Shown: positions 1 to 64,000 of the stretch, piece by piece | Position numbering within the stretch: the first letter of the stretch is position 1 | Layout: each line of letters starts with the position of its first letter | Assembly: GCA_020853815.1 (NCBI GenBank) | Contig: JADYYE010000090.1 | Span: forward strand, 1-64,000 | Direction: 5' to 3' | DNA from: Phycisphaerales bacterium | Lineage (GTDB): Bacteria; Planctomycetota; Phycisphaerae; Phycisphaerales; UBA1924 | DNA: 64,000 bases | The notes under the pieces: generated by a model | Database searches by the model: none | What the model was told of the DNA's origin: nothing | Seen by the model: the letters and a program-made list of their open reading frames with translations, nothing else | Translations under genes and position numbers: made by a program

Positions 1-637
1 CGGGAACGGCGCCGATGCCCATCTGGAGCGTGGAGCCATCCTCGATGAGTCCGGCGATGATCTCGCCGATGCGATCGGTGACCTCGGTCCGCGTCTCGGG
101 CGGATGCTCGTGCAAGGGATGGTCGGACTCGACCCACGCGGCGAGCTTCTTGAGCGGCACGACGGTGTTGCCGTGCGTGCGCGGCATCTGGCGGTTGACG
201 TCCGCGATCACCAGGCCCGCGGAGTCGACGGCGGCGCGGGCGACGTCGACGGAGATGCCCAGCGTGCAGAGGTTGTGGCGGTCCGCGGGCGAGAGCTGCA
301 CGACCGCGGCGTCGAGCTTGATGCGCCCGGCTCGGAAGAGCCCGGCGATATCCGAGAGAAAGACGGGGATGTACTCGGCCCGCCCCTCGCGCACCGCCTC
401 GCGCATGTTCTGGCCCACGAACATCGAGCACGAGGTGAGGCCGTCTTTGTAATCGGGCGCGGCGAAGCCGACCGGCCCGGCCAGATGGAGGTGATAGAGG
501 CGCACGCCGTGCATGTCCTTGCGGCGTGAGAGGGCCTCGAGCATGGGCGAAGACGTGGCGCTCCCGCCGTGAACGAAGACGTTCATCCCGGGCTTGATGA
601 GCGAGACGGCTTCATCGAACGAATTGACGCGGCTCAT
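1..637 (-). CDS. Acetyl-CoA hydrolase / 4-hydroxybutyrate-type CoA-transferase, N-terminal part (runs off the window)
   Basis: The first 212 residues read openly on the minus strand from an ATG at 637, with AAGGAAG seven bases upstream as ribosome site. Visible family signatures are an early FVHGG-type loop, a GQNMREAV segment, a PRTHGNT stretch and, at the window edge, ED-GSTLQMGIGAVP, the hallmark loop before the catalytic glutamate in the acetyl-CoA hydrolase/CoA-transferase family. The catalytic Glu itself lies outside the window. Such enzymes move CoA between acyl-CoA and a free acid in the cytoplasm. The gene follows the SucC-like gene by 42 bp on the same strand, so they probably form one transcript for acyl-CoA/acid interconversion. 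The exact substrate cannot be told from this part. Confidence 0.85.
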   Translation of the reverse strand, partial: MSRVNSFDEAVSLIKPGMNVFVHGGSATSSPMLEALSRRKDMHGVRLYHLHLAGPVGFAAPDYKDGLTSCSMFVGQNMREAVREGRAEYIPVFLSDIAGLFRAGRIKLDAAVVQLSPADRHNLCTLGISVDVARAAVDSAGLVIADVNRQMPRTHGNTVVPLKKLAAWVESDHPLHEHPPETRTEVTDRIGEIIAGLIEDGSTLQMGIGAVP

Positions 638-679
638 ACGGATCTTCCTTGAATGCTCATCGGCGCGGACGCGTCCCTT

Positions 680-2224
680 TCAATGCGCGACCGTGCCGGC
701 CGGTTCCAATGCCGGCATGTCCAGTTCCACGAAGAAACCGCCGATCCCGTCGCGAAGGCACTCGACCTCGCAGGCGATCAGCTCGTTGTCCTTGGCCGCG
801 AACTGCTCGGGCGGCAGGGTCGCGACCGGCTTGCCGCCCTCGTCGCGCAGGAGGCCGCCGGATCGGGCGATGATCGCGTGTGCGCTCGAACGCCACGCCG
901 CGGGATCGATCCACACGCGCCCGCCGCGAACCTCGATCTTGACTCCACTCCCGACGAACGCGGGCCTCACGGGCTTGCGGGGTTCCCACGCCGGGAGCGC
1001 CGCGTCGGCGGCGCGTCGTTCTTCCACGAGGCCGGCGAAACGGGCCGCGATGCGCGCGGGCGGATCGGTCTTCTTGTATCCCTCGACCTTCACGGACAGG
1101 CCGCGACAGGCGCTGGTGAGGATGTCGACGGCGCGATCCTCGCCGTTGCCGCCCAGGCGGATGACGGCGGGGATGTCGAGCTTCATTTCGTTAAAGGCCT
1201 TGGCCAGGCCGTACGCGCTCCAGAACTGCTCCTGATTCGCGACGCCCGAGCCCGAACCGAAATAGCCGATGAGACCGGGCTGGCTGAGGATGATGCACGC
1301 GGCGCGATAGACCTTGGCGACCGAGGGATTGCCGCTGGTGTCGCAGAAGTTGGCGAGCGTGAAGCCCTCGGCGGCGATGGCGTCCATGGACATCATCGAG
1401 CCGCCGCCGCCCGCGCCGTGGAAGCCGATCAGCCCCTTGCCGGCGGGCTTGGCCTGCGTGTTCATCTGCGCGAAGAAGAACGTCCCGCGGTGGTCTTCCT
1501 GCTCGATGCGATACGCGATGCGTTCGAGCCAGGTGGGGGGATGATCGAGCTCACGCGCGATCTCGATGCCCAGCTCTGGATGGCGGAAGACGGCGTAGTC
1601 ATCGATGGTCATGCGGCAGTCGGCCGCCACGACGCGCCCGTCCGCCAGCACCACCAGCGGGTTGATCTCAACGCTGCGCGCCTCGACGGCGCGCCCCGCT
1701 TCGAACATCTTGCGGGCGGCATCGGCGAGCTTGCTGCGTGAGGCCTCGGGCACGCCGGCCTTGGCGATCGCCGCTGCCAGTGCCGCGCTCTCGGGGCCCG
1801 CGGCGACATCGCAGGGGATTCGCGAGACCGTCGCGGCCCGCTCCTCGATGCCCGTGCCGCCGCCTCCTGCGATGAGGAGCATCGGCCGACGGGTCGAGTC
1901 ATCGATTGTGAGCGAGACGAAGAGCTCGTGCGCGATCTTGAGCTGTTCTTCGACCAGCACATGCGTGACGGGGAAGTTGCCGACCGACATTCCGAGCAGA
2001 CGCTTGGCCGCCTCGGAGACCTCCGCTTCGCTCGTGGCAAAGACCACGCCGCCCATGGCCTTGCGACCGGTGGTCCACGCCTGGATCTTCACGACGACGG
2101 GACCGCCGAGTTCACGGGCGACCTTGGCGGCCTGGTCTGGGCTGGCCGCGACGCCGCCGCGCGGAACCTCGATGCCCCGGGCCTTCAGGACGGCTTTTCC
2201 TTCGTGTTCGTGGAGCCTGGCCAC
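680..2224 (-). CDS. Succinyl-CoA ligase beta-subunit-like ATP-grasp protein with C-terminal extension
   Basis: 514 residues, against about 390 for ordinary SucC. Residues 1-220 are an ATP-grasp domain: it starts with the family's LHEHEGKAVL element and has the VEINPLV motif near residue 185. Residues about 260-390 form the CoA-ligase-like domain (GFHGAGGGGSM, FCDTSGNPS, IRLGGNGED), but the usual NIFGGI phosphate-loop segment is replaced by GYFGSGSG. Residues about 400-514 are an extension I do not recognise. No SucD gene lies beside it; the partner downstream is a CoA-transferase. An acyl-CoA ligase or CoA-transfer role is inferred. It is divergent from queG across about 157 bp. Confidence 0.75.
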   Translation of the reverse strand: MARLHEHEGKAVLKARGIEVPRGGVAASPDQAAKVARELGGPVVVKIQAWTTGRKAMGGVVFATSEAEVSEAAKRLLGMSVGNFPVTHVLVEEQLKIAHELFVSLTIDDSTRRPMLLIAGGGGTGIEERAATVSRIPCDVAAGPESAALAAAIAKAGVPEASRSKLADAARKMFEAGRAVEARSVEINPLVVLADGRVVAADCRMTIDDYAVFRHPELGIEIARELDHPPTWLERIAYRIEQEDHRGTFFFAQMNTQAKPAGKGLIGFHGAGGGGSMMSMDAIAAEGFTLANFCDTSGNPSVAKVYRAACIILSQPGLIGYFGSGSGVANQEQFWSAYGLAKAFNEMKLDIPAVIRLGGNGEDRAVDILTSACRGLSVKVEGYKKTDPPARIAARFAGLVEERRAADAALPAWEPRKPVRPAFVGSGVKIEVRGGRVWIDPAAWRSSAHAIIARSGGLLRDEGGKPVATLPPEQFAAKDNELIACEVECLRDGIGGFFVELDMPALEPAGTVAH

Positions 2225-2381
2225 CGGTGAACGCCTCCCTCACGAGCCTCGGAATCGCCCGTGCCTAAAGCTTTGGACCCGCGACTCAGGAATCAAGAAT
2301 AGTGAATCCGAAAATCAGCAAACCAGACATGAAGGTCCGAGAAGATCGTCGATTCTGTTCGGTCGCAGGGAAAGATCACCC
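2225..2381. promoter_or_regulatory. Divergent intergenic region between the SucC-like gene and queG
   Basis: 157 bp holding the promoters of two divergent transcripts. About 2287-2332 is A-rich with loosely repeated GAATC/AATCA words, unlike the GC-rich flanks. I could not pick a convincing -35/-10 pair. Confidence 0.4.
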
Positions 2382-3515
2382 GTGCCGGACTCCGCCCTCG
2401 AACTCTCGCGCCGCGTGATTGGCCTCGCGATGTCGCGCGGATTCGCCGACGCGGGAGTGACGCCGGTGGAGCCCTCGGCCTGGGCCGACGAATTGCGGGC
2501 GTGGCTGGCGGCGGGCATGCACGGGAGCATGGCGTACCTGGCCGTCAAGGTTGCGGAAAGGTTGGACCCCGCTAAGGCGATCGCCGGCGCTCGCTCGCTG
2601 GTGGTGGTCGCGGACCAGTACTGGACACGCGGCCAGGACGCGGCGAGCGATGGCGAGTGCGATGATCCGCGGCATGGCAAGATCGCGCGATACGCGCGCG
2701 GTCGGGACTATCACGAGGTCGTGAAACGCCGCCTGCACGAACTGTGCGATGCGTTGCGAGGGGAATTCCCGGACGGGCTGTTCCGCGCGTTCGTGGATAC
2801 CGCGCCGGTTCTGGAGCGCGAGCACGCGGCTCGCGCGGGCCTCGGCTGGATCGGGAAGCACACGCTCCTGATACACCCGCGCCGCGGGAGCTATTTCTTC
2901 CTCGGCGGCATCGCGACGTCGCTCAACCTTGCCGCCACTCCCGAGCGACGCCCCGAGCCCGATCACTGCGGCACGTGCACGCGGTGCATCGATGCCTGCC
3001 CGACGCGAGCTATCACGCCGCATTCCGTGGATGCCTCGCGCTGCATCAGCTATCTCACGATCGAACACCGTGGCGTGATTGGAGCCGAATTCCACGAAGC
3101 GATCGGCGGCTGGCTCTACGGCTGCGATGTGTGCCAGGAGGTCTGCCCGCACAACTCGGCGCGAGTTGCAGCGAGCGAAAGGATCGGCGGCGCGGAGGCG
3201 GACACGCGCGCGAACCACGGGCCGATCCCGGCGGAATACGCGGAGAGTCGCCGCTCGCTCCCGCTGCTCGACGTGCTCAACTGGAAGATGGAGGATCGTT
3301 CACGCGTGCTGTCGGGCTCGGCCATGAAGCGGGCGACGCTCGCCATGTTCCGGCGCAACGCGATCATCGCCGGTGCGAACACGCTGCGCGGGGACGATTG
3401 CGGCCCATTCGTCGCGCGATTGCAAGAAATCGCCGGCGATGAGGGCGAGGATGCGATGGTGAGAGAAACCGCGACGCAGACGCTCGATCGACTCAGTCGC
3501 CCGCGAGCGCTGTGA
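2382..3515 (+). CDS. queG: Epoxyqueuosine reductase QueG
   Basis: 377 residues. It performs the last step of queuosine synthesis on tRNA, reducing epoxyqueuosine to queuosine with cobalamin and two [4Fe-4S] clusters. Both ferredoxin-like clusters are visible: C-GT-C-TR-C-IDA-CP near residues 196-206 and C-DV-C-QEV-CPHN near 248-255. The FVDTAPVLER segment carries the aspartate proposed as catalytic, and GLGWIGKHT is a QueG hallmark. The GTG start at 2382 matches the usual N-terminus and has AGGGAAAG eight bases upstream; the frame is open further upstream but lies over the opposite-strand gene. It is monocistronic here and convergent with a membrane-protein gene. Confidence 0.93.
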   Translation: MPDSALELSRRVIGLAMSRGFADAGVTPVEPSAWADELRAWLAAGMHGSMAYLAVKVAERLDPAKAIAGARSLVVVADQYWTRGQDAASDGECDDPRHGKIARYARGRDYHEVVKRRLHELCDALRGEFPDGLFRAFVDTAPVLEREHAARAGLGWIGKHTLLIHPRRGSYFFLGGIATSLNLAATPERRPEPDHCGTCTRCIDACPTRAITPHSVDASRCISYLTIEHRGVIGAEFHEAIGGWLYGCDVCQEVCPHNSARVAASERIGGAEADTRANHGPIPAEYAESRRSLPLLDVLNWKMEDRSRVLSGSAMKRATLAMFRRNAIIAGANTLRGDDCGPFVARLQEIAGDEGEDAMVRETATQTLDRLSRPRAL

Positions 3516-3532
3516 TCGAAGCGTCTCTGCAC

Positions 3533-3560
3533 CCGGACCGTCGCAACGCCCCAGGTCCGG
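3533..3560. terminator. Possible bidirectional hairpin between convergent genes
   Basis: Seven-bp arms CCGGACC (3533-3539) and GGTCCGG (3554-3560) around a 14-nt loop, between the ends of queG and the facing membrane-protein gene. There is no T-tract, so termination is only suggested by position. Confidence 0.35.
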
Positions 3561-3594
3561 CGTCCGAAGACCCACGTAGGCAGCCGCGCCGGAG

Positions 3595-4827
3595 TCAGCT
3601 CTTCCTGCTCCACGGCACGATCGCGCCGGCGAGGAGCACGATACCCAGCCCCGGGGCCAGCCACACTTCGCGTCGCTCGATGAAGCCCATCCAGAACATC
3701 GGCGCGGCGGCGGCGCACGCGATCGCCCACACTCCCAGGTGCCACTTGGTGACTCGGGTTGCCCCGTGGCGCGTGGGCGCGACGCAGAGCCAGACATACG
3801 CGGGGAAGACCAGGCCGTAGAAGCTCATATAGATGCGGTACACGAGTTCGTGGGCGTCCCAGCCGCGCGGTTGGTCGAGCCAGCGGTCGGCGACCGCGCC
3901 CGCGGCGGGGATGATGCCGATGGCGACCAGCGCCAAGGCCATAAGCCCCCAGCCGACGCGCGAGCCCTCGGGCGTCTGGCCTCGGAAATCCATCCAGGCG
4001 CGGGCGTGAACGCTGCATGTGTAGAGAAGCTGGACGAAGAGATGCACGACGAGCCAGGCGCCGCTTGTTCCGGTGCGGGCAAGCCCGGCGGCGAGAGAGT
4101 GGCCCGCGAAGAGATGGGCGTATCCCGCGGTCATGGCGATCATCGCCGCGAACATGAGCCCGAAGCCGACGACGAACGCGGCGGCTCCCGTGCCGCCGGT
4201 CGCGGCCTGGCGGGCGCGATGGAAGGTCAGATCGGCGTAGGGGCAGAGTGCAAAGCCGAAGAAGCACACCGGCGCGAGGTATTTCAGGCGAGTCGCGGCC
4301 TCTCCCGTCGGCGCGGTCATGTCGGGCGGGACGAGCGTTCCGGCTCGCCACATCATCACGCCGGCCGCGATGCTGATGAGCATGACGACGACGCCCGAGA
4401 TCGCGGCCAGCGATTCGCGGGTCATCGCCAAGACGCACGCGATCAAGCCCACGGCGAGCGCCGCGAGCACCGCGGGGTCCTTGAGCGCGCCCTCGTGAAA
4501 GTTCACGGATCGGGCGAGCCAGAGCATGAAGAAGACCTGGAACGAGGCCGTCACCAGCGAGAAAAACGAGAGGGCTCGCCAGTGCTTGGCGACCAATCGC
4601 TCGCTGTCGCCCGGGCGGGCGAGCACCAGGCCCATCGCGCCCGCGCCGACGACGTTGGGGATGGCGAAGGCGAGGAAGGCCCATCCGCCAAAGTCGCGGA
4701 TGAGCATGGTGGGCAGGAACATGCCGATGCACCAGGTCCACGACGCCGCGAGGTACGCGCCCCAGGTGAGGCTGCGTGCCGCGTTGCCGAGAAGGCCGCT
4801 CGTTCGTGCGTGGGCCGCGTCGCTCAT
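3595..4827 (-). CDS. Polytopic membrane protein, about 12 TM segments, unknown function
   Basis: 410 residues, almost entirely hydrophobic, with about twelve likely membrane spans beginning near residue 20 and the last ending just before a short WSRKS tail. Small polar loops carry HRARQ and RGQTPEGSR segments. I see no transporter signature such as a Walker motif or an MFS A-motif. The ATG at 4827 (MSDAAHAR) is chosen because the upstream open frame is arginine-rich and overlaps the next gene. The neighbour upstream is a DUF4442 hotdog protein on the same strand about 95 bp away. Real gene; function unassigned. Confidence 0.75.
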   Translation of the reverse strand: MSDAAHARTSGLLGNAARSLTWGAYLAASWTWCIGMFLPTMLIRDFGGWAFLAFAIPNVVGAGAMGLVLARPGDSERLVAKHWRALSFFSLVTASFQVFFMLWLARSVNFHEGALKDPAVLAALAVGLIACVLAMTRESLAAISGVVVMLISIAAGVMMWRAGTLVPPDMTAPTGEAATRLKYLAPVCFFGFALCPYADLTFHRARQAATGGTGAAAFVVGFGLMFAAMIAMTAGYAHLFAGHSLAAGLARTGTSGAWLVVHLFVQLLYTCSVHARAWMDFRGQTPEGSRVGWGLMALALVAIGIIPAAGAVADRWLDQPRGWDAHELVYRIYMSFYGLVFPAYVWLCVAPTRHGATRVTKWHLGVWAIACAAAAPMFWMGFIERREVWLAPGLGIVLLAGAIVPWSRKS

Positions 4828-4921
4828 GTGCGTGAAGGGTACGCGTGTGAACGGCGGTCTTCGGAAGAACGGGGAGGCCAAGATCGCCAACCTAAAGGAG
4901 AGGCGGCCATGACGGACGGAT

Positions 4922-5584
4922 TCAGCGAACCGTCCGTCCCTTGCTCTGCTGGTGGGCCTTGGGCGTGACGTGGAAGGTCGCGACGCTCTTGCCGACGCGA
5001 CGGTCCTTGCCCGCGACCTTCTCTCCGATCGCCTTTGGAAGAACTTTCTCCGCGCCCGGGCGCAGTCGCTGGGGGATGATCCCGGTCTGCACGATGTCCA
5101 TGTCGAGCGTGACATTGAACTCGCCGCCCGCGGCGATCATCGCCTTGATATCTTCGCGAGGCATGATCTTGTAGAGCGCCGGCCCGTGGCAGGGCCGCAG
5201 GAACTTGTACTCAAGGTTCTTGCACACGACCGTGTACTCGCCGCCGCACGCGTTGAAAACGTACATGCCGCCGGCGATCTCGCTGTTGCCAAGGAGTGCC
5301 GCGCCCGCCATCGCGTTGTACCAGTTGCGGTTGAAGCGGGTGAAGGGAAGTTCGGCCGCGAAGGTGCTCTCGTCCACCCGCTTCATGCGGATGCCCGAGC
5401 GAAATGCGTAGGGCAGCCAGATCATGGAGCAGACGCGATGCCAGAAGGCGTTGCGGGCCGAAAGACGGCTCACCCACGCGTCGAGGCGGTCCATGATGGT
5501 CGGCTTGGACGCGACCACGCCCCGCTTGCCCGCGGGCTCCATCGACGTGCTCGGACTCGTCGCCGCCTGCTCCAACTCCGACAT
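4922..5584 (-). CDS. DUF4442 / hotdog-fold (PaaI-like thioesterase) protein
   Basis: 220 residues. The central part has the DUF4442 pattern: a PFTRFNRNWYNAMAGAAL helix followed by GGMYVF and the FLRPCHGPALY strand, as in proteins related to PaaI-type acyl-CoA thioesterases. The first 45 residues are a low-complexity leader, and the basic tail (HQQSKGRTVR) is unlike the core. Thioesterase activity is a family-based guess; the substrate is unknown. It lies between an MBL hydrolase and a polytopic membrane protein, all on the minus strand. Confidence 0.75.
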   Translation of the reverse strand: MSELEQAATSPSTSMEPAGKRGVVASKPTIMDRLDAWVSRLSARNAFWHRVCSMIWLPYAFRSGIRMKRVDESTFAAELPFTRFNRNWYNAMAGAALLGNSEIAGGMYVFNACGGEYTVVCKNLEYKFLRPCHGPALYKIMPREDIKAMIAAGGEFNVTLDMDIVQTGIIPQRLRPGAEKVLPKAIGEKVAGKDRRVGKSVATFHVTPKAHQQSKGRTVR

Positions 5585-5675
5585 CTCCTCGACGCCTCAC
5601 GATTCTAGGGTTGCCCCGGCCAACCCCGCCGGCGCGCGCCTCTCCGCCCCGCCACAAGGCCACTCGGCCGCTGCC

Positions 5676-6683
5676 TTACCGCCCGTCCTCCACCAGCTCA
5701 AACCACGGGCCCGCTTCCTTCACGCGGCGGCACGGGTTGCCCGGCTCGTGGTCGAGCACCAGCATCCAGCCGCCCTCGCACGCGGCCCGCAGGAACCAGT
5801 GGCGCGTCACCATGCTGGTGTAGGGCTCGACGTCATAGCCGAGGCTGTACGCCGCCCCGAGGTGCCAGGCGGTGGGCATCACGTCGGGCGTGAACACGAT
5901 TGTCCGTCCCTTGTCGTCGATGAAGGTGATGGCCTGCTGGCCCCACGTGTGCCCGGGCGCGAGGAACACGCCCACGCCCGGCAGTCCCGCGAGCGTCGAC
6001 ACGCGGTTGTACACGGGCGCCAGCGGGAGTTCATCGCGCCCCGGGACATGCCCGGTGGGGAAAGGCCGCGGCGAATCGGCCAGCACCAGCCGCTCGCGGA
6101 TCAGCTCGAGGTGATCGCGGAAATAGGTCCGGGTCATGACGCTGCGGTTGGCGATGGCGTCGCTCCACTCGCGTGCCTGCGTGTGCAGGGCGGCGTTGGG
6201 GAACGTCAGCTTCACGCCGTGCTCGCCGCGCGAGCCCGCGAAGCACGAAGCGGCGCCGGTCCAGTCGGCCTTTTCTCCCGCGCGGGCGAGGCGCGTGAGC
6301 GCGCCGGCGTGGTCAAAGTGCAGGTGCGTCGTCACCACCGCGCCGATGTCCTCGCAGCGGCAGTTCTTTTCCTGGAGCGCGTCGCCGATCCAGCGCGTAC
6401 TCATGGCGAAGATGTCGCGGCTCTTGGCGTCGAGCTTGTCGCCGGTGCCGACCTCGATCAGCGCGAGCTTTGGGCCGCTCCCCTCGCCGACGCGTTCGAG
6501 CAGCAGGCAGTTGTGCTGGACCTCGATGCGTCCGCGTTCATCGGGCTTGGCGGTGCGCTCCCAGACGACGCGGGGGATGAGGCCGAACATGGAGCCGCCG
6601 TCGAGCCGGAACGCGCCGGCGCGCAGGATTTCCCAGCGATATCGAGTGCTCGTGTCGAGGAGCGGTTGTGGTGTGTTCGGCAT
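5676..6683 (-). CDS. MBL-fold metallo-hydrolase
   Basis: 335 residues from ATG 6683 (MPNTPQP); an upstream ATG at 6746 is in frame but gives a non-conserved leader. The metal motif is complete: H120-L-H-F-D124-H125 in THLHFDHAG, then the APGHTWGQQ histidine, the FTPDVMP aspartate and a late LDHEPG histidine. This is a class B-like di-zinc hydrolase of the lactonase/phosphodiesterase type. A long insertion between the first motif and APGHT carries a TYFRDHLELI helix seen in quorum-lactonase relatives. The substrate cannot be told. Its promoter region is shared with the divergent recA. Confidence 0.85.
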   Translation of the reverse strand: MPNTPQPLLDTSTRYRWEILRAGAFRLDGGSMFGLIPRVVWERTAKPDERGRIEVQHNCLLLERVGEGSGPKLALIEVGTGDKLDAKSRDIFAMSTRWIGDALQEKNCRCEDIGAVVTTHLHFDHAGALTRLARAGEKADWTGAASCFAGSRGEHGVKLTFPNAALHTQAREWSDAIANRSVMTRTYFRDHLELIRERLVLADSPRPFPTGHVPGRDELPLAPVYNRVSTLAGLPGVGVFLAPGHTWGQQAITFIDDKGRTIVFTPDVMPTAWHLGAAYSLGYDVEPYTSMVTRHWFLRAACEGGWMLVLDHEPGNPCRRVKEAGPWFELVEDGR

Positions 6684-6841
6684 GGGTCGGATCGTAGGGG
6701 ACGCGACCAGCGGGTTGCGCGGGCCGTGTTCGAGGCGGGTCAACACTCCCTAAGTGCATGAATGGTCTCGCATTAGGCAATATCGCGGCTTCAAGGTGAT
6801 TGTGGATAACCTGTCGATGGTTCTCGAATCCGATCAGCCAC

Positions 6842-6870
6842 TTGACGCGATGTTCGGTTGTTGATAAAGT
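6842..6870 (+). promoter_or_regulatory. Predicted sigma-70 promoter of recA
   Basis: TTGACG at 6842-6847 and TAAAGT at 6865-6870, separated by exactly 17 bp, about 160 bp before the recA start. I found no GAAC-N4-GTTC or CTGT-N8-ACAG LexA operator next to it, so SOS control is not shown by the sequence. Confidence 0.5.
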
Positions 6871-7030
6871 GTTCGTGCCGGGCTCGCGTCCAGCGCCGCC
6901 CCCGGCCGCGGCGGAATCGAGTGATTTCCCGTGCCTTGCGCTCGGCCCCCGTGGGCCCTCAGAGAGTCCGGTCCGCCCCCGCGGACCCCGGGACGACGAG
7001 GCCACCCACGGCAGAAAAGGCAGGTGTTTC

Positions 7031-8146
7031 ATGGCAGCGTCGTCGACCGCGCAGTCCTCCGTTCCGGCCGTCTCCAAGATCGCCAACAAGGTCGAGGTGA
7101 AGCTGGAGGACAAGGAAAAGTCGCAGGCGCTGGGGCGTGCCGTCTCCCAGATCGAGAAGACCTTCGGCAAGGGCTCGATCATGCGGATGGACGAGGCCGC
7201 GTACCTCAGCATCCCCGGAATCTCAACCGGCGCTCTCTCGCTCGATCTTGCCCTGGGCGGCAAGGGAATCCCGCGCGGGCGAATCGTCGAGATCTTCGGG
7301 CCGGAATCGTCCGGCAAGACCACCCTGGCCCTGACCGTGGCGGCCCACGCGCAGCGCGAGGGCGGCGTGGCGGCCTTCATCGACGCCGAGCACGCGCTCG
7401 ACCCCTCGTGGGCCCGCAAGATCGGCGTCAACATCGATGATCTCCTGGTGTCCCAGCCCGACACGGGCGAGCAGGCCCTGGAGATCTGCGAACTGCTGGT
7501 GCGCTCCAACGCGGTCGACATCATCGTCGTCGACTCCGTCGCGGCCCTGATTCCCAAGGCCGAAATCGAGGGCGAGATGGGCGACGCGGTCGTCGGCCTC
7601 CAAGCCCGCCTGATGTCGCAGGCGATGCGCAAGCTCACGGGCGTCATCGCCCGCTCCAATTGCACCGTCATCTTCATCAACCAGATCCGCGAGAAGATCG
7701 GCGTGATGTACGGCTCGCCCGAGACCACGACCGGCGGGCGGGCCCTCAAGTTCTATTCGTCGGTGCGCATCGACGTTCGGCGCACGGGCGCGATCAAGGA
7801 GGGCGAGGTCACGGTCGGCAGCCGCACGCGCGGTCGCGTGGTGAAGAACAAGATCGCCCCGCCGTTCCGCGAGGCGGAGTTCGACATCATGTACAACGAG
7901 GGCATCTCGGCCGAGGGCGACCTGATCGACCTTGGCGTGGAGGCCGGCGTGGTGCAGAAGAGCGGGGCGTGGTACAGCTACGGCGAGGTGCGCGTGGGCC
8001 AGGGGCGCGAGGCGTCGAAGCAGTTCCTCCGCGAGAACGCCGAACTGGCCAAGGAAATCCGCCAGAAGATCCTGGCGATCAAGATGGCGCACGTCGCGCC
8101 GGCGGTTGTGGCCGCGAACGACGAGGACGAGGGCGACGAGGAATAG
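7031..8146 (+). CDS. recA: Recombinase RecA
   Basis: 371 residues, usual length. RecA coats single-stranded DNA, performs ATP-dependent strand exchange and drives SOS induction. Walker A GPESSGKT is at residues 90-97, followed by the [10 protein letters not shown] segment, the [10 protein letters not shown] Walker B, loop 1 and loop 2 ([28 protein letters not shown]) and an acidic tail (DEDEGDEE), all orthodox. The ATG at 7031 follows AAAGGCAGG; the upstream frame is open but non-conserved. It is transcribed alone: no RecX or CinA follows, and a strong terminator lies 38 bp downstream. Confidence 0.98.
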
Positions 8147-8184
8147 GGCTTAACGCCGAATGTGAATGACTTTGATTGTGACGG

Positions 8185-8216
8185 GGCCCGCCGTGAAATC
8201 CGGCGGGCCTTGTTCG
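8185..8216 (+). terminator. Rho-independent terminator of recA
   Basis: Nine-bp perfect stem, GGCCCGCCG (8185-8193) with CGGCGGGCC (8201-8209), 7-nt loop, then TTGTTCGTT. It sits right after the recA stop. Confidence 0.8.
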
Positions 8217-8334
8217 TTGAGAGATGGAGTGGCCGCCCGCTCGCGGGGAGTGGGGGGCCGCGGTATGCTGATCGTGCGATGGTGCGGCTGCTAGACAAGT
8301 ACCCCGAGGCACTCCGCGGGTGTGCCACCCCGTC

Positions 8335-8673
8335 ATGATCGTTGTGAGAACCGCTGTGGACGCAAAGCGCAAGGCAATCGCCGCTCGAATCGCTCGCCTT
8401 GAGGATGCGATCGCAAAGGCGGTCGCGTACATCGAGCGCGGCGAGCACGCCGACTGGTGCGGCTTTCGGCCGCTGTTCGTTGAGAAGAGGCGATCGGGGA
8501 AGCGGCTTCCGCCGCATCGCGATTGGGTTAGAAACGTCTTTCTGGTGCGAGCTGAGCGTGATCTCCGGCACGCTGAGAGGACTCTGGACCGGATGGAATC
8601 AAGCGAAGCGCGGGCGTGCCGAGCCGCCAGTTCTAATAAGAAGCCGACTAACCAATCGCCTGGAGGTGAGTAG
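8335..8673 (+). CDS. Small hypothetical protein, charged and helical
   Basis: 112 residues from ATG 8335 (an in-frame GTG lies at 8320). Two strongly helical, charged blocks (KRKAIAARIARLEDAIAKAV and RAERDLRHAERTLDRME) flank a central ADWCGFRPLFVEKRRSGKRLPPHRDWVRN segment rich in aromatics and basics. No family recognised. Its stop overlaps the ribosome site of the next small ORF, suggesting a two-gene unit. Base composition is less GC-rich than the surroundings, consistent with accessory DNA. Coding is likely but not certain. Confidence 0.5.
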   Translation: MIVVRTAVDAKRKAIAARIARLEDAIAKAVAYIERGEHADWCGFRPLFVEKRRSGKRLPPHRDWVRNVFLVRAERDLRHAERTLDRMESSEARACRAASSNKKPTNQSPGGE

Positions 8674-8679
8674 GCGGCG

Positions 8680-9042
8680 ATGTCACACGTATTTATTCAA
8701 TGGGGACCAAATACAAACGACATAGTGATCGTTTGTATTTATGTGCCGATCTTCGTGTGTCACCTCTTGTGTGAAGCACGGGCACGCTCCGTGCTTGATG
8801 CGAGTTCGTGGCGACAGCGGCGCGGCGTTCTCGGGTTGCGCCTTCCCGTTGCGTGCATCGCGGTCATAGCGGTCGGTACGATAGTAACAGTCGCATGGCA
8901 TGCCTACATATCATATGTCGCATATGCCACGGGTTCTTGGACGAGACTGCCAAAGATGATCTGGTTTCATATCATTGGAGTGTCCGCGGTTGGTTGGCTG
9001 AGTTGGCATTGGGTGCGTGAATTCATCGCTGTTTCAGAGTGA
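8680..9042 (+). CDS. Small membrane protein, three TM segments, unknown
   Basis: 120 residues with three hydrophobic spans (about residues 14-30, 52-75 and 92-112). An excellent GGAGGTGA ribosome site precedes ATG 8680 and overlaps the end of the upstream small gene. Cysteine, tryptophan and isoleucine are unusually frequent and the DNA is markedly AT-richer than the chromosome around it. A perfect 12-bp inverted repeat falls inside codons 10-21. No family recognised; probably a recently acquired gene. Confidence 0.5.
   Translation: MSHVFIQWGPNTNDIVIVCIYVPIFVCHLLCEARARSVLDASSWRQRRGVLGLRLPVACIAVIAVGTIVTVAWHAYISYVAYATGSWTRLPKMIWFHIIGVSAVGWLSWHWVREFIAVSE
8709..8740. repeat. Perfect 12-bp inverted repeat inside the small membrane-protein gene
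   Basis: AAATACAAACGA (8709-8720) and its exact complement (8729-8740) around an 8-nt spacer. It is AT-rich in GC-rich surroundings and begins about 30 bases into the ORF, where an mRNA hairpin could act on translation or a protein could bind. Confidence 0.7.
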
Positions 9043-9492
9043 AGCCGAGAGTGTTGCGATATGCTCTCGGAGATCAGTCGGAAGTGCGGTCCAGTGATCT
9101 CAAAGGCTATCAGTTGAAGGGCTATCCGCCGGCTGGGAGTTCCTGCACGTGGGCATCGACGACCACGCCAACAGCGATAGCCCTGACGCTGTGAATTTTC
9201 GGGGCCGTGGCACCAAAGCCCCGCACGAACAGAGCCCTTCTTCTGTCTAGCTTGACACTAATGTTGGCTTGGCGAAATGAGTGGCTCTACGGCCATGCGT
9301 GGACCTTGACCCTTTCTGTTCAAGTCGATCGGCAGGAGCACCCCTTCGGGGTGCGATGTTGACGAGTCGCGCGTCCCGGGGGTTACGCTTGCGGACTCGC
9401 TCAACCCCCCGGCTACGGGAGAACAGCCCTTCGGGCTGAAGGTGCGGCATCCGCTTCAGACCCCCTGTGTTCGGGCTGAAGACGCGGCCGCC
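9043..9492. other. Non-coding stretch between the recA island and the ruvC fragment
   Basis: 450 bp without a credible gene. The first 290 bp show no clear structure; the last 150 bp are the REP-like hairpin cassette listed separately. A 67-codon minus-strand open frame here is only the translation of that cassette. Confidence 0.6.
9336..9482. repeat. REP-like cassette of GC-rich hairpins
   Basis: Successive short palindromes: GCACCCC-TTC-GGGGTGC (9338-9354), a larger stem pairing GGGGGTT with AACCCCC across the CGCTTGCGGACTCGCT middle, AGCCC-TTC-GGGCT (9425-9437), and a further TTCGGGCTGAA. The layout resembles the intergenic REP-type mosaics of planctomycete genomes that are mobilised by RAYT (Y1) transposases. 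Only one copy lies in this window and no transposase is nearby, so family membership is by resemblance. Confidence 0.55.
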
Positions 9493-9678
9493 TCACATCC
9501 CATGCCTTCGTGCCGCGCACAGCGCGATCGCGATCGCGTCGGCGACGTCGGGCGGGCTTGGAGGCTCGGGCAGATTGAACATGGACTGGACGGCCCGCTG
9601 CATCTGGCCCTTGCTCGCCAGGCCGTGCGCGGTCATGGCGCGCTTGACGAGGTTGGGCTTGAACTCGATGAGCTGCAC
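9493..9678 (-). pseudogene. ruvC: C-terminal remnant of Holliday-junction resolvase RuvC
   Basis: 61 residues that align with only the last third of RuvC: FKPNLVKRAMTAHGLASKGQ matches the family's substrate-binding helix region, and PPDVADAIAIALC keeps both aspartates of the D-x-A-A-D-A active-site pair. The N-terminal 100 or so residues, carrying the first catalytic Asp and the Glu, are absent. Immediately upstream is the frr stop codon, and frr occupies the place where the rest of ruvC should be. A GTG at 9678 could start the fragment, and the frame is open a few codons further into frr. No frameshift or stop is seen within the fragment, so the truncation is recent, or it is an assembly join. 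Confidence 0.7.
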
Positions 9679-9683
9679 GCCGC

Positions 9684-10253
9684 TCAGATCTGCATGATCT
9701 CTTTGGTCTTCTCGTCGACGCGCTTGTCGACGTCTTCCTCGTACTTCTTGAGGAGCGACTGGATCTCTTCCTTCAGCGTTTCGATCTCGTCCTCGGGGAC
9801 GTGAACGCCCGGCTGGTTGCTCAGGGCTTCGGCGTGCTTGTTGGCGTCTCGCCGCCCGTTGCGCAGGATGACCTTGGTCTCTTCGCCGAGTTTCTTGACG
9901 CGGGCGGAGAGCTGCTGGCGGCGTTCGGCGGAGAGCGCGGGGATGACCAGGCGGATCTGCTTGGGCTCGACGATGGGGTTGAGGCCGAGGCCCGAGGCTT
10001 CGATCGCGTGGCGGATGGCGCTGATGGAGCCTTGGTCGAAGGGGCGGATGAGGATCTGGGTGGGCTCGGGGATGCTGATGGCGGCAAGCCCTTTGAGCTC
10101 GGTCATCGAGCCGTAGTAATCGACCTTGAGGAAGTCGACGAGGGCGGTGGTGGCGCGGCCGGTGCGCAGGCCGCGGAACTCGTGCTTGAGATACTCGACG
10201 GCCTTCTCCATCGCTTCTTCGGTCTCGAGGAGAATCGTGTCAGGATCGCTCAT
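9684..10253 (-). CDS. frr: Ribosome recycling factor
   Basis: 189 residues, usual length. RRF splits post-termination ribosomes together with EF-G. Conserved blocks are all present: HEFRGLRTGRA near the N-terminus, YYGSMTELKGLAAISIPEPTQ, the PIVEPKQIRLVIPALSAERR hinge and the C-terminal LKKYEEDVDKRVDEKTKEIM helix. ATG 10253 has AAGGA upstream. It lies 155 bp after pyrH on the same strand, the common pyrH-frr order, although rpsB and tsf are not adjacent upstream. Confidence 0.97.
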   Translation of the reverse strand: MSDPDTILLETEEAMEKAVEYLKHEFRGLRTGRATTALVDFLKVDYYGSMTELKGLAAISIPEPTQILIRPFDQGSISAIRHAIEASGLGLNPIVEPKQIRLVIPALSAERRQQLSARVKKLGEETKVILRNGRRDANKHAEALSNQPGVHVPEDEIETLKEEIQSLLKKYEEDVDKRVDEKTKEIMQI

Positions 10254-10408
10254 GGTGTGTTCCTTGTCAGGGGCGGAGAGCCGACCCTGGGGCCATCATA
10301 CGTCGGTGGGTGGGGCCATCGGCGATGCGTGGTGGGGCCCGGTTGGCGGATGCGTGGCCAGCAGGTTGGCCACGCCGCCCGGAAGCAACCTGAGTCAGCC
10401 GGCCTGAA

Positions 10409-11173
10409 TCAGCCGGCCGTCACGATGGTGCCGACGCTCTTGCCCTCGATGACTCGTCGGATGTTGCCCTTGACGTTGAAGTCGAAGACCAGGAGGGGGA
10501 GCTGGTGCTCCTGGCACATGGCCAGGGCGGTCATGTCCATGATGCGGAGGTTCTTCGCGATGGCCTCGGAGAAGGTGAGGCGGTCGTAGCGCTTGGCGGA
10601 TGGGTCTTTCTTGGGATCGGCGGTGTACACGCCGTCGACCTTGGTCGCCTTGAGGATGACGTCGCACTCCAGTTCGATCGCGCGGAGGGAGGCGCAGGTG
10701 TCGGTGGTGAAGAAGGGGTTGCCGGGGCCGGCGGCGAGGATGACGACGCGGCCTTTTTCCAGGTGGCGGATCGCCCGGTTGCGGATGAACGGCTCGGCGA
10801 CGGCCTTGATGTCGATCGCGGACATGACGCGGCAATCGACGTCCATGCTGACGAGCTTTTCGCGCAGGGCCATGGCGTTGATGACGGTGCCCAGCATGCC
10901 CATGTAGTCGGCGGTGGACTGGGGGATGTGCCCGGCGGCGGCGAGGGAGGCGCCGCGGATGATGTTCCCGCCGCCCACGACGACGGCGACCTGGGCACCG
11001 ACCTGGCAGGCGTCCTTGACCTCGGCCGCGATGGCTTCAACCTCGTCGGGGTCAATGCCGAAGCCACCCGGCTTGCAGAAGGACTCGCCGCTGAGCTTGA
11101 GGAGGACGCGTTTGAAGTCGCTCCGGCCTTTGGAGGGTGATTCGGACTTGGGCGAGCGTTTGGTGGGCGGCAT
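10409..11173 (-). CDS. pyrH: Uridylate kinase
   Basis: 254 residues. It phosphorylates UMP to UDP with ATP in pyrimidine nucleotide synthesis. Amino-acid-kinase fold motifs: LLKLSGESF near residue 25, VVVGGGNIIRG, the DYMGMLGTVINA helix, GPGNPFFTTDT and the KATKVDGVYTADPKK nucleotide loop. ATG 11173 is preceded by AGGAGA. The first 20 residues are a basic, serine-rich extension common in this phylum. frr follows. Confidence 0.97.
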   Translation of the reverse strand: MPPTKRSPKSESPSKGRSDFKRVLLKLSGESFCKPGGFGIDPDEVEAIAAEVKDACQVGAQVAVVVGGGNIIRGASLAAAGHIPQSTADYMGMLGTVINAMALREKLVSMDVDCRVMSAIDIKAVAEPFIRNRAIRHLEKGRVVILAAGPGNPFFTTDTCASLRAIELECDVILKATKVDGVYTADPKKDPSAKRYDRLTFSEAIAKNLRIMDMTALAMCQEHQLPLLVFDFNVKGNIRRVIEGKSVGTIVTAG

Positions 11174-11195
11174 CGGGTCTCCTGTCGGTTCGGCG

Positions 11196-11224
11196 ATTGA
11201 ACGCCCCGCGGAATGGATCGTCAA
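11196..11224 (-). promoter_or_regulatory. Predicted sigma-70 promoter of pyrH
   Basis: Read on the minus strand: TTGACG at 11224-11219, 17-bp spacer, TTCAAT at 11201-11196. It gives a very short leader ending in the AGGAGA ribosome site of pyrH. Confidence 0.45.
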
Positions 11225-11252
11225 CCCGCCCGAAGTGGGAACCGGGCGGGTT
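11223..11252. promoter_or_regulatory. Strong hairpin upstream of pyrH
   Basis: Ten-bp perfect arms AACCCGCCCG (11223-11232) and CGGGCGGGTT (11243-11252) with a 10-nt loop. It touches the -35 element of the pyrH promoter and is followed on the plus strand by TTGCG rather than a T-run, so it may be an operator-like or transcript structure rather than a terminator. Confidence 0.4.
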
Positions 11253-11346
11253 TGCGTCGGTAGTACACTGGTTGGGAGAACCGCCCGGCGCCAGGGGACG
11301 AACCCCAAGAGGGCGGCGGTCGGCGGACCGGGCGTAGTTGGCTGGT

Positions 11347-11438
11347 GGCTGGGTGTGGTGGCTGGGTGTGGTGGCTGGGTGTGGTGGCTGGGTGTGGTGG
11401 CTGGGTGTGGTGGCTGGGTGTGGTGGCTGGGTGTGGTG
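11347..11438. repeat. 13-bp minisatellite, seven tandem copies
   Basis: The unit GGCTGGGTGTGGT is repeated seven times with a constant 13-bp period and no mismatch within the core. It lies in the divergent region between pyrH (minus) and the vWA gene (plus), ending about 40 bp before the latter's start. It is strongly strand-asymmetric (G/T on plus), which favours slippage. Any reading through it gives a WVWWLGVVAGCGG-type artefact peptide. Confidence 0.95.
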
Positions 11439-11478
11439 TCCAGCTGTGGGTCGGATCGGGTCGATACGGGATACTGAG

Positions 11479-12474
11479 ATGGCATCGACGATTCCAACCA
11501 CGGGCGGTGACAATCCGATCCTGAAGGCGACGGCGGGGCCGTTGCTGCGGACTTGGGCGTCGCGGATCTTGGTGGTGGCGTTCGCGGTGTCCGTGATTTT
11601 TCACTTGACGGGGCTGATGCTGGCGTCGGTGTATCGGCTGGGCCTGGGTGGCGGGCCGGGCGCGGGGACGGGGACCAGAGCTCCGGTCGAGTTTGCGGTC
11701 GTGAGCGAGGCGGAACTCGCCAGTCTGCAGCGCGGGGCGGAGGTGATCTCCGACGTGCCCGCGCCGATCGGCGACGGCGTGTCGAGCGAATCGCCCGGAA
11801 CGCGTCTGACGCTCGACGACATGAAGGCCTCGGACTTGCTCGGCGGCGGCGACGCGCCGGGCACGGCGTTCTCCGCGTCGGACATCAGCGGGAGCCTGGG
11901 CGACGGCGCGGTGGGGGCCGGCGCGGGCGGAGGGGGCGGTGGGGGCGGCGGCGCGAGCTTCTTCGGCGTCGAGGCCCAGGGCAATCGGTTCGCGTACATC
12001 GTGGACGTGTCGGGCTCGATGAGCGTGGGCGGCAAGCTGGAGGCGCTGCAGAAAGAACTGACGCAGTCGGTGAACACGCTGCTGGAGACGTCGGAGTTGG
12101 CGATCGTGCCGTTCTCGTCGCAGGCCGAGGTGCTGGGGTCCACGACCGGCAAGGCGACGTGGATCGACGCGAATGATCGGAACAAGAAGGGCGTGGTTCG
12201 GAACATCGCGACGCTGCGGTCGAACGGCGGGACCAATCCATCGCCGGCGTTCGTGCTGGTATTCTCGATGAAGCCGAGGCCGGACGCGATCTATTTCATG
12301 ACCGATGGCGAGTTTCCCGAGCAGATCGCGTCCGAGATCATGGCGCTGAATGCGGAGTACAAAGTCCCGATCCACTGCATCTGCTTTGTCAGCGACGGCG
12401 CGGCGGACATGATGAAAGTGATCGCGCAGAAGTCCGGCGGGACCTATACGTTCGTGCCGGGCCCAAGGCCATGA
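11479..12474 (+). CDS. Membrane-anchored vWA-domain protein, first gene of a coupled operon
   Basis: 331 residues. One membrane span at about residues 30-52 follows a short cytoplasmic start; a pro/gly-rich linker with a run of glycines (about 145-159) leads to a von Willebrand A domain. Its metal site is complete at the first position: D176-V-S-G-S-M-S, with later TNPSPA and FMTDGEFP strands supplying the other MIDAS loops. vWA domains bind ligands through a divalent metal; here the domain would face the periplasm or cell exterior. ATG 11479 is chosen because earlier in-frame codons translate the minisatellite. The stop overlaps the next start (ATGA). The function of the operon is unknown. 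Confidence 0.85.
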   Translation: MASTIPTTGGDNPILKATAGPLLRTWASRILVVAFAVSVIFHLTGLMLASVYRLGLGGGPGAGTGTRAPVEFAVVSEAELASLQRGAEVISDVPAPIGDGVSSESPGTRLTLDDMKASDLLGGGDAPGTAFSASDISGSLGDGAVGAGAGGGGGGGGGASFFGVEAQGNRFAYIVDVSGSMSVGGKLEALQKELTQSVNTLLETSELAIVPFSSQAEVLGSTTGKATWIDANDRNKKGVVRNIATLRSNGGTNPSPAFVLVFSMKPRPDAIYFMTDGEFPEQIASEIMALNAEYKVPIHCICFVSDGAADMMKVIAQKSGGTYTFVPGPRP

Positions 12475-13616
12475 CGGTAATCCTCGGCGTCATTTTTCTG
12501 GCGGGGTCGATGGCGCAGGTGACGCTGCGCGATGGTTCCCAGCCAGGATCGCCGGTCGAGGCGGTGTCGATCGAGGGCGTGCGCGTGGGCGGGGCGCTGC
12601 TGGGGCTCGATCGGGTGAAGTCGGTGGAGGGAGAGTTCGCTCGTGCGTGGGGCGAGGTGGCGGGGGCGGCGGACGAGGCGTGGCGGGTTCGGCAGCGATT
12701 CGAGCGCGGCGACCTGGCGGGCGCGGAAGTGATCGCCGAAGCGTTGCTCACGCGGCTGGGCGGAAAGCAGGGGCCGACGACGGCGATGGTGGCCGAGGCT
12801 TTGACGCGGGTGCGCGTGAAGCGTGGATCGCAGACCGGTGCGTTGGAATCGTGGCTGATGTGGTACGACGGCGGGAGCGAATCGAAGCCACTGCCGTCGA
12901 GCTTCGCGCCGGACCTGGCGTCACGGCGCGCGGTGCTCTCGGATCGCTGGCCGACGCTTTCGATCGACGGCGCGTCGGGATTGCTTTCGAGCTTGCCGCC
13001 GATCTGGATCAACGTGCCTTCGGTGCAAGCGTGGGTGCGAGCGGGCGAGAAGGAGATCTCGAGCGAGGCGCGGCGTTCGGCGGCGTACGAGCGGTTGTAT
13101 CGCGCGGCGGCGAGGTTCGAGGTCGATGGCACGCCGGTGGATATCGGCGGGCTTGATCTGAAGCTCGATGGGCCGAAGCTGGTGTCGGAGATCGTGCTTG
13201 CGCGGGCGGGCGACACGAACGAGCGAGAATCGGCGCGGCGTGACTTGTTGGAGAGGCTGGAAGGCTCGCCGCCGGCGTGGTTGGAGGCATGGGTGCGGGC
13301 CGCCATCGGTCGTTCGATGCTGAAGGAGGAAGACCCCGAGGTTCGTCGTCGCGGCGTGTTGCACTTGCTGCATGTGCCGGCGCGGCTTACTTCGGATTCG
13401 CCGTATCTGGCGGGGGTTGCACTGGCGGAGTCGGCGCGTGCGCTGCTGGAGTTAGGCGATCGTGACGGCGCAGAGGTGATTCGCGCGGAGTTGATGCGGG
13501 ACTATCCGGCGCATCCGGCGTTGGACTGGTGGGGCGTGCGTGATTGGCCGGCTCGCGGCGGTTCAAACAGCGTGGCCGCGCCCGCGGCCGGCGCACACGC
13601 CGGGGGCACGCCATGA
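12471..13616 (+). CDS. Exported protein of unknown function, second gene of the vWA operon
   Basis: 381 residues, beginning with a hydrophobic MTVILGVIFLAGSMAQ segment that looks like a short signal peptide. The body is helical with repeated ARAWxEV/ADEAW and RDLLERLE-type blocks and a late VALAESARALLELGDRDGAEV helix pair that resembles a single TPR. No family recognised. Start and stop both overlap neighbours by ATGA (12471-12474 and 13613-13616), so translation is coupled to the vWA gene before it and the TPR-like gene after it. Confidence 0.8.
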   Translation: MTVILGVIFLAGSMAQVTLRDGSQPGSPVEAVSIEGVRVGGALLGLDRVKSVEGEFARAWGEVAGAADEAWRVRQRFERGDLAGAEVIAEALLTRLGGKQGPTTAMVAEALTRVRVKRGSQTGALESWLMWYDGGSESKPLPSSFAPDLASRRAVLSDRWPTLSIDGASGLLSSLPPIWINVPSVQAWVRAGEKEISSEARRSAAYERLYRAAARFEVDGTPVDIGGLDLKLDGPKLVSEIVLARAGDTNERESARRDLLERLEGSPPAWLEAWVRAAIGRSMLKEEDPEVRRRGVLHLLHVPARLTSDSPYLAGVALAESARALLELGDRDGAEVIRAELMRDYPAHPALDWWGVRDWPARGGSNSVAAPAAGAHAGGTP

Positions 13617-16342
13617 CGCGCGCAGCCACGATAAGGCGGTGGATCCTGCTGGGCATCGTGGCCGGCGCGGCGATCGGCTTCAACGCGTCGACTGCATCGC
13701 CGCCCGGGGGTGACGAGGCGCTTGAGAGCTACCTGGAAAGTCGCGATCTCTCGACTCTCCTGGCGGCCCAACTGCGCGGGCGGCTGGCGACGGCGACGGG
13801 CGAAGCCCGCAACGAGATCGCGGAGCAGCTGGGGCGGGTGTATGTGCGGCAGATGTCGGCCGCGAAGACCCCCGACGAGCGGCGCGTCATCGAAGACGCG
13901 GCACGGGTGCTGCTCGAATCGATGCCCGAGTCTTCGGTGTTTGAGCTACGGATCGATTTCGCGAAGACCTCCTATCTTCGGGCCGAGGACCTGATCGAGC
14001 GATTCCGCGTGCGGATCGTGGGCGAGGCGCAGTTGCAGGAGGCGGATCGGCTCTTGCGTCTGATCACGCCGCAGTTCCAGGAGATCGCGACGAGGGTGGG
14101 GCACCGGATCGAGCTGCTCGAGCGCAAGGAGGCGGGGGCGCGTCAGGACGATCTGGAGGAGACCAAGGCGCAGCTGGCCGACGCGCGCCGGGTTCGCTCG
14201 CTGGCGCAGTACTACGCGGGCTGGTGCGGGTATTACGGCGCGATGCTGTCGGGCAACAAGAGCGCCGCGATGCGGGCGATGCAGGATTTCGGCTGGCTGC
14301 TGAACTCCGGCGGCGGAAAGATCCCCGAGATCGATCGGGTTCCGCAGGCGCTCCTGAGGTACGAGCATGTGGCGAGAGCGGCGGTGGGCGTCGCGATGTG
14401 CGCCTCGCTGCGTGACAACGACGTAGAGGCGATGCGATGGCTCGACCTGGTCGAATCGACCGACGGGATCTCGCCGGCGTTGCGGGCGGAGCTGCTGTCG
14501 CGTCGCATGGTGGTGTTGGGCGGTGCGAAGCGGTGGTCCGACCTGGAACTGCTGCTGAAGCGCCGGGCGGCGGATCGCAAGAAAGATTCGGCGCTGCTGA
14601 CGCCCTCGGAGGCGAGGCTGCTGGCGGTGCTGGCGCTGGACGCGGCGGCGGGCGACGGTGCGAGGCCCGGGCGCGCGCAGATCGAGACCCTCGCGCAGAT
14701 CGCGCTGGCGGAGTTGGTGTCGCAGGGGCGCGTGGCGGACGTGCTCGACATCGTCAACCGCTACGGGACCAACCCCATCGGCCAGGACGGGTTCATCGTC
14801 GTCTATGTGCGGGGCCTGCAGTCGTATGAGCGGGCGCGCGAGGCGCACAGGAAGCTCGATCCCGGCGCGACCGATCCCGTCAAGGACGACGCGGCCGCCA
14901 ACCTGTATCGGCAGGCGGCGGAGGTGCTGTCGGCGGCGACGGTCGCGTCGGACGCGCTGCGCTACGCCAACGATTCGGGGCGGGCGTCAATGCTGCGCGG
15001 CCTGGCGTTGTTCTATGCGGGCGACCTTTCGCGTGCGGCGGAGATTTTCACGGGCGTGGGCAATGGCGCGACCGACGCGAAGCTGAAGGAGGAGGCGCTG
15101 TGGTACGCGATCGTGTCGCTCGATCGCGCGGTGGAGGAGGGGAAGAAGTCGCTGGTCGGCGAGCGTGATCGCGTCGCGACGCTCTTTCTGACGACGTTCC
15201 CCGCGTCGCCCAACGCGGCCAAGCTGCTCCTGCGTCGCGCCGGCGACGGGCTGATTCCCGACGCGCGGGTGGTCGACATCCTGCTCGCCACGCCGACCGA
15301 TTCGCCGATGTTCGAATCGGCGCGGCGCCAGGCGGCGTTTGTGCTCTTCAGGATGCAACGGCGCGCTCCCGGCGATCGCGTGCTGACGCGGCGCTTCATG
15401 GACGTTGCGACCGAGGCGCTCTCGCCCTTGATCGTGCAGTGCCGCCTGTCGCCCAAGGACACCGAGCTGCCGACGGCCGCGCTCCGGCTGGTCCGCCAGA
15501 TCGCGGAGGTCGGCCTTTCGGCGTCGCCGCCCGAGGTGAGCACGGTCGAACGGGTCCTGGCGCAGTGGACCGACCTGGCGGATGAGCTTGGATTGGGCGG
15601 GAGCGGGGCGGCGGAAGAACTCGCATATCGGCGCTTGCAGATCGCGTTGGTGCAGGGCGATGTGGACGGCGCGGTGGCGGCGTTCGACAAGCTGGGGCCG
15701 AGCCAATTCCGCAAGAGCGCGGAGCGGCTGCTGTACAAGCACGCGGTGAAGGCGTGGGAGGGCCAGCCGCGGTCGGTCGAGGCGGCGCGGGGCGTGGTTC
15801 GGTTCGGCGTGCCGGTCGCGGAGCAACTGGTCGCCGGAGATTCGGCGTTTCAGCAGCCCGTGACGCTGGGCGTCTGCAACGATGTGGCGGCGGCCGCGGC
15901 GGTCGTGTTCGAAGAGGCCAAGGACCTGGCGATGCGCGACGCCGCGATCAAGATCGATCGCAGGTCATTCGAGGGCGGCACACCCTCGGCGACGGCGGTG
16001 CGGCGCTTGGCGCGGTTGAGCGAGCACGCGGGAGACGCGGCGCTGGCGCTGCAATGCTGGCAGCGAATCCTGGGCGGCGTACCGGGTGGATCGGGCGACT
16101 GGTTCGAGGCACGCTACGAAACGCTGCGGCTCATCGCGGCGTCGGAGCCCGAAAAGGCACGGCAGATCTGCGAGCAATACCGGGTGCTGTACCCGGACTG
16201 GGGATCGAAGCCCTGGAACGACAAGATCCGAGAGATCGCGGCGCGCTTGGGTGTCGCGGGCGATCCGGGCGCGAGTGAGGGCGCCACGGGCGCGGGGAGC
16301 AGCGGCGGCGGGGTGACGAGCGGCGGAGGCTCGAAAAAATGA
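13613..16342 (+). CDS. Large exported alpha-solenoid (TPR-like) protein, third gene of the vWA operon
   Basis: 909 residues. An N-terminal signal-type segment (RRWILLGIVAGAAIGF, about residues 8-25) is followed by helix-rich repeats, with tetratricopeptide-like pairs most visible around residues 430-500 (LRGLALFYAGDLSRAAEIF) and 830-900 (RLARLSEHAGDAALALQCWQ). It ends in a glycine/serine-rich tail. Such solenoids scaffold protein complexes; no catalytic motif is seen. ATG 13613 overlaps the preceding stop; the final TGA overlaps the next ATG. Length and repeats vary too much to name a family. Confidence 0.82.
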   Translation: MTRAATIRRWILLGIVAGAAIGFNASTASPPGGDEALESYLESRDLSTLLAAQLRGRLATATGEARNEIAEQLGRVYVRQMSAAKTPDERRVIEDAARVLLESMPESSVFELRIDFAKTSYLRAEDLIERFRVRIVGEAQLQEADRLLRLITPQFQEIATRVGHRIELLERKEAGARQDDLEETKAQLADARRVRSLAQYYAGWCGYYGAMLSGNKSAAMRAMQDFGWLLNSGGGKIPEIDRVPQALLRYEHVARAAVGVAMCASLRDNDVEAMRWLDLVESTDGISPALRAELLSRRMVVLGGAKRWSDLELLLKRRAADRKKDSALLTPSEARLLAVLALDAAAGDGARPGRAQIETLAQIALAELVSQGRVADVLDIVNRYGTNPIGQDGFIVVYVRGLQSYERAREAHRKLDPGATDPVKDDAAANLYRQAAEVLSAATVASDALRYANDSGRASMLRGLALFYAGDLSRAAEIFTGVGNGATDAKLKEEALWYAIVSLDRAVEEGKKSLVGERDRVATLFLTTFPASPNAAKLLLRRAGDGLIPDARVVDILLATPTDSPMFESARRQAAFVLFRMQRRAPGDRVLTRRFMDVATEALSPLIVQCRLSPKDTELPTAALRLVRQIAEVGLSASPPEVSTVERVLAQWTDLADELGLGGSGAAEELAYRRLQIALVQGDVDGAVAAFDKLGPSQFRKSAERLLYKHAVKAWEGQPRSVEAARGVVRFGVPVAEQLVAGDSAFQQPVTLGVCNDVAAAAAVVFEEAKDLAMRDAAIKIDRRSFEGGTPSATAVRRLARLSEHAGDAALALQCWQRILGGVPGGSGDWFEARYETLRLIAASEPEKARQICEQYRVLYPDWGSKPWNDKIREIAARLGVAGDPGASEGATGAGSSGGGVTSGGGSKK

Positions 16343-19185
16343 GCGACTCTCGCCACGTCGAATCGCTCGTGAAGTTTTTGGGCGAGGCGGCCGCGCCCGG
16401 GCACGCGTTCGCCGTGCTGGGGTTGGAAAAGCTCGCGCACGCCGACGCGGTGGTTCTGCGGGCGCTGAACGAGCAGCTTTCCAAGGTCGCGGCGCACCCG
16501 CAGAACTCGACGCCGGAGGCGGACGAGGTGCGCATGATCCTGCACACGGCCGCGGCGCAGCTCATGTCCAAGCGTCGGAGCGCGGAGCAGGCGATCGCAT
16601 CCGGCGCGAACAGCGGCGTGAAGGGTGATGGAGGCCGGGGGCAGCCATTGCCGCGCGGGCTCATCGCGCCCGTGGTGCTGGCGGAGATGCGGGTGATCGT
16701 GGCACGCCACGGCGGGATGACGCGCGAGGCGATGGGGGAGTTGTCGGCGCTGGGCGAGCGGGAGAATGTCGAGCTCGCGGAGTTGATGGAGGCGCTCGCT
16801 TCGCCGCTGCGGATGGAAGAGCCGGAACCGGCGACGCCCGCGCCGCGCGGACTCTCGCGGCCGAGCGCGGGCCCGGATGAGCCGGCGCTTCGGCGGGAGG
16901 AGATCGTTCGCGCCGGTGAGATGCCCGAGGACATTGATCCCGCGGCGCGGACGCTCAAGAACGCGATCTTGATCGCGGGGATCGCGGTGGCCGCCCTTCT
17001 GACGATGGCGGGCGTCGTGGTGGCGATCGTGCGGTCATCGAGCGCGCCGCCGGCCAACGTCGCGGCGGAGTCGGCGGGCGGAGCGCAGGAGACGCCAGAC
17101 GCGCCGCGGGTTGAGTATTTCCCCGCACCATCCGAGAGTGAGCGCGAGGCGAGAGCGAAGGAGGCCGCGAAGGCGAAGGAGGCGGCCAGGCCCGCGCCGC
17201 TGGCGGCGGGGGACGCGCCGGCGCTGGTGCATCAGCTTGGCACATGCCTGGAAGAGATCAACGTCGATGCGGCGGCGGCGACGGCGCGGTTCGGGGCTGT
17301 GCTGGGAAAGCTCGCGGAGTGCTGGGACCAGCTTGCGTCGGACCAATTGCTGGCGGCGCAGGACCGGATTGTCGAGTTCGTGTATCGCGTTGGGAGCGAT
17401 GCCTCACGCGCGGACGAGCTTCTGCGGGCGCTGGGCGCGATGTCGGATGCTTCGCTTGGCGCGAAGGCAATTTCCAAGCGCGCGTTTGCGGCGGGGATGT
17501 TCGCGAGGCTCTCGCGCGAGAGCGATCTGCCCAGCGCGATCTCGGCGGAGGTGGTGGCGCGGGTGTCGGCGCTGGGGCTGTCCGGTGGAGGCACGTTCGG
17601 GGCCGGAGCGCGGGCCGCGATGACGCGGGCCTCGATTGATTTGGTTCGGGCGCTGTCGGCGAGCGCGGGACCGGAGGCCGGTGGTCCGGCGAACGGGTCG
17701 CCGGCGGGGGCGGGCGATGATCCGTGGGCGGCGTGGTTGCGGCTGGTGGACGCGGTTTCCGGCGCGGACGAGGCGGTGCGAGAGCGGATGATCGCGGGCG
17801 CGATCGAGTCGGTTCTCTTCGATCTACCCGAACCCCTGAACCCCGCGGGAGAGAGCGTGGTGCGACGGCTCATCGCCAAGCTCTCATGGCGTGAGGACAG
17901 CCCGGCGAGGCCGCGGGTGCTCGGCTGGTTCGGCGATCCGCGCATCACGCCCGAGGACCTTTCGCTTCTCACGAGCGTGATCGCGGAGAGCAGCGCGCCC
18001 GGCGTCGATCGAACCATGGTGCTGGCGCGCGACGCCGATCCGGCGCAGCGCGATCGCCTGCGCGAGGTGTATGAGGCGGCGTGGGGCCAGGGCGCCGCCC
18101 GCCCCAAGGATGAGTTGATCGCCGGGTGGATCAACGTCGCCCGGCAGCACGTCGAGAGCGCGGATTCGACGGCGACTCCCGGCGAGTCGCTGGCGCGAGC
18201 GGTGATCCTTTCGCGGCTCAACGAGGCCGCGGCGAGGATATGGATCGGCGAGGATGCCGAGCCCGCGGAGATCGTCAAGGCGCCCGAGGCGACGGTGACA
18301 AACCTGCTCGCGCGCGGTGGCGCGGGGAGCGGTTCGCTCGCCGGCGACGCGGGCGGCGAGTGGGCGTTGCGGTACATCTCAGCCAAGGCTCAACCTTCGG
18401 AACGCTTGCGACTTCTGGGCGAGCTTGCGACGCGCGATTCGATCGGGGCGGCGGACGCGGAAGTGCTGATGGTGGAGGCGATCCGCGGGAGTTCGTCGTC
18501 GATCCGGCGTGCCGCGGATTCGGCGGTGCGCCGACTGGCGGGCACGCCGCAGATCGTCAACGCGATGCTTGAGCAGGCCTACCTCTTGCCCAAGACCAGC
18601 GAGGTGGTGGACCTCGCGGAATTGATCTCGTCGTCGTCGCTCCCGCCGACGCGTGATGTCGGGTGGCGGGCGGCGGTTCGGCGTGCGCTGGTCGAGCGGC
18701 TTCTTCAGTTGCTCGCGTCCAAGGGCGACGACGGGGCGATCGACGCGCTCACGGAGCGACTGACGTTGACCTACGCGGGGCGGCAGGTGGCGGCGACGAC
18801 AGATCGGTTGCCCCCGGACTCGGCGGGCGGGGCCCCGATCGAGGCGCTGCGGAAATCGCTCTCGGCGTGGGATCGGCTGGCGCGATCGCTGACGGCGTCG
18901 GGGCGCGAGCCGCTGCGGCTTGACCAGGTTGAACGCCGGGCCGAGGCCAGGGCCAAGAACGCCGGCGGGATTGTTCAGAAGTTCGCGGCCGACCAGGTAA
19001 CGCTTGCCGAGACGATGGCGTACGCGATCGCGTGCGAGCGACCAGCGCGGTCGGGCGAGATCGCGCGGGTGCTCGAGGAGTTGTCGACGCGGAGGCGCAC
19101 CGCAGAGCATGTGATGACCCAGCTGCGCGACGGCGAGCGTGCGATGCTGGAGCTGTGGATCATCCGGCTGGAGGGCGGGCGATGA
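16339..19185 (+). CDS. Single-span membrane protein with large C-terminal helical domain, fourth gene of the vWA operon
   Basis: 948 residues. Residues 1-150 are probably cytoplasmic and helical (MSDSRHVESLVKFLGEAAAP start, charged). A proline-rich stretch precedes one membrane span at about 205-230 (LIAGIAVAALLTMAGVVVAIV), then an Ala/Glu-rich linker (EREARAKEAAKAKEAARP) and about 650 residues of HEAT/TPR-like helices outside the membrane. No enzyme motif found. It shares ATGA overlaps at both ends. The N-in topology by positive residues is an inference; it could link a cytoplasmic module to the exported solenoid encoded just upstream. Confidence 0.8.
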   Translation: MSDSRHVESLVKFLGEAAAPGHAFAVLGLEKLAHADAVVLRALNEQLSKVAAHPQNSTPEADEVRMILHTAAAQLMSKRRSAEQAIASGANSGVKGDGGRGQPLPRGLIAPVVLAEMRVIVARHGGMTREAMGELSALGERENVELAELMEALASPLRMEEPEPATPAPRGLSRPSAGPDEPALRREEIVRAGEMPEDIDPAARTLKNAILIAGIAVAALLTMAGVVVAIVRSSSAPPANVAAESAGGAQETPDAPRVEYFPAPSESEREARAKEAAKAKEAARPAPLAAGDAPALVHQLGTCLEEINVDAAAATARFGAVLGKLAECWDQLASDQLLAAQDRIVEFVYRVGSDASRADELLRALGAMSDASLGAKAISKRAFAAGMFARLSRESDLPSAISAEVVARVSALGLSGGGTFGAGARAAMTRASIDLVRALSASAGPEAGGPANGSPAGAGDDPWAAWLRLVDAVSGADEAVRERMIAGAIESVLFDLPEPLNPAGESVVRRLIAKLSWREDSPARPRVLGWFGDPRITPEDLSLLTSVIAESSAPGVDRTMVLARDADPAQRDRLREVYEAAWGQGAARPKDELIAGWINVARQHVESADSTATPGESLARAVILSRLNEAAARIWIGEDAEPAEIVKAPEATVTNLLARGGAGSGSLAGDAGGEWALRYISAKAQPSERLRLLGELATRDSIGAADAEVLMVEAIRGSSSSIRRAADSAVRRLAGTPQIVNAMLEQAYLLPKTSEVVDLAELISSSSLPPTRDVGWRAAVRRALVERLLQLLASKGDDGAIDALTERLTLTYAGRQVAATTDRLPPDSAGGAPIEALRKSLSAWDRLARSLTASGREPLRLDQVERRAEARAKNAGGIVQKFAADQVTLAETMAYAIACERPARSGEIARVLEELSTRRRTAEHVMTQLRDGERAMLELWIIRLEGGR

Positions 19186-20303
19186 AGCATGATCGACTTT
19201 TCATCGGCGTGCTCCTGCTGCTCGCCCTGGGTGGGCGAGCGACCGCGCAATCCGCCGAGCCGCCGAAGCAACGCGAGATCGAGCGAGCCGCGGGCACGCC
19301 AGTGTTGCCGACGAGTTCTCAGAGCTCGCAACCTGCGACGCCGCAGCCCGCGGCTTCCGCGCCGGCGTCGTGGCGCGGCGACGGCGTCTTGACCGAGGAG
19401 ATTCTTGCGAGGCTCACGCTGATCTCGCCGGGCGACCCCGAGTCGCTGCTGCGCGCGGGCGAGGATTTTGCGGCGATGGGCTCGCCGCTGTCGGTGCGGG
19501 TGGCGAGGCGGATACTGTCGGGGGCGATCGAGGTGGACCGCGCTCGGGGCGGGGGGCGCGTGGCCGCCGGCGCGTGCTTGCTTCTCGCGGAGCTTTCAAC
19601 CAGCGAGCCCGACCGGCGCTGGTTCGCGGCGCTGGCGCGGGCGATGGAAGCGGGGGCGGTCGGTCGGTCGTGGCTGCGCCCGGGCGATGCCGGATACAAC
19701 GCCGAGGCGGCGTACAACGCGGCCTGCGTGGTCGGGCTTGTTCGCGCGGGCGACGGCCTGGCGGCGCGGCAGCTCATGAACGAACCCGGCGTGCGCCAGG
19801 TTCTGCTCGATCACGAGCGGTTGCTGAGCACGATCGGCGAGCCTGGCGGGCTGGCGTATCTGGAGCGTGAGGCGGGGAAGTGGCCTTGCCCGGAGTGCCG
19901 CAACGACCGCGTCGTGCGCACCGTGGTTGATCGTCAGGCGCAGTACAAGCTGTGCCCGACGTGCAACGGCAACCCCGGGCCGTCGCTGGGCGATGACGCG
20001 CTCATCCTGCAATTGCGGCTGGAGGCCCGGCTGCTGCATGGCGTCCAGCGGTCGTGGGCGGCGCAGCTCGCGGCGGACCACGGCCTGCCGCTCGATGATC
20101 CCGACCCCGAGGAACTGTCGAAGGTGCTCGGCTTTGACAGCCGGGCGTTCGTCTTCAAGGACGGCGGTTGGTACCGCGTGGATGGCTCGCAGCCCGGGCC
20201 GGTTTCGCCCTTCGCGCCCAAGCCCGCGGAAGGTGGGGCACCCCCCGGCGACACGAAGCCGGAAACGCCCGTCAACTCTCCCGAAGAGACGGCAAGCGGA
20301 TGA
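19182..20303 (+). CDS. Exported protein with a zinc-ribbon-like CPEC/CPTC pair, last gene of the vWA operon
   Basis: 373 residues. A clear signal peptide (LFIGVLLLLALGGRATAQ, residues 6-23) leads to a helical domain with AEAAYNAACVVGLVRAGDGL repeats, then CPEC near residue 235 and CPTC near 258, spaced like a zinc ribbon, and an acidic/proline tail. A metal-binding or redox role for the cysteines in an exported protein is unproven. ATG 19182 overlaps the previous stop by four bases, ending the coupled five-gene unit. Confidence 0.8.
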   Translation: MKHDRLFIGVLLLLALGGRATAQSAEPPKQREIERAAGTPVLPTSSQSSQPATPQPAASAPASWRGDGVLTEEILARLTLISPGDPESLLRAGEDFAAMGSPLSVRVARRILSGAIEVDRARGGGRVAAGACLLLAELSTSEPDRRWFAALARAMEAGAVGRSWLRPGDAGYNAEAAYNAACVVGLVRAGDGLAARQLMNEPGVRQVLLDHERLLSTIGEPGGLAYLEREAGKWPCPECRNDRVVRTVVDRQAQYKLCPTCNGNPGPSLGDDALILQLRLEARLLHGVQRSWAAQLAADHGLPLDDPDPEELSKVLGFDSRAFVFKDGGWYRVDGSQPGPVSPFAPKPAEGGAPPGDTKPETPVNSPEETASG

Positions 20304-20465
20304 TGTCGGGCTCGGAGCGGCCCGACGCACGCGCCCGAGTCTGTCATGGATCGCGATCGCGCCAGCGCGACGAAGATGGCTCGTCCCGCGCGGAGCGTGG
20401 GTGGTCCCAATGGCGGCGTACACTCCTATCCCGCGGATAAGCCGCGTGACAGGAAGGAACGAGCC

Positions 20466-20921
20466 ATGTCCGACGCCCCCCAGAACTCGCCGCAGACACC
20501 GCCGCAGACACCGGCGCAGACCAGCCCCGAAATCAAGCCCGCGACTCCGGCGGTGCCGGACGCCAAGCCGACGATCACGTTTGACGAGTTCGCCAAGCTC
20601 GATCTGCGCGTCGCGCGGGTGGTGGCGGCAGTGAATCATCCGTCGGCCGACAAACTGCTGAAGCTCACGCTCGACGACGGGACCGGCACAGCGCGCCAGA
20701 TCTGCGCCGGCATCCGCGCGGACTACACCGCGGAGTCGATGGTCGGAAAACTCATCGTGATCGTGGCGAACCTCGCGCCGCGAGTGATCCGCGGCGAGGA
20801 ATCGCGCGGGATGCTCCTGGCGGCGAGCAATGTCCCCAAGGACGCCGCGGCTGACACGCCGAGGCGCGTTGTGGTGCTCGCCCCGTCGGCGGACATCGCG
20901 CCGGGCTCGATCGTGTCGTGA
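20466..20921 (+). CDS. tRNA-binding OB-fold protein (MetG C-terminal / CsaA-like)
   Basis: 151 residues. After a 35-residue proline/glutamine leader comes the tRNA_bind OB fold: FDEFAKLDLRVARVVAAVNHPSADKLLKLTLDDG, RQICAGI, VIVANLAPRVIRGEESRGMLLAA, matching the C-terminal domain of methionyl-tRNA synthetase and stand-alone CsaA/Arc1p-type proteins. It probably presents tRNA to a synthetase encoded elsewhere. ATG 20466 follows AGGAAGGA with good spacing. It is separated by 160 bp from the vWA operon, so is probably its own transcript. Confidence 0.9.
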   Translation: MSDAPQNSPQTPPQTPAQTSPEIKPATPAVPDAKPTITFDEFAKLDLRVARVVAAVNHPSADKLLKLTLDDGTGTARQICAGIRADYTAESMVGKLIVIVANLAPRVIRGEESRGMLLAASNVPKDAAADTPRRVVVLAPSADIAPGSIVS

Positions 20922-21006
20922 TCCCTCCGCCCGAGGCTGCACGAATTCCCACGGAGCTTGCGGCGTTTCCTGATATGCTCGTGCCGGTGTCGCGGAGCAG
21001 CACGCG

Positions 21007-21828
21007 ATGAGGTATCGGTGTCACATTGTGCTGGGCGGCCCCCGTGCGATCCTCGAGAAACTGCGGGCGCGGATCGACACCGAATCGCCGGTGGTTGACC
21101 GCCCCGCGCGCGCCTCGCTCGACCTGGTGCTGATGAGCGACACCGCCGAGTACGAGGCGGTCTGCCGAGAGGCGGAGATGCACGGGCTGTCGTGCTTTGT
21201 CCGCAAGGAGGCGGTGTTCGCGCCTGAGGAGATCGCGGGGGCCGAACTTGTGACGGCGCAGGGAACGCGCTGGCTCAGCGACACGTTTGACGAGTATGAG
21301 GAGCCGGAGTATCGGGACCAAGGACGCTGTGCCGTGTGCGGGCGGGGTGCGACGGGCCTGCGTCGCCCCTTGCGGATCAGGCCCGGGAAAATGCCCGCGC
21401 GAGGGCATCTGCTGCGCATTCCGCCCGCGATCTTGGTCGTTACCGCGAAGCTGGCGGAGATTATCCGGGACCAGGGATGGAGCGGAGTGCGCCTCGGGCG
21501 GGTTCATGAGGCGGCCAGCGGCGTGCCCAGCGAGCGATTCTGGCAGCTTGAGATCACGTCCGTGCTGCCGCCAATGAGCCGCAAGTCCTACGAGCGGAGT
21601 TGCATCCCGGATCACTGTGCGTCGTGCAAGCGGCACGGTTATCAACTGGTGGGCGAAGTTCCGATCTATTCCCGCGGGGTGCTTGAGAACGCGTGCGATT
21701 GGAACTACTCAACCGAATGGCTCGCGCCCCATGCCGTGGGGTGCCCGGAGCTTGTTGTGCGCGGCCGGGTCGCGCGGTCCCTGGCGCGGATCGACAAGGT
21801 CCGGTGGTTTCCCGTGAGGATCGAATGA
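21007..21828 (+). CDS. Hypothetical protein with two distant CxxC pairs
   Basis: 273 residues with CAVC near residue 108 (RCAVCGRG) and CASC near 205 (HCASCKRHG), which look like a split zinc-binding site. The remainder is mixed alpha/beta with tryptophan-rich ends. The two-CxxC layout recalls the double-CXXCG proteins described from myxobacteria, some linked to toxin immunity, but that is weak resemblance only. Codon use and base composition match the neighbours. It is transcribed alone in the plus direction, convergent with the exported coiled-coil gene. Confidence 0.65.
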   Translation: MRYRCHIVLGGPRAILEKLRARIDTESPVVDRPARASLDLVLMSDTAEYEAVCREAEMHGLSCFVRKEAVFAPEEIAGAELVTAQGTRWLSDTFDEYEEPEYRDQGRCAVCGRGATGLRRPLRIRPGKMPARGHLLRIPPAILVVTAKLAEIIRDQGWSGVRLGRVHEAASGVPSERFWQLEITSVLPPMSRKSYERSCIPDHCASCKRHGYQLVGEVPIYSRGVLENACDWNYSTEWLAPHAVGCPELVVRGRVARSLARIDKVRWFPVRIE

Positions 21829-21874
21829 TGCGGATTCTGATCTGAAGATCGGGCGTGCCGGGCCACCGACGCAT

Positions 21875-22810
21875 TCAGCGATCGTCGCGCTTCGGCTCGC
21901 GGGCCGAGAGGTCGTTCATCCAGCGATCGATCTCCTCGCCGATGCGCTGGTCGCGCCTGGCGCCCATGTCGTCGATCTCTCGCTTGGCGTCCGCGATGCG
22001 GTCCTCGAGCACCTTGAGTTCGTGCTCGCGGAGCGCAACGCGCGCGTCGTACTGGGCCGCGACGGCGTTGCTGACGGCCTCGCGGGCCTGACGCTTGTCA
22101 TCGTCGGTCGCGTTCTGGTCGCGGAGCTTGGGGCGCCACGAGCGAGCGACTTCCTGGAGTGTCATGGCGGCGCGGACATCTTCGACCCGGAGCTTGAAGA
22201 GATCGGGCTGCGAGTGCTCGGTCGCCTGGAGCTCACGGAACTTGGGGGCCAGGCGGTTGAGCAGGCCCTCGGCGAGCTGCGGGTTCTCCTTAGTCGCGTC
22301 GCGGAAGCGGTTGGCGATGCGCGGCATGTGCTGGTCGAGGAACGCGAGCAGGCGTTCGCGGTCTTCGGGCGTGAGGGAGCGGTCGCCTTTGGGGCCGGGG
22401 CCTTGCGGGCCGCGCGGGCGGTCGTCTTGCATGTCGCCGGGTCGGTCGAGGGCGGGCGCGTCCTCGCGGCCGCGCCGGAGCCGATCGCGGAATCGGCCGG
22501 GCAAGGTGTCGCGCCGGACCTCGGCGGGGTCTCCGCCTTCGTTGAGGCGGGCGAGGGCTTGTTCGAGCTTGGCCTGGGTGCGTTTGGTCTCTTCGATGCG
22601 GCGCGTGAGTTCTTCCTTGAGTTTCTCACGGTCGGCGGGGGGCTGGTCAAGCCCCGGAGCTTCGCCGGGCGGGAGTTGGTCCTGTTGGGCCGGCTGATTG
22701 GGCGCGCGATCGCGCTCGCGTTCATGGCGGCGTTCAGGCTGGCCCCACGACGAGCCGGCGATCAGGAGCGCGGCGGCGGCGGTCAAGAGCTTGGCGGCGG
22801 ACGTGTTCAT
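21875..22810 (-). CDS. Exported, highly charged coiled-coil protein of an ECF sigma unit
   Basis: 311 residues. Signal peptide at about 1-23 (LLTAAAALLIAGSSWGQ), then a disordered Arg/Pro/Asp-rich stretch, a helix EELTRRIEETKRTQAKLEQALARL, and two more helical blocks ending in KVLEDRIADAKREIDDMGAR. The charged, helical make-up recalls periplasmic stress-sensing proteins of the CpxP/heavy-metal sensor sort, without a diagnostic LTxxQ motif, so this is not assigned. It follows the anti-sigma-like gene by 54 bp on the same strand and is probably co-transcribed with it and the ECF sigma gene. Confidence 0.7.
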   Translation of the reverse strand: MNTSAAKLLTAAAALLIAGSSWGQPERRHERERDRAPNQPAQQDQLPPGEAPGLDQPPADREKLKEELTRRIEETKRTQAKLEQALARLNEGGDPAEVRRDTLPGRFRDRLRRGREDAPALDRPGDMQDDRPRGPQGPGPKGDRSLTPEDRERLLAFLDQHMPRIANRFRDATKENPQLAEGLLNRLAPKFRELQATEHSQPDLFKLRVEDVRAAMTLQEVARSWRPKLRDQNATDDDKRQAREAVSNAVAAQYDARVALREHELKVLEDRIADAKREIDDMGARRDQRIGEEIDRWMNDLSAREPKRDDR

Positions 22811-22864
22811 GGCGGTCTCCCACGAGAAACGCGGGCGGATGCACGCGCCCGCGCCTTCGGTTCG

Positions 22865-23353
22865 CTACAGGGACGTTTCCTCGATCAGGTCGAGCCAATC
22901 CTGGCCGGATGAACTCTGCCCGAAATTGAGCGTGTCGGCGTCGAGTTTGTCCAGTTCGTCGGCGAAGCCCGCGTCGGCGAAGGAAGCGGTCGTGATGATC
23001 GCATCGATGTCTTCCTCGAGCGCGGCGACCGTCGACGCCGTCGCGGACGCGGGTGCGGCGGGGCGCACCGCGAGCCATGCCGCCCCGGCACAGGCCATGA
23101 CCGCGATCGCGGCCGCGATGCGAAGGCTCCACGAGAACGAACGGACCCGCGCGATCACAGGCGATGCTTCAACCGCGCCCGACTTGGCGAGCAACGCTTG
23201 GGTCGAGGCGAGCAGGCGGGCTTCCAGCGTCGACGGCGCGCTCAGCCGCTCGGTCAGTCCGAGCTGGTCGAGGGCGGATTCGACCGCGCGATCGGCCGGG
23301 TCGGGGCCGGATTCGCCGGAGAGCCGCAGCTGGTTGGTGGTGTCGTGATTCAT
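22865..23353 (-). CDS. Anti-sigma-factor-like single-span membrane protein
   Basis: 162 residues. About 85 cytoplasmic residues rich in Asp/Glu precede one membrane span (about 87-106, IAAAIAVMACAGAAWLAV), then a short acidic outside tail ending DWLDLIEETSL. No ZAS zinc motif (HxxxCxxC) is present. Its ATG overlaps the stop of the ECF sigma gene (ATGA at 23353-23350), the usual arrangement for a sigma factor and its cognate membrane regulator. Role inferred from topology and position. Confidence 0.65.
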   Translation of the reverse strand: MNHDTTNQLRLSGESGPDPADRAVESALDQLGLTERLSAPSTLEARLLASTQALLAKSGAVEASPVIARVRSFSWSLRIAAAIAVMACAGAAWLAVRPAAPASATASTVAALEEDIDAIITTASFADAGFADELDKLDADTLNFGQSSSGQDWLDLIEETSL

Positions 23354-24039
23354 GGCTTGGTTCCAACCCCCTTGGAGTCGTCGGTGGTTTCGTCGTCGCC
23401 GAGAGGTGAGGTGAGACCCGCGGCGTCGAGAATCGTCCGGAGTTTCTTCAACGCCCGGTGGTGCCTCGCTAAGAGCGTTCCGAGCGGCTCGTTCAGAATC
23501 TCGGTCATCTCCTTGAAGGAGAGGCCCGCGTGATGGCGCAGTTCGATGACCTCGCGGTCGGAGTCGGAAAGCTCGGCCAAGCCCTGGCGGAGCATGGCGA
23601 GGATGGCCGGACCCAGGCTTCGTGCGGGCGCGGGGGCGGCCAGGATCGTGGCCGAGGTGCTTTCGAGGGAGACGCCGGCGCGTTTGGCGCGGCGGGCTTC
23701 GTCCCGGACCCGGTTCATGGTGATGCGGAAGAGCCAGGGCTCGAATCGGCCCCGCTCGCTGTAGCCGCCTGCGCCCAATGTGCTGGCGACGGTGGCGAAC
23801 ACGGATTGAGTGATTTCCTCGGCCAAGTCCGCGTCTCCGCAACGGCTTTTGGCGAGCGCGAACACGCGTCGCGCGTACAGGTCGATGATGGACCGCCAAG
23901 CGTCGTTGTCGCCCGTGGATACGCGCGCCAGCAGGTCGGCCAACCGTTCGCCCGCGTCAGGTTCTCGGTCGTCTCGGCTCGCCACGCGTGTCATCCATCG
24001 GTCAAACGACGATCCCGGCGTCTCATTGCTTCGTACCAC
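23350..24039 (-). CDS. ECF RNA polymerase sigma factor
   Basis: 229 residues. Region 2 lies about residues 40-110 (DNDAWRSIIDLYARRVFALAKSRCGD, ITQSVFATV, WLFRITMNRVRDEARR) and region 4 at 155-215 (ELSDSDREVIELRHHAGLSFKEMTEILNEPLGTLLARHHRALKKLR). There is no sigma 1.1 or region 3, as expected for ECF factors. ATG 24039 is used; a second ATG at 23994 would remove 15 weakly conserved residues. The following gene is ATGA-coupled and looks like its membrane anti-sigma factor; an exported coiled-coil protein completes the unit. Confidence 0.9.
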   Translation of the reverse strand: MVRSNETPGSSFDRWMTRVASRDDREPDAGERLADLLARVSTGDNDAWRSIIDLYARRVFALAKSRCGDADLAEEITQSVFATVASTLGAGGYSERGRFEPWLFRITMNRVRDEARRAKRAGVSLESTSATILAAPAPARSLGPAILAMLRQGLAELSDSDREVIELRHHAGLSFKEMTEILNEPLGTLLARHHRALKKLRTILDAAGLTSPLGDDETTDDSKGVGTKP

Positions 24040-24071
24040 GAACCTCGCCGCGAAGTGTTAGGATTCCGATC

Positions 24072-24392
24072 ATGCCCCGTGTCGTCTATTCCGTCTGCGC
24101 CATCCTGCCCGGGGAGGAACTCGCCCGGGAATACGTTGCCTGGCTGACTGAGGGACACCCTAGCCACATCGGGCGGGTGCTGGAGGGCGGAGCGACCGAA
24201 GGCTCCGCTTGGCGGGAAGTGGGGACGAGCGGGCGGCCGCGGATCATGGCGAGGTATGTCTTCCCGAGCCGGGAGGCATTTGACCGATACGTCCGGGACG
24301 TGGCCCCGGCACTCCGGGCGGAAGGGCTGGCGAAATTCGGACCCCAGATGGGCGTTGCCATGGAGCGAAGCGTATCGGAAGGAGCCGGGTGA
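24072..24392 (+). CDS. DUF4286 family protein
   Basis: 106 residues. The alpha/beta barrel-like pattern of DUF4286 is visible: VVYSVCAILPGEELAREYVAWL at the start, a central GHPSHIGRVLEGG, RPRIMARYVFPSREAFDRYV and a final helix. Function of the family is unknown. It starts 33 bp from the divergent ECF sigma gene, so the two share a control region, and it is followed at 48 bp by a second sigma gene on the same strand. Confidence 0.75.
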   Translation: MPRVVYSVCAILPGEELAREYVAWLTEGHPSHIGRVLEGGATEGSAWREVGTSGRPRIMARYVFPSREAFDRYVRDVAPALRAEGLAKFGPQMGVAMERSVSEGAG

Positions 24393-24440
24393 GCCCGAAG
24401 GCCGGGCTTGTGGGTGGTTGGCGTTCGAGGTTTCTCCCAA

Positions 24441-25088
24441 GTGAAGCAGATTTCCGACGAACAGCTCTTCGATTTTTACCGGCGTGGCGAGGATTCCGCG
24501 CTCCGGCAATTGATCGAACGCCATCAGGAAGAGCTGCTGCGGTTTCTGTACCGGCTCATGGGGGACCGGGCCGGGGCCCAGGACGCCTTCCAGGAAGCGT
24601 TCCTCCAGGTCCACCTCTCGGCGGATTCGTTCGACAGTTCTCGGAAGTTTCGCCCGTGGTTGTTCACGATCGCGGCGAACAAAGCACGGGACATGCTGCG
24701 TAAGAGGGGACGCCGCCCCATGCTCGATCTGTCCGCTCCGGTCGCGTCACGATCGGGCGGCGGGAGCGAGGACGGCGGAGGAACGACGTACATCGATCTG
24801 TTGGAGGTGGATATCCCGGCGCCCGACGCCGCGATGGACGATCAGGAGCGGGACACGCAAGTGCAGCGGGTGTTGGCGGAGATGCCCTTGCCGCTGCGGG
24901 AGATTCTGCTCCTGGCGTACTTCCAGCGATTGAGCTACGCCCAGATCGCGGAAGACCTTGGGATTCCGCTCGGCACGGTCAAGTCGAGGCTTCACGCGGC
25001 GGTGGCGGCGTTCGGAAAGAAGTGGATGGCGCTCGTGGCCGACGGCTCTGGAGGAGCCAACGGCGAGAGGGAGAACCGTGAGGAATGA
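24441..25088 (+). CDS. Second ECF RNA polymerase sigma factor
   Basis: 215 residues from GTG 24441, with GAGG about ten bases upstream; another GTG at 24408 is possible but lies in a less conserved stretch. Region 2: DSALRQLIERHQEELLRFLYRLMGD, AQDAFQEAFLQVH, RPWLFTIAANKARDMLRKR. Region 4: LPLREILLLAYFQRLSYAQIAEDLGIPLGTVKSRL. A 35-residue Gly/Ser/Asp linker separates them. It is ATGA-coupled to a following membrane protein that should be its regulator. Confidence 0.92.
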   Translation: MKQISDEQLFDFYRRGEDSALRQLIERHQEELLRFLYRLMGDRAGAQDAFQEAFLQVHLSADSFDSSRKFRPWLFTIAANKARDMLRKRGRRPMLDLSAPVASRSGGGSEDGGGTTYIDLLEVDIPAPDAAMDDQERDTQVQRVLAEMPLPLREILLLAYFQRLSYAQIAEDLGIPLGTVKSRLHAAVAAFGKKWMALVADGSGGANGERENREE

Positions 25089-26326
25089 GCGAGCGACCGG
25101 ACCAACATGGGGCGGAAGAACAGCGCGACGCGGCGCGGCGGGACGCGGACTTTGATGCCGCCCTGTCGCCCGGCGACGAGTCGGCTCTTGAGGCGTTGAT
25201 CGACGCGGGGTACGAGGTTTCACGAGTGCCCGAGCAGCACAGGGCGCGAGCCGAGAGACTGGCCGCGATGCTGGGCTTGTTGGATGCGCCGCTGAGCTTC
25301 GAGGGGCGTGACGAGACCGACGAGATCATGGCGAAGCTGCGCGATCACGCTCGCCCGCTGAGTGTTTCGCTCTCTGGCGACGACGTCCAGTTCATGGAAC
25401 TGAACCCGCCCGAGCGGGAGATCATCGCGGCGGACGCCCGCGCTACGCGGCATGCCTCGCTCCGCGCCCTGGTGGTTTCCAAGAGCCCCGTGATCGCCTT
25501 CGACCAGGATTTGTGCGATCGCACGTTCGATTTGATCATGCTTGCGGAAGAGTCGCAGCGACGTCTGCGCATGCCGGTCGCGACGGGCGGCGGGTCGCGC
25601 TGGACTTGGCGCGAGTTGGTGACGATCGCGGCGACGCTGCTCCTGGGCGCTTCGGTGATCTTGCCGCTCCTGGCCGCGGGAGAGCACCGGGCGCGGCGGC
25701 TCGCCTGCACGGGCAACCTGCGCGACGTCGCGGGTGCGATGGGTCAATACGCGAATCAGTATCGGGACTCGATGCCGATCGCGACGGCGTCGCTCGGTGG
25801 CGGCGGCGGCGACCAGCGTTGGTGGAACGTGGGGACGAGCTCGTCCAACTCGGCGAATCTCTACACGCTGGTCCGGGGCGGATTCGCGTCGCTGCGAGCG
25901 CTGGCGTGCCCTGGGAATCCCTCGGCGTGCTGCGAGATGCGCGACCCCTCCGCGATCGATTGGAAGTGCCTCGACGAGGTTTCGTTCAGCTACCAGATTC
26001 AGAAAGGATCGGAGTCGTCACGGCTGCGCGAGCCCTCGCGGACGGCGGTCCTGGCCGACCGCTCGCCGGTGGTCCGTCGCGCGGTGGCGGGCGGTGTGAT
26101 CTACCCGTTCGAGAACTCGTGCAATCATGGGCGGCAGGGGCAGGATGTTTTGTTCGCCGACGGCTCGGTGGTGTGGCATTCGACGCCGGTGCTGTCCAAC
26201 GGCGACAACATCTGGCTGCCGCGGGCGATCGAGGAGCAGATCAGGGCGGCGATGATGAGCGTCGACCCGACACTCAAGGGCGTGGAGACGCCGGAATCTT
26301 CGGCGGACGCGTTCCTCGGGCCGTGA
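25085..26326 (+). CDS. Membrane anti-sigma-like protein fused to a pilin-like (DUF1559-type) exported domain
   Basis: 413 residues, coupled by ATGA to the sigma gene. Residues 1-175 are cytoplasmic, charged and helical; one membrane span is at about 178-197 (IAATLLLGASVILPLLAAG). The outside part begins RRLACTGNLRDVAGAMGQYANQY, which matches the N-terminal signature of planctomycete pseudopilin-like DUF1559 proteins, and ends with FADGSVVW preceded by NHGRQGQ, their H-x(9-10)-DG motif. So a sigma-factor regulator seems to carry a pilin-like sensor or passenger. No ZAS motif. Regulation of the sigma factor is inferred from coupling and topology. Confidence 0.75.
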   Translation: MSERPDQHGAEEQRDAARRDADFDAALSPGDESALEALIDAGYEVSRVPEQHRARAERLAAMLGLLDAPLSFEGRDETDEIMAKLRDHARPLSVSLSGDDVQFMELNPPEREIIAADARATRHASLRALVVSKSPVIAFDQDLCDRTFDLIMLAEESQRRLRMPVATGGGSRWTWRELVTIAATLLLGASVILPLLAAGEHRARRLACTGNLRDVAGAMGQYANQYRDSMPIATASLGGGGGDQRWWNVGTSSSNSANLYTLVRGGFASLRALACPGNPSACCEMRDPSAIDWKCLDEVSFSYQIQKGSESSRLREPSRTAVLADRSPVVRRAVAGGVIYPFENSCNHGRQGQDVLFADGSVVWHSTPVLSNGDNIWLPRAIEEQIRAAMMSVDPTLKGVETPESSADAFLGP

Positions 26327-26633
26327 ATGGCCTGACGGGAAACGGCGAGGCAGGGGAAGAAGGCCTCCCTCGCTGGCGCTTCGTTTTCGATACGGCAAGA
26401 CACCCTCGCTGGCGTCTCAGAAACGTTGGCGGGGGAATCGACACCGACGAGATGTCTTGTTCGGATTGTGCTCGGAATCCCACCATTTGTCTGGAACTTG
26501 CTGGGGCGAGGGGAGCGGTCTACCATCCCGGCCCTGCCTGAGCGCTTCGGGTGTCGAATCCGTGGGGTTCGGGGTTGTCGTGATGATTCGCGGGAGAGGG
26601 TTTGCCCGCCTGAGTTGGAGCGTTGGTGAAGCC
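26327..26633. other. Leader and intergenic region upstream of rpmI
   Basis: 307 bp without a gene. It holds two near-copies of CCCTCGCTGGCG (about 26365 and 26401), the predicted rpmI promoter at 26498-26526 and an untranslated leader of about 100 nt. No infC is present, although it usually precedes rpmI. Confidence 0.6.
26498..26526 (+). promoter_or_regulatory. Predicted promoter of rpmI-rplT
   Basis: TTGCTG at 26498-26503, 17-bp spacer, TACCAT at 26521-26526, leaving a leader of about 100 nt before the rpmI start. Moderate match to sigma-70. Confidence 0.35.
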
Positions 26634-26924
26634 ATGAAGAACAAGAGCCACAAAGGCCTTCTGAAGCGGGTTCGGATCAGCAAGTCCGGCAAGCTCCGGC
26701 ACCGCTCGGCCAATCACAAGCACCTTCGCTCGGGCAAGGGCGGGAAGCGTCTGCGTCACCTGCGTCAGGACCCGTACATGTCCAACGCCGACGCCAAGCG
26801 GCTCGAGAAGCTGCTGTTCCGCCGCCTGCGTGGCCGTGACCAGCCTCGGGCGGCGCTTCGTCGCAGCCCGTCGCCCGCGCAGAGCAAGGCGTTGAAGGCC
26901 GAGAAGGCCAAGGCGTCGAAGTAG
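26634..26924 (+). CDS. rpmI: Ribosomal protein L35 with C-terminal extension
   Basis: 96 residues against about 65 usually. The first 65 are L35: MKNKSHKGLLKRVRISKSGK, RRSANHKH-type loop (HRSANHKHLRS), RLRHLRQDPYMSNADAKRLEKLL. The last 30 are a basic Pro/Ala/Lys tail (RRSPSPAQSKALKAEKAKASK). It is a large-subunit protein of the ribosome. ATG 26634 starts the conserved N-terminus. rplT follows after 87 bp; infC is not in front. Confidence 0.93.
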   Translation: MKNKSHKGLLKRVRISKSGKLRHRSANHKHLRSGKGGKRLRHLRQDPYMSNADAKRLEKLLFRRLRGRDQPRAALRRSPSPAQSKALKAEKAKASK

Positions 26925-27011
26925 TCCGGTAGAGTTTTCCGTGCGCGTCGGGTTCAAGCCGTCGGGAGTTTCCCGTCGCCCCGCACGAGCCGGCCGTTTG
27001 GGAGTTTGTCC

Positions 27012-27386
27012 ATGCCCCGCGTTCGTAAAGGCGCCGCTCGCGCCCAGGCCCGTAAGAGAATTCTCCGCACCGCTCGTGGCTATTTCGGCACGGGCAGCCG
27101 TCACAAGTACCGCGCCGAGAACGCGATCATCCGCGCCGGCGTGTACGCGTATCGCGACCGTCGCAACCGCAAGCGTGACTATCGCGCGCTGTGGATCACG
27201 CGTATCACGGCGGCGTGCCGCCTGCGGGACACGCGTTACAGCCTGTTCATGGGCGGCCTGCGTCTGGCGGGCGTGGTCCTGAACCGCAAGATGCTGAGCC
27301 AGGTCGCGATCGAGGACCCCAAGCTCTTCGACCGTCTGGTCGAGATCGCCAAGAAGGCGAGCACCGCGACGCCGGCCAAGGCCTGA
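27012..27386 (+). CDS. rplT: Ribosomal protein L20
   Basis: 124 residues, near the usual 117. It binds 23S rRNA early in 50S assembly and in many bacteria represses its own operon. Family blocks: MPRVRKGAARAQARKRILR, ARGYFGTGSRHKYRAENAI, YAYRDRRNRKRDYRALWITRI, RDTRYSLFMGGLRLAGVVLNRKMLSQVA. ATG 27012 follows GGGAG; a codon at 27006 is in frame but gives an atypical extra MS. A strong terminator closes the transcript. Confidence 0.97.
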   Translation: MPRVRKGAARAQARKRILRTARGYFGTGSRHKYRAENAIIRAGVYAYRDRRNRKRDYRALWITRITAACRLRDTRYSLFMGGLRLAGVVLNRKMLSQVAIEDPKLFDRLVEIAKKASTATPAKA

Positions 27387-27410
27387 ATGAGATCTTGAGT
27401 CGAAGCAGAA

Positions 27411-27434
27411 GCGCCCGCGATTGCGGGCGTTTTT
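27411..27434 (+). terminator. Rho-independent terminator of rpmI-rplT
   Basis: Seven-bp stem CGCCCGC (27412-27418) / GCGGGCG (27423-27429), GATT tetraloop, then TTTTT. It begins 25 bp after the rplT stop. Confidence 0.92.
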
Positions 27435-27567
27435 CATTGGCACGGATCGCGGCCCGGCTTCGGCGGGACGGAGAGCCGCTCGGAAGAGCGGGAGGGGTGC
27501 GGCGCCCGGAGCGCGGAGCGCGAGAGCCCGCCGGGCGAGATCGGTCGGGCGTGGCAACAATCGGTCG

Positions 27568-28383
27568 ATGATGACGCTTCGGAAGGACCGGTTGTCGCTG
27601 GCGATGTCGGGCTTGCAGGCCTGCGCGGACGTGCGCGATACCTCGGCGCGGGGCTTGATCGAGTGGATCGGGTCGCGGGGTGTGCGGTTCGTGCAACTCG
27701 ACGCGGCCATGGCGGGGATGCGGGCCAGAGAGCTCGGACGCTCGGCGCGGCGGGACATCGCGGCCTTGGTGAAGCGCGTCGGGCTCTCGATCTCCGGGCT
27801 CGACCTGTGGGTTCCTGCGGCGCACTTTGTGGACCCGGCGAACCAGCAGCGGGCGATCGACGCGACGATCGGCGCGTGCGAGCTGGCGGCGCAGCTGCGA
27901 TCAATTCTTGGTGACGCGGGCGGCGTCGCGGGGAATAACGCGGGCTTTGGCGTGTCGCTTTCGCTGCACGAGGAGACGCCCGGGGCGGTGCTCGACGCGA
28001 TCGGAGCGGCGGCGTCGCGGGCGGGAGTTTTCGTGTTCGACCACGCCTGGCCGATGCGGAGCGTTGCGAGCGATTCGCCGATCCGGGTGGCCATCGATCC
28101 CGCGGTGCTGATCGGGGCGGGCGCTTCGGTGGCGAAGGCCGTCCTGTCGGCATCGCCGGCACCCGGGGCGTTCCGGCTCAGTGATTTCTCGGCGATAGGG
28201 CGTGTCGCGGCGGGCGGGGGCTCGCTCGATCTTGCGGGCTATGACATTGCGCTCACGACGATCAACTGGGGCGGGGCGGTGACGCTGGACATCCGCGGGC
28301 TGCGGGAGGCCGCGGCGGTTGATCGGGTGATTCAGCGGCTGAGCGATTCGGCCTCGTCGTCGGGGATCGTGAAGTTTGAGTAG
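27568..28383 (+). CDS. Sugar phosphate isomerase/epimerase-like TIM-barrel protein
   Basis: 271 residues. The alternating strand/helix pattern and segments RFVQLDAAMAG, GLSISGLDLWVPAAHF, VSLSLHEETPG and VFVFDHAW suit the xylose-isomerase-like TIM barrel family. The metal-binding Glu/His set is not complete enough to name a reaction. ATG 27568 or 27571. The last 52 bp overlap, convergently, the end of yebC. Confidence 0.6.
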   Translation: MMTLRKDRLSLAMSGLQACADVRDTSARGLIEWIGSRGVRFVQLDAAMAGMRARELGRSARRDIAALVKRVGLSISGLDLWVPAAHFVDPANQQRAIDATIGACELAAQLRSILGDAGGVAGNNAGFGVSLSLHEETPGAVLDAIGAAASRAGVFVFDHAWPMRSVASDSPIRVAIDPAVLIGAGASVAKAVLSASPAPGAFRLSDFSAIGRVAAGGGSLDLAGYDIALTTINWGGAVTLDIRGLREAAAVDRVIQRLSDSASSSGIVKFE

Positions 28384-29099
28384 ACGTTCTGCACGTCGTC
28401 GAGGTCTTCGAGGGCGTCGACGAGATCGAGGAGGTTCTTGGCCGCGTCGCCGCGGACCTCGACCTTGTTCTGCGGGATCATGGCGATGCGAGCCTCGATG
28501 ATGGTGAGCCCGGCGTGCTCGATCGCGTCCTTGACGCGCTGAAAGCCGTCGACGGGGGTGAGGATGACGAAGGCCGCGTCATCGTCGGAGGGATCGTCGG
28601 GGGATTCGACATCGGCGGCGCCGGCGTCGATGGCGAGTTCAAGGACGCGGTCCTCGGTAAGGCCGGCGGCCTTGGCGACGATCTGCCCGCGCGCGTCGAA
28701 CATGTAGGCGACGCAGCCGGTATTGCCGAGGTTTCCCTCGTGATTGGAGAAGGCGAGGCGGACGTCGCCGACGGTTCGGGTGCGGTTGTCGGTGAGGGCG
28801 TCGACGATGATGGCGGCGCCGCCCGAGCCGTAGCCCTCGTAGCGGGTGGGCTCGTAGTTTTCGCCCGCGCCGGCGCCGGAGCCTTTCTTGATGGCGCGTT
28901 CGATGGTGTCGCGGGGCATGTTGGCGTAGCGGGCCTCGTCGATGGCGTAGCGGAGGGAGAGGTTGCTGGCGGGGTCGGGCCCGCCGTTCTTGGCGGCGAC
29001 GATGATCGCCTTGGCGACCTTGGTCCAGACCTTGCCGCGGCGTTTGTCGACGACGGCCTTTCGGTGCTTGATCTTGCTCCACTTGTTGTGGCCTGCCAC
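28332..29099 (-). CDS. yebC: YebC/PmpR/TACO1 family regulator
   Basis: 255 residues. The start AGHNKWSKIKHRKAVVDKRR is diagnostic, followed by GGPDPASNLSLRYAIDEARYANMP, IKKGSGAGAGENYEPTRYEGYG and the C-terminal DLDDVQNVYSNFTIPDDE. Family members act as DNA-binding transcription regulators or as factors that relieve ribosome stalling at prolines. The start is a GTG at 29099 with CCGGAG upstream. It is not next to ruvC, its common neighbour; only a ruvC tail exists 19 kb away in this window. Confidence 0.93.
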   Translation of the reverse strand: MAGHNKWSKIKHRKAVVDKRRGKVWTKVAKAIIVAAKNGGPDPASNLSLRYAIDEARYANMPRDTIERAIKKGSGAGAGENYEPTRYEGYGSGGAAIIVDALTDNRTRTVGDVRLAFSNHEGNLGNTGCVAYMFDARGQIVAKAAGLTEDRVLELAIDAGAADVESPDDPSDDDAAFVILTPVDGFQRVKDAIEHAGLTIIEARIAMIPQNKVEVRGDAAKNLLDLVDALEDLDDVQNVYSNFTIPDDEAESLSR

Positions 29100-29202
29100 G
29101 GGGAACTCCGGTGATGCGGCGGGGCCGCGATGCTGGGGGTGAAAGGGACGGATCGGGTGACGAGCGATGGACGGGGCGAGCGAGAAAGGTCTGTGAGGCA
29201 GA

Positions 29203-29240
29203 GGCAATGGGGAATGGGCAATAGGCAATGGGGCAAAGAA
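29203..29240. repeat. Degenerate short-period array (GGCAATG-type)
   Basis: A run of imperfect GGCAATGG/GGGCAATA words between yebC and the TPR lipoprotein gene, purine-rich on the plus strand. It ends in GGGGCAAAGAAGAGG, which resembles the array at 34650. Confidence 0.6.
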
Positions 29241-29277
29241 GAGGTGGAAGCCGCGAACGGCACACTCGGCGTGCGCG

Positions 29278-32200
29278 CTATCGGTCGGCGTGCTTGATGG
29301 GCAGGGCGACCTGCGGCTCGCGCCCCGCGTCGAGGGCCTGCAGCTTCGCCAGGATCGAATCGAACTCCTTCTGCAAGCGTTCGCGGGCGGCGGTGCTGGC
29401 GTTCTGCGAGAGCTCGCGTAGGTCGGTGCGCGAGAACTCCAGGGCCTTTTTCCAGGCCTCGCGGGCGTCGTCCTTGTTTCCGGCGCGCCAGATCGCGTCG
29501 CCCAGGTGGTCGTGGAGAGTGGGGTTTTCCTTGCCGCCTTCGAGCGTGACGGCCCGCCTGAGGAGCGTGACGGCGCCGGCGCGGAGGATCGTGCCGTCGG
29601 CGGAGACTTCGTCGGCGATGATGTTCTCGTGATAGCGGAGCCAGGCGAGGGAATCGACGACGCTGGCCTCGTCGGGGAGGAGCTGGGCGGCGCGGGAGAG
29701 GAACTTTTCGGAGTCGGCAAAGTCGCCGCCGCGTTCGAGGATGGCGTAGCCGAGGTTGTTCATGGACCAGGCGTGGTCGGGATCGAAGCGGAGGGCGACG
29801 CGGTAGCAGTATCGCGAGATTTCCTCGCGTCCTTGCGACGAGCAGAGGTTGCCGAGGAGATAGGCGAACTCGGCCTGGGCCTTGGCGTCGCCCGCGGGGA
29901 TCTTCGGCTCCTTGAGCGCGGTGGTGACGATCTTGGTGACGCTGGGGCTGGTGTTGAACTGGGCCACGATCGCGTCGATGTCCGGTGCTTCGCCGTGGAC
30001 GACGGTCATGCGGAGCAGCTCGAAGAGCAGGTCGTCGGCGACGGCGGGGAAGTCGGCGGCGGCGCGGAGGAAGGGGAGCGACTCCTTGGGAGCGGTGCCG
30101 GCGACACCGATCGCGGCGCGGGCGTTGAAGACGTGGGCGCCGCTGGGGAAGTCCTTGGACGCGCGATCGACGGCGGCGCGGACGGCGGAGAGGTCGACAG
30201 GATCGGCCGACGCGAGGATCTGCACGCGGCGCTCGTGCAATTGCGGCGGCAGCGCGGGGCAAAGGCGGACGGCGGCCTCAATCACGCGGGCGATATCGGG
30301 GTTCCTGAGCTGGTCGGCGGGTTTCTCGCCCAGGGCGGCGATGATCGCGGCGGAGAGCGCGGAGGTGGCGCTGGGATTCAGCGAGAGCCAGGCGGGCCAC
30401 GGGGCGTTCAGGGCGTCGCCCGCCGCGGCCCATTCGTCGCGGCGGAGAGAGGAAATCGCGAGCTCGATTGCGCCGGTGAGCGTGCCCGAGCCGCGGGCCA
30501 TGCGATCGCGTTCCACCGCGTCGGCCTCGTCAGCCCTTTTCAGCACGTCGCGAAGGATGCGTTCGCGCGCGATGCTGTAGTCGCGGAGCGGGCGGGCGTT
30601 CCAGCGATCGGCGAGGAACGCCGCCGCCTCCTCGGCCTTGCCCTGCTGAACCAGCAAGCGGGCGAGCACGACGGACGGCCAGGGCTCCTCGGGGTGGCGG
30701 GCGATGAGCGATCGCGTCCAGGCCTCGTTGTCGGCGAGTGACTTTGCGTCGGCGTTGCGGGCGCGATCCCAGATCGTGCCCAGCAGCGTGCCGACAGCCT
30801 GGTTTTCCGGGTGATCGTCGGCGATTTCTTTCAGCAGGCGGGCGGCTTCCTGAAGCGCGCCGCCCTGCGTGAGTTCCTGCGCGGCGAGGAAGCGGAGCAG
30901 CGAGGAGCCGGGCGAGGTGGTGCGGAGGGCGCGGGCGACCTCGGTGAGGTTCTCCTGGTTGGCGAGCGGGCCGCCCGGCGCGTAGAGGGTGATAAGGCCC
31001 TCATAGGCGCGGGGCTCGCCGGGATCGAGATTGAACGCGCGGCGGAGGTGCTTCTCGGCCGCGGGTGCGTCGCCGGTGGAGAGGGCGACGCTGGCGGCGT
31101 CGATGAGCGTCTGCGGAGTCTCGTGTTGCGATAGAGCGATCTTGATGAGTTCGGCGGCCTCGGCGCGCCGGCCGCAGAGATCGAACGCGCGAGCGCGGAC
31201 GGCGGGCGGAGCGCCCGAGAGAGAGGAGAGGGCGGCGTCGACAACGGCGAACGCGCCGCGGGCCATGGCGGCCTCGACGCGGGCCAGCGCGACGGCGTGC
31301 GCGAGTTCGCCGGCCGCGGCTACGCCGGCCAGTGCGTCGAGGGCGTCGGAAGGTCGCTCGATCAGGATGAGCACGCGGGCTCGGAGGAGGGACGCGGCGG
31401 GGGATGCTTCCCGCGAGAGCGATTCCAAGATCGGATCGAGGGATGCGGCCCGCGATTGCAGCGAGCGTGCGATCGCGGCGGCGGCGGGGGGGGTATCGGC
31501 GACGGCCCGTGAAAGGAGTGGCGCGGGCGGGGTCTCGAGGAGCGCGATCGAAACAAAGTCACGGGCGGCGGCGCCATCGGAGGGTTGCGCGGCCAGGTGG
31601 GCCCGGAGGATGTCGAGGGCCGCTCGCGGCTCGGCCACCGTGGCGCGGGCCCGCGCGATATTCGACAGCGCGGTGGGGGCGTTTGAGCCGGTCGCGATCG
31701 CGCGGCGCATGAGCGGGGCGTGCCCGGAGGCGTCGGCCACGTATCGCAGCATCGCGGTGTCGGAGGGCTCGAACTCGCCACGGGCGCTGGAGGCGATGGC
31801 GACGGCGAGGAGGGCGGCGTCGGCGCGGCGCGAGCTGCGGAGGAGCGCGTAGGTCTTGCGTTTCCAGAGCGAGACGGGGTCGGCGGCGCCGTGGGCGGCG
31901 GAGGCCTCGTAGGCACGGACGGCGCGCTCGAACTGCCCGAGGCGACACAGGATGTCACCGGCGCGGCGCGAGAGCTCGCCGCGTCGGCGCAGAAGCTCGC
32001 CCAGCTCGTTGCGGAGGCGAGTGGTGGTGCCGAACTGAGGCGGGAGCGAGACCGCCTTGACGATCGCGTCGACGCCCGCCTGGAGATGGCCGCGTTTGAT
32101 GAGGGCGTCCGAGAAATCCATCCACACGACGAACGGCATGGCGGGGTCGGTCTTTTCCGGGCGCGACCGAAGCGCGGCGGCGAAGTAGGCGATCGCGTCG

Positions 32201-33003
32201 TCGGTCTGGTCGGATTCGTCCGCTTCGAGGCCGAGCTGCCAGAAGACCCTGGGATCGGAGAGGCCCAGGGAGGCGGCGCGGCGGTAGGCGTCGGCGGCGG
32301 ACATGCGTCGCCCGGCGGCGAGGCGTGCGTCGCCCAGGGCGCGGAAGGGTTCGGGCGAGGCGGGGTCGAGCTTGACGGCGCTCTCCAGATCGACGATCGC
32401 GCCGACGGAATCGCCGGACAGCAGCTTCGTTCGCCCCTGGGCGTACAGGCGGATCGCCTCGGTGCGCGCGTCGTCGGTGACGGCGGGGGGCGCGGCTTGC
32501 CCGGCGGAGGGGAGCGCGGCCGAGCTCATGATGTCGTCGAGTGAACGGGTCGCGTCGTCGTCGAGGGGCGCGGGGGCGACGTCATCGGGTGCCAAGCCGG
32601 GTGGGAGGGGGATTTCGTGCGAGGGTGCTTCGGCGGGCATGGCGTCGCGGGCGAGAGCTTCAAGCTCGCAGCGGGCGGAACGGGCGTCGTCGGAGATGCC
32701 CGGCGCGTCGGCGAGCGAGGTCGGCGGGGCCTGGGACTCCTGCGAAGCGCGATCGCCGGAGGTCGTGCCGCGGGTATCGATTGGCTGAGCTTCGATCGGC
32801 GGCTGAGTTGACGCGGATGGACCGGTTGCGGCGCAAGCGGCGAGCGAAAGCGAAAGGCCCGCGACGGCGATGAGGCCGAACAGATGTGAAGAACGAGCGG
32901 CGATCGCGGCGAGCGGTCGGCGGCCCGAAGCTCGCACGGACCCGAAGGCGCGTCCGTGGCACGGGGGCGCGGTCTCAGGCATCGGACTCACCACGCTGTG
33001 CAT
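29278..33003 (-). CDS. Very large TPR lipoprotein
   Basis: 1241 residues. A lipoprotein signal near residues 41-57 ends in LSLAAC, so the mature protein is lipid-anchored. TPR repeats are clear at about 180-290 (AIRLYAQGRTKLLSGDSVGAIVDLESAV, PFRALGDARLAAGRRMSAADAYRRA, AIAYFAAALRSRPE), again at 570-760, and close to the C-terminus (AQAEFAYLLGNLCSSQGREEISRYCYRVALRFDPDHAWSMNNLGYAI). ATG 33003 has AGGAG seven bases upstream; 33060 and 32982 are alternatives. It probably scaffolds an envelope complex. Its own partners are not evident; it is followed by yebC with an array in between. Confidence 0.82.
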   Translation of the reverse strand: MHSVVSPMPETAPPCHGRAFGSVRASGRRPLAAIAARSSHLFGLIAVAGLSLSLAACAATGPSASTQPPIEAQPIDTRGTTSGDRASQESQAPPTSLADAPGISDDARSARCELEALARDAMPAEAPSHEIPLPPGLAPDDVAPAPLDDDATRSLDDIMSSAALPSAGQAAPPAVTDDARTEAIRLYAQGRTKLLSGDSVGAIVDLESAVKLDPASPEPFRALGDARLAAGRRMSAADAYRRAASLGLSDPRVFWQLGLEADESDQTDDAIAYFAAALRSRPEKTDPAMPFVVWMDFSDALIKRGHLQAGVDAIVKAVSLPPQFGTTTRLRNELGELLRRRGELSRRAGDILCRLGQFERAVRAYEASAAHGAADPVSLWKRKTYALLRSSRRADAALLAVAIASSARGEFEPSDTAMLRYVADASGHAPLMRRAIATGSNAPTALSNIARARATVAEPRAALDILRAHLAAQPSDGAAARDFVSIALLETPPAPLLSRAVADTPPAAAAIARSLQSRAASLDPILESLSREASPAASLLRARVLILIERPSDALDALAGVAAAGELAHAVALARVEAAMARGAFAVVDAALSSLSGAPPAVRARAFDLCGRRAEAAELIKIALSQHETPQTLIDAASVALSTGDAPAAEKHLRRAFNLDPGEPRAYEGLITLYAPGGPLANQENLTEVARALRTTSPGSSLLRFLAAQELTQGGALQEAARLLKEIADDHPENQAVGTLLGTIWDRARNADAKSLADNEAWTRSLIARHPEEPWPSVVLARLLVQQGKAEEAAAFLADRWNARPLRDYSIARERILRDVLKRADEADAVERDRMARGSGTLTGAIELAISSLRRDEWAAAGDALNAPWPAWLSLNPSATSALSAAIIAALGEKPADQLRNPDIARVIEAAVRLCPALPPQLHERRVQILASADPVDLSAVRAAVDRASKDFPSGAHVFNARAAIGVAGTAPKESLPFLRAAADFPAVADDLLFELLRMTVVHGEAPDIDAIVAQFNTSPSVTKIVTTALKEPKIPAGDAKAQAEFAYLLGNLCSSQGREEISRYCYRVALRFDPDHAWSMNNLGYAILERGGDFADSEKFLSRAAQLLPDEASVVDSLAWLRYHENIIADEVSADGTILRAGAVTLLRRAVTLEGGKENPTLHDHLGDAIWRAGNKDDAREAWKKALEFSRTDLRELSQNASTAARERLQKEFDSILAKLQALDAGREPQVALPIKHADR

Positions 33004-33078
33004 GAACGACGGCTCCTGTGGTGATGGGTTCTTCAGTCGGCGTGCTGCGGCGGTCGACATCGGGCCGGCGCGAGACGG

Positions 33079-33786
33079 TCAGCCCTTGCCGACCTTTTTT
33101 CGTGGCGGCGTGCGGGGCTTGTCGCCCGCGTCTTTCGGTTCCTTGATGCTTTTCGTGGTTTTCTTCGCGAGTTCGTCGGCGGCCGCCTGGAGAGCGCCGT
33201 AGGCCGCGAGCGCCTCACCCGCCTTCAACTGACGTTCGAGCCAGCCCGACACCGCCTCGGCCTCTTCGGTGGGGGCGAGCACGCCCTCCTCAGCGAGGAA
33301 ATCGCGGATTCGATCATCGACGGGCATGGCGTGCCCGGCGCAGGAGGAAAGGAAGACGCGGGCGGCGGCGAAGGTCGGCACGCCATCGAGCGTTTCGAGG
33401 TACTGGCGTGCGTCGCGTTTTCCGGCGGAGAGAACGGGTTGGAGCGTGACCCTGTGCTCGCGCTTGTAGATGTCGTTGAGCGCGGCGCGGATGCGGGCGG
33501 CACGCTCGGCGGCCTTGGGATAGCGATCGCCCAGCATCTGGCGGATCTCTTCGGGGAAGCACACGCGGAGTTCGTTGTAGTCGACCACGCCGGCGCGGAT
33601 GCGGGCGAGCGCCTCGCGGGCCTGCGAGCTGCGCGCGTCCCACACGAGCATCGAGAAGATCAGCTCCTCGACCACGGGCTCCAGCCAGGGGGGCGCAGGC
33701 TCTGGGAGCGGCTCGGGGAGCGGCGTGACACCCTTGAGCTTCTTCAGCAGCGTCGCGAACTTCTTGGCGGCGTCGGGAGTCGTCAC
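33079..33786 (-). CDS. HhH-GPD (endonuclease III fold) protein lacking the catalytic lysine and Fe-S cluster
   Basis: 235 residues. The alpha-helical fold of endonuclease III is recognisable: LEPVVEELIFSMLVWDARSSQAREAL, then the helix-hairpin-helix LETLDGVPTFAAARVFL and the following PVDDR aspartate, the equivalent of the catalytic Asp. The lysine normally at G-x-K-T-A is missing (VPTFAAA), and there is no four-cysteine cluster loop in the C-terminus, which is lysine-rich instead. It may be a glycosylase without lyase activity or a DNA-binding derivative. It overlaps the end of rbfA by four bases, an unusual partner for a ribosome-assembly gene. Confidence 0.75.
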   Translation of the reverse strand: MTTPDAAKKFATLLKKLKGVTPLPEPLPEPAPPWLEPVVEELIFSMLVWDARSSQAREALARIRAGVVDYNELRVCFPEEIRQMLGDRYPKAAERAARIRAALNDIYKREHRVTLQPVLSAGKRDARQYLETLDGVPTFAAARVFLSSCAGHAMPVDDRIRDFLAEEGVLAPTEEAEAVSGWLERQLKAGEALAAYGALQAAADELAKKTTKSIKEPKDAGDKPRTPPRKKVGKG

Positions 33787-34232
33787 GCGGATGGCTCCCC
33801 GTTGTGTGTCGAGTCGGGGGGTTCCGGGGCGAGCGGCTCGGGGTTCGCGCCCGCGGCGGCCTTGGCTTCGCGTTCGAGCGCGACCTGCGCCAACGCCCGG
33901 TTCACTTCCGCTTCGCGCTTCAGTGTCTCGTCCAGCTTGAAGACGATCATGGGTATCTGACGGTGGCGGATGGTGTCGGAGAGCAGGTGGCGGATGTGCT
34001 TGGAGGCGGCCTTCAGGCCGTGGTAGGTGAGGTCCTGCCTTTCCTCGGGGAGCACGGAGACCTTCACGTGCGCTTCCTTGGCGTCGGGGGTGACGCGCAC
34101 GCCGGTGACGGTGATGAGCCCGGAGATTCGCGGGTCGTTCAACCCGCGAAGGATGATCTCCTGGATCAACTCGCGAAGCTCGGCCGCGAACTGCTCGGTG
34201 CGGTGGTTGGTCTTCTCTCGATCACGGCTCAT
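33783..34232 (-). CDS. rbfA: Ribosome-binding factor A
   Basis: 149 residues. RbfA matures the 3' region of 16S rRNA in 30S assembly. Motifs: RTEQFAAELRELIQEIILRGLNDPRI, LITVTGVRVTPDAKEAHVKVSVL, GLKAASKHIRHLLSDTIRHRQIPMIVFKLDETL. The tail is low-complexity. Its start overlaps the stop of the DUF503 gene (ATGA), and its stop overlaps the HhH-GPD start. The cluster follows the nusA-infB-DUF503-rbfA order, without rimP in front or truB behind. Confidence 0.94.
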   Translation of the reverse strand: MSRDREKTNHRTEQFAAELRELIQEIILRGLNDPRISGLITVTGVRVTPDAKEAHVKVSVLPEERQDLTYHGLKAASKHIRHLLSDTIRHRQIPMIVFKLDETLKREAEVNRALAQVALEREAKAAAGANPEPLAPEPPDSTHNGEPSA

Positions 34233-34639
34233 GGGCGGCCCTCCGTGGAAGGGGGCTGGCGCAGCGCGGCAAGGCCAAGGTCGATGAGGTTCCGGTCCAG
34301 CTCGGGGTCGGAGTCGTCGCTGGCGCCGGGGTCGGATGAAATCTCGCCGGCCCGTCCGTGCAGAAGTTCGCGGGTGGTATCGCCCAGTTCGGCGTCGGGG
34401 ATGGCGCGGAGCTTGGCGGTGATCTGGTCGAGCACTTCGCCGACGTGTCGCCCGTCGGACCCGACGAACGCGAGCCCGAGGGTGGCGAGGTTGAGCGTGT
34501 CCTGAGTTGCGATTTCGGCGACGGAGACCTGGTGCTCGCGATGGAGACGGTCCTTGACGGAGCGGACGACGCGGCGCTTGTCCTTGAGGGACTCAGAGCC
34601 GTGGATCAACAGTTCGAACTGAAGGATTCCGATGATCAT
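34229..34639 (-). CDS. DUF503 (YlxP-like) protein
   Basis: 136 residues. The family N-terminus MIIGILQFELLIHGSESLKD and KRRVVRSVKDRLHREHQVSVAEIA are clear; the last 45 residues are acidic and specific to this organism. The usual genomic place of ylxP, between infB and rbfA, is kept. The ATG at 34639 has no clear ribosome site, because a tandem array runs up to it. Function in the family is unsettled, with proposed links to ribosome assembly. Confidence 0.87.
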   Translation of the reverse strand: MIIGILQFELLIHGSESLKDKRRVVRSVKDRLHREHQVSVAEIATQDTLNLATLGLAFVGSDGRHVGEVLDQITAKLRAIPDAELGDTTRELLHGRAGEISSDPGASDDSDPELDRNLIDLGLAALRQPPSTEGRP

Positions 34640-34649
34640 GGGGGAATGG

Positions 34650-34822
34650 GACGGAGAGGCAAAGAGACGGAGAGACGGAGTGACGGAGTGACGAAGTGAC
34701 GAAGTAAAAAGAAGAAGTGGTGAGGTGGACAGGTGAAACGGAGGCCGGTCGAGCCGGGCGTGACTTCCTCTGCATTTGTCCATTGGGCGATCTGGTGATT
34801 TGGCCCTTTGGCGATTTCTGTC
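34650..34822. repeat. Two drifting short-period arrays between infB and the DUF503 gene
   Basis: 34650-34705 is an 8-bp-period array of GACGGAGT/GACGAAGT units. 34774-34820 is a second, unrelated run of TTTGG/CGATTTGG words. Together they fill most of the gap between infB and the DUF503 start. An 11-mer GCAAAGAGACG (34659-34669) recurs at 48790, and a 12-mer GAAGTGACGAAG (34693-34704) recurs on the other strand at 48959-48948. Confidence 0.85.
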
Positions 34823-37800
34823 TTACAGCGTCCTCTTGACCTCGACCTGCTTGTAGCACTCGAGGACGTCGCCTTCCTTGATGTCGTCGTAGCCGTCGAT
34901 CTTCATGCCGCACTCCATGCCGGCGCGGACGTCCTTGGCGTCGTCCTTGAAGCGCTTGAGCTGGGCGAGGCGGCGGTTGTTCTCGATGACGATGCCGTTG
35001 CGGGTGACGCGGATGAGGGCGTCGCGCTGCACCGTGCCGTCGGTGATGTAGCAGCCGGCGATGGCGCCGACCTTGCTGATCTTGAAGACCTGCCGCACCT
35101 CGGCGTGGCCCAGGACTTCCTGGCGCAGCTCGGGGGCGAGCAGGCCCTCGGCGGCCTTCTTGAGGTCGTCGGTGATGTTGTAGATCACGTCGTAGGTTCG
35201 GATCTCAACGCCCTTCTGCTCGGCGAGCGAGCGGGCCTTGCCCGACGGGATGACGTTGAAGCCGATGATGATCGCCTTGGACGCATCGGCCAGGAGCGCG
35301 TCGCTCTCGGTGATGCCGCCCACCGCCGCGTGGAGCACGCGGACCTTGACCTCGCTGGTTCCGACCTTCTGGCACTCGTGGCGGAGCACGTCGACCGTGC
35401 CCTGCTCGGCGGCCTTGAGGACGACGAGGATTTCCTTGACGTCCTTCTCCGACATCTGCGAGAAGAGGTTGTCGAGTGTGACCTTGGGCTGGGCGAGCTG
35501 GGCCTCGCGTTCGCGGTGGCGGCGCTGCTCGGCGGCTTCCTGGGCTTTCTTGAGCGAGTCGACGACGTAGAAGCGATCGCCCGCGTCTGGCACTTCGTCC
35601 AGGCCCGAGATCTGCACGGGCGCCGGGGGCTGCGATTCACGCACGCGCTGCCCGCGATCGTCGGTGATGTCGCGGACGCGGCCGAAGGCGCGCCCGGCGA
35701 CCACGAAGTCGCCGACCTTGAGGGTGCCCTGCTGGATGAGCAGGTTGGCGACCGAGCCTCGGCCTTCCTCGGTCTTGGCCTCGATGACGGTGCCGCGGGC
35801 GTCGCCGCCGAAATCGCCCTTGAGCTCGAGGAGCTGGGCCTGATAGTCGAGGGCTTCGAGGAGTTCCTTGATGCCCTGGCCGGTGACGGCGCTGACGTGG
35901 ACGATCTCCGTGTCGCCGCCCCACTCGGTGGGGGAGAGCCCGGCGTCGGCGAGCTGGCGCAGGGTCTTCTGAATCTGCGGCTCGGTGGCGTCGGGGCGAT
36001 CGATCTTGTTGAGCGCGACCACAATCGGCACGTTGGCGGCCTTGGCGTGGGCGATCGACTCGATGGTCTGGGGCATGACGCCCTCGGGCGCCGAGACGAC
36101 CAGCACGACGACGTCCGTCATCTTCGCGCCGCGCGAACGCATGGACGTGAAGGCTTCGTGGCCCGGCGTGTCGAGGAAGACGACTTCCTTCTTCTGGCCT
36201 TCGACCTCGATCGGAACGCGGAAGGCGCTGGTCCGCTGCGTGATGCCGCCGGCTTCGCCCGCGGCGACGTTGGCGTTGCGGATCCGGTCGAGGAGCGACG
36301 TCTTGCCGTGGTCGACGTGGCCGAGGATGGTGACGACCGGGCCTCGCGGGCGTTCGTCGATCTTCTCGCGGTTCTCGAAGGCCTGGCTGACGACTTCTTC
36401 GGCGGTCTTGCGCTCGGTGACATCGAGATCGATGTCGAAGTCGATCATGATCTCCTGGGCCTTGGCGGGGTCGATGCCGGAGTTGATCGTCGCCGGGATG
36501 CCCATGAGGAAGAGCTTCTTGACGATCTCGGCGCCCTTGACACCGGTCACCTCGGAGAGGTCCTTGATCGTGAAGGGGGCCTGGATCATAACGCGCCCTT
36601 CGGCGGCGTCGTCGTCGCCGGGGCCGCCGGCGCCCGACTGCTTCTTCATGTCCTGGCGGCGTTTCTTCAGATATCCGCCGGAGCGGAGAAGGCGGGCCTC
36701 GCGCTCGATGAGGTCCTGTTCACTGAAGATGCCGGCGGTCTTGCCGACCCATTCCTCGCCGCTGGAGGCGCGGCGGCGTTCGGGCACGCCGGTGCCGGTG
36801 GAGCGTTTGCCCGCCGGCCCGGTCTTGCGACGCGGCGAACGACCGCGATCGTCGTCCTCGCCACCGCCGCCGCCGCCGCCGACGCGTCCGCTGGGGCGGC
36901 CGATGGTGGTGGGCCCGCCGGGGGCGCCGCCGGGTCCGGGCGTGCGTCGCGGGCGTGGGGCTTCGATGACTTCGGGGGCTTCGACGCGGACGACCTTCGG
37001 GCCGCTGAGCTTGACTTGGGTTGGCGCGGAGAGTCGCGGGCCGGCGGGCGTGATGACCGTCGGGCGCGTGGGGACGTTCATGGGCGCGGGGGTGACGCTG
37101 CGCGGCGGAGGCGTCGGGCGCGCGTGCGGCGCGGACTTGGCTTCCACGGGCGAGCTGCCGCCGCCCTGATTGGCGGCCTGATCCGTCTGAACTGCGGCGG
37201 CGGGACGAACCTCGGGCTTGGGCTCGGAGTGCGCCTCCGGCTTGGATTCTGGCTTCGCGGTGGCGGGCGGAACGATTTTGGCGGCCGGGGGTGGCGCGAC
37301 GTGCGCCGCCGGGGCGACGGGCGTCGCGGGCGGGGGTGTGACCACCGCGGGGCGCGGGATCGCGGTCGGCGCGTGCGCCGGAGCGTGGGCCGGAGAAACG
37401 CCGGGCCTGGCCTCGGCGGGTGCGTGCGGAGTCGAGGGGGTCGGCGTCGTGGGAACGGAAGGCACGATCGCGGGACGCGGGCGCTCGATCTTGGTCGGCT
37501 CGGGCCTGACGGCGGGGTGGGCCGGCTGGCTCGGAGCGACGGGCGTCACGACCGCGGTGGCAGCGGCGTGCGCGTCGTCGGCGTCCTTGTGCTCGTCGGC
37601 GGACTTCTTGCGAGCCTTGGCCTTGACCGCCGTGGGGTCGACCTTGGCGGCGGTCTCGGTGGCGGCGGTGGCGTGGGCCCCGCCGTCGTTGGAGAACCAC
37701 TCGCGGATCGTCTGCTCGAGGCCCGCGGTGATGGTCGACATGTGGTTCTTCACCACGGACTCGGGGATTCCCTCCGCCTGGCACTTGGCCACGATGGCTT

Positions 37801-37900
37801 TGGATTCGATCCCGAGGTCTTTGGCGATTTCGAAGATGCGTCTGGCCAATGTCCGCTCCAACTTGTCGGACGGCGAAACGCCGTCGCGACCCTGAACCAC
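34823..37900 (-). CDS. infB: Translation initiation factor IF-2
   Basis: 1025 residues. IF-2 brings initiator tRNA to the ribosome using GTP. The N-terminal IF2_N motif ([21 protein letters not shown]) is followed by a low-complexity Pro/Ala/Lys linker, residues about 85-380. The G domain starts at about residue 515: [17 protein letters not shown] and NKID boxes are intact, and domains II-IV follow to the VKRTL end. The GTG start at 37900 lies 80 bp after nusA. The long linker makes it larger than E. coli IF-2 alpha (890). Confidence 0.97.
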
Positions 37901-37981
37901 CGATCCGCTCTCTCACTCCCGCACGACCCGCGGCGGCGATCGCCGCGGGATTTCTCACTCCACTCGTTCAGAGTTCTTGCC

Positions 37982-39331
37982 TTATCCCTGGCCCAGAATG
38001 TCCGCCGCCCGCGCGTCGTCGGACGCGCCCGGCGCCGGAGCGCCCAGGATGGCGTCGGCGGCCTGGTCGCCCGGCGCGACGCCGCCCATGCCGCCCAGGA
38101 GCCTCGCGCCCGCCTCGGCCTGTTCCTTGGCAAGGCGGGCCTTTTCTTCCTTGTCTTTCTGCTGCTGCTCGGCGACTTCCTTGGCCTTGACCGAGGCACG
38201 CTCGACGGCGGCCTTGGCGGCGTCCTCGCTCAGCTCAAGCTCGGTCATCAGCACGTCGACGCCGACTTCCTCGACGTCGAAGACGCTGACCATGCCGAGC
38301 GCGACGAGCTTGTCGACGTGTTTCTCGGTGACGCCCTCGATCTCCTGCAGGGTGGTCGAGAGCGTGTCAAGGCCCTTGCCGTATTCCTCGGGCGTGAGGA
38401 TGTCGATGTCCCACCCGGTGAGGCGGGCGGCGAGGCGGACGTTCTGGCCGCGCTTGCCGATCGCCAGCGAGAGCTGGTCGTCGCGGACGACGACGGTGGC
38501 GCGCCCGAGCTCGAAGCACAGCGAGATCTCCGCGACCTCGGCGGGCTTGAGCGAGTTCTGGATGAGAATCTGGCTCGACTCGTTCCAGCGAACGATGTCG
38601 ATCTTCTCGCCGTTGAGTTCGTCGACGATGTTCTTGATGCGGCTGCCGCGCACGCCCACGCACGCGCCGACGGCGTCGACCTTGGAATCGACGCTGGAGA
38701 CCGCGATCTTGGTGCGGTAGCCGGCCTCGCGGGCCATCGCCTTGATCTCGATGATTTTTTCCGAGACCTCGGGGACCTCGACCTCAAAGAGTCGCTTGAT
38801 GAAGTCCGGGTGCCCGCGCGAGAGGACGATCTTGACCTGGTTGCCCGCGTCGCGGACGTCGAGGATCATGCAGCGCACGCGGTCGCCGGGCTGGAACTGC
38901 TCGCCGGGGATCTGCTCGCTGGGCGGCATGAAGGCTTCGCTGCGATCGACGGTGACGATGAGCGAACGCGCCTCGTAGCGCTGGGCGGTGCCCGTGACGA
39001 TCTCGCCCACACGCTTGCTGAACTCCTCGAAGACGCTGGCGCGCTCGTCGTCGCGGAACTTCTGGATCATGACCTGCTTGAAGGTCTGGGCCGCGATGCG
39101 TCCCAGGGCCGCCGGCGCCATCTCGAGCGGCTGCCCGTGGCGGAAGAGCGTGAGCTGCCCCGTCGTGGCGTCGAGCGTGCAGGTGAACTCCTCGGTGTCG
39201 AGGGTCTGGTAGTGCTTGCGGGCCGCGGAGACCATCGCCTGCTCGAGGTCGCGGACGAGAATCTGCTTGTCGATGTTGCGGTCGCGGGCGATCGAGTCGA
39301 GGATGCGCAACATTTCGGTGGGGTTCATCAT
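37982..39331 (-). CDS. nusA: Transcription termination/antitermination factor NusA
   Basis: 449 residues. Order: NusA N-domain (MLRILDSIARDRNIDKQILVRDLEQAM), S1 domain (EIVTGTAQRYEARSLIVTVDRSEAFMP), KH1 (AVGACVGVRGSRIKNIVDELNGEKIDIV) and KH2 (LSLAIGKRGQNVRLAARLTGWDIDIL). A helix-hairpin-helix segment (GVTEKHVDKLVALGMVSVFDVEEV) and a charged coiled-coil tail follow. Of two adjacent ATGs, 39331 has GGAG eight bases upstream. It starts the nusA-infB-DUF503-rbfA cluster; rimP is missing. Confidence 0.97.
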   Translation of the reverse strand: MMNPTEMLRILDSIARDRNIDKQILVRDLEQAMVSAARKHYQTLDTEEFTCTLDATTGQLTLFRHGQPLEMAPAALGRIAAQTFKQVMIQKFRDDERASVFEEFSKRVGEIVTGTAQRYEARSLIVTVDRSEAFMPPSEQIPGEQFQPGDRVRCMILDVRDAGNQVKIVLSRGHPDFIKRLFEVEVPEVSEKIIEIKAMAREAGYRTKIAVSSVDSKVDAVGACVGVRGSRIKNIVDELNGEKIDIVRWNESSQILIQNSLKPAEVAEISLCFELGRATVVVRDDQLSLAIGKRGQNVRLAARLTGWDIDILTPEEYGKGLDTLSTTLQEIEGVTEKHVDKLVALGMVSVFDVEEVGVDVLMTELELSEDAAKAAVERASVKAKEVAEQQQKDKEEKARLAKEQAEAGARLLGGMGGVAPGDQAADAILGAPAPGASDDARAADILGQG

Positions 39332-39698
39332 GGCCAGCACTCCGGGATGTCGGTTTGTCGAGATGTCCTGCGGAAACAAAGAGCGAAACAGATCACGGAC
39401 AAGGGCGGATCACACGGGCCCAAAAACGCCGAAGCCACCGGCGGCTTGCGCACGCCCGTGGCCCCGAATCCTGCTCCGCCCGATCGCGACGCCTTGATGA
39501 GGGCGCGACCGGGCCGAACTCTTTGGATTCAGCGCATCGGAGTCACCTCCGAGCCTGGACCCAAAGGCCCGAGCGGTCCTTCGGTCGCGGCGCGACCGAT
39601 CCACGTGGTGGACCGCTTACCGAGCATGGTTCGTGACTGCGTTCATGGGTTCCGCCTGTCAAACAACCACCCCGGGCGACCGCGCCCAGGGACACCCA
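39332..39698 (-). other. Long untranslated leader of the nusA-infB transcript
   Basis: About 365 nt between the predicted promoter and the nusA start. Open frames here are short and non-conserved. The segment is rich in self-complementary blocks (CGAGCGGTCC near 39570, GGTCGCGGCGCGACC near 39583-39597). No known riboswitch is recognised. Confidence 0.45.
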
Positions 39699-39728
39699 AC
39701 AATATTCAGACAAACCGTTCTGGGTCAA
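39699..39728 (-). promoter_or_regulatory. Predicted sigma-70 promoter of the nusA operon
   Basis: On the minus strand: TTGACC at 39728-39723, 18-bp spacer, TATTGT at 39704-39699. It is the best match in the gap between fliM and nusA. Confidence 0.45.
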
Positions 39729-39828
39729 TCCTCGGGGTCGGGTGAATCACGATCCTCATCCCGGATTTTGCCGGGGTAAGCATCCGGGAAATGAAGCGCA
39801 AAGATCGCGTTTCCGGCTCGTTTGAGGG

Positions 39829-40845
39829 CTATACCCGGTCGTCGGGCCCGACCGCGCGAACGACTCGAAGGGCCCGGTTTCCCCGGAACTGTCCCACACT
39901 GGCGAGAAACTTCTTCTCTCCCTCGATCGACAGAACCACCGGGGTCGCGGCCTGCTTCTCCGTGGTGATCACGTCGCCGGGCGTCATCGACATCAGGTCC
40001 GACAGCGTGATCGTCGTTTCCGCCAGCACTCCCGTCACCTCCAGGGGCGCGCGGGTCAGCGTGACGGCGATCTGGGCGGCGGCGGCATCGCTCTTCTGGT
40101 TCTGCGACGCGGCGAACCAGTTCTGTGAACTCAGGTCCTCGACCACCGGCTCGATGACGTTGTACGGGATGCACAGGTTCATCGTGCCCGCGCGGTTGTT
40201 CATCTTCACCTCGAAGCCGACGACCACCACGACCTCGTTGGGCGGCACGATCTGGACCAACTGCGGGTTGCTCTCGGTCGCGGAGATCGTGAACGTGAGG
40301 TGCTTGACGCCCGCCCAGGCTTCGGAGAGAGCGGCCAGGCCTCGGTTGGTGACGTTGCTGATGAGGCGAGTTTCGATCAGCGTCATGGGACGCTGGGGGA
40401 TGAAAAGGTCCTGGCTGTTGCCGCCCAGCAGGCGGTCGATGATGGGGTAGATGATGAGGGGGCTGATCTCCATGCACATCTGCCCCTCAAGCGCGTCGGT
40501 CTTGAGCAGGTTGAAGCTCGTGGGGTTGGGGAGGCCGGAGATGAACTCCGAGTAGGTCATCTGCTCGCAGGTCGCGACGCGGACTTCGACGATGGTGCGC
40601 AGGAAGCCCGAGAGCGACGCGCCGAAATTTCTCGCGAACGCCTCGTGCAGCGTCTGGAGCGAGCGCATCTGATCCTTGCTGACACGTTCCGGGCGCTTGA
40701 AGTCGTAGTTCTTGATCTCCAGCGTGGAGGGGTCGATGTTGCGGCGCGTGAAGATCGTCGCCTGCGGCTTCTCAACGACCTGCGGCGTTTCCGAGACCGC
40801 CGAAAGCAGTGCGTCGACTTCGCTTTGGTCTAACACGTCCGCCAT
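39829..40845 (-). CDS. fliM: Flagellar motor switch protein FliM
   Basis: 338 residues. FliM forms part of the C-ring and, through its N-terminal peptide, binds phosphorylated CheY. The N-terminal MADVLDQSEVDALLSAV is the classic CheY-binding/FliM start. The CheC-like middle domain shows IKNYDFKRPERVSKDQMRSLQTLHEAFARN and PRPMTLIETRLISNV-type motifs, and the C-terminal SpoA domain shows LEVTGVLAETTITLSDLMSMTPGDVI. ATG 40845 is chosen over a TTG at 40866. No other flagellar gene lies nearby, so it is an orphan here. Confidence 0.95.
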   Translation of the reverse strand: MADVLDQSEVDALLSAVSETPQVVEKPQATIFTRRNIDPSTLEIKNYDFKRPERVSKDQMRSLQTLHEAFARNFGASLSGFLRTIVEVRVATCEQMTYSEFISGLPNPTSFNLLKTDALEGQMCMEISPLIIYPIIDRLLGGNSQDLFIPQRPMTLIETRLISNVTNRGLAALSEAWAGVKHLTFTISATESNPQLVQIVPPNEVVVVVGFEVKMNNRAGTMNLCIPYNVIEPVVEDLSSQNWFAASQNQKSDAAAAQIAVTLTRAPLEVTGVLAETTITLSDLMSMTPGDVITTEKQAATPVVLSIEGEKKFLASVGQFRGNRALRVVRAVGPDDRV

Positions 40846-40984
40846 GCGCGCCGGGCTCCCGTCCAAAGTCCACGTCGGTTATCGACCGACCGCCCGCCCC
40901 GGCTTGAGACCAAACAAGAGCCAATCCACATGTGCGTGCAACAGCCCGACGAACCGACCGATGGGCGGGGCCATAAGGTTGTGC

Positions 40985-42988
40985 ATGACCAATCTCGCTC
41001 TGACCGCGCCCGGGGACGCTCGACCAGCGCGGCTGCTTCCGTTGCTCATGGCCGCGGTGTTGGCGATCGCGGGGCTGTGGCTGCCAGTTCGGGCGGAGGC
41101 CCAGCCGCAGGTGGTGGATGTCTCGGTGACTCCGATGCGGACCACGGTCGCGCCGGGCGACACGCTGGCGATCGCCATCGTGCTCGACCATCAGAAGGGC
41201 TGGCACTCGCACCCCAACCAGCCGGTCGTGCCGAAGTCATGGCAGGGTCTGTTCGATCCGATCGCGACGGAGGTTTCGCTCAAGCCCCCCGAGGGGGTCA
41301 CGCTCCGGGATGTTCAGTTCCCGCCGACCCACACCATCGCGGTGGACTTGGTCGGGAGCGGCAAGCCCGAGCCCTATCCGGTTTACGAGGGCAAGGCCGT
41401 CGCGTTTGTGCCGATCGAGATCGCCAAAGACGCGAGCGGCGAGCTTGTGATTCCGATCACGGTCGAGTACCAGGCGTGCAACGACAAGGTGTGCATGCCG
41501 TCGGAGACGGTGGAACTGTCGGTGACGCTGAGGGTCGATCCGGCGGCAACGAAATCAGTCGACGATGCGTCGCTGTTTGCGGGCTTTGATTCGAAGGTGT
41601 TCGAGAAACCGGGCGAGGTGCTGAGCTCGAACGCGCGGTCGACTTCGGGCGACGCGCCCAAGTCAACAGCCCAGACCCCCGCGAGCACCGACGCGGTCTT
41701 TGATCTCTTCGGCCTGCGATTCAGTTCGGGCAACACGCTCGTGGTCCTGCTCTTTTCCGCGCTGGGCGGGTTCATCCTGAACCTCATGCCCTGCGTGCTC
41801 CCACTGATCCCCATCAAGATCTTCGCGATCCAGCAGGCGGCGGGCGAGCACGCCGGTCGGCGAATCCAGCTTGGCGTCGCGATGTTCCTGGGTGTGGTGT
41901 CGTTCTGGGCGGCGCTGGCGGTGCTGATCGTGTCGCTCAAGTTCTTCTCGGCGACTAATGAACTGTTCGGGAACGCGACGTTCCAGCTCTGCGTGGGGCT
42001 GTTCATCATCGCGATGGCGGTGGGGATGCTGGGCGTGTTCACGCTCAACCTGCCGCAGGGCTTGTACGCGATCCAGCCGCGGCACGACACGCTGCATGGA
42101 TCGTTCCTGTTCGGCGTGATGACGGCGCTCCTGGGCACCCCGTGCTTCGGGCCTTTCGCGGCGTCGGGCGTCTCGTGGGCGACGCAGCAGTCGTCGGGGC
42201 TGGCGTTCTCGGTGTTCTTTGCGGTGGGCGTGGGGATGGCTCTGCCGTACCTGGTGCTCACGATCTGGCCCAAGCTGATCTCGTTCATCCCTCGAACCGG
42301 CCCGGCGAGCGACCTCATCAAGCAGGTGCTCTCGCTCATCATGGCGGCGTTCGGCGTGTACTTCACGGGCGTGGCGGTCAAGACATTCATCGCGGAGTCG
42401 CCCTACCTCGGCAAGACCATCGAGTGGTGGTTCGTCTTTGCGATCTCGCTGGGGACGGCGTTGTGGCTGGTGTTCCGCGCGTTCAAGATCACCAAGGGGG
42501 CGGGGGCACGCCTGACGGCGATGGTCATCGCGGTCGGGCTGGCGGGGAGCAGCTACTGGTGGGCCGCCCGACTCACGGGCATCGCCCGGGAAGAGGCCGA
42601 GGACAATCTGTGGCGCGAGTACGAGCCCGCGGTGTACGAGAGGGCCGTTGCGGAAGGGAAAGTTGTGATCGCGGACTTCACCGCGACGTGGTGCCTCAAC
42701 TGCCAGACGCTCAAGGGCACCGTGCTGGGGACCGAGGTGGTCCGCGAGGCCCTGAAGCAGCCGGGAGTGGTCGCGTTTGAGGTGGATCTTTCCAGCAAGA
42801 AGGCCCCGGGCTGGGCGCTCCTGAAGGAACTGAATGAACCCGGGATTCCGCTCCTGGCGATCAAGGGGCCGGGGTACGCGACCCCTTGGAAGAGCAACGC
42901 GTATAACCCATCCCAGGTCGTGGAGGCGATCACCGCGGCGCGGGGGGCGGCCTCCCAGTCCGCAAGCTCGGCACAGTCCCCTCGTTGA
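40985..42988 (+). CDS. DsbD-type protein-disulfide reductase / thiol:disulfide interchange protein
   Basis: 667 residues. Order: signal peptide (about 17-37), DsbD-alpha domain with the C-x4-C pair in YQACNDKVCMP near 164-169, then eight or so TM helices with the paired cysteines in NLMPCVLPLIP and GTPCFGP, and a C-terminal thioredoxin domain with WCLNC near 568-572. Electrons pass from cytoplasmic thioredoxin through the membrane to periplasmic partners. ATG 40985 has AAGG upstream. It stands alone, divergent from fliM. Confidence 0.92.
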   Translation: MTNLALTAPGDARPARLLPLLMAAVLAIAGLWLPVRAEAQPQVVDVSVTPMRTTVAPGDTLAIAIVLDHQKGWHSHPNQPVVPKSWQGLFDPIATEVSLKPPEGVTLRDVQFPPTHTIAVDLVGSGKPEPYPVYEGKAVAFVPIEIAKDASGELVIPITVEYQACNDKVCMPSETVELSVTLRVDPAATKSVDDASLFAGFDSKVFEKPGEVLSSNARSTSGDAPKSTAQTPASTDAVFDLFGLRFSSGNTLVVLLFSALGGFILNLMPCVLPLIPIKIFAIQQAAGEHAGRRIQLGVAMFLGVVSFWAALAVLIVSLKFFSATNELFGNATFQLCVGLFIIAMAVGMLGVFTLNLPQGLYAIQPRHDTLHGSFLFGVMTALLGTPCFGPFAASGVSWATQQSSGLAFSVFFAVGVGMALPYLVLTIWPKLISFIPRTGPASDLIKQVLSLIMAAFGVYFTGVAVKTFIAESPYLGKTIEWWFVFAISLGTALWLVFRAFKITKGAGARLTAMVIAVGLAGSSYWWAARLTGIAREEAEDNLWREYEPAVYERAVAEGKVVIADFTATWCLNCQTLKGTVLGTEVVREALKQPGVVAFEVDLSSKKAPGWALLKELNEPGIPLLAIKGPGYATPWKSNAYNPSQVVEAITAARGAASQSASSAQSPR

Positions 42989-43066
42989 CTCCCGGCGAGT
43001 GCCTTCCTAGGTTCATGTCCCCGGTTGGGACGCCGATTCAGACGGTCCCGGTCGGATTGACAACTC

Positions 43067-43138
43067 GCGGGCGTAGCTCAGTGGTAGAGCGCTACCTTGC
43101 CAAGGTAGAAGTCGAGGGTTCAAGTCCCTTCGCCCGCT
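43067..43138 (+). tRNA. tRNA-Gly (anticodon GCC)
   Basis: 72 nt cloverleaf. Acceptor GCGGGCG pairs with CGCCCGC; D-arm AGCTCAGTGGTAGAGC; anticodon stem CTACC/GGTAG with loop TTGCCAA (GCC at 43099-43101); T-arm GAGGG-TTCAAGT-CCCTT. CCA is not encoded. Confidence 0.97.
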
Positions 43139-43141
43139 TTC

Positions 43142-43175
43142 GCGGCCCGGCCAGTCCGGGCCGCGGTCGTTTTTT
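43142..43175 (+). terminator. Rho-independent terminator of tRNA-Gly
   Basis: Nine-bp stem GCGGCCCGG (43142-43150) / CCGGGCCGC (43156-43164), five-nt loop, then GGTCG and TTTTTT (43170-43175). Confidence 0.85.
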
Positions 43176-43289
43176 GGAGCGAGGCCCCTACGCACGCTTT
43201 CGCGGATGAAGCGCGAGGAGGCGGCGAGACCGCGCTCGCATTGCCGCGGCGGTGATCCGCTCAACATTGAAGGTGTGTTCGAGGGGAAG

Positions 43290-43363
43290 CATCCCCGACA
43301 GGAGTCGAACCTGTAACCTCTGCCTTCGGAGGGCAGCGCTCTATCCAGTTGAGCTACGGGGAC
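43290..43363 (-). tRNA. tRNA-Arg (anticodon CCG)
   Basis: 74 nt on the minus strand. Acceptor GTCCCCG pairs with CGGGGAT (G-U at the first pair); anticodon stem CTGCC/GGCAG with loop CTCCGAA, anticodon CCG (plus strand 43327-43329), reading CGG; T-loop GGTTCGACTCC. It points against tRNA-Gly. CCA is not encoded. Confidence 0.95.
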
Positions 43364-43487
43364 GTGGATGGACACGGGTTTTCAATCGCGGCCTGTGCCG
43401 CGGACGGCGCATCCTACGATCGCTCCGCCCGGCGGGCAATAAGGCTCGCTCGACGCGTCCCTCCCCAGGAAGAGTTGATCGTCGACT

Positions 43488-44774
43488 TTGACGCATGTCG
43501 CCTTGACCCACGCCACCAATCCAGCCCCGGCAGGAAGCCAGTCAGGCCGAACGGCCTCCGCCGCCGCTCCATTGAGCGCGGTGCTGGCGATCACGTTTGT
43601 CAGCAGCATCGGCACGGGCGTCGTGACCAACGGCGTGTTCTTCCTCACCAAGTCGGGCTTCGGCCTTTCCGATCTCGACAACTACTGGTTGGCGCTGGCG
43701 CTCGGCGTGACGTACATCCTCGCCGCCCGGTTCTCGCACGCGGCGGTCGAGTTTCTGAACCGGCGCGGGCTGTCAACGCGCGGCGTGATGGTCTGGACTC
43801 TCTCGCTCATGGGTGCGCTGGGCGTGCTCCCGCTCATCGCGACGCGCCTGGGGCCATCGGGCTCGTGGCTGGTGTGGGCGATGGTGGTTCTGTACAGCCC
43901 TTTGACCGGCGTGCTCTGGCCCGTGGTCGAGAGTTTTTTGTCGGGCGCGAGGCAAGGCGAGGAGCTGCGCAAGGCCGCGGGGATCTGGAACGCGACGTGG
44001 TCGGGCGCGATCATCGTGTCCTATTTCGGGATGTCGGGACTGGTGGAGAAATGGCCGGCGCTGGTGGTGCTGGTGCTGGGCGTGATGCACGTTCTGACGG
44101 TGCTGTGGGTGCTGAAGCTGCCGCGTGAGCCGGGGGCCCACGCGCCGGAGCACCACGAACCACACCCGCCGATCTATGCCACGCTGCTGACGACGTTCCG
44201 CACGCTCCTGCCCACGGGCTACATCATGCTGAGCGCCATGTCGCCCTATCTCCCCGGCGCCATGCAACGCATGGGCGTGGGCGCGACGGCGGCGGTGCAG
44301 CTTGCGGCGTCGTGGCTAGTGGCACGGGCGATCACGTTCTGGCTCATGGGCCGCGCCCAGTCGTGGCACGGCAAATGGTGGCCGGCGGTGGTGGGGGCGG
44401 CGCTGGTCTTTGCCGGCTTTGGCGTCACCGTGGTCACGCCGGGTTTCTTGAAGGAGACCGCGGGCGTCGCGGTGCAGGTCGCGGGGCTGGTCGTGTTCGG
44501 CGTGGGCATGGCGATTGTGTATTCGGGGGCGGTGTACTACGCCCTGGAGGTCGGAAGGGCCGAGGTCGAGGCGGGCGGAACGCACGAATCGCTGGTGGGC
44601 GTCGGCTACACGATCGGGCCGCTCTGCCCGCTCTTGGCCGAACTGGCCAAGCAGAGGGGATGGCTGGGCGAGCAGAACTTCGAGGTCGCGATCTTTGGGG
44701 CGGCGGGCGCGGTGTCGCTGGCGATGGCGGCGGTGGTGGCCCGGCAGATCATGCGGCACACGGCGAGAAGTTGA
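43488..44774 (+). CDS. MFS-type transporter
   Basis: 428 residues with about twelve membrane spans in two halves separated by a His/Pro loop (EHHEPHPPIY). Family features are general (LSAVLAITFVSSIGTGVVTNGVFFL first span, RAQSWHG between spans 8 and 9). The substrate is not evident. The start is a TTG at 43488 with AGGAAGAG about 12 bases ahead; no in-frame ATG precedes the first span. It is a single gene between tRNA-Arg and the S41 protease. Confidence 0.8.
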   Translation: MTHVALTHATNPAPAGSQSGRTASAAAPLSAVLAITFVSSIGTGVVTNGVFFLTKSGFGLSDLDNYWLALALGVTYILAARFSHAAVEFLNRRGLSTRGVMVWTLSLMGALGVLPLIATRLGPSGSWLVWAMVVLYSPLTGVLWPVVESFLSGARQGEELRKAAGIWNATWSGAIIVSYFGMSGLVEKWPALVVLVLGVMHVLTVLWVLKLPREPGAHAPEHHEPHPPIYATLLTTFRTLLPTGYIMLSAMSPYLPGAMQRMGVGATAAVQLAASWLVARAITFWLMGRAQSWHGKWWPAVVGAALVFAGFGVTVVTPGFLKETAGVAVQVAGLVVFGVGMAIVYSGAVYYALEVGRAEVEAGGTHESLVGVGYTIGPLCPLLAELAKQRGWLGEQNFEVAIFGAAGAVSLAMAAVVARQIMRHTARS

Positions 44775-45144
44775 GTTGTCGATCTCGGTATCTCGCCGTT
44801 GGATGCTGGACCAGAAGCGAGGCGACGGTCCGGGTTGGTGAGCCGGTTCATCGCGACGCCACTAGTCAATGAAGATACGAACGTCCGCTGGCATGTCCGC
44901 GCGAGTTTTCGGAGTCTGCAACCCATTTCCACGCGAACCCAAAGAGGTCGGCGGGCGTCCGATATGATGGCGATCGGTACGCCGGGCGCAAGATTGACGG
45001 GCGCGCCGGCATTCGGTTGAGTGCCGAGCGTCGGCGGACCGATCTTGCCGGACGATCGGGTTCCAATCGGACCCGTTTGGACCAGCGCCCGGCACGCGGG
45101 TCTCGGGCGCACGATGGAACGCCGGACGGTCGATGGAGGTGAGC
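44775..45144. other. Intergenic region upstream of the S41 protease gene
   Basis: 370 bp without a gene. A TATGAT box occurs near 44960, with no good -35 at the right distance. Nothing else was recognised. Confidence 0.4.
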
Positions 45145-47418
45145 GTGAAGAGTTTGAGCACGTCGCGTCGTGGGTGGGCCGGAAACTGGATCGCATCGAT
45201 CGTCGTTGCGGTCGGCACGATCGGAGCGGCGTCGCCCGTCGGCGCACAGACCACGACCCCCGTCGCGGCGGTGTCGCAGTCCGACTGGGCCCGCGACCTC
45301 TGGACCACCGCCTCGCGCGGCGATTCGCGCGCTTTCTTCGACACCATCGGGCGCACGCCAAACTTCAGCGACGAACGACTCAATACCTCGCTGACGCGAC
45401 TGCGCGACAGCCTCGGCAAGAAGGAGACCGATCGCCAGGCCAAGCTCGACCAGCTCGCGGGCGAACTCGACAAGGCCCTCGCCGATCAGCAGAGCGACAT
45501 CGCCATCTCCAAGGCGCTGGTGACGGCCCTGGAGAAGCAGCTTGTTTCCAAGGACAAGCAGGGCGTCCTCAACGACCCTCGCGTGCAGGAGCTGGTGAAG
45601 CGGGCGGACGCCGCGGCCCGCGCCGCCGAGGCCCGCGCCGACTGGCTGATCGCCAGCGAGCTGTTCTACCGCCTCGACGCGCTCTTCGAGCAGTCGGGCC
45701 AGTACAAGGAAGACATTGATCGCCAGAACCACCGCATGGGGATGCTGCGGACGTACGTGCCGCAGAGGCTGTGGGAATTGCGCAACGCGCGCCAATTGGC
45801 GGAAAAGACCGAGCCGCTCCCGCCGTACAACCCGGTGGGCGATGATTTCCGCGAGAAGCTGAAGTTCATCGATCGCTCGATGATCGTGCGTGCCGTCGCC
45901 GCGGCGGGGTCCGAGCACGTCGCCAAGGTGCCGCTCCACACGATCCTGCACGGCGGGCTCGAGGCGGTGCGTGTGCTTGTGCAGACCGAAGACCTGAAGG
46001 GCGCATTCATCGGGCTCGCCGACGCCGCCAAGCGCGAGCAGTTCGTGGCCCGACTCCAATACTGGCACGACAAGATCGCCAAGGACGCCGAGCGGATCGA
46101 TTACTCGACCGCCGACATGATGCTCAACTCGATCCTCGACGAGAACCGCAAGACCATCGGGGTGATGGACCAGGCGATCCTCCACGAGTTCGGCAACGGC
46201 GCGATGGAGCGGCTCGACCCCTTCTCGGCCATCATCTGGCCGGACGAACTCGCCCGTTTCAACCGCGGCACCCAGGGACGCCTGATCGGCGTCGGCGTCG
46301 AGATCCAGTACGACGAGCTCTCCAACATCAAGATCGTCTCGCCCATCGAGGGAGCGCCCGCCCAGCGCAAGGGCCTGCGCACCGGCGATCTCATCAAGCG
46401 GGTCAACGGCAAACCGACCTATGGCTTCACGCTCGATCAGGCGGTCGACAACATCACGGGCCTGGCCGGAACCGAGGTGACGCTCACCATCGAGCGCCGC
46501 CCCAATCCCCTCGTGCCCGCCAACGACGCCGACAACAAGTCCTTTGAGTTCGACGTCAAGATCACCCGGGCCGAGATCCCGCTCCGATCCGTGAAGGGTT
46601 GGACGCGCGACGGCGCCCGCGAGGACGACTGGAACTGGTACATCGACAAGGACGCACGCCTCGGCTACGTCCGCCTCACGGGCTTCACCGAGAGCACCAC
46701 CCGCGATCTCGACGAGGCCCTGAACAAGATGCTCGACGGTGGGCTCAACGGACTGATCCTCGACCTGCGATTCAATCCCGGCGGTCTGCTCGACCAGGCG
46801 GTCGATGTCGCGAGCCGGTTCGTCCCCTCGGGCGTGATCGTCTCGACCGAGGACGGCGCCAAGCGGATCATCCGACAGGAGCGGGCGACCGGCGGCGCAC
46901 GCCTGTCGAACACGCCGTGCGTCGTGCTGGTCAACCAGGATTCGGCCAGCGCCAGCGAGATCGTCTCGGGCGCGCTGCAGGACTACGCGCGCCAGGGCCG
47001 GATCAAATGCGTGCTGGTGGGCCAGCGCTCCTACGGCAAGGGCTCGGTGCAGGACGTCCGGATGCTCCTGGGCAACCGCGCCGCCATGAAACTGACCACC
47101 CAGCACTACCTGCTTCCCTCCGGCAAGCTCATCCATCGCAACCCGGGCGACAAGGTCTGGGGCGTCAACCCCGACATCGAGGTCGAGATGCTCCCGCAGC
47201 AGATCGTCGACGCGGTGCTCTTGCGTCGCGACGCGGATGTCATGCCCCTGGACGAGAACGGCCAGCCCCTCAAGAGCGACAAGCCCCGCCCGAACCCCGA
47301 TGACCTCCTGACCAAGGGGATGGACACGCAGCTCCAGACCGCCCTGCTCCTGCTCCAAAGCCAGGCGCCCTTGGCGACGGCCCAGGCCCCGGAGAAAGAG
47401 GAGCGGATCGTGCGATAA
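45145..47418 (+). CDS. S41-family C-terminal processing protease with PDZ domain
   Basis: 757 residues from GTG 45145, which has GGAGG five bases upstream; ATG 45133 in the same frame would contain the ribosome site itself. Signal peptide about 12-35. An extra 330-residue helical N-domain (REKLKFIDRSMIVR and others) precedes PDZ at about 370-450 (GVGVEIQYDELSNIKIVSPIEG...LIKRVNG). The protease core has NQDSASASE near 597-605 carrying the serine and YGKGSVQ near 630 carrying the lysine of the Ser-Lys dyad. It degrades or trims periplasmic proteins. The N-domain is the unusual part. Confidence 0.93.
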   Translation: MKSLSTSRRGWAGNWIASIVVAVGTIGAASPVGAQTTTPVAAVSQSDWARDLWTTASRGDSRAFFDTIGRTPNFSDERLNTSLTRLRDSLGKKETDRQAKLDQLAGELDKALADQQSDIAISKALVTALEKQLVSKDKQGVLNDPRVQELVKRADAAARAAEARADWLIASELFYRLDALFEQSGQYKEDIDRQNHRMGMLRTYVPQRLWELRNARQLAEKTEPLPPYNPVGDDFREKLKFIDRSMIVRAVAAAGSEHVAKVPLHTILHGGLEAVRVLVQTEDLKGAFIGLADAAKREQFVARLQYWHDKIAKDAERIDYSTADMMLNSILDENRKTIGVMDQAILHEFGNGAMERLDPFSAIIWPDELARFNRGTQGRLIGVGVEIQYDELSNIKIVSPIEGAPAQRKGLRTGDLIKRVNGKPTYGFTLDQAVDNITGLAGTEVTLTIERRPNPLVPANDADNKSFEFDVKITRAEIPLRSVKGWTRDGAREDDWNWYIDKDARLGYVRLTGFTESTTRDLDEALNKMLDGGLNGLILDLRFNPGGLLDQAVDVASRFVPSGVIVSTEDGAKRIIRQERATGGARLSNTPCVVLVNQDSASASEIVSGALQDYARQGRIKCVLVGQRSYGKGSVQDVRMLLGNRAAMKLTTQHYLLPSGKLIHRNPGDKVWGVNPDIEVEMLPQQIVDAVLLRRDADVMPLDENGQPLKSDKPRPNPDDLLTKGMDTQLQTALLLLQSQAPLATAQAPEKEERIVR

Positions 47419-47478
47419 GCCCGGCGAATGCCCGGTTGGTCCATTCGGACAAGTCCATCACCCCGACCTATGATCTTC

Positions 47479-47504
47479 ACGCGTCCGAAAGGGCGCGTTT
47501 TTTC
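47479..47504 (+). terminator. Rho-independent terminator after the S41 protease
   Basis: Eight-bp stem ACGCGTCC (47479-47486) / GGGCGCGT (47491-47498) with one G-T pair, GAAA tetraloop, then TTTTTC. Confidence 0.85.
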
Positions 47505-47600
47505 TTGGTTGTGCCCGTTTGTTGACCGCTCTCGCCCCTCGCCCGGGCTCCGAGCGAACGCCCGGTATCCACGTCGGCCATCGACGCGGAAGGAATTGAG

Positions 47601-48785
47601 ATGACCCAGGCCTCCGCACCCTCGCCGGCCCCATCGCCAGCCAAGTCCGATCCCCTCCGCGCCAATTCGCGCCGACGGATCGCCGAGCAGTTGCCCGACG
47701 CAACGCTCATCAAATGGCTGCGCGACATGTTTTTGATCCGCGAGTTCGAGAACCGCACCGCCCAGGCGTATCAGCAGGCCAAGATCGGCGGCTTCTGCCA
47801 CCTCTACACCGGGCAGGAAGCGGTCGCGGTCGGCACCATCAAGGCGCTGCAGCCCGACGACCCGATCGTTCACGCCTATCGCGACCACGGGCACGCGCTG
47901 GCTCGCGGCATGGACCCGCGGGCGTGCATGGCCGAGATGTTCGGACGCGCCACCGGCTGCGCCAAGGGCAAGGGCGGGTCGATGCACATGTTCGACAAGC
48001 CGCACTGGTTCTTCGGCGGGCACGGCATCGTCGGGGCGCAAACGCCGCTCGGCACCGGCCTGGCCTTTGCGGCCAAGTACGAGTGCGAGGTGCTGGGCAA
48101 GTCGCTGCCGAACCCCGGCGTGCTCGACGGCCAGCCTCCCAAGAAAAAGGTGGCCCTCGCGTTCCTCGGCGACGGCGCGCTGAACCAGGGCGCACTCCAC
48201 GAGGCCATGAACCTCGCGGGGCTCTACAGCATCCCCGTCATCTACATCGTCGAGAACAACGGCTACTCAATGGGCACCGCCATCCAGCGCGGCACCACGA
48301 TGGCGCACGACCTCATGGCCAAGGCGCGGGCCTACGGCATCGAGGGACGGGTGATCGACGCTTTCGACATCATGGAGCTGTACGACCACTTCAAGCCCTT
48401 GGTTGATGCGTGCCGCGACGAGCAGCGCCCGGCGTTCGTCGATCTCAAGACGTATCGCTACCTCGGGCACTCGATGTCTGACCCGCAGAAGTACCGCACG
48501 AAGGAAGAGGTCGATCAGTTCAAGGCTAAGGACTCGATCGATTGCCTCGCGGCGTACCTCATGGGTGATCGCATCGACGCGGCCGGCAAACCGGCGCTGT
48601 CGCAGGACCAGTTCCAGGAGATGCAGGAAGAAGTGCGGGCGCTGGTGCGCGACTCGGTCGAGTTCGCGGAGAACTCCCCCGTCCCCGATCCCGCGGAACT
48701 CTATAGCGATGTCTTCGTGAACCCGCAGCCCAACCTCAGCCCGACCGCGGAGTATGTGAAGGGCGCGAAGAATCCGCTCTTGTAG
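47601..48785 (+). CDS. pdhA: Pyruvate dehydrogenase E1 alpha subunit
   Basis: 394 residues. It decarboxylates pyruvate with thiamine diphosphate as the alpha half of the E1 heterotetramer. The ThDP motif is complete: GDGALNQGALHEA followed by PVIYIVENN. Also typical are GFCHLYTGQEAVAVG, YRDHGHALARG and KGKGGSMHMF, and TYRYLGHSMSDPQKYRTKEEV. pdhB and the E2/E3 genes do not follow, so the partner subunit must be elsewhere. The 25-residue Ser/Pro/Ala leader is atypical. Confidence 0.94.
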   Translation: MTQASAPSPAPSPAKSDPLRANSRRRIAEQLPDATLIKWLRDMFLIREFENRTAQAYQQAKIGGFCHLYTGQEAVAVGTIKALQPDDPIVHAYRDHGHALARGMDPRACMAEMFGRATGCAKGKGGSMHMFDKPHWFFGGHGIVGAQTPLGTGLAFAAKYECEVLGKSLPNPGVLDGQPPKKKVALAFLGDGALNQGALHEAMNLAGLYSIPVIYIVENNGYSMGTAIQRGTTMAHDLMAKARAYGIEGRVIDAFDIMELYDHFKPLVDACRDEQRPAFVDLKTYRYLGHSMSDPQKYRTKEEVDQFKAKDSIDCLAAYLMGDRIDAAGKPALSQDQFQEMQEEVRALVRDSVEFAENSPVPDPAELYSDVFVNPQPNLSPTAEYVKGAKNPLL

Positions 48786-48787
48786 AA

Positions 48788-48816
48788 GAGCAAAGAGACG
48801 AAGCGACGAAATGAAG
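48788..48816. repeat. Degenerate GACGAA array after pdhA
   Basis: GCAAAGAGACGAAGCGACGA at 48790-48809 matches the array at 34659 over an 11-mer and continues with 10 of 14 matches. It lies just after the pdhA stop. Confidence 0.75.
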
Positions 48817-48824
48817 AAAAACAG

Positions 48825-48857
48825 GACGCCCGGGCACGTTGGTGCTCGGGCGTCTTT
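48825..48857 (+). terminator. Rho-independent terminator of pdhA
   Basis: Twelve-bp stem GACGCCCGGGCA (48825-48836) / TGCTCGGGCGTC (48843-48854) with one mismatch, six-nt loop, then TTT. Confidence 0.75.
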
Positions 48858-48917
48858 GCCCCGGAAGGTCGCGGTGGGCTCGGGCCGAATATCCGCCCAT
48901 CATTCACGACGACGACG

Positions 48918-48959
48918 CATTCAACTCTTCCCTTCGACTCTCTCCCTCTTCGTCACTTC
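48918..48959 (-). repeat. GAAGTGACGAAG array after the amine oxidase gene
   Basis: On the minus strand, a purine-rich run GAAGTGACGAAG-AGGGAGAGAG starts right behind the amine oxidase stop. Its 12-mer (48959-48948) is identical to 34693-34704. Confidence 0.7.
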
Positions 48960-50480
48960 CTACTTCAACACACCGTCACGCTTTGCGAGCCGCTTGGCGA
49001 CGCGAATGCCAGAGTCCAGCGCGCCCTCCATGTAGCCGACGAACTTGTAGCAGGTGTGCTCGCCGGCGATGTGGAGGCGCCCGCCCATGTGAGCCTGCGA
49101 CATCAAGGGCCCGACGCTCGTGACCTGCCCCGGCGCGGGGAACGAATAGCTCGCCCCCGCCCACGGATCCTTGGGCCAGTCCATGAAGCGAGTCTGCACC
49201 AGGTTGTCCTTGAAGCCCGGGTAGAACTGCTCGTAGATCTCCGCGAACTCCTTGTCGCGGGCGGCCTTGTCCATCGACAGCGCCCGCGCCACCTCGGGGC
49301 CGCCGCTGAACGCGGTGAGGCACGCGCCGGCGTTGGTTTCGTCCACGGGGCCTTGGGCGTCGGTGCCGTCCCACGTCTGCGAGAGCACGCCGTCGGAGAG
49401 CGCGTACTGGCTGCGCTTGGGCTCGCTGTCTTCCCAGAAGCGTGATTTCACGTGGGCAAAGTACTTCGTGTTGAGGCCCATCTGCGGCGTCATCGCGCCG
49501 GGCAGGCCCGGGTTGATCGCGATCCGGCCCCAGGTCGGCGGCGGCGCGGTGAGCACCACGTCGTCGCACTCGAGCGTCCGCCCGTCACTGGCTTCGACGA
49601 CGACGGCGTTGTTCTTCAGCGTGATCGATCGCGCGTGGAGCTTCAGCACGATGCGGTCCGCGCCGATCGCCTCCGCGAGTTTGCGTGCCAGCTGGTCGTT
49701 GCCGCCCTTGCAGCGGTAGACCTCGGAGTCAGACCAGAACTTATCGAGTCCACCGCCTCTGACCGCCGCGAGCTGGCCCAGGAGCGACTGACGATTCGGG
49801 TCTTGCCCGTTGTCGGACATCTGGTTGATCCACATGCCCTTCTTGGCCAGGCCGGAGATCTCCAGCGAATCGATCCACTTGCCGATCGCGAGCTCGTCGA
49901 GCTTCTTGGCGTCGGGCGAGTTCCAGGGCTCGTCGGCGATGACCGGCTCCGCCAGCGCGTTCATGTGCGCCAGGCCCGCCTCCATCTCCTCCCACAGCTT
50001 GCCGGCTTCCTCGAAATCGAGGAGCTTTCCGCCGATGATGACGGGCGACACGACTTCTCCCTCGTCGTCGGTGACGTCGAGGAACTCAAGCCCGAACTTG
50101 CTCGCGTAATTGACCCACGCGGGGTGATTGGAGCCGATCAGCTCCGCTCCGCCCTCGATGTTGCGTCCCTTGATGTACTCGGTGCCGTTGGCGGCGTTGA
50201 AGGAGAAGACACGCCCGCCGACGCGGCTGCGCGGCTCGAGCAGCGTGACGTCGTAGCCCGCGGCCTTCAGCTCGTACGCGCACGCCAGGCCCGAGAAGCC
50301 CGCGCCGATCACGACCACTCGCTTGGCGCTCGTCCGTCCGAGGCGGGCGAGCGCCGGGTTGGAGGACATGAGGAGCCCGGCGGAGGCGGCGAGGGTGAGC
50401 TTGAGGAACTCGCGCCGTTCGGCGGTCGAGACGCGCGGGCCGTAGCGGTGCGCAAGGGTCGCGATCAGCGATCGTGCCAT
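48960..50480 (-). CDS. Tat-exported flavin monoamine oxidase
   Basis: 506 residues from ATG 50480 (CGGAG upstream). The N-terminus has a twin-arginine signal, E-R22-R-E-F-L-K followed by a hydrophobic stretch, so the folded flavoprotein is probably exported. FAD-binding GAGFSGLACAYELKAAGYDVTLLE is at 59-82 with RVGGRV behind it; the C-terminus has the second FAD loop, AGEHTCYKFVGYMEGALDSG. Such enzymes oxidise amines to aldehydes with H2O2. The covalent-FAD cysteine cannot be assigned. Substrate unknown. Confidence 0.9.
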   Translation of the reverse strand: MARSLIATLAHRYGPRVSTAERREFLKLTLAASAGLLMSSNPALARLGRTSAKRVVVIGAGFSGLACAYELKAAGYDVTLLEPRSRVGGRVFSFNAANGTEYIKGRNIEGGAELIGSNHPAWVNYASKFGLEFLDVTDDEGEVVSPVIIGGKLLDFEEAGKLWEEMEAGLAHMNALAEPVIADEPWNSPDAKKLDELAIGKWIDSLEISGLAKKGMWINQMSDNGQDPNRQSLLGQLAAVRGGGLDKFWSDSEVYRCKGGNDQLARKLAEAIGADRIVLKLHARSITLKNNAVVVEASDGRTLECDDVVLTAPPPTWGRIAINPGLPGAMTPQMGLNTKYFAHVKSRFWEDSEPKRSQYALSDGVLSQTWDGTDAQGPVDETNAGACLTAFSGGPEVARALSMDKAARDKEFAEIYEQFYPGFKDNLVQTRFMDWPKDPWAGASYSFPAPGQVTSVGPLMSQAHMGGRLHIAGEHTCYKFVGYMEGALDSGIRVAKRLAKRDGVLK

Positions 50481-50616
50481 GATTCGTCTCCGATTGAGGC
50501 GAGTGCGGAATGTCCGATGGTGACGCCAAGCGCCGTCCGAAGGTGCCCGGCACGCGGCGTGAAGAGCCGAAGAAGACACGCCGACCTCGCGAGAGATCGG
50601 CGTGCGAAAGCCCTGA

Positions 50617-51744
50617 TTACTCGTCGTTGGTCGGGCCGACCGCCAGCATCCACATCTTGAAGAAGTTCATCACCTGCTGCTTGGTGAGCTTGTTGGCGTT
50701 GAGCTTGTAGTCGACCTTGCTGGCCGTCACGCTCTCGCCGGACATGGTGTCCTGGTAGATGATCTTGCCCGTGAGGCACGGCACGGAATCATCGACGGCG
50801 AAGAACGCGTCCTCCTCGCTCATCTTGTCGAACGCCGCGGCCTCGCTCCCGGTCTTCTTGTTCTTCTCTTCGTTGAAGCGCAGGTTGAACTCGTAGTGCC
50901 CCTTGCCGTTGGACTTGCGGTCCGGGTCCTCGACCCACTTGATCGAGCCGGTCACGATGTCCTCGGTCTCCTTGCCGTCGAGCGTGTAGCGGAAGCGGAT
51001 GCCGTCGGTGAACCAGTTGCCGGTCTCGTAGTCATAGTCGAGGCGCCCGGTGACGCTGGTGCGCGGGTAATTTTCGCTGGGGCCTTTGGCGAGGCTGACG
51101 GAGTCGAAGCGGATCGGATCGCTCTTCTTGACCTCGACCTTGACTTCCTTGTTGCCGACCACGCGCTTGAAGGTGTAGGCCGCGAGAGATTGCTTGTTCT
51201 CGGCCTTGCCCACCAGCTTGCCGCCGAAGTTCTCGGTGAAGGCGCTGGCCTTACCCACGGCGTCGACCGCGATGCGCAGGGCGCTCTCCTTGGCCGAGCC
51301 GCCAGAGAGATCGAACGCGCCGCTGGCCGTGTCGATCGGGACCGTCCCGACCCACGAGCCCACGGTCTTTTTCTGCTTGAGGTCTTTGGGGTTCAGCACG
51401 GCCATGTTGATCTTGTAGAAGAGCTGGGCTTCCTGCTTCTTGCGGTTGATGAGCTTGGTGTAGAGATTCGGCTGGCGCTGGATCTCGCCCGCGAACTCGG
51501 TCGTCTCGGCGACGCGGAGCGTGAACGTGTACTTGTCCTTCGCGCCGATCGCCGACGAGCCTTCCTTGAGGTCGCCCGACGTGTCCTTGGTCGTGCGCGT
51601 GCCGAAATCGATGTTCATCGTTCCGGCGATCACGTCTTCCTTGGTGATCGTGTCCTGGGCCAGCGCCGGCGCCGCGAGCGTGCTCGCCGCGACGATCGCG
51701 CTTGCCAGCGTGCGGCCAGAAACTCGTTTGGTGAGCATGAGCAT
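50617..51744 (-). CDS. Exported protein of unknown function
   Basis: 375 residues with a signal peptide of about 30 residues (LASAIVAASTLAAPALAQ). The mature part is beta-strand and Asp/Lys rich, with repeated KYTFTLRV, YTFKRVV and YEFNLRF strands that suggest a beta-sandwich or barrel. ATG 51744 follows GGGGAGA; a second ATG at 51738 is two codons later. No family recognised. It lies 167 bp downstream of guaA and has a perfect 18-bp palindrome in front of it. Confidence 0.7.
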   Translation of the reverse strand: MLMLTKRVSGRTLASAIVAASTLAAPALAQDTITKEDVIAGTMNIDFGTRTTKDTSGDLKEGSSAIGAKDKYTFTLRVAETTEFAGEIQRQPNLYTKLINRKKQEAQLFYKINMAVLNPKDLKQKKTVGSWVGTVPIDTASGAFDLSGGSAKESALRIAVDAVGKASAFTENFGGKLVGKAENKQSLAAYTFKRVVGNKEVKVEVKKSDPIRFDSVSLAKGPSENYPRTSVTGRLDYDYETGNWFTDGIRFRYTLDGKETEDIVTGSIKWVEDPDRKSNGKGHYEFNLRFNEEKNKKTGSEAAAFDKMSEEDAFFAVDDSVPCLTGKIIYQDTMSGESVTASKVDYKLNANKLTKQQVMNFFKMWMLAVGPTNDE

Positions 51745-51880
51745 TGAGATTTCTCCCCGTGAAAGCCCGGCCGGCACGCCCCCACGGGCGCAGACCGCCA
51801 CCGGGCTCATCCACGTAAGCGATTTTATCGGCACTCGGGGTCAGAGATGTCGAATTGTTCGGAGATTGAAAGGGATGTTT

Positions 51881-51898
51881 CGGAACATTTCTGTTCCG
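51881..51898. promoter_or_regulatory. Perfect palindrome between guaA and the exported-protein gene
   Basis: CGGAACA-TTTC-TGTTCCG: seven-bp arms and a four-nt centre. The minus-strand continuation GAAACATCC has no T-run, so an operator is as likely as a guaA terminator. Confidence 0.55.
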
Positions 51899-51911
51899 GG
51901 GTGCGTTCGGA

Positions 51912-53471
51912 TCACTCCCACTCGATCGTCGCGGGCGGCTTGCTAGAGATGTCGTAGACCACGCGGTTTACGCCGCGGACCTCGTTGATGATGCGGCTGG
52001 AGATTCGCGCCAGCACGTCGTGTGGCAAGCGAGCCCAGTCCGCGGACATGAAGTCCTGGGTTTCGACGGCACGGATCGCGACGACGGAGTCGTAGGTGCG
52101 TCCGTCGCCCATCACGCCGACCGATCGCACGGGCAATAGCACCGCGAAGACCTGGCTCGTGGAGCGATACAAGTTCGCCGCGACGATCTCCTCGAGCAGG
52201 ATCTCGTCGCAATCGCGGATGATGTCGAGCGAGGGCTTCGTCACTTCCCCGAGCACGCGCACCGCAAGACCGGGGCCCGGGAACGGATGACGCCAGATGA
52301 GCTGCTCGGGCAGGCCCAGCACCTCTCCAAGCTTGCGGACCTCGTCCTTAAAGAGATCACGGAGCGGCTCGACGAGCGTGAAACCCAAGTCTTCGGGCAG
52401 GCCGCCCACGTTGTGGTGCAGCTTGATGTTCGCCGACTGGCCCGCGTGCCCGTGCCCCGATTCGATCACGTCGGGATACAGCGTGCCCTGGGCGAGGAAC
52501 GTCGCATCCTTGATGTCCCGCGCGGCGTGCTTGAACACGTCGATGAAGCGATGCCCGATCCGCCGACGCTTCTCCTGCGGATCGGCCACGCCGGCAAGGT
52601 CGGAAAGAAAATCCTTCTCCGCGTCGATCACGCGGAGGTCGATGTGGAAGTGATCGCGGAAGGTTGTCTCGACCAGCGTGCGTTCGGCCTTGCGGAGAAG
52701 CCCCGTATCCACGAACACGCAGGTGAGCTGCTTGCCGATCGCGGAGTGAATGAGCGCGGCGGTGACGGCGGAATCCACGCCGCCCGACAAGCCGCAGATC
52801 ACATGCGCGTTCCCGACCTTCTCGCGGATGCGCTGACGCTCGACTTCGGCGAAGTTGGCCATGCGCCAGTCGGCGCGGCAACGGCAAATCTCATGGAGGA
52901 AATTGCGGATCAAGTCGCTCCCGTGCGGCGTGTGAGTGACTTCGGGGTGAAACTGAACGCCGTAGAAACGACGCGTGCCGGAGACGTGGCGGACCGCGGC
53001 GTTGGGGCAGGTCGGTGTGGAGGCAAGGCACTCGAAGCGCGTCGCGCCGAGGTTGGTGACCTGATCGCCATGCGACATCCACACCGTCGTGCGGTCGGGG
53101 ATCGCGGCGAAGAGATCCCGGCTGTCGTTGATCGCCAGGGCGGCACGTCCGAATTCGCGGTGGGCGGAGTGGCTGACATCGCCGCCCATCAGCTTGGCGG
53201 CCAATTGCAGGCCGTAGCAGATTCCGAGCACCGGCACGCCCATGTCGAAAATGCCGGGGTCGCAGGTGGGAGCGCCGGGCTCGTACACGCTGCTCGGCCC
53301 GCCCGAGAGGATGATCCCCTTGGGCTTCATCGCCGCGAGTTCCTTGGGCGAAATCGACGGCGAAACGAGCAGGGAGAAGACGCCCGCGTCGCGGACGCGC
53401 CGGCAGATCAACTGGGCCGTCTGACCGCCGAAATCAAGAACGGGAACAACCTCGTCGTGCGGGAGTCGCAT
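51912..53471 (-). CDS. guaA: GMP synthase (glutamine-hydrolysing)
   Basis: 519 residues. It makes GMP from XMP with ATP and glutamine ammonia. The class I amidotransferase domain has the nucleophile in GICYGLQ (about residue 84) and [11 protein letters not shown] for the His/Glu. The PP-loop GLSGGVDS is near 226-233, and the C-terminal dimer domain ends in KPPATIEWE, the family's invariant end. ATG 53471 follows CGGAG. It is divergent from the lipoprotein gene across 100 bp. Confidence 0.97.
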
Positions 53472-53570
53472 GGAAAGCCGCTCCGGGGAGTGGGAAACGG
53501 AGAGGTTAGGGGGCGTCGCTTCGCGGGTCGAGGGATGGGCGGAAGGGTCCGTGGGCGGTACACTCTCGTC

Positions 53571-53921
53571 GTGACGTTGACGCGGATGTGTCTCATGGCG
53601 TGTGCAGGGCTCGTCGGGCTCGTCGGGGCCGGGTGCTCCAGCCCCGCGCGCGGATTTGCCTCCGCCGATCCCGGCGCCCGCCTCGACGCCGCCGTGGACG
53701 CCGCCGCCCGAAAGGACCGCTCGTCGATCCCGGAACTCATCAAGCTCCTCGACAGCGATGACCCGGCCGCGCGACTGGTCGCGATCAACACGCTCCACCG
53801 CCTGACGGGCACGACCAACGGCTATGACTACGCCGCGCCCGAGGCCGATCGCCGGGCGGCGGTTGACCACTGGGTCGCGTGGGCCGGCGAGCACAAGGAC
53901 GCAGGAGCGTCGCGTGAGTGA
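53571..53921 (+). CDS. Small lipoprotein with HEAT-like repeat
   Basis: 116 residues from GTG 53571 (ATG 53586 possible). The signal peptide ends in a lipobox-like VGAGC near residue 22, so it should be lipid-anchored. The mature part is one HEAT-type helix pair, [29 protein letters not shown], found in planctomycete lipoproteins that check gene-neighbour assembly only by inference. Its last eight bases overlap the RsbW-like gene, so the two are co-translated. Confidence 0.7.
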
Positions 53922-54372
53922 AGCCCCGCACATCCGCATCGAGATGCTGAGCAATCCGCTCTACCTCGCCGGCGCGCGCGAGTTGATCTCCGGCGTCTGC
54001 CGACGCCTCGGCTTCACGGAGATGTGTACCTCTCAGATTGCCCTGGCCGTCGACGAGGCGTTGTGCAACGTGATGCGTCACGGCTATGACAAGCTGACGG
54101 ATCGCCCGATCTGGGTGAGCCTCTGGCCCGGGCCGCAGGGCGGCAAGCCCGAGATCCAGATCGTGATCGAGGACGAGGCCCGCCAGATCGACCCCGCCGA
54201 CATCAAGGGGCGCGATCTGGACGACGTGAAGCCGGGCGGGCTGGGTGTCCACATCATCCGCGAGGTGATGGACGCCGCGGTGTACGAGAAGCGCCCCGGT
54301 GGCGGGATGAAACTGACGATGGTGAAGAAGCAGCCCGAGCACGACAAGCCGGGCGGCGAGTGCAAGTGCTGA
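53914..54372 (+). CDS. RsbW-like anti-sigma factor / serine kinase (GHKL ATPase)
   Basis: 152 residues from GTG 53914 (AGGAG seven bases before). The GHKL fold shows an N box [14 protein letters not shown], a G1 box degenerate as [10 protein letters not shown] and a G2 box GGLGVHII. RsbW/SpoIIAB-type kinases bind a sigma factor or phosphorylate a STAS partner. The STAS gene 25 bp downstream supplies a likely target. The degenerate G1 box (DEA for DxG) could reduce kinase activity. The C-terminal tail is Lys/Cys rich. Confidence 0.87.
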
Positions 54373-54397
54373 ACCGTTTTCCGAGTGCGAGGGCGCC

Positions 54398-54742
54398 ATG
54401 GCTGGGCAACCACTGCAAGTGAACTTCGACGACCGCGGCACGATGGTGGTCGTGACACCCATGGGTGAGATTTCGTACAGCGAGGCGACGTCGTTCCGCG
54501 CCGTGCTGAAGCGGGCGTCGGACCTCAACCGCCCGCGCATCATCATCGACCTGTCGCGCGTGGACGACATGAACTCGCCGGGAGTCGCCACGCTGGTCGA
54601 GGCGCTCCAGAACGCTCGCCGCAACCGCGCCCGCCTCATCCTCGTCGGCATCACCCAGCGCGTGCTGGCGATCTTCCAGATCGCGCGCCTCCACACGGTC
54701 TTTGAGACTCGCGATACGCTGGAGGCCGCGGCGGGCGAATGA
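54398..54742 (+). CDS. STAS-domain anti-sigma-factor antagonist
   Basis: 114 residues, a complete STAS domain: VVVTPMGEISYSEATSFRAVL, RIIIDLSRVDDMNSPGVATLVEAL with the phospho-acceptor serine in NSPG, and ILVGITQRVLAIFQIARLHTVFE. It should switch partners when phosphorylated by the RsbW-like kinase next to it. Alternatively it serves the MlaE permease downstream, since a STAS protein (MlaB) is a normal part of the Mla transporter. Confidence 0.9.
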   Translation: MAGQPLQVNFDDRGTMVVVTPMGEISYSEATSFRAVLKRASDLNRPRIIIDLSRVDDMNSPGVATLVEALQNARRNRARLILVGITQRVLAIFQIARLHTVFETRDTLEAAAGE

Positions 54743-54761
54743 GCCCGTCGAAGGAGCCCCC

Positions 54762-55616
54762 GTGAGTCAGGCCCCGAGGACCAGCCCCGATCCCCTCGCC
54801 CCGCGCTCCGCGCCGGCCAGGCTGCTCCACGCGATGGGCGCTCCGGTCCTCGAAGTCCTCACGCACATCGGCGGCATGGTCGGGCTTCTCCTCGACACCC
54901 TCGCCGTCGTGCTCAAGGCCGTCGGAAAGGAACGCGTCCGCCTCGGCTGGTCGGCCGCCGTGTCCCAGCTCATCCGCGTCGGCCTGCGCTCCATCGGGAT
55001 CGTCTCGCTCGTGTCGGGGTGCATCGGCTTCATCCTGGCGTTCCAGCTCTCGCCGCCGCTCGACGAGTTCGGGCAGAAGGAACTGGTCGCCAACATCGTG
55101 AGCGTCGCCGTTCTTCGCGAGCTCGGTCCGCTGATCGCGGCGATCGTTCTCACGGGATTCGCGGGCGCGTCCATCGCCGCCGAGATCGGCACCATGGTCG
55201 TCTCGGAAGAGGTCGAGGCGCTGGAGGCGATGGCGCTGAGCCCGGTGCGGTTTCTTGTCGTGCCGCGCGTGATCGCCAGCGTTCTCGCGATGCTCGTGCT
55301 CGCGGTGCTCGCCGATCTGGTCGCGATCGGCATGTCCGCCATCGTCTCGATCACGATACTCGATATCCCGTGGGCGACCTACAAACAGAACACGCTCGAC
55401 CAGGCCAAGCTCGTCGACTTCCTTACCGGCGTGGGCAAGGGTGGCGTGTTCGGCCTGCTCATCGGGCTCATCGCGTGCGGCAACGGTCTGAAGGTCGTCG
55501 GCGGCGCCGCGGGCGTCGGGAAGGCGACCACCGGCACCGTCGTCCAGAGCGTCGTGGCGGTCATCCTCGCCGACCTTGTTTTCACCGCGATCTTCTACGC
55601 CCTCAAGCTCGTGTGA
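54762..55616 (+). CDS. MlaE-family ABC transporter permease
   Basis: 284 residues from GTG 54762 with AAGGAG upstream. The five-span permease is recognisable by FQLSPPLDEFG and the family signature VLRELGPLIAAIVLTGFAGASIAAEIGTMVVSEEVEALE. It moves phospholipids between the membranes with MlaF, MlaD and MlaB partners. STAS and RsbW-like genes lie directly upstream. An MlaD-type C-terminus starts only 8 kb further on, on the other strand. Confidence 0.9.
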   Translation: MSQAPRTSPDPLAPRSAPARLLHAMGAPVLEVLTHIGGMVGLLLDTLAVVLKAVGKERVRLGWSAAVSQLIRVGLRSIGIVSLVSGCIGFILAFQLSPPLDEFGQKELVANIVSVAVLRELGPLIAAIVLTGFAGASIAAEIGTMVVSEEVEALEAMALSPVRFLVVPRVIASVLAMLVLAVLADLVAIGMSAIVSITILDIPWATYKQNTLDQAKLVDFLTGVGKGGVFGLLIGLIACGNGLKVVGGAAGVGKATTGTVVQSVVAVILADLVFTAIFYALKLV

Positions 55617-55649
55617 CCGCCACGGGCGACGCCGTGACGCCGCGGGCGA

Positions 55650-56351
55650 TCAAGACCGCGGGAGTTCGATCCACTTGGCCTCGGTGTGGCGGACGATCGC
55701 GCCGGTCATCGAGTAGATGATCTGCTCGGCCATGTTTGTGCAGTGGTCCGCCACGACCTCGCACACGGTCGCGACCTCATGGAGGCGGAAGGCGAAGTCG
55801 ACGGACATCTGCCCCTTGGCGATGCGTTCCTCCGCGTCGCGCAGGAGCGCGTCCTTGAACGCGGTCACCGCGTGCTGGCTCTGGAGCACGACCTTGGCGA
55901 GGGCGGCGTCTTTCTTCTGGATGCTCACGCAGGTGTCGCGGAGAATGCCCACCGAGCTGTTGGCCATCACGCGGAACGTGTCGGGGAGGGGCGAGGTGAG
56001 CGACCGCATGTGGGCGGCCAATTCCGCGATCTCCACGGCGCAGTCCGCCACGCGCTCCAGCTCGTTGTTGCACTTCACGATCGTCAGGACCATGCGGAGC
56101 GAGTCCTGGTCGAGCGTCGCGCCTTCCTTCACCGCGTCGCCGAGCAACGCCACCGCCGCCCGTTCCATCTCCACGTCGACCTTGTCGACCTCGTCGTCGG
56201 CCGCGACGCAACGCTTGGCCTGTTCGAGGTCTCGGCTAAAAAGGCCGTTGAAAGCCATCTCGAGGAGCGATTGCACGCGCCGCCCCTGCTCGAAGAGCTG
56301 GGAGCGGAGCGATTCGATGCGCTCGGAAAAGCCGGAGGGTGTGGTGGGCAT
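55650..56351 (-). CDS. phoU: Phosphate transport regulator PhoU
   Basis: 233 residues in two PhoU helical repeats: ESLRSQLFEQGRRVQSLLEMAFNGLF at 13-38 and KDAALAKVVLQSQHAVTAFKDALL in the second half, with the metal-binding E-x-x-x-D motif of each (NNELERVADCAVEIAELA; CEVVADHCTNMAEQIIY). PhoU links PstSCAB to the PhoR kinase. No pst or phoBR genes are near. ATG 56351 has GAGGAA upstream. Convergent with the MlaE gene across 33 bp. Confidence 0.93.
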   Translation of the reverse strand: MPTTPSGFSERIESLRSQLFEQGRRVQSLLEMAFNGLFSRDLEQAKRCVAADDEVDKVDVEMERAAVALLGDAVKEGATLDQDSLRMVLTIVKCNNELERVADCAVEIAELAAHMRSLTSPLPDTFRVMANSSVGILRDTCVSIQKKDAALAKVVLQSQHAVTAFKDALLRDAEERIAKGQMSVDFAFRLHEVATVCEVVADHCTNMAEQIIYSMTGAIVRHTEAKWIELPRS

Positions 56352-56395
56352 GCGTTCCTCGGGCCATGCGGCGGCCGGTGTGAGGGAGATTTTAG

Positions 56396-57901
<1,506 letters not shown>

Positions 57902-58009
57902 TGTCCTCCGGCCTCAGCCGCGGATGACGACACTTCCGAGGCCCGAAGCGGCTCCGCTGCACGGCGGTTGCCGCATGCGCCGGCCGGATCGCGGAACCAC
58001 GAAGAAGAC

Positions 58010-58036
58010 CCACCGACCGCGAGGCGCAGTCGGTGG
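58010..58036. terminator. Bidirectional hairpin between eno and the YcfL-like gene
   Basis: Eight-bp perfect arms CCACCGAC (58010-58017) and GTCGGTGG (58029-58036) in the gap of two convergent genes. The minus side continues GTCTTCTTCG, a moderate T-rich run. Confidence 0.55.
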
Positions 58037-58053
58037 CACTCTTGGCCGGAAAT

Positions 58054-58473
58054 TCACTTCGCCGGGCGGATTTCGAGACGCCAATCGACCGCGGATTGCT
58101 CGCGGGCAAAGCCGCTGAGGAATCGCTGATTGCGGGAGGGGAGCTTGAGGAATCGCCAGTCGGGGTTGTCGTTGAGCGGTACGCCGTTCTGATCGAAGAA
58201 CGAGAAGCGGTATTGGATGTTGAGGTCTTGGTTGTCGGTGAGGGCACGCACGGGCACCGTCACTTCCATCGGCTTGGTCGCGCTGACTTTCGGCGCGTCG
58301 TAGGCGATGTAGCCGCTCAGCCCCTCGGCCGCGACGATCTGTGGGTACGCGGCGGACGGGAGTGGATCGGCCTTGGCGGCGCCGGGCGCCTTCACGGGGT
58401 CGCACGCGCCGAGCAGGATCGGCGTCGCGAGGAGCATGGCGCGGACGAGCGTGCGGGATGTGCTGCTTTTCAT
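58054..58473 (-). CDS. YcfL / DUF1425-like lipoprotein
   Basis: 139 residues. Lipobox LLGAC at about 20-24; the core has the DUF1425 pattern (QNLNIQYRFSFFDQNGVPL-type strand, here DLNIQYRFSFFDQNG, then WRFLKLPSRNQRFL). In proteobacteria YcfL is encoded next to LpoB, the activator of PBP1B; the same partners are upstream here. It overlaps the COG3014-like gene by four bases (ATGA). Confidence 0.8.
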   Translation of the reverse strand: MKSSTSRTLVRAMLLATPILLGACDPVKAPGAAKADPLPSAAYPQIVAAEGLSGYIAYDAPKVSATKPMEVTVPVRALTDNQDLNIQYRFSFFDQNGVPLNDNPDWRFLKLPSRNQRFLSGFAREQSAVDWRLEIRPAK

Positions 58474-60206
58474 GGATTCTTCTCCGTGGGAGTGATCGTA
58501 CTTGTCTGGTTCGCGGGCATGGTCGTTGCACGGACCGCATAGAACGCGGCGAGTTCCTTCGCGCGGGCGGACTTGGGCTGGTAGGGCGGATGCTCCTGGC
58601 CGACGAGGCGGGCAAAGCCGCTCGAGCCCGCGAGCGGCGCGACGAGCGACGTGCCGCCGTTCAGGATGTGACGCTTCGGGCCGTCGACTTCATCCCCGGC
58701 GCGCCAGGTGATGCCCTCGTCGGTGTAGAGGTTCTGCAGGTCCATCAGCGACAGATTCGTGAGGTTGCCCGAGGCCTGGTACAGGCGCAGCGTCTCGGCG
58801 CTCGGTGCTCGGCAGCAGCGCCCCCCCAGGATGTAGGGCAGGTCGTCGCCCGGCACGCGGACGGCGAGCGAGTCGGTCGCGTACACCACGCGCCCCGACG
58901 ATGCCCACGCGGGCACGGGCTGCGCGGGCACACGCACGTAGACGACGCGGAGCGGCTCGGCGGCGCTGGGCCCGCGAACGCCGGGCAGAACCATGTCGAG
59001 GCCCGGGCCGTGGATGCCGAGCGTCGCGGAGCCGTCGATCGTCGTCGCGCCGACCAGGATCGACGCGGGCATCACCTCGCAGTGACGGATGTCCGCCTGC
59101 GCGGTCGCCTTGACGGCAAGACCCGCGAGCACCATCGCAAGGCCGGTCGCGAGCTGGGCGTTGCGCCGCCCCTCGCTGCTCCGATTGTCGCTCGTTCCGG
59201 CGACGATGACGCCGCCCGCGATCAGGCCGGTGCCCAAGAGGCTCTTGAACTGGCGCACATCCTCGAGATTGTTCCAGCGATGATCGTTCGCCATGGTCTG
59301 AACGTCACAGGCGAGAGCGGCGTTGCTGGGGGCGTTGTTATCGATCGAGATCGAGAGCCAGGTGGTCGCGCCGCCGCCGCCCGCGAATCGCGTGAGCACG
59401 CCGTCGTCGCCGTAGCGCTGCTTCGATGGCCCGGTGCCGGTGTCGACGAAGACGACGGTGTTGACCCGGCCGCCGACGATCGCCTCGGCGACGGGGCGAA
59501 GGTCGGGACGGAGCGTGAAGGCCTCGCGGAAGAAGTCGCGGGCTTCGCTCGCGCGGTCCGGATCGCTCCGTCCCAGTGCGAAGTTCGCCACGCCCGCGAC
59601 GAAATACCCGAGCGCGAAATCGGTCTTCACATTGGCGTAGCCCTTGTCGAGCCACGCTTCGTCCTGCGTTGCGGCCCGCTGCGCGAGCTCGGCTTTGCTC
59701 AGCGATTGATCGGCTTGGGCGTAGCTGCGCAGCTGGAAGAGCGACGCGTTCGCCGCCGCCCGCGCGTTGTCCCACTGGTTCAGCATCGCGTAGCAGAGCG
59801 CGGTGTAGTGCAGCGTGAGCGCCTGCTCGAAGGGCTCGCCCTTCCAGAAAAGCTGGCCCGATTCGCCCAGCACCGCCGCACCGACCTGGCGATTCTCGTT
59901 GAGCCCCTGACGCCGGAGCGTTGCGAAGGACTCGGCGAGCCAGGGCTCGGCGGCATCGGGCCGCCCGTCGGCGAGCGTGACGATTCCAAGTCGCGAGCGA
60001 TCGAGCAGGTATTCAAGCGGGCGATCGTCGGTGTCGCGAACGTAGCTCCGCAGCTTGGATTCCGCACGCGCGAAGTCGCCGCGAGCGACGTCGGCGCGGA
60101 TGTCGAAGTCCGGATCGCCGTTGGTGCAACCGGTCGACGCGGCGGCCAGCGCGACGCACACGATCGCGCCCGCTTCCCCCCACCGAGATGACGCTTGCGA
60201 CAGCAT
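58470..60206 (-). CDS. COG3014-like lipoprotein
   Basis: 578 residues. Lipoprotein signal ending ASTGC (about residue 27); then TPR-like helices (RSYVRDTDDRPLEYLLDRSRLG, ALTLHYTALCYAMLNQWDNARAAANASL) and a beta-rich second half with a hydrophobic hairpin (LLGTGLIAGGVIVAG). The N-terminal pattern is that of COG3014, an uncharacterised envelope family found with LpoB and YcfL. It is coupled to the YcfL-like gene and precedes it. A role in the peptidoglycan/outer-membrane machinery is inferred from that context. Confidence 0.78.
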   Translation of the reverse strand: MLSQASSRWGEAGAIVCVALAAASTGCTNGDPDFDIRADVARGDFARAESKLRSYVRDTDDRPLEYLLDRSRLGIVTLADGRPDAAEPWLAESFATLRRQGLNENRQVGAAVLGESGQLFWKGEPFEQALTLHYTALCYAMLNQWDNARAAANASLFQLRSYAQADQSLSKAELAQRAATQDEAWLDKGYANVKTDFALGYFVAGVANFALGRSDPDRASEARDFFREAFTLRPDLRPVAEAIVGGRVNTVVFVDTGTGPSKQRYGDDGVLTRFAGGGGATTWLSISIDNNAPSNAALACDVQTMANDHRWNNLEDVRQFKSLLGTGLIAGGVIVAGTSDNRSSEGRRNAQLATGLAMVLAGLAVKATAQADIRHCEVMPASILVGATTIDGSATLGIHGPGLDMVLPGVRGPSAAEPLRVVYVRVPAQPVPAWASSGRVVYATDSLAVRVPGDDLPYILGGRCCRAPSAETLRLYQASGNLTNLSLMDLQNLYTDEGITWRAGDEVDGPKRHILNGGTSLVAPLAGSSGFARLVGQEHPPYQPKSARAKELAAFYAVRATTMPANQTSTITPTEKNP

Positions 60207-60208
60207 GC

Positions 60209-60835
60209 CTAGTCGATCAATCGCCCGAGGGCGGAACGCTTGAACTCAAAGCCGTCGCTCCAGGCGACCTCGCCGGAGCGGATGTCGGTGATCCGATACT
60301 GGCAGTAGTACGCGTCGGTGCGGGCCTTGCCCGCCTGGTAGGTCACGGAGCGAAACGTCGCGTCCATCACGTGGGTCGGGTCACGCTGCTCTCCCAGCGG
60401 CGGAAGGTCCGGGTCGCCGGCCGCGATGCGCAGGTCCTCCAGCCGCTCGCGCGGGATCACGACCTTGATGTTTTTGTTGGTCCGTAGCTCGCGCAGCGGC
60501 ACGGAATCCAGCACGCGGTACATCAGGTACCAGCGCTCCGAGTCGCGGATCACGTCGGACGTGTAGTTCACGACCTTGCTGAGCGTGATCGTGACAGGCG
60601 GCGAGTTCGGCGTGCGGTCCTTCAGGAAATCGCTGGCGGCCAGCTTCTCGGCCATTTCCTTCGCGGTGTCGGTGATGTCCTCGAACGCGATGGTGGAGGA
60701 CTCGCCCTGCATGTGGGCCGGACCCGAGGCGCACGCGGGGAGCAGCCAAAGGCCCGCGAGCGCCGCCGCAAGTGCGAGCGAGCGGATGAGGGCGTGGCGC
60801 CCACGCAGTCCCACCGGGTTGGGCGGGGCGTGCAT
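60209..60835 (-). CDS. LpoB-like penicillin-binding-protein activator (paralogue 1)
   Basis: 208 residues. Lipobox LLPAC near 35 in a signal peptide starting at ATG 60835. The body has the LpoB-like fold: EDITDTAKEMAEKLAASDFL, VTITLSKVVNYTSDVI, FRAV-type middle strand and YYCQYRITDIRSGEVAWSDGFEFKR at the end. LpoB spans the periplasm to stimulate a bifunctional PBP. It overlaps the preceding stop by one base (TGATG) and is followed after two bases by the COG3014-like gene. Confidence 0.82.
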   Translation of the reverse strand: MHAPPNPVGLRGRHALIRSLALAAALAGLWLLPACASGPAHMQGESSTIAFEDITDTAKEMAEKLAASDFLKDRTPNSPPVTITLSKVVNYTSDVIRDSERWYLMYRVLDSVPLRELRTNKNIKVVIPRERLEDLRIAAGDPDLPPLGEQRDPTHVMDATFRSVTYQAGKARTDAYYCQYRITDIRSGEVAWSDGFEFKRSALGRLID

Positions 60836-61479
60836 CACCGGTACGTCACCTCGTACTTGTGGCTCCACACGATCTCGCTGTCGCTGGCGCGCATGAGCTG
60901 GAAGTTGAAGTAGTAGCCGCGGGTCGTGCCGCGATCGAGCTGGAATGTGTTGCCATTGAGGTAATACGTGAACGCTGGATTGAGCACGCGGTTGGAGGTG
61001 ATGGCGGTATTGCGCTGGAGTGGGTCGGAGGCGCCTTCCTCTCGGATTCGCACCTGCTCGTAGCGATCGCGGCTCTCAACCACGCGGAAGCTCTTGCGGA
61101 ACTCGCGGCTCGAGAGCATCATGTCGCGCATCCGCTCGCGGACGTACTCAAAGTCCGCGGTCGGCATGGCGCGGGACTTGTTCGCGATGTCGCCATAGAC
61201 CAGCGTGCACTCGTAGTCGCCGCCCTGGCGCAGCTCGTTCTGCTGCAACTCGGCCAGGTCCTTGATGAGCGAATCGACCATGCGGTCGCTGGCCTCGCGC
61301 ATGTCGGCCAGGTAGATCTGCCCCGAGTCTTCCTCGGCGCGGGTGACGGCGCCGGAATCGACGCGCCCGTGCCCGGGCGCCTGGGGCGGCGTGCATCCGA
61401 TCGAGAGAATGATCGACGCGGAGGCAACTGAAACAGCGACGGCCTTGGTGAGGTAGCCGTGGATTCCCATCGGTGTCAT
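60835..61479 (-). CDS. LpoB-like activator (paralogue 2)
   Basis: 214 residues from ATG 61479 (GGAG upstream; a TTG at 61497 is the only earlier choice). Lipobox LSIGC near residue 29. The same fold signs appear as in the next gene, with DMREASDRMVDSLIKDLAEL, CTLVYGDIANKSRAMP and a final YYFNFQLMRASDSEIVWSHKYEV strand. Two such paralogues side by side are unusual. It ends in a TGATG overlap with paralogue 1. Confidence 0.8.
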   Translation of the reverse strand: MTPMGIHGYLTKAVAVSVASASIILSIGCTPPQAPGHGRVDSGAVTRAEEDSGQIYLADMREASDRMVDSLIKDLAELQQNELRQGGDYECTLVYGDIANKSRAMPTADFEYVRERMRDMMLSSREFRKSFRVVESRDRYEQVRIREEGASDPLQRNTAITSNRVLNPAFTYYLNGNTFQLDRGTTRGYYFNFQLMRASDSEIVWSHKYEVTYR

Positions 61480-61578
61480 GGCGATTTCTCCGTGCAATGG
61501 TGCGGTCTGGCTTGTGTCCTACGTCGGCTTCGGCGGTCGGCCTTGCCGCGAGAAAGTGCTACGTGTCCGATCGCTGAT

Positions 61579-63435
61579 TCACTGGTTCTTCAGCCTGATG
61601 GTAACCCGGTCACGCGTGCCGGCATTCATGTCGAACACAAAGCCGGGCTCGTTGACGGATCGGATGGCCTCGAGCAGCTTGTCGGCGTCGCCCGAGTACA
61701 TCACGTCGAAGCGGGCGATTGCGTTGTCCTTGGCTCGGTCGAGTTCGTACAGCTTCGTGCCCGTCACGCCCTGGAGCTTCTCGATCGAGGTGCGAAGCCT
61801 GGCAAGTTCATCTGGCGCACGCACGTCGGTGACGAGCACCGACAGACGGTGCGAAGACGACCACGAGGAAATCAGGCCGTCGACGATCTGGGCGGCCAGC
61901 TCGTCGGCCATCGCGGGCGCGGCGCTCTCGACGGCGTTGGGCGAAGCATCCAGCAGGCGTGTCGAGGGATCGGTGGCGGCGAGCACGCGCCCGTCCGACG
62001 TGCTCTTGGCCCGGAACGTGTACGACACGGAACGCTGCGCGGGCGTGCCGAAGACGCTCCCGTCGCCCGTGAGAAGGATCTGCACGCCGAGCTCTCGCTC
62101 GACGAGCTTGGCGAGGTCCTCGTCGGACGAAATCTGAGACAGGCGGTCCTTGTCACGCAGGATTGCGGAGCGAAGCTGCTCCTCATCCACGCACGCGATG
62201 CCGAGGTCTGAGAGTCGCTTCAGCACCGAGTTCTGGATCGTCGCGGCGCCGTACTCGCGGAGCGCCGTCGTGTCGTCGGTGAACGTAATCTTGGTCTGGT
62301 CGCTGTTCCAGTTCTCGCGCACCCAGCGCCACCAGACCCAGGTGGTGTTGTCGCCAGACATGCGGCTCACGAGCACGCCGACCTTGGGCTCTCCCGCGGA
62401 GCGATAGGCCTCGACGAGCGCCTGGCGCGCCTGGGCGTTGTTCGCGGTCGCGCGATTGAGCCACGGGCTCTCCGCCGCGGGAAGCATTCCCAGCGTGATT
62501 TCGGCCTTGCCGTCGCGGAAGCTGGGGAGGGAGGCCCACTTGCCGAGGTCCGTCCACGCGCCGCTCTGCAGCGAATAGGCCAAGTCCGTGCCGCGCCCGG
62601 TATACCAGAGCTGGTACTCGGCGCGATAGTTGTCGCGGGTGATCGAGTGGGCGCGGCGGAGCTGCACGTCCTGCACGCCGGGGATACGACGGAGGAGCGC
62701 CGTGATCGACTGCGTGTCGGCAAAGCTGATCTCGCCGGAGAAGTCCATTTCGTAGCGGATGCCGGCGATGGCCGCGTCGGGAGACGCGTAGAACTCGACA
62801 AACTTGCTCTTGATGTCGTCGGCGATCGCGTCGGAGTAGTAGCTCATGTCCGACGCGTCGAGCACCGACCGCCCGCCGCGCGGGTACATCTCGAACGGCC
62901 ACTCCGCGACGATTTGGTCGCGGCGCACGTCGATGACGCAGTAATGGGCCAGGTACTTCACGCCGTCGTTGCGGCCCTCCTGGGGCACGAGGGTCAGCGT
63001 GATGACGACGTCGGCCTTGGATTCGTCGGCGATGACGCGGGCGGCCTGACGCGGGTCGGTCGCGGCGACCTCGGCGATGTCGTTGCGCTTGGCGACGCGG
63101 GCCGTCGCGGATTCGGGCAGGAGCGTCACCTGGCTGGAACGGAAGTGCTCGCGGGTGCGCCCGCCCAGCATGGAGATCTCGGCGGTCTCGACGTCGCGCG
63201 AGCCGTCACGCGAAGGGCGGATGTACTCGACGATCGCGAGCGTGGGACGCCCGGCCTGCCGGTACGCCGCGAGGAACTCCGCGCCGGGGCCCGATGGGCG
63301 AGCGACGACCTCGGTGGGCGGCGGCGGTTTGCGCGTGCCGGAGTCCTGGGCTTGGAGCGACGGCGCAAGCGCCACGCCGCCAAGGCCTGCGATGAGCCAT
63401 GCCGCCGAACGAGCCGCTGAGTTGGAACGGGTCAC
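61579..63435 (-). CDS. Large exported CsgG/LpoB-context protein with internal duplication
   Basis: 618 residues. GTG 63435 has GAGGAG seven bases upstream and starts a signal peptide (WLIAGLGGVALAPSLQAQ). The mature part has two similar halves. Each has a CsgG-like alpha/beta block followed by a small domain of the form L-L-x-x-I-x-GV...Y-x-x-x-Y-x-G (SITALLRRIPGVQDVQLRR with QLWYTG; SIEKLQGVTGTKLYELDRAK with DVMYSG). No catalytic motif seen. It is first in the cluster, followed at about 100 bp by LpoB paralogue 2. Family assignment is by pattern and context only. Confidence 0.65.
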   Translation of the reverse strand: MTRSNSAARSAAWLIAGLGGVALAPSLQAQDSGTRKPPPPTEVVARPSGPGAEFLAAYRQAGRPTLAIVEYIRPSRDGSRDVETAEISMLGGRTREHFRSSQVTLLPESATARVAKRNDIAEVAATDPRQAARVIADESKADVVITLTLVPQEGRNDGVKYLAHYCVIDVRRDQIVAEWPFEMYPRGGRSVLDASDMSYYSDAIADDIKSKFVEFYASPDAAIAGIRYEMDFSGEISFADTQSITALLRRIPGVQDVQLRRAHSITRDNYRAEYQLWYTGRGTDLAYSLQSGAWTDLGKWASLPSFRDGKAEITLGMLPAAESPWLNRATANNAQARQALVEAYRSAGEPKVGVLVSRMSGDNTTWVWWRWVRENWNSDQTKITFTDDTTALREYGAATIQNSVLKRLSDLGIACVDEEQLRSAILRDKDRLSQISSDEDLAKLVERELGVQILLTGDGSVFGTPAQRSVSYTFRAKSTSDGRVLAATDPSTRLLDASPNAVESAAPAMADELAAQIVDGLISSWSSSHRLSVLVTDVRAPDELARLRTSIEKLQGVTGTKLYELDRAKDNAIARFDVMYSGDADKLLEAIRSVNEPGFVFDMNAGTRDRVTIRLKNQ

Positions 63436-63776
63436 GAGAAGACTCCTCGTGTGGTGCGTGGCGCCCGTCGTGATCGCTCGTGGATCGAGCGTCGTCGGGC
63501 GGTCGGAATGTATGTCGTGCATCGGCCAGGAAAGTTGCGGGAGCGATGATTTCCGCGAGCGTTTCGTCGAATGCACCCGTACTGTTAGGGAACGCTAACC
63601 GAAAGTCAAGCGGGCGTCAGCGCGGCGTAGGTGGGGACGTTCGGCAAGCCCGAACGCAGCCAATCCCACATCGAAACACGCAAGACCAAAGCCGGCGCGA
63701 TCGCACGATTCACAATCTGAAGGCTTCTGAGGAGGCACCGAATTCGTCGCGACGCAGCGGGAAGCTCGCCGCACGG
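63436..63776. other. Intergenic region between the LpoB-type cluster and the MlaD-type gene
   Basis: 341 bp. Apart from the predicted promoter and inverted repeat at 63582-63609 and a CGTTCGGC-AAGC-CCGAACG-like hairpin near 63637, I see nothing coding. Confidence 0.5.
63582..63609 (-). promoter_or_regulatory. Predicted promoter of the LpoB-type cluster with overlapping inverted repeat
   Basis: Minus strand: TTGACT at 63609-63604 and TAACAG at 63587-63582, 16-bp spacer. Arms GTTAG/CTAAC (63584-63588 and 63595-63599) overlap the -10 box and could be an operator. Confidence 0.4.
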
Positions 63777-64000
63777 TCAGAACTTGATCGGCAACCCTTC
63801 ATCCTTGTACTTCTGGATGAGCAGCTTCAACTCGACCAGCGTCTGATCCAGACGTTGCACCGTCTCGTTGAGCGAACGATACAGGTCGGGGTTCTTGACC
63901 AGCATGCCAGCGGTGCCCTCGCCCTTGTTGATGCTCGCGGCGACCGCGCCGATCTCGGCCGCGGCGTCGCCGGTCTTCTCCAGCGTGCGCGACGCGTCCG
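63777..64000 (-). CDS. MlaD/Mce-type substrate-binding protein, C-terminal end (runs off the window)
   Basis: The last 73 residues only. A helical tail AEIGAVAASINKGEGTAGMLV, then KNPDLYRSLNETVQRLDQTLVELK and LLIQKYKDEGLPIKF, is the typical C-terminus of planctomycete and proteobacterial MlaD/Mce proteins (IxKGEGTAGxLL motif). MlaD hexamers carry phospholipids across the periplasm. The MCE domain lies beyond the window. An MlaE permease is encoded 8 kb away, so the Mla genes may be split. Confidence 0.8.
   Translation of the reverse strand, partial: DASRTLEKTGDAAAEIGAVAASINKGEGTAGMLVKNPDLYRSLNETVQRLDQTLVELKLLIQKYKDEGLPIKF

Follow-up and report, generated by a model that had tools for sequence, protein, structure and literature searches.

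A partial copy of the ruvC 3' end behind frr in a Phycisphaerales genome, probably left at a chromosomal rearrangement breakpoint

Several described systems bear on the locus reported here. RuvC is a Holliday-junction resolvase with a recognizable domain (PF02075). Microhomology-mediated illegitimate joins occur in bacteria and leave a few common bases where unrelated sequences meet. A further process, the duplication of DNA linked to chromosomal inversion, was reportedly proposed by Furuta et al. for Helicobacter pylori. A later paper that cites Furuta et al. also reports that, in 19 of 29 strains, insertion sequences lie around the breakpoints of inversions (PMC6933940).

We examined a window of 64,000 nucleotides (positions 1-64,000 of a contig in the assembly G000) and compared it with three congeners, G001, G002, and G003. 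Directly behind frr lies an open reading frame that keeps the last third of the RuvC domain, including the C-terminal D-x-A-D-A motif. Unlike the resolvase, it lacks profile positions 1 to 94 and two active-site acids, so that formation of a nuclease is not expected. As in the duplications proposed for H. pylori, a short copy of a gene end apparently stands at a rearrangement breakpoint. For a second fragment of this kind, in G002, the uninverted adjacency can be seen (a GH2 gene beside tRNA-Leu in G000 and G003). Searches with the G003 frr flank and with xseB identified no uninverted adjacency partner of frr for the fragment in the window, and the copies cluster by genome here, a pattern that gene conversion explains too. 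The locus also resembles bacterial microhomology joins in the few bases common to both sides, but the frr flank taken as parent belongs to a congener and not to a direct ancestor. A partial literature search, by titles, found no paper title on a ruvC fragment. The locus adds one more case to a known kind; what is unusual is that a fragment of the same gene recurs in a second species.

The fragment and the complete ruvC gene

The fragment is an open reading frame of 61 amino acids on the reverse strand (9493..9678; GTG start, TGA stop), recognized by Pfam and NCBIfam profile scores and corresponding to the last 61 residues of RuvC, roughly the last third of the domain. It passes the curated Pfam cutoff for the RuvC domain over profile positions 95-147 of 148 only (E 2.7e-11, 44 bits against a cutoff of 22.2), and its translation contains the motif D-V-A-D-A. 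An earlier note, made from the letters of the DNA, was therefore right in placing a RuvC C-terminal third directly behind frr. Two NCBIfam RuvC models match the fragment only over the C-terminal part of the models and below their cutoffs (60.4 bits against 163 for NF000711; 37.6 against 100.65 for TIGR00228), but the complete ruvC of G000 also falls short of both (140 and 84.1 bits, respectively), so these equivalog scores do not separate fragment from gene. Among the residues absent from the fragment are the GIDPG aspartate and the VAVE glutamate, which we take to be active-site residues of RuvC; their positions were placed by aligning the complete protein to solved RuvC chains. Because both fall in the absent part, the fragment is not a complete RuvC domain with all acidic active-site residues and is not expected to be a nuclease.

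The neighboring frr gene, for ribosome recycling factor, is intact (9684..10253, reverse strand; PF01765, 171.8 bits). Its stop codon occupies 9684-9686, and DNA matching ruvC starts at 9682, one base past it. The GTG codon of the fragment lies five bases behind the stop (9679-9683 between), which replaces the eight-base spacing given previously. Upstream of frr is a gene of the amino acid kinase family (10412..11173, reverse strand; PF00696), presumably pyrH by its position. Farther upstream, at 11340-11440, a short tandem array with a unit close to TGGCTGGGTGTGG was seen by eye, and the alignment to G003 breaks at this array. The genes scored against Pfam were frr, ruvC, ribD, the GH2 gene, the RNase HII-type gene, and the insertion sequence (IS); recA, ribE, xseA, xseB, rbsK, and purH were named by sequence recognition, with no family score.

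The rest of ruvC is missing from the locus behind frr, as had been noted, but not from the assembly: the search for a full-length gene elsewhere in the genome that the earlier note proposed found one on contig C297 (PF02075 profile 2-147, 110 bits). Because of this gene, loss of ruvC was rejected, and a deletion remnant, one of the options in the same note, is not supported as what is left of an only ruvC. The copy of its 3' end in the window (9495..9682, reverse strand) is 188 bp long and 96.8% identical to it. The G000 assembly is a draft of 4.52 Mb in 329 contigs, 93.7% complete, and given its estimated contamination of 3.76%, C297, a 10-kb contig, could in principle be a stray from a related species. 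The contig is 89.8% similar to G003 over 2.2 kb, a value like that of the window (88 to 94%), which speaks for the same organism, short of proof.

On C297, ruvC sits behind ribE, a gene that precedes ruvC in 11 of 80 loci surveyed, G002 included, and is flanked by an IS4/5-type element followed by xseA. The element, whose family was scored and whose matching 19-bp ends were found by eye, abuts the complete ruvC (about 4838-5687 of locus L035, on C297), and the stop codon of the listed ruvC frame (5685-5687) falls within the end of the element. Identical 115-bp inverted sequences lie near both ends of the contig (1-115 and 9903-10017 of L035); their position suggests that C297 may have been cut at a repeat. 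A gene resembling an NtrC-type regulator follows ruvC at three of 13 loci inspected by eye (L063, L069, and L086). The best NtrC-type counterparts in the four congeners, G000 included, are not beside ruvC, that of G002 lying about 97 kb off, on the contig of the fragment.

A second fragment and the DNA behind recA

Matches to RuvC were found in 38 of 41 genomes (our own and 40 relatives), and only G000 and G002 have two. No match was found in G024, of the same family, nor in G001 and G003, and since the latter genomes are 83% and 89% complete, absence from them means little. G002 carries a complete ruvC and a ruvC 3' fragment covering profile positions 82-147, which lies on the same side of recA and in the same orientation as the fragment in the window. 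The order in G002 is recA, RHS-type DNA, a 120-amino-acid open reading frame, the ruvC fragment, tRNA-Leu, an RNase HII-type gene, and ribD; the fragment abuts tRNA-Leu instead of frr, and frr is on a different contig. The possibility, raised earlier, that relatives lack any RuvC similarity here thus holds behind frr, in all three congeners, but not on the recA side, where G002 has its fragment. The two G002 copies lie deep within long contigs, 24 kb into one of 310 kb and 205 kb into one of 328 kb, and the DNA between them is thus too long for an element of ordinary size. An integrative element with the ruvC 3' end as attachment site was set aside, by reasoning only.

The open reading frame containing recA (6800..8146, forward strand) is convergent with the fragment; it was recognized from sequence and has orthologues in all nine genomes searched. 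Behind it, sequence comparison identified a stretch related to the DNA behind recA in G002 (8238..8307, forward strand), which we read as RHS-type debris. Positions 8162-8335 of the window gave no family match in Pfam or NCBIfam, and the RHS core domain (TIGR03696) scored in one G002 open reading frame only. Two short open reading frames follow on the forward strand. One, of 117 amino acids (8320..8673), is also found behind recA in G003, where its first 99 amino acids are identical; the other, of 120 amino acids (8680..9042), is 59% identical to a frame at the corresponding place in G002 and has no match in Pfam or NCBIfam. In G003 the 117-amino-acid frame is accompanied by debris that resembles RHS-type pieces by eye and matched no family. 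RHS-type debris and short orphan open reading frames occur behind recA in three of the four congeners, each time different; the stretches that hold them, with the RHS-type pieces mostly read by eye, span 8150-9490 in the window, 9740-11900 in L033, and 1740-3000 in L058. The debris possibly represents worn-down toxin-tip and immunity cassettes.

A repeat cassette of short repeats and palindromes (about 9300..9492, unstranded) separates this DNA from the fragment and has seven further partial matches in the assembly. The earlier description of a REP-like cassette stands as far as the repeats go, but the term is descriptive only: no Rfam family reached its cutoff in 8000-10300, and a curated RNA element was rejected on that ground.

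Junctions and rearranged neighborhoods

In all three congeners the likeness to the window ends no more than about a dozen bases past the frr stop, and no ruvC match lies behind frr in the roughly 9.8 kb of G002, 5.2 kb of G003, and 2.1 kb of G001 that could be searched. An ancestral adjacency of frr and ruvC was rejected, as it was seen in none of them; among the four congeners, the frr side of the fragment junction was found only in G000. In G003, the closest congener as judged by frr and recA similarity, the frr flank runs GAGCGGCGTGC before it diverges; the ruvC sequence is GCCGGCGTGC, beyond which it follows the window. The G003 frr flank and ruvC have exactly eight bases in common, CGGCGTGC, and these stand at the frr/ruvC junction of the window (9675..9682, reverse strand). 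When the two parent regions were paired at random 200,000 times, 63 pairings had a shared run of at least 8 bases. The eight common bases fit end joining or a template switch at microhomology. They are not present behind frr in G001 or G002. Alternatively, G003 could derive from the same join and have lost the fragment later, with CGGCGTGC as its trace.

As a query, the G003 frr flank retrieved mostly dispersed repeats, and the DNA behind frr in G003 (L046, 4865-5700) contains repeats with 49 partial matches in G000 (40 of 119 G000 candidates scored in both cases). The intergenic regions of the genus appear to be rich in dispersed repeats.

At the opposite end, the fragments of G000 and G002 look as if they have a 3' junction in common. 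Counted from the last base that matches its own ruvC, each continues with GAGGCG and, past a gap of 3 bases and a single mismatch, with CCGCGTC. This continuation is found in neither complete ruvC; in G000 the IS hides the older flank.

The gene order around both copies differs among the congeners. The GH2 gene is directly beside tRNA-Leu in G000 and G003; in G002 it adjoins the complete ruvC, and tRNA-Leu adjoins the fragment. The genes xseA and xseB stand side by side in G001 and G002 but on separate contigs in G000, where xseA faces the IS and ruvC. Because the ruvC/GH2, ruvC/xseA, tRNA-Leu/GH2, and xseA/xseB junctions vary between species, we regard them as rearrangement breakpoints. The ends of the ruvC and recA neighborhoods are such breakpoints, and the fragments are located on them. 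Of the options in the earlier note, it is the join that is supported, as one made by rearrangement. Reciprocal junctions were not found: the neighbor of xseB in G000 matches none of the stretches around frr, recA, and ruvC, and the searches with xseA and xseB added one more break and no link to frr. In three of five family outgroups examined (G009, G006, and G012), tRNA-Leu follows recA on the same strand; in G014 it is on the opposite side of recA, and in G005 there is none within the 16 kb examined. Judged by gene order, the recA to tRNA-Leu arrangement of G002 looks old. Strong matches to the GH2 gene were present in 8 of 41 family genomes, our own included; the short stretches examined in the other seven contained neither ruvC nor recA nor a gene of RNase H type, and in three of the seven rbsK is beside the GH2 gene.

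Origin of the copies

Over 183 bp, 6 sites separate the fragment in the window from its own ruvC. For the G002 fragment and its own ruvC the number is 15, with about half of these sites in the last 22 bases; between the two fragments it is 12, and between the two complete genes 23. Seven variable sites support a clustering of the copies by genome, and no site supports one by fragment versus gene. The tree that groups by locus was rejected (AU test, P = 0.0006), as was the third possible tree (P = 0.0008; 160 bp). Since the copies cluster by genome and not by locus, they were either homogenized within each genome or made independently. Counts of synonymous and nonsynonymous changes are based on 4 to 17 differences in 159 bases and settle nothing: two of the four differences between the window fragment and its own ruvC change the amino acid, and none of the nine between the G002 fragment and the G000 ruvC does so over the first 159 bases, too few sites in either case. 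The G002 fragment could be under constraint.

We consider it highly probable that the fragment is a nonfunctional partial copy of the ruvC 3' end at a chromosomal rearrangement breakpoint. It is apparently pseudogene-like, a product of ordinary genome wear, with a similar leftover in a related species. The sequence of events would begin with a ruvC 3' fragment already present between recA and tRNA-Leu, in an interval that had acquired RHS-type debris. In the G000 lineage, a break inside that fragment would have been joined to the DNA behind frr at the eight common base pairs, by microhomology-mediated end joining or template switching. The similarity of fragment and gene within a genome could have arisen by gene conversion or by independent duplication at an inversion breakpoint, and the 61-residue frame would yield at most an accidental, translationally coupled peptide.

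Given that the copies cluster by genome, inheritance of one old fragment is insufficient, and conversion or repeated duplication is needed in addition. To an inherited fragment with gene conversion, which is favored by the outgroup order of recA followed by tRNA-Leu, we assign about an even chance. A variant of the same preferred reading, which we think rather doubtful, is that each lineage underwent a separate staggered-end inversion; other histories make up the remainder. The complete ruvC of the ancestor would then have stood at the present site of the fragments, facing recA, until the inversions moved it off, with a copy of its 3' end staying behind beside tRNA-Leu in G002 and beside frr in G000. 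Two such duplications would account for the clustering by genome, and the bases past the stop that are common to the fragments and found in neither complete ruvC would be the expected original flank, although in G000 the IS abuts ruvC and hides what stood there before. The GH2 gene and tRNA-Leu, adjacent in G000 and G003 and split in G002, have the appearance of an inversion with one duplicated end, and independent duplications at the ends of inversions explain this pattern no less well than inheritance does. The old-looking order of recA and tRNA-Leu in G002, seen in three of five outgroups, would however need to have been restored by chance, and the two copies are on separate contigs in both genomes, where contig breaks hide their orientation. 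We also regard it as improbable, if conceivable, that ruvC and its detached 3' end form a lasting dispersed repeat pair that would drive repeated inversions between the ruvC and recA neighborhoods, with conversion keeping the copies alike within a genome.

The earlier note had also entertained a domain used on its own and a misassembly. As to the former, the 61-residue RuvC end might be translated behind frr and act as a stand-alone domain, for example by binding RuvC or junction DNA; the frame is open, begins with GTG five bases past the frr stop, could ride on the frr transcript, and encodes a protein nearly identical to the end of RuvC. We give this only a slight chance: no ruvC sequence stands behind frr in the three congeners, the N-terminal part is absent together with two acids whose active-site roles we presume, and, as weaker points, two of the four differences from its own ruvC over 159 bases replace an amino acid and no sigma-70-like promoter site was found in 9100-9800, which counts for little since frr lies upstream. 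An assembly artifact at the junction of frr and the fragment is very unlikely. The assembly is a draft of many contigs with some estimated contamination, and the junction occurs in one assembly only, but the fragment is linked to the recA side again in the separate assembly of G002, the window contains no N, and the junction shares only 8 bp, which is less than the overlap used by assemblers.

The fragment should therefore not be taken for a loss of ruvC or for a new RuvC-domain protein. It illustrates on a small scale how rearrangement of a bacterial chromosome copies and scatters the ends of genes, here around the recombination genes recA and ruvC and within two species of the same genus.

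Follow-up and report, generated by a model that had tools for sequence, protein, structure and literature searches.

A conserved planctomycete operon around a membrane vWA protein: probable transducer and periplasmic partners of a proton-driven trans-envelope machine with its motor encoded in trans

Five genes (A to E) lie on the forward strand between positions 11479 and 20303 of a 64,000-nucleotide stretch of a Phycisphaerales bacterium genome (GenBank assembly GCA_020853815.1, contig JADYYE010000090.1, positions 1 to 64,000; here called the window, and its genome G000). Each gene overlaps the next by the four bases ATGA (at 12471, 13613, 16339, and 19182); the sequence was read at all four junctions and agrees with the sequence-only reading of this DNA, which had described five open reading frames coupled in this way. 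A topology check gave exported-type N-termini for B, C, and E and a single span for D, also as that reading had it; no conserved lipobox was seen when the N-termini of B, C, and E were inspected. The operon is flanked by pyrH/frr and by a MetG-beta-like gene. The gap between pyrH and gene A contains a perfect 13-bp tandem repeat (TGGTGGCTGGGTG, 7.4 copies, 100%, positions 11343 to 11438), whereas in five relatives inspected no repeat of this type precedes A. Feature coordinates are listed in Table 1.

Table 1. Positions of the operon genes, their main motifs and domains, and the relocated motor genes (window coordinates unless another locus is given).
Feature	Position	Strand	Basis or remark
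Gene A, predicted vWA transducer, 331 aa	11479..12474	+	Pfam VWA_3, 5e-10
S38-x3-H42 codons in the TM of A	11590..11604	+	Ser-His half of the TonB/TolA SHLS motif; invariant in homologues
Metal-site DxSxS of A (D176-S180)	12004..12018	+	Invariant; completed by T252 (12232) and D276 (12304)
Gene B, exported, without known family, 381 aa	12471..13616	+	29-homologue alignment
B/C ATGA junction	13613..13616	+	Site of the motor trio (~1.5 kb) in relatives; trio missing in the window
Gene C, exported, predicted TPR superhelix, 909 aa	13613..16342	+	AF2 model, PDB matches
Gene D, membrane protein, 948 aa	16339..19185	+	Topology, model, hhalign
J-like domain of D, residues ~21-88	16399..16602	+	HPQ where J-proteins have HPD
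TM helix of D, residues 201-233	16939..17037	+	Topology, model
Gene E, exported, two CxxC pairs, 373 aa	19182..20303	+	ORF and alignment
CxxC...CxxC of E (C236, C239, C258, C261)	19887..19964	+	Probable zinc site
Operon-type motor trio of the window genome	G000:C48, locus L139 5737-7492	-	Gene trees

The D protein is present in 43 of 61 relatives; 40 of these 43 loci were fetched, and A to E were located in them with iterated profiles. Wherever the contig was long enough, the order A-B-(motor)-C-D-E was unbroken and on a single strand. Almost all of 41 loci have four-base overlaps (ATGA, GTGA, or TTGA) at A/B, C/D, and D/E. Gene pyrH is the divergent neighbor of A in 33 of 33 loci examined, and a MetG-beta-like gene lies downstream of the operon in 18. 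The locus is near-universal in the family, small-genome metagenome-assembled genomes (MAGs) included. When 392 genomes of the phylum were searched with the C profile, full-length matches turned up in additional families of the order and in one family of another class, and the whole gene order is kept in these more distant loci (L177 to L181 and L191 to L194), the other class included. Named matches were Phycisphaerales/Phycisphaerae MAGs; those in Pirellulaceae were weak C-tail matches. The sequence-only reading had asked whether the five genes co-occur and had named their separation in relatives as grounds for dropping it; they were never found apart, so those grounds fail. This synteny supports the view that A to E make up a single envelope module with the vWA protein at its center, conserved between families of the order and also in a second class.

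Most loci with B and C on one contig have about 1.5 kb between these two genes, and this insert encodes one MotA/TolQ/ExbB protein and two ExbD/TolR proteins (Pfam matches). From the gene sets of relatives, the ancestral operon is reconstructed as eight genes: vWA (A), B, ExbB/TolQ, ExbD/TolR, ExbD/TolR, TPR solenoid (C), membrane protein (D), and zinc-site protein (E). The insert is missing at the operon in the window’s genus and in five other genera. Four ExbB-family and five ExbD-family genes are present in the window genome, among them a trio on contig C48 that nests inside the in-operon clade both in the ExbB tree and in the two ExbD branches of the ExbD tree, where it clusters with those of two congeners and G015 (support, 98 to 100). 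Given this nesting, the trio moved out of the operon as a block in the window’s genus and was kept elsewhere in the genome. An assembly gap at the operon was considered and rejected, since the genome has the trio at C48. The relocated trio is intact, with its proton-binding Asp residues; the transmembrane (TM) Asp is kept in both ExbDs among all in-operon ExbDs inspected, and the TM1 Ser of ExbB, the contact of the transducer His, is found in 30/30. The ExbBs aligned here do not conserve the Trp through which E. coli ExbB touches its transducer. Next to the relocated trio, downstream on the same strand, is a gene (L139 3708-5690) whose 660-aa product is exported and matches TPR weakly; no such gene is evident beside the trio in L140.

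Four genomes (G018, G007, G022, and G033) form one clade in the concatenated A-E tree, and nowhere in them was an orthologous operon-type trio found. They hold only a paralogous trio, so the original motor has been lost in this clade. An assembly gap was rejected here as well; the four genomes are 92 to 98% complete, lack the trio alike, and form one clade. The Ser-His of A is kept in all four (see below), so its motor partner there would be a paralogue, or the motif would have another role. In the window genome, the paralogous ExbB-ExbD-ExbD set lies at L147 5928-7731 (G000:C101); the sole trio of the four-genome clade is orthologous to this set. Three loci from other planctomycete families (L186, L188, and L195) have ExbB-ExbD-ExbD followed by a large C-like TPR protein, and no A homologue of the operon type was detected in them.

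Protein A has a short cytosolic N-terminus, a single TM helix (about residues 30 to 50; peak at residue 30), a Gly-rich linker of ~110 residues (~52 to 160), and a C-terminal vWA domain (Pfam VWA_3, residues 174 to 325). The first description, a membrane-anchored vWA protein with an intact DxSxS metal site, is borne out by this single TM and by D176, S178, S180, T252, and D276, which are invariant across 32 aligned homologues. Equally invariant in that alignment, at a mean column identity of 26%, are S38 and H42 of the TM helix. Ser-x3-His is also present in 10 more distant homologues, including some from another class (42/42 in all), and stays invariant in lineages without a linked motor. In E. 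coli, TonB Ser16/His20 and TolA Ser18/His22 contact ExbB and TolQ, respectively, in cryo-EM structures (PMC12215075). The Leu and second Ser of SHLS are absent from A of the window (A49 and R53 stand there), and this rear half is reported to be less conserved in Ton too (PMC12215075).

Force transducers with a TM Ser-x3-His, a linker of ~100 residues, and a C-terminal vWA domain have been proposed in the PVC group, Planctomycetes included; their genes lie near one tolQ-like gene, two tolR-like genes, and a gene for a TPR protein (Williams-Jones et al. 2025, PMC12204202). Protein A shares the single TM with Ser-x3-His, the linker, and the vWA C-terminus, and it is therefore assigned to this class by every sequence feature testable here. 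The linked TPR gene corresponds to C, and the tolQ-like and two tolR-like genes are found in relatives’ operons and, for the window, elsewhere in the genome. Here, unlike in that class, the vWA gene comes first and the TPR gene follows the motor genes; B, the J-like D, the CxxC protein E, and a motor outside the operon are not mentioned in that paper. Across the phylum, proteins combining vWA with Ser-x3-His are frequent: most of 30 additional loci show the combination, and many of these have an ExbB gene no more than 1.5 kb away. A PDB sequence search with A returned low-complexity matches only, which were discarded. In L177 to L181, from another class, A carries an extra cytosolic CxxC...CxxC stretch, resembling a zinc ribbon, ahead of the TM.

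None of the partners had at first been placed in a recognizable family, and Pfam/NCBIfam naming gave no significant match for B, D, or E. For B this description stands (32% mean column identity over 29 homologues; weak TPR matches in a few), and for C and D it does not. The AF2 model of C (pLDDT, 86.8) indicates a TPR superhelix: its best Foldseek match was the TPR protein Ski3 (E, 4e-8), and VIA gave Z 17.3 against an LGN-type TPR over 305 residues, on a scale where helical repeats reach high Z easily. Protein D looks like a degenerate J-like cytosolic domain, one TM helix, and a periplasmic ARM/HEAT-like solenoid. Its N-terminal ~70 residues aligned with real J domains of relatives at an hhalign probability of 87% (score, 35.7), compared with a best score of 23.1 in 200 column shuffles (0/200 as high); no stretch of A, B, C, or E scored above 17.7. 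The model of D has the helix II-loop-helix III pattern with HPQ in the loop. The HPD motif is degenerate (HPQ in D of the window; in many relatives, too, HP is not followed by Asp), so D is named J-like and not a J-protein; the best Pfam DnaJ match in D reached 15.5 bits against a cut-off of 27.8. The periplasmic part is helical in the model, with middling ARM/HEAT-like matches only. With the whole of D as query, Foldseek gave no match below E 0.01 and VIA-align reached Z ≤9.9; J structures are missing among these matches because the solenoid takes up all the places. The D homologue of L190 opens with a sequence that is more clearly J-like, though below the Pfam cut-off.

Two CxxC pairs in E form a probable zinc site, with C239 and C258 invariant and C236 and C261 conserved in >90% of 28 homologues. 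In L193, D and E are fused as one 1,418-aa ORF, which argues for direct contact between the two and, by the single span of D, would place E in the periplasm behind it. The pairs are lost in the fused D-E of L193 and partly lost in L069.

Taken as a whole, the operon probably encodes the transducer and periplasmic partners of a proton motive force-driven trans-envelope machine of the TonB/TolA type, its motor being encoded in trans in the window’s genus. From gene content, synteny, motifs, topology, and motor kinship, we infer a complex, a force path, a ligand, and a purpose along the following lines. The motor, supplied from the other locus, would consist of an ExbB/TolQ channel and two ExbD/TolR subunits that differ from each other; it would grip the TM helix of A through S38 and H42 and move A by proton flow, and the Gly-rich linker would carry the force to the vWA head. 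The head would use its metal site to bind a ligand in the periplasm, for which the TPR superhelix C and E are the most likely carriers. Protein D may serve as a membrane-anchored scaffold, with a J-like docking arm in the cytosol and a solenoid in the periplasm on which E is docked. The likely job is work on the outer membrane or peptidoglycan layer, probably outer-envelope maintenance of the kind done by Tol-Pal elsewhere. The sequence-only reading had proposed an envelope complex built around a vWA ligand-binding head; a conserved envelope module is what was found, but the vWA protein looks like a motor-driven transducer and more than a ligand-binding head, and the ancestral module also includes the motor trio. 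Against the preferred reading stand the missing rear half of SHLS in A, the unconserved Trp of ExbB, the clade that keeps Ser-His with no orthologous trio, and the lack of any outer-membrane component among the operon products.

The machine proposed here resembles TonB-ExbBD and TolA-TolQR in motor type, Ser-His contact in the TM, and topology. Unlike TonB and TolA, A has a vWA head in place of their C-terminal domain, the motor has two different ExbD proteins, and the operon contains no TonB_C, TolB, or TonB-dependent receptor partner. Bat (BatABCDE) operons likewise join a membrane vWA protein and a TPR protein; the present module differs in having ExbB/ExbD and a motor-contact motif in the TM of A and in lacking BatD. 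No MoxR ATPase match was obtained among the five products, and the flanking genes are those given above.

If the operon encoded a static scaffold, the vWA domain would be a metal-dependent adhesion head on a fixed anchor with TPR/solenoid partners, the Ser-His pair a relic, and no force would be exerted in the window’s genus. Such a scaffold needs only the intact metal site and the protein-binding repeats of the five products, and the motor trio is indeed absent from the operon in the window’s genus and from the genome in one clade; we nevertheless hold it unlikely, as S38 and H42 are invariant in lineages without a linked trio and the relocated trio has been kept intact, down to the proton-binding Asp. 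A vWA-centered assembly or chaperone system akin to Bat/MoxR or to a split J-protein, with D and E as DnaJ-like halves across the membrane that load or fold envelope proteins and A as substrate receptor, would account for the J-like domain of D, for the fusion of D and E, and for the E protein of L190, which has a DnaJ-type CxxCxGxG stretch (DnaJ Cys-rich Pfam, 0.018, below the cut-off). This is very unlikely: the J-like domain has HPQ or other variants in place of HPD, the Cys-rich pairs sit in an exported protein and are not always kept (L193 and L069), the module has no MoxR or Hsp70 gene, and the motor genes and Ser-x3-His would be left unexplained.

An engine for gliding or surface motility, with the vWA head linking the force of the motor to adhesion at the surface as in Agl-Glt with CglB in Myxococcus, is named as one possibility in PMC12204202. 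Agl-Glt of Myxococcus xanthus does have the same motor composition of one TolQ-like and two TolR-like proteins (AglR, AglQ, and AglS; PMC3169522), together with TPR periplasmic proteins and a vWA protein. That protein, CglB, is however an outer-membrane surface adhesin, and A is a TM transducer; no Glt homologue was detected among the five products, the best match (GltJ, to D, E 0.86) being rejected as insignificant. The operon encodes no outer-membrane beta-barrel or lipoprotein, and the near-universal presence of the locus in the family suits housekeeping better, which makes a motility engine extremely improbable.

Omp85 is present in G000, G002, G018, and G005, so these cells are taken to be diderm. 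TonB_C was not detected in the same four genomes, in a search that a divergent TolA domain would escape; G043 has two TonB_C domains, which adjoin other motors. No TolB_N was found in five genomes searched, with E. coli, Caulobacter, and Bacteroides positive as controls. Three OmpA-domain proteins are encoded elsewhere in G000 (one beside a MotA-like gene) and none in the operon. A bolder version of the preferred reading, which we regard as doubtful, is that the transducer machine takes the place of both Tol-Pal and Ton in the clade: a proton-driven machine with a vWA head and, in the cytosol, a J-like sensor arm, already present in the ancestor of the phylum, with its motor in trans and a paralogous ExbB-ExbD-ExbD set swapped in by one clade.

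The vWA force-transducer class was already known by prediction (PMC12204202); new here are the full conserved gene set, the predicted architecture of D, E as a putative periplasmic partner of D, and the finding that the motor has moved or been lost in lineages that keep an intact transducer. The class predicted in 2025 thereby gains a fixed, phylum-deep set of partners. A motor that moved in one lineage and was lost in another, while the motor-contact motif stayed invariant, amounts to a natural experiment. The operon is a concrete, testable candidate for energizing the outer membrane in a diderm planctomycete clade without a recognizable TonB or TolB.
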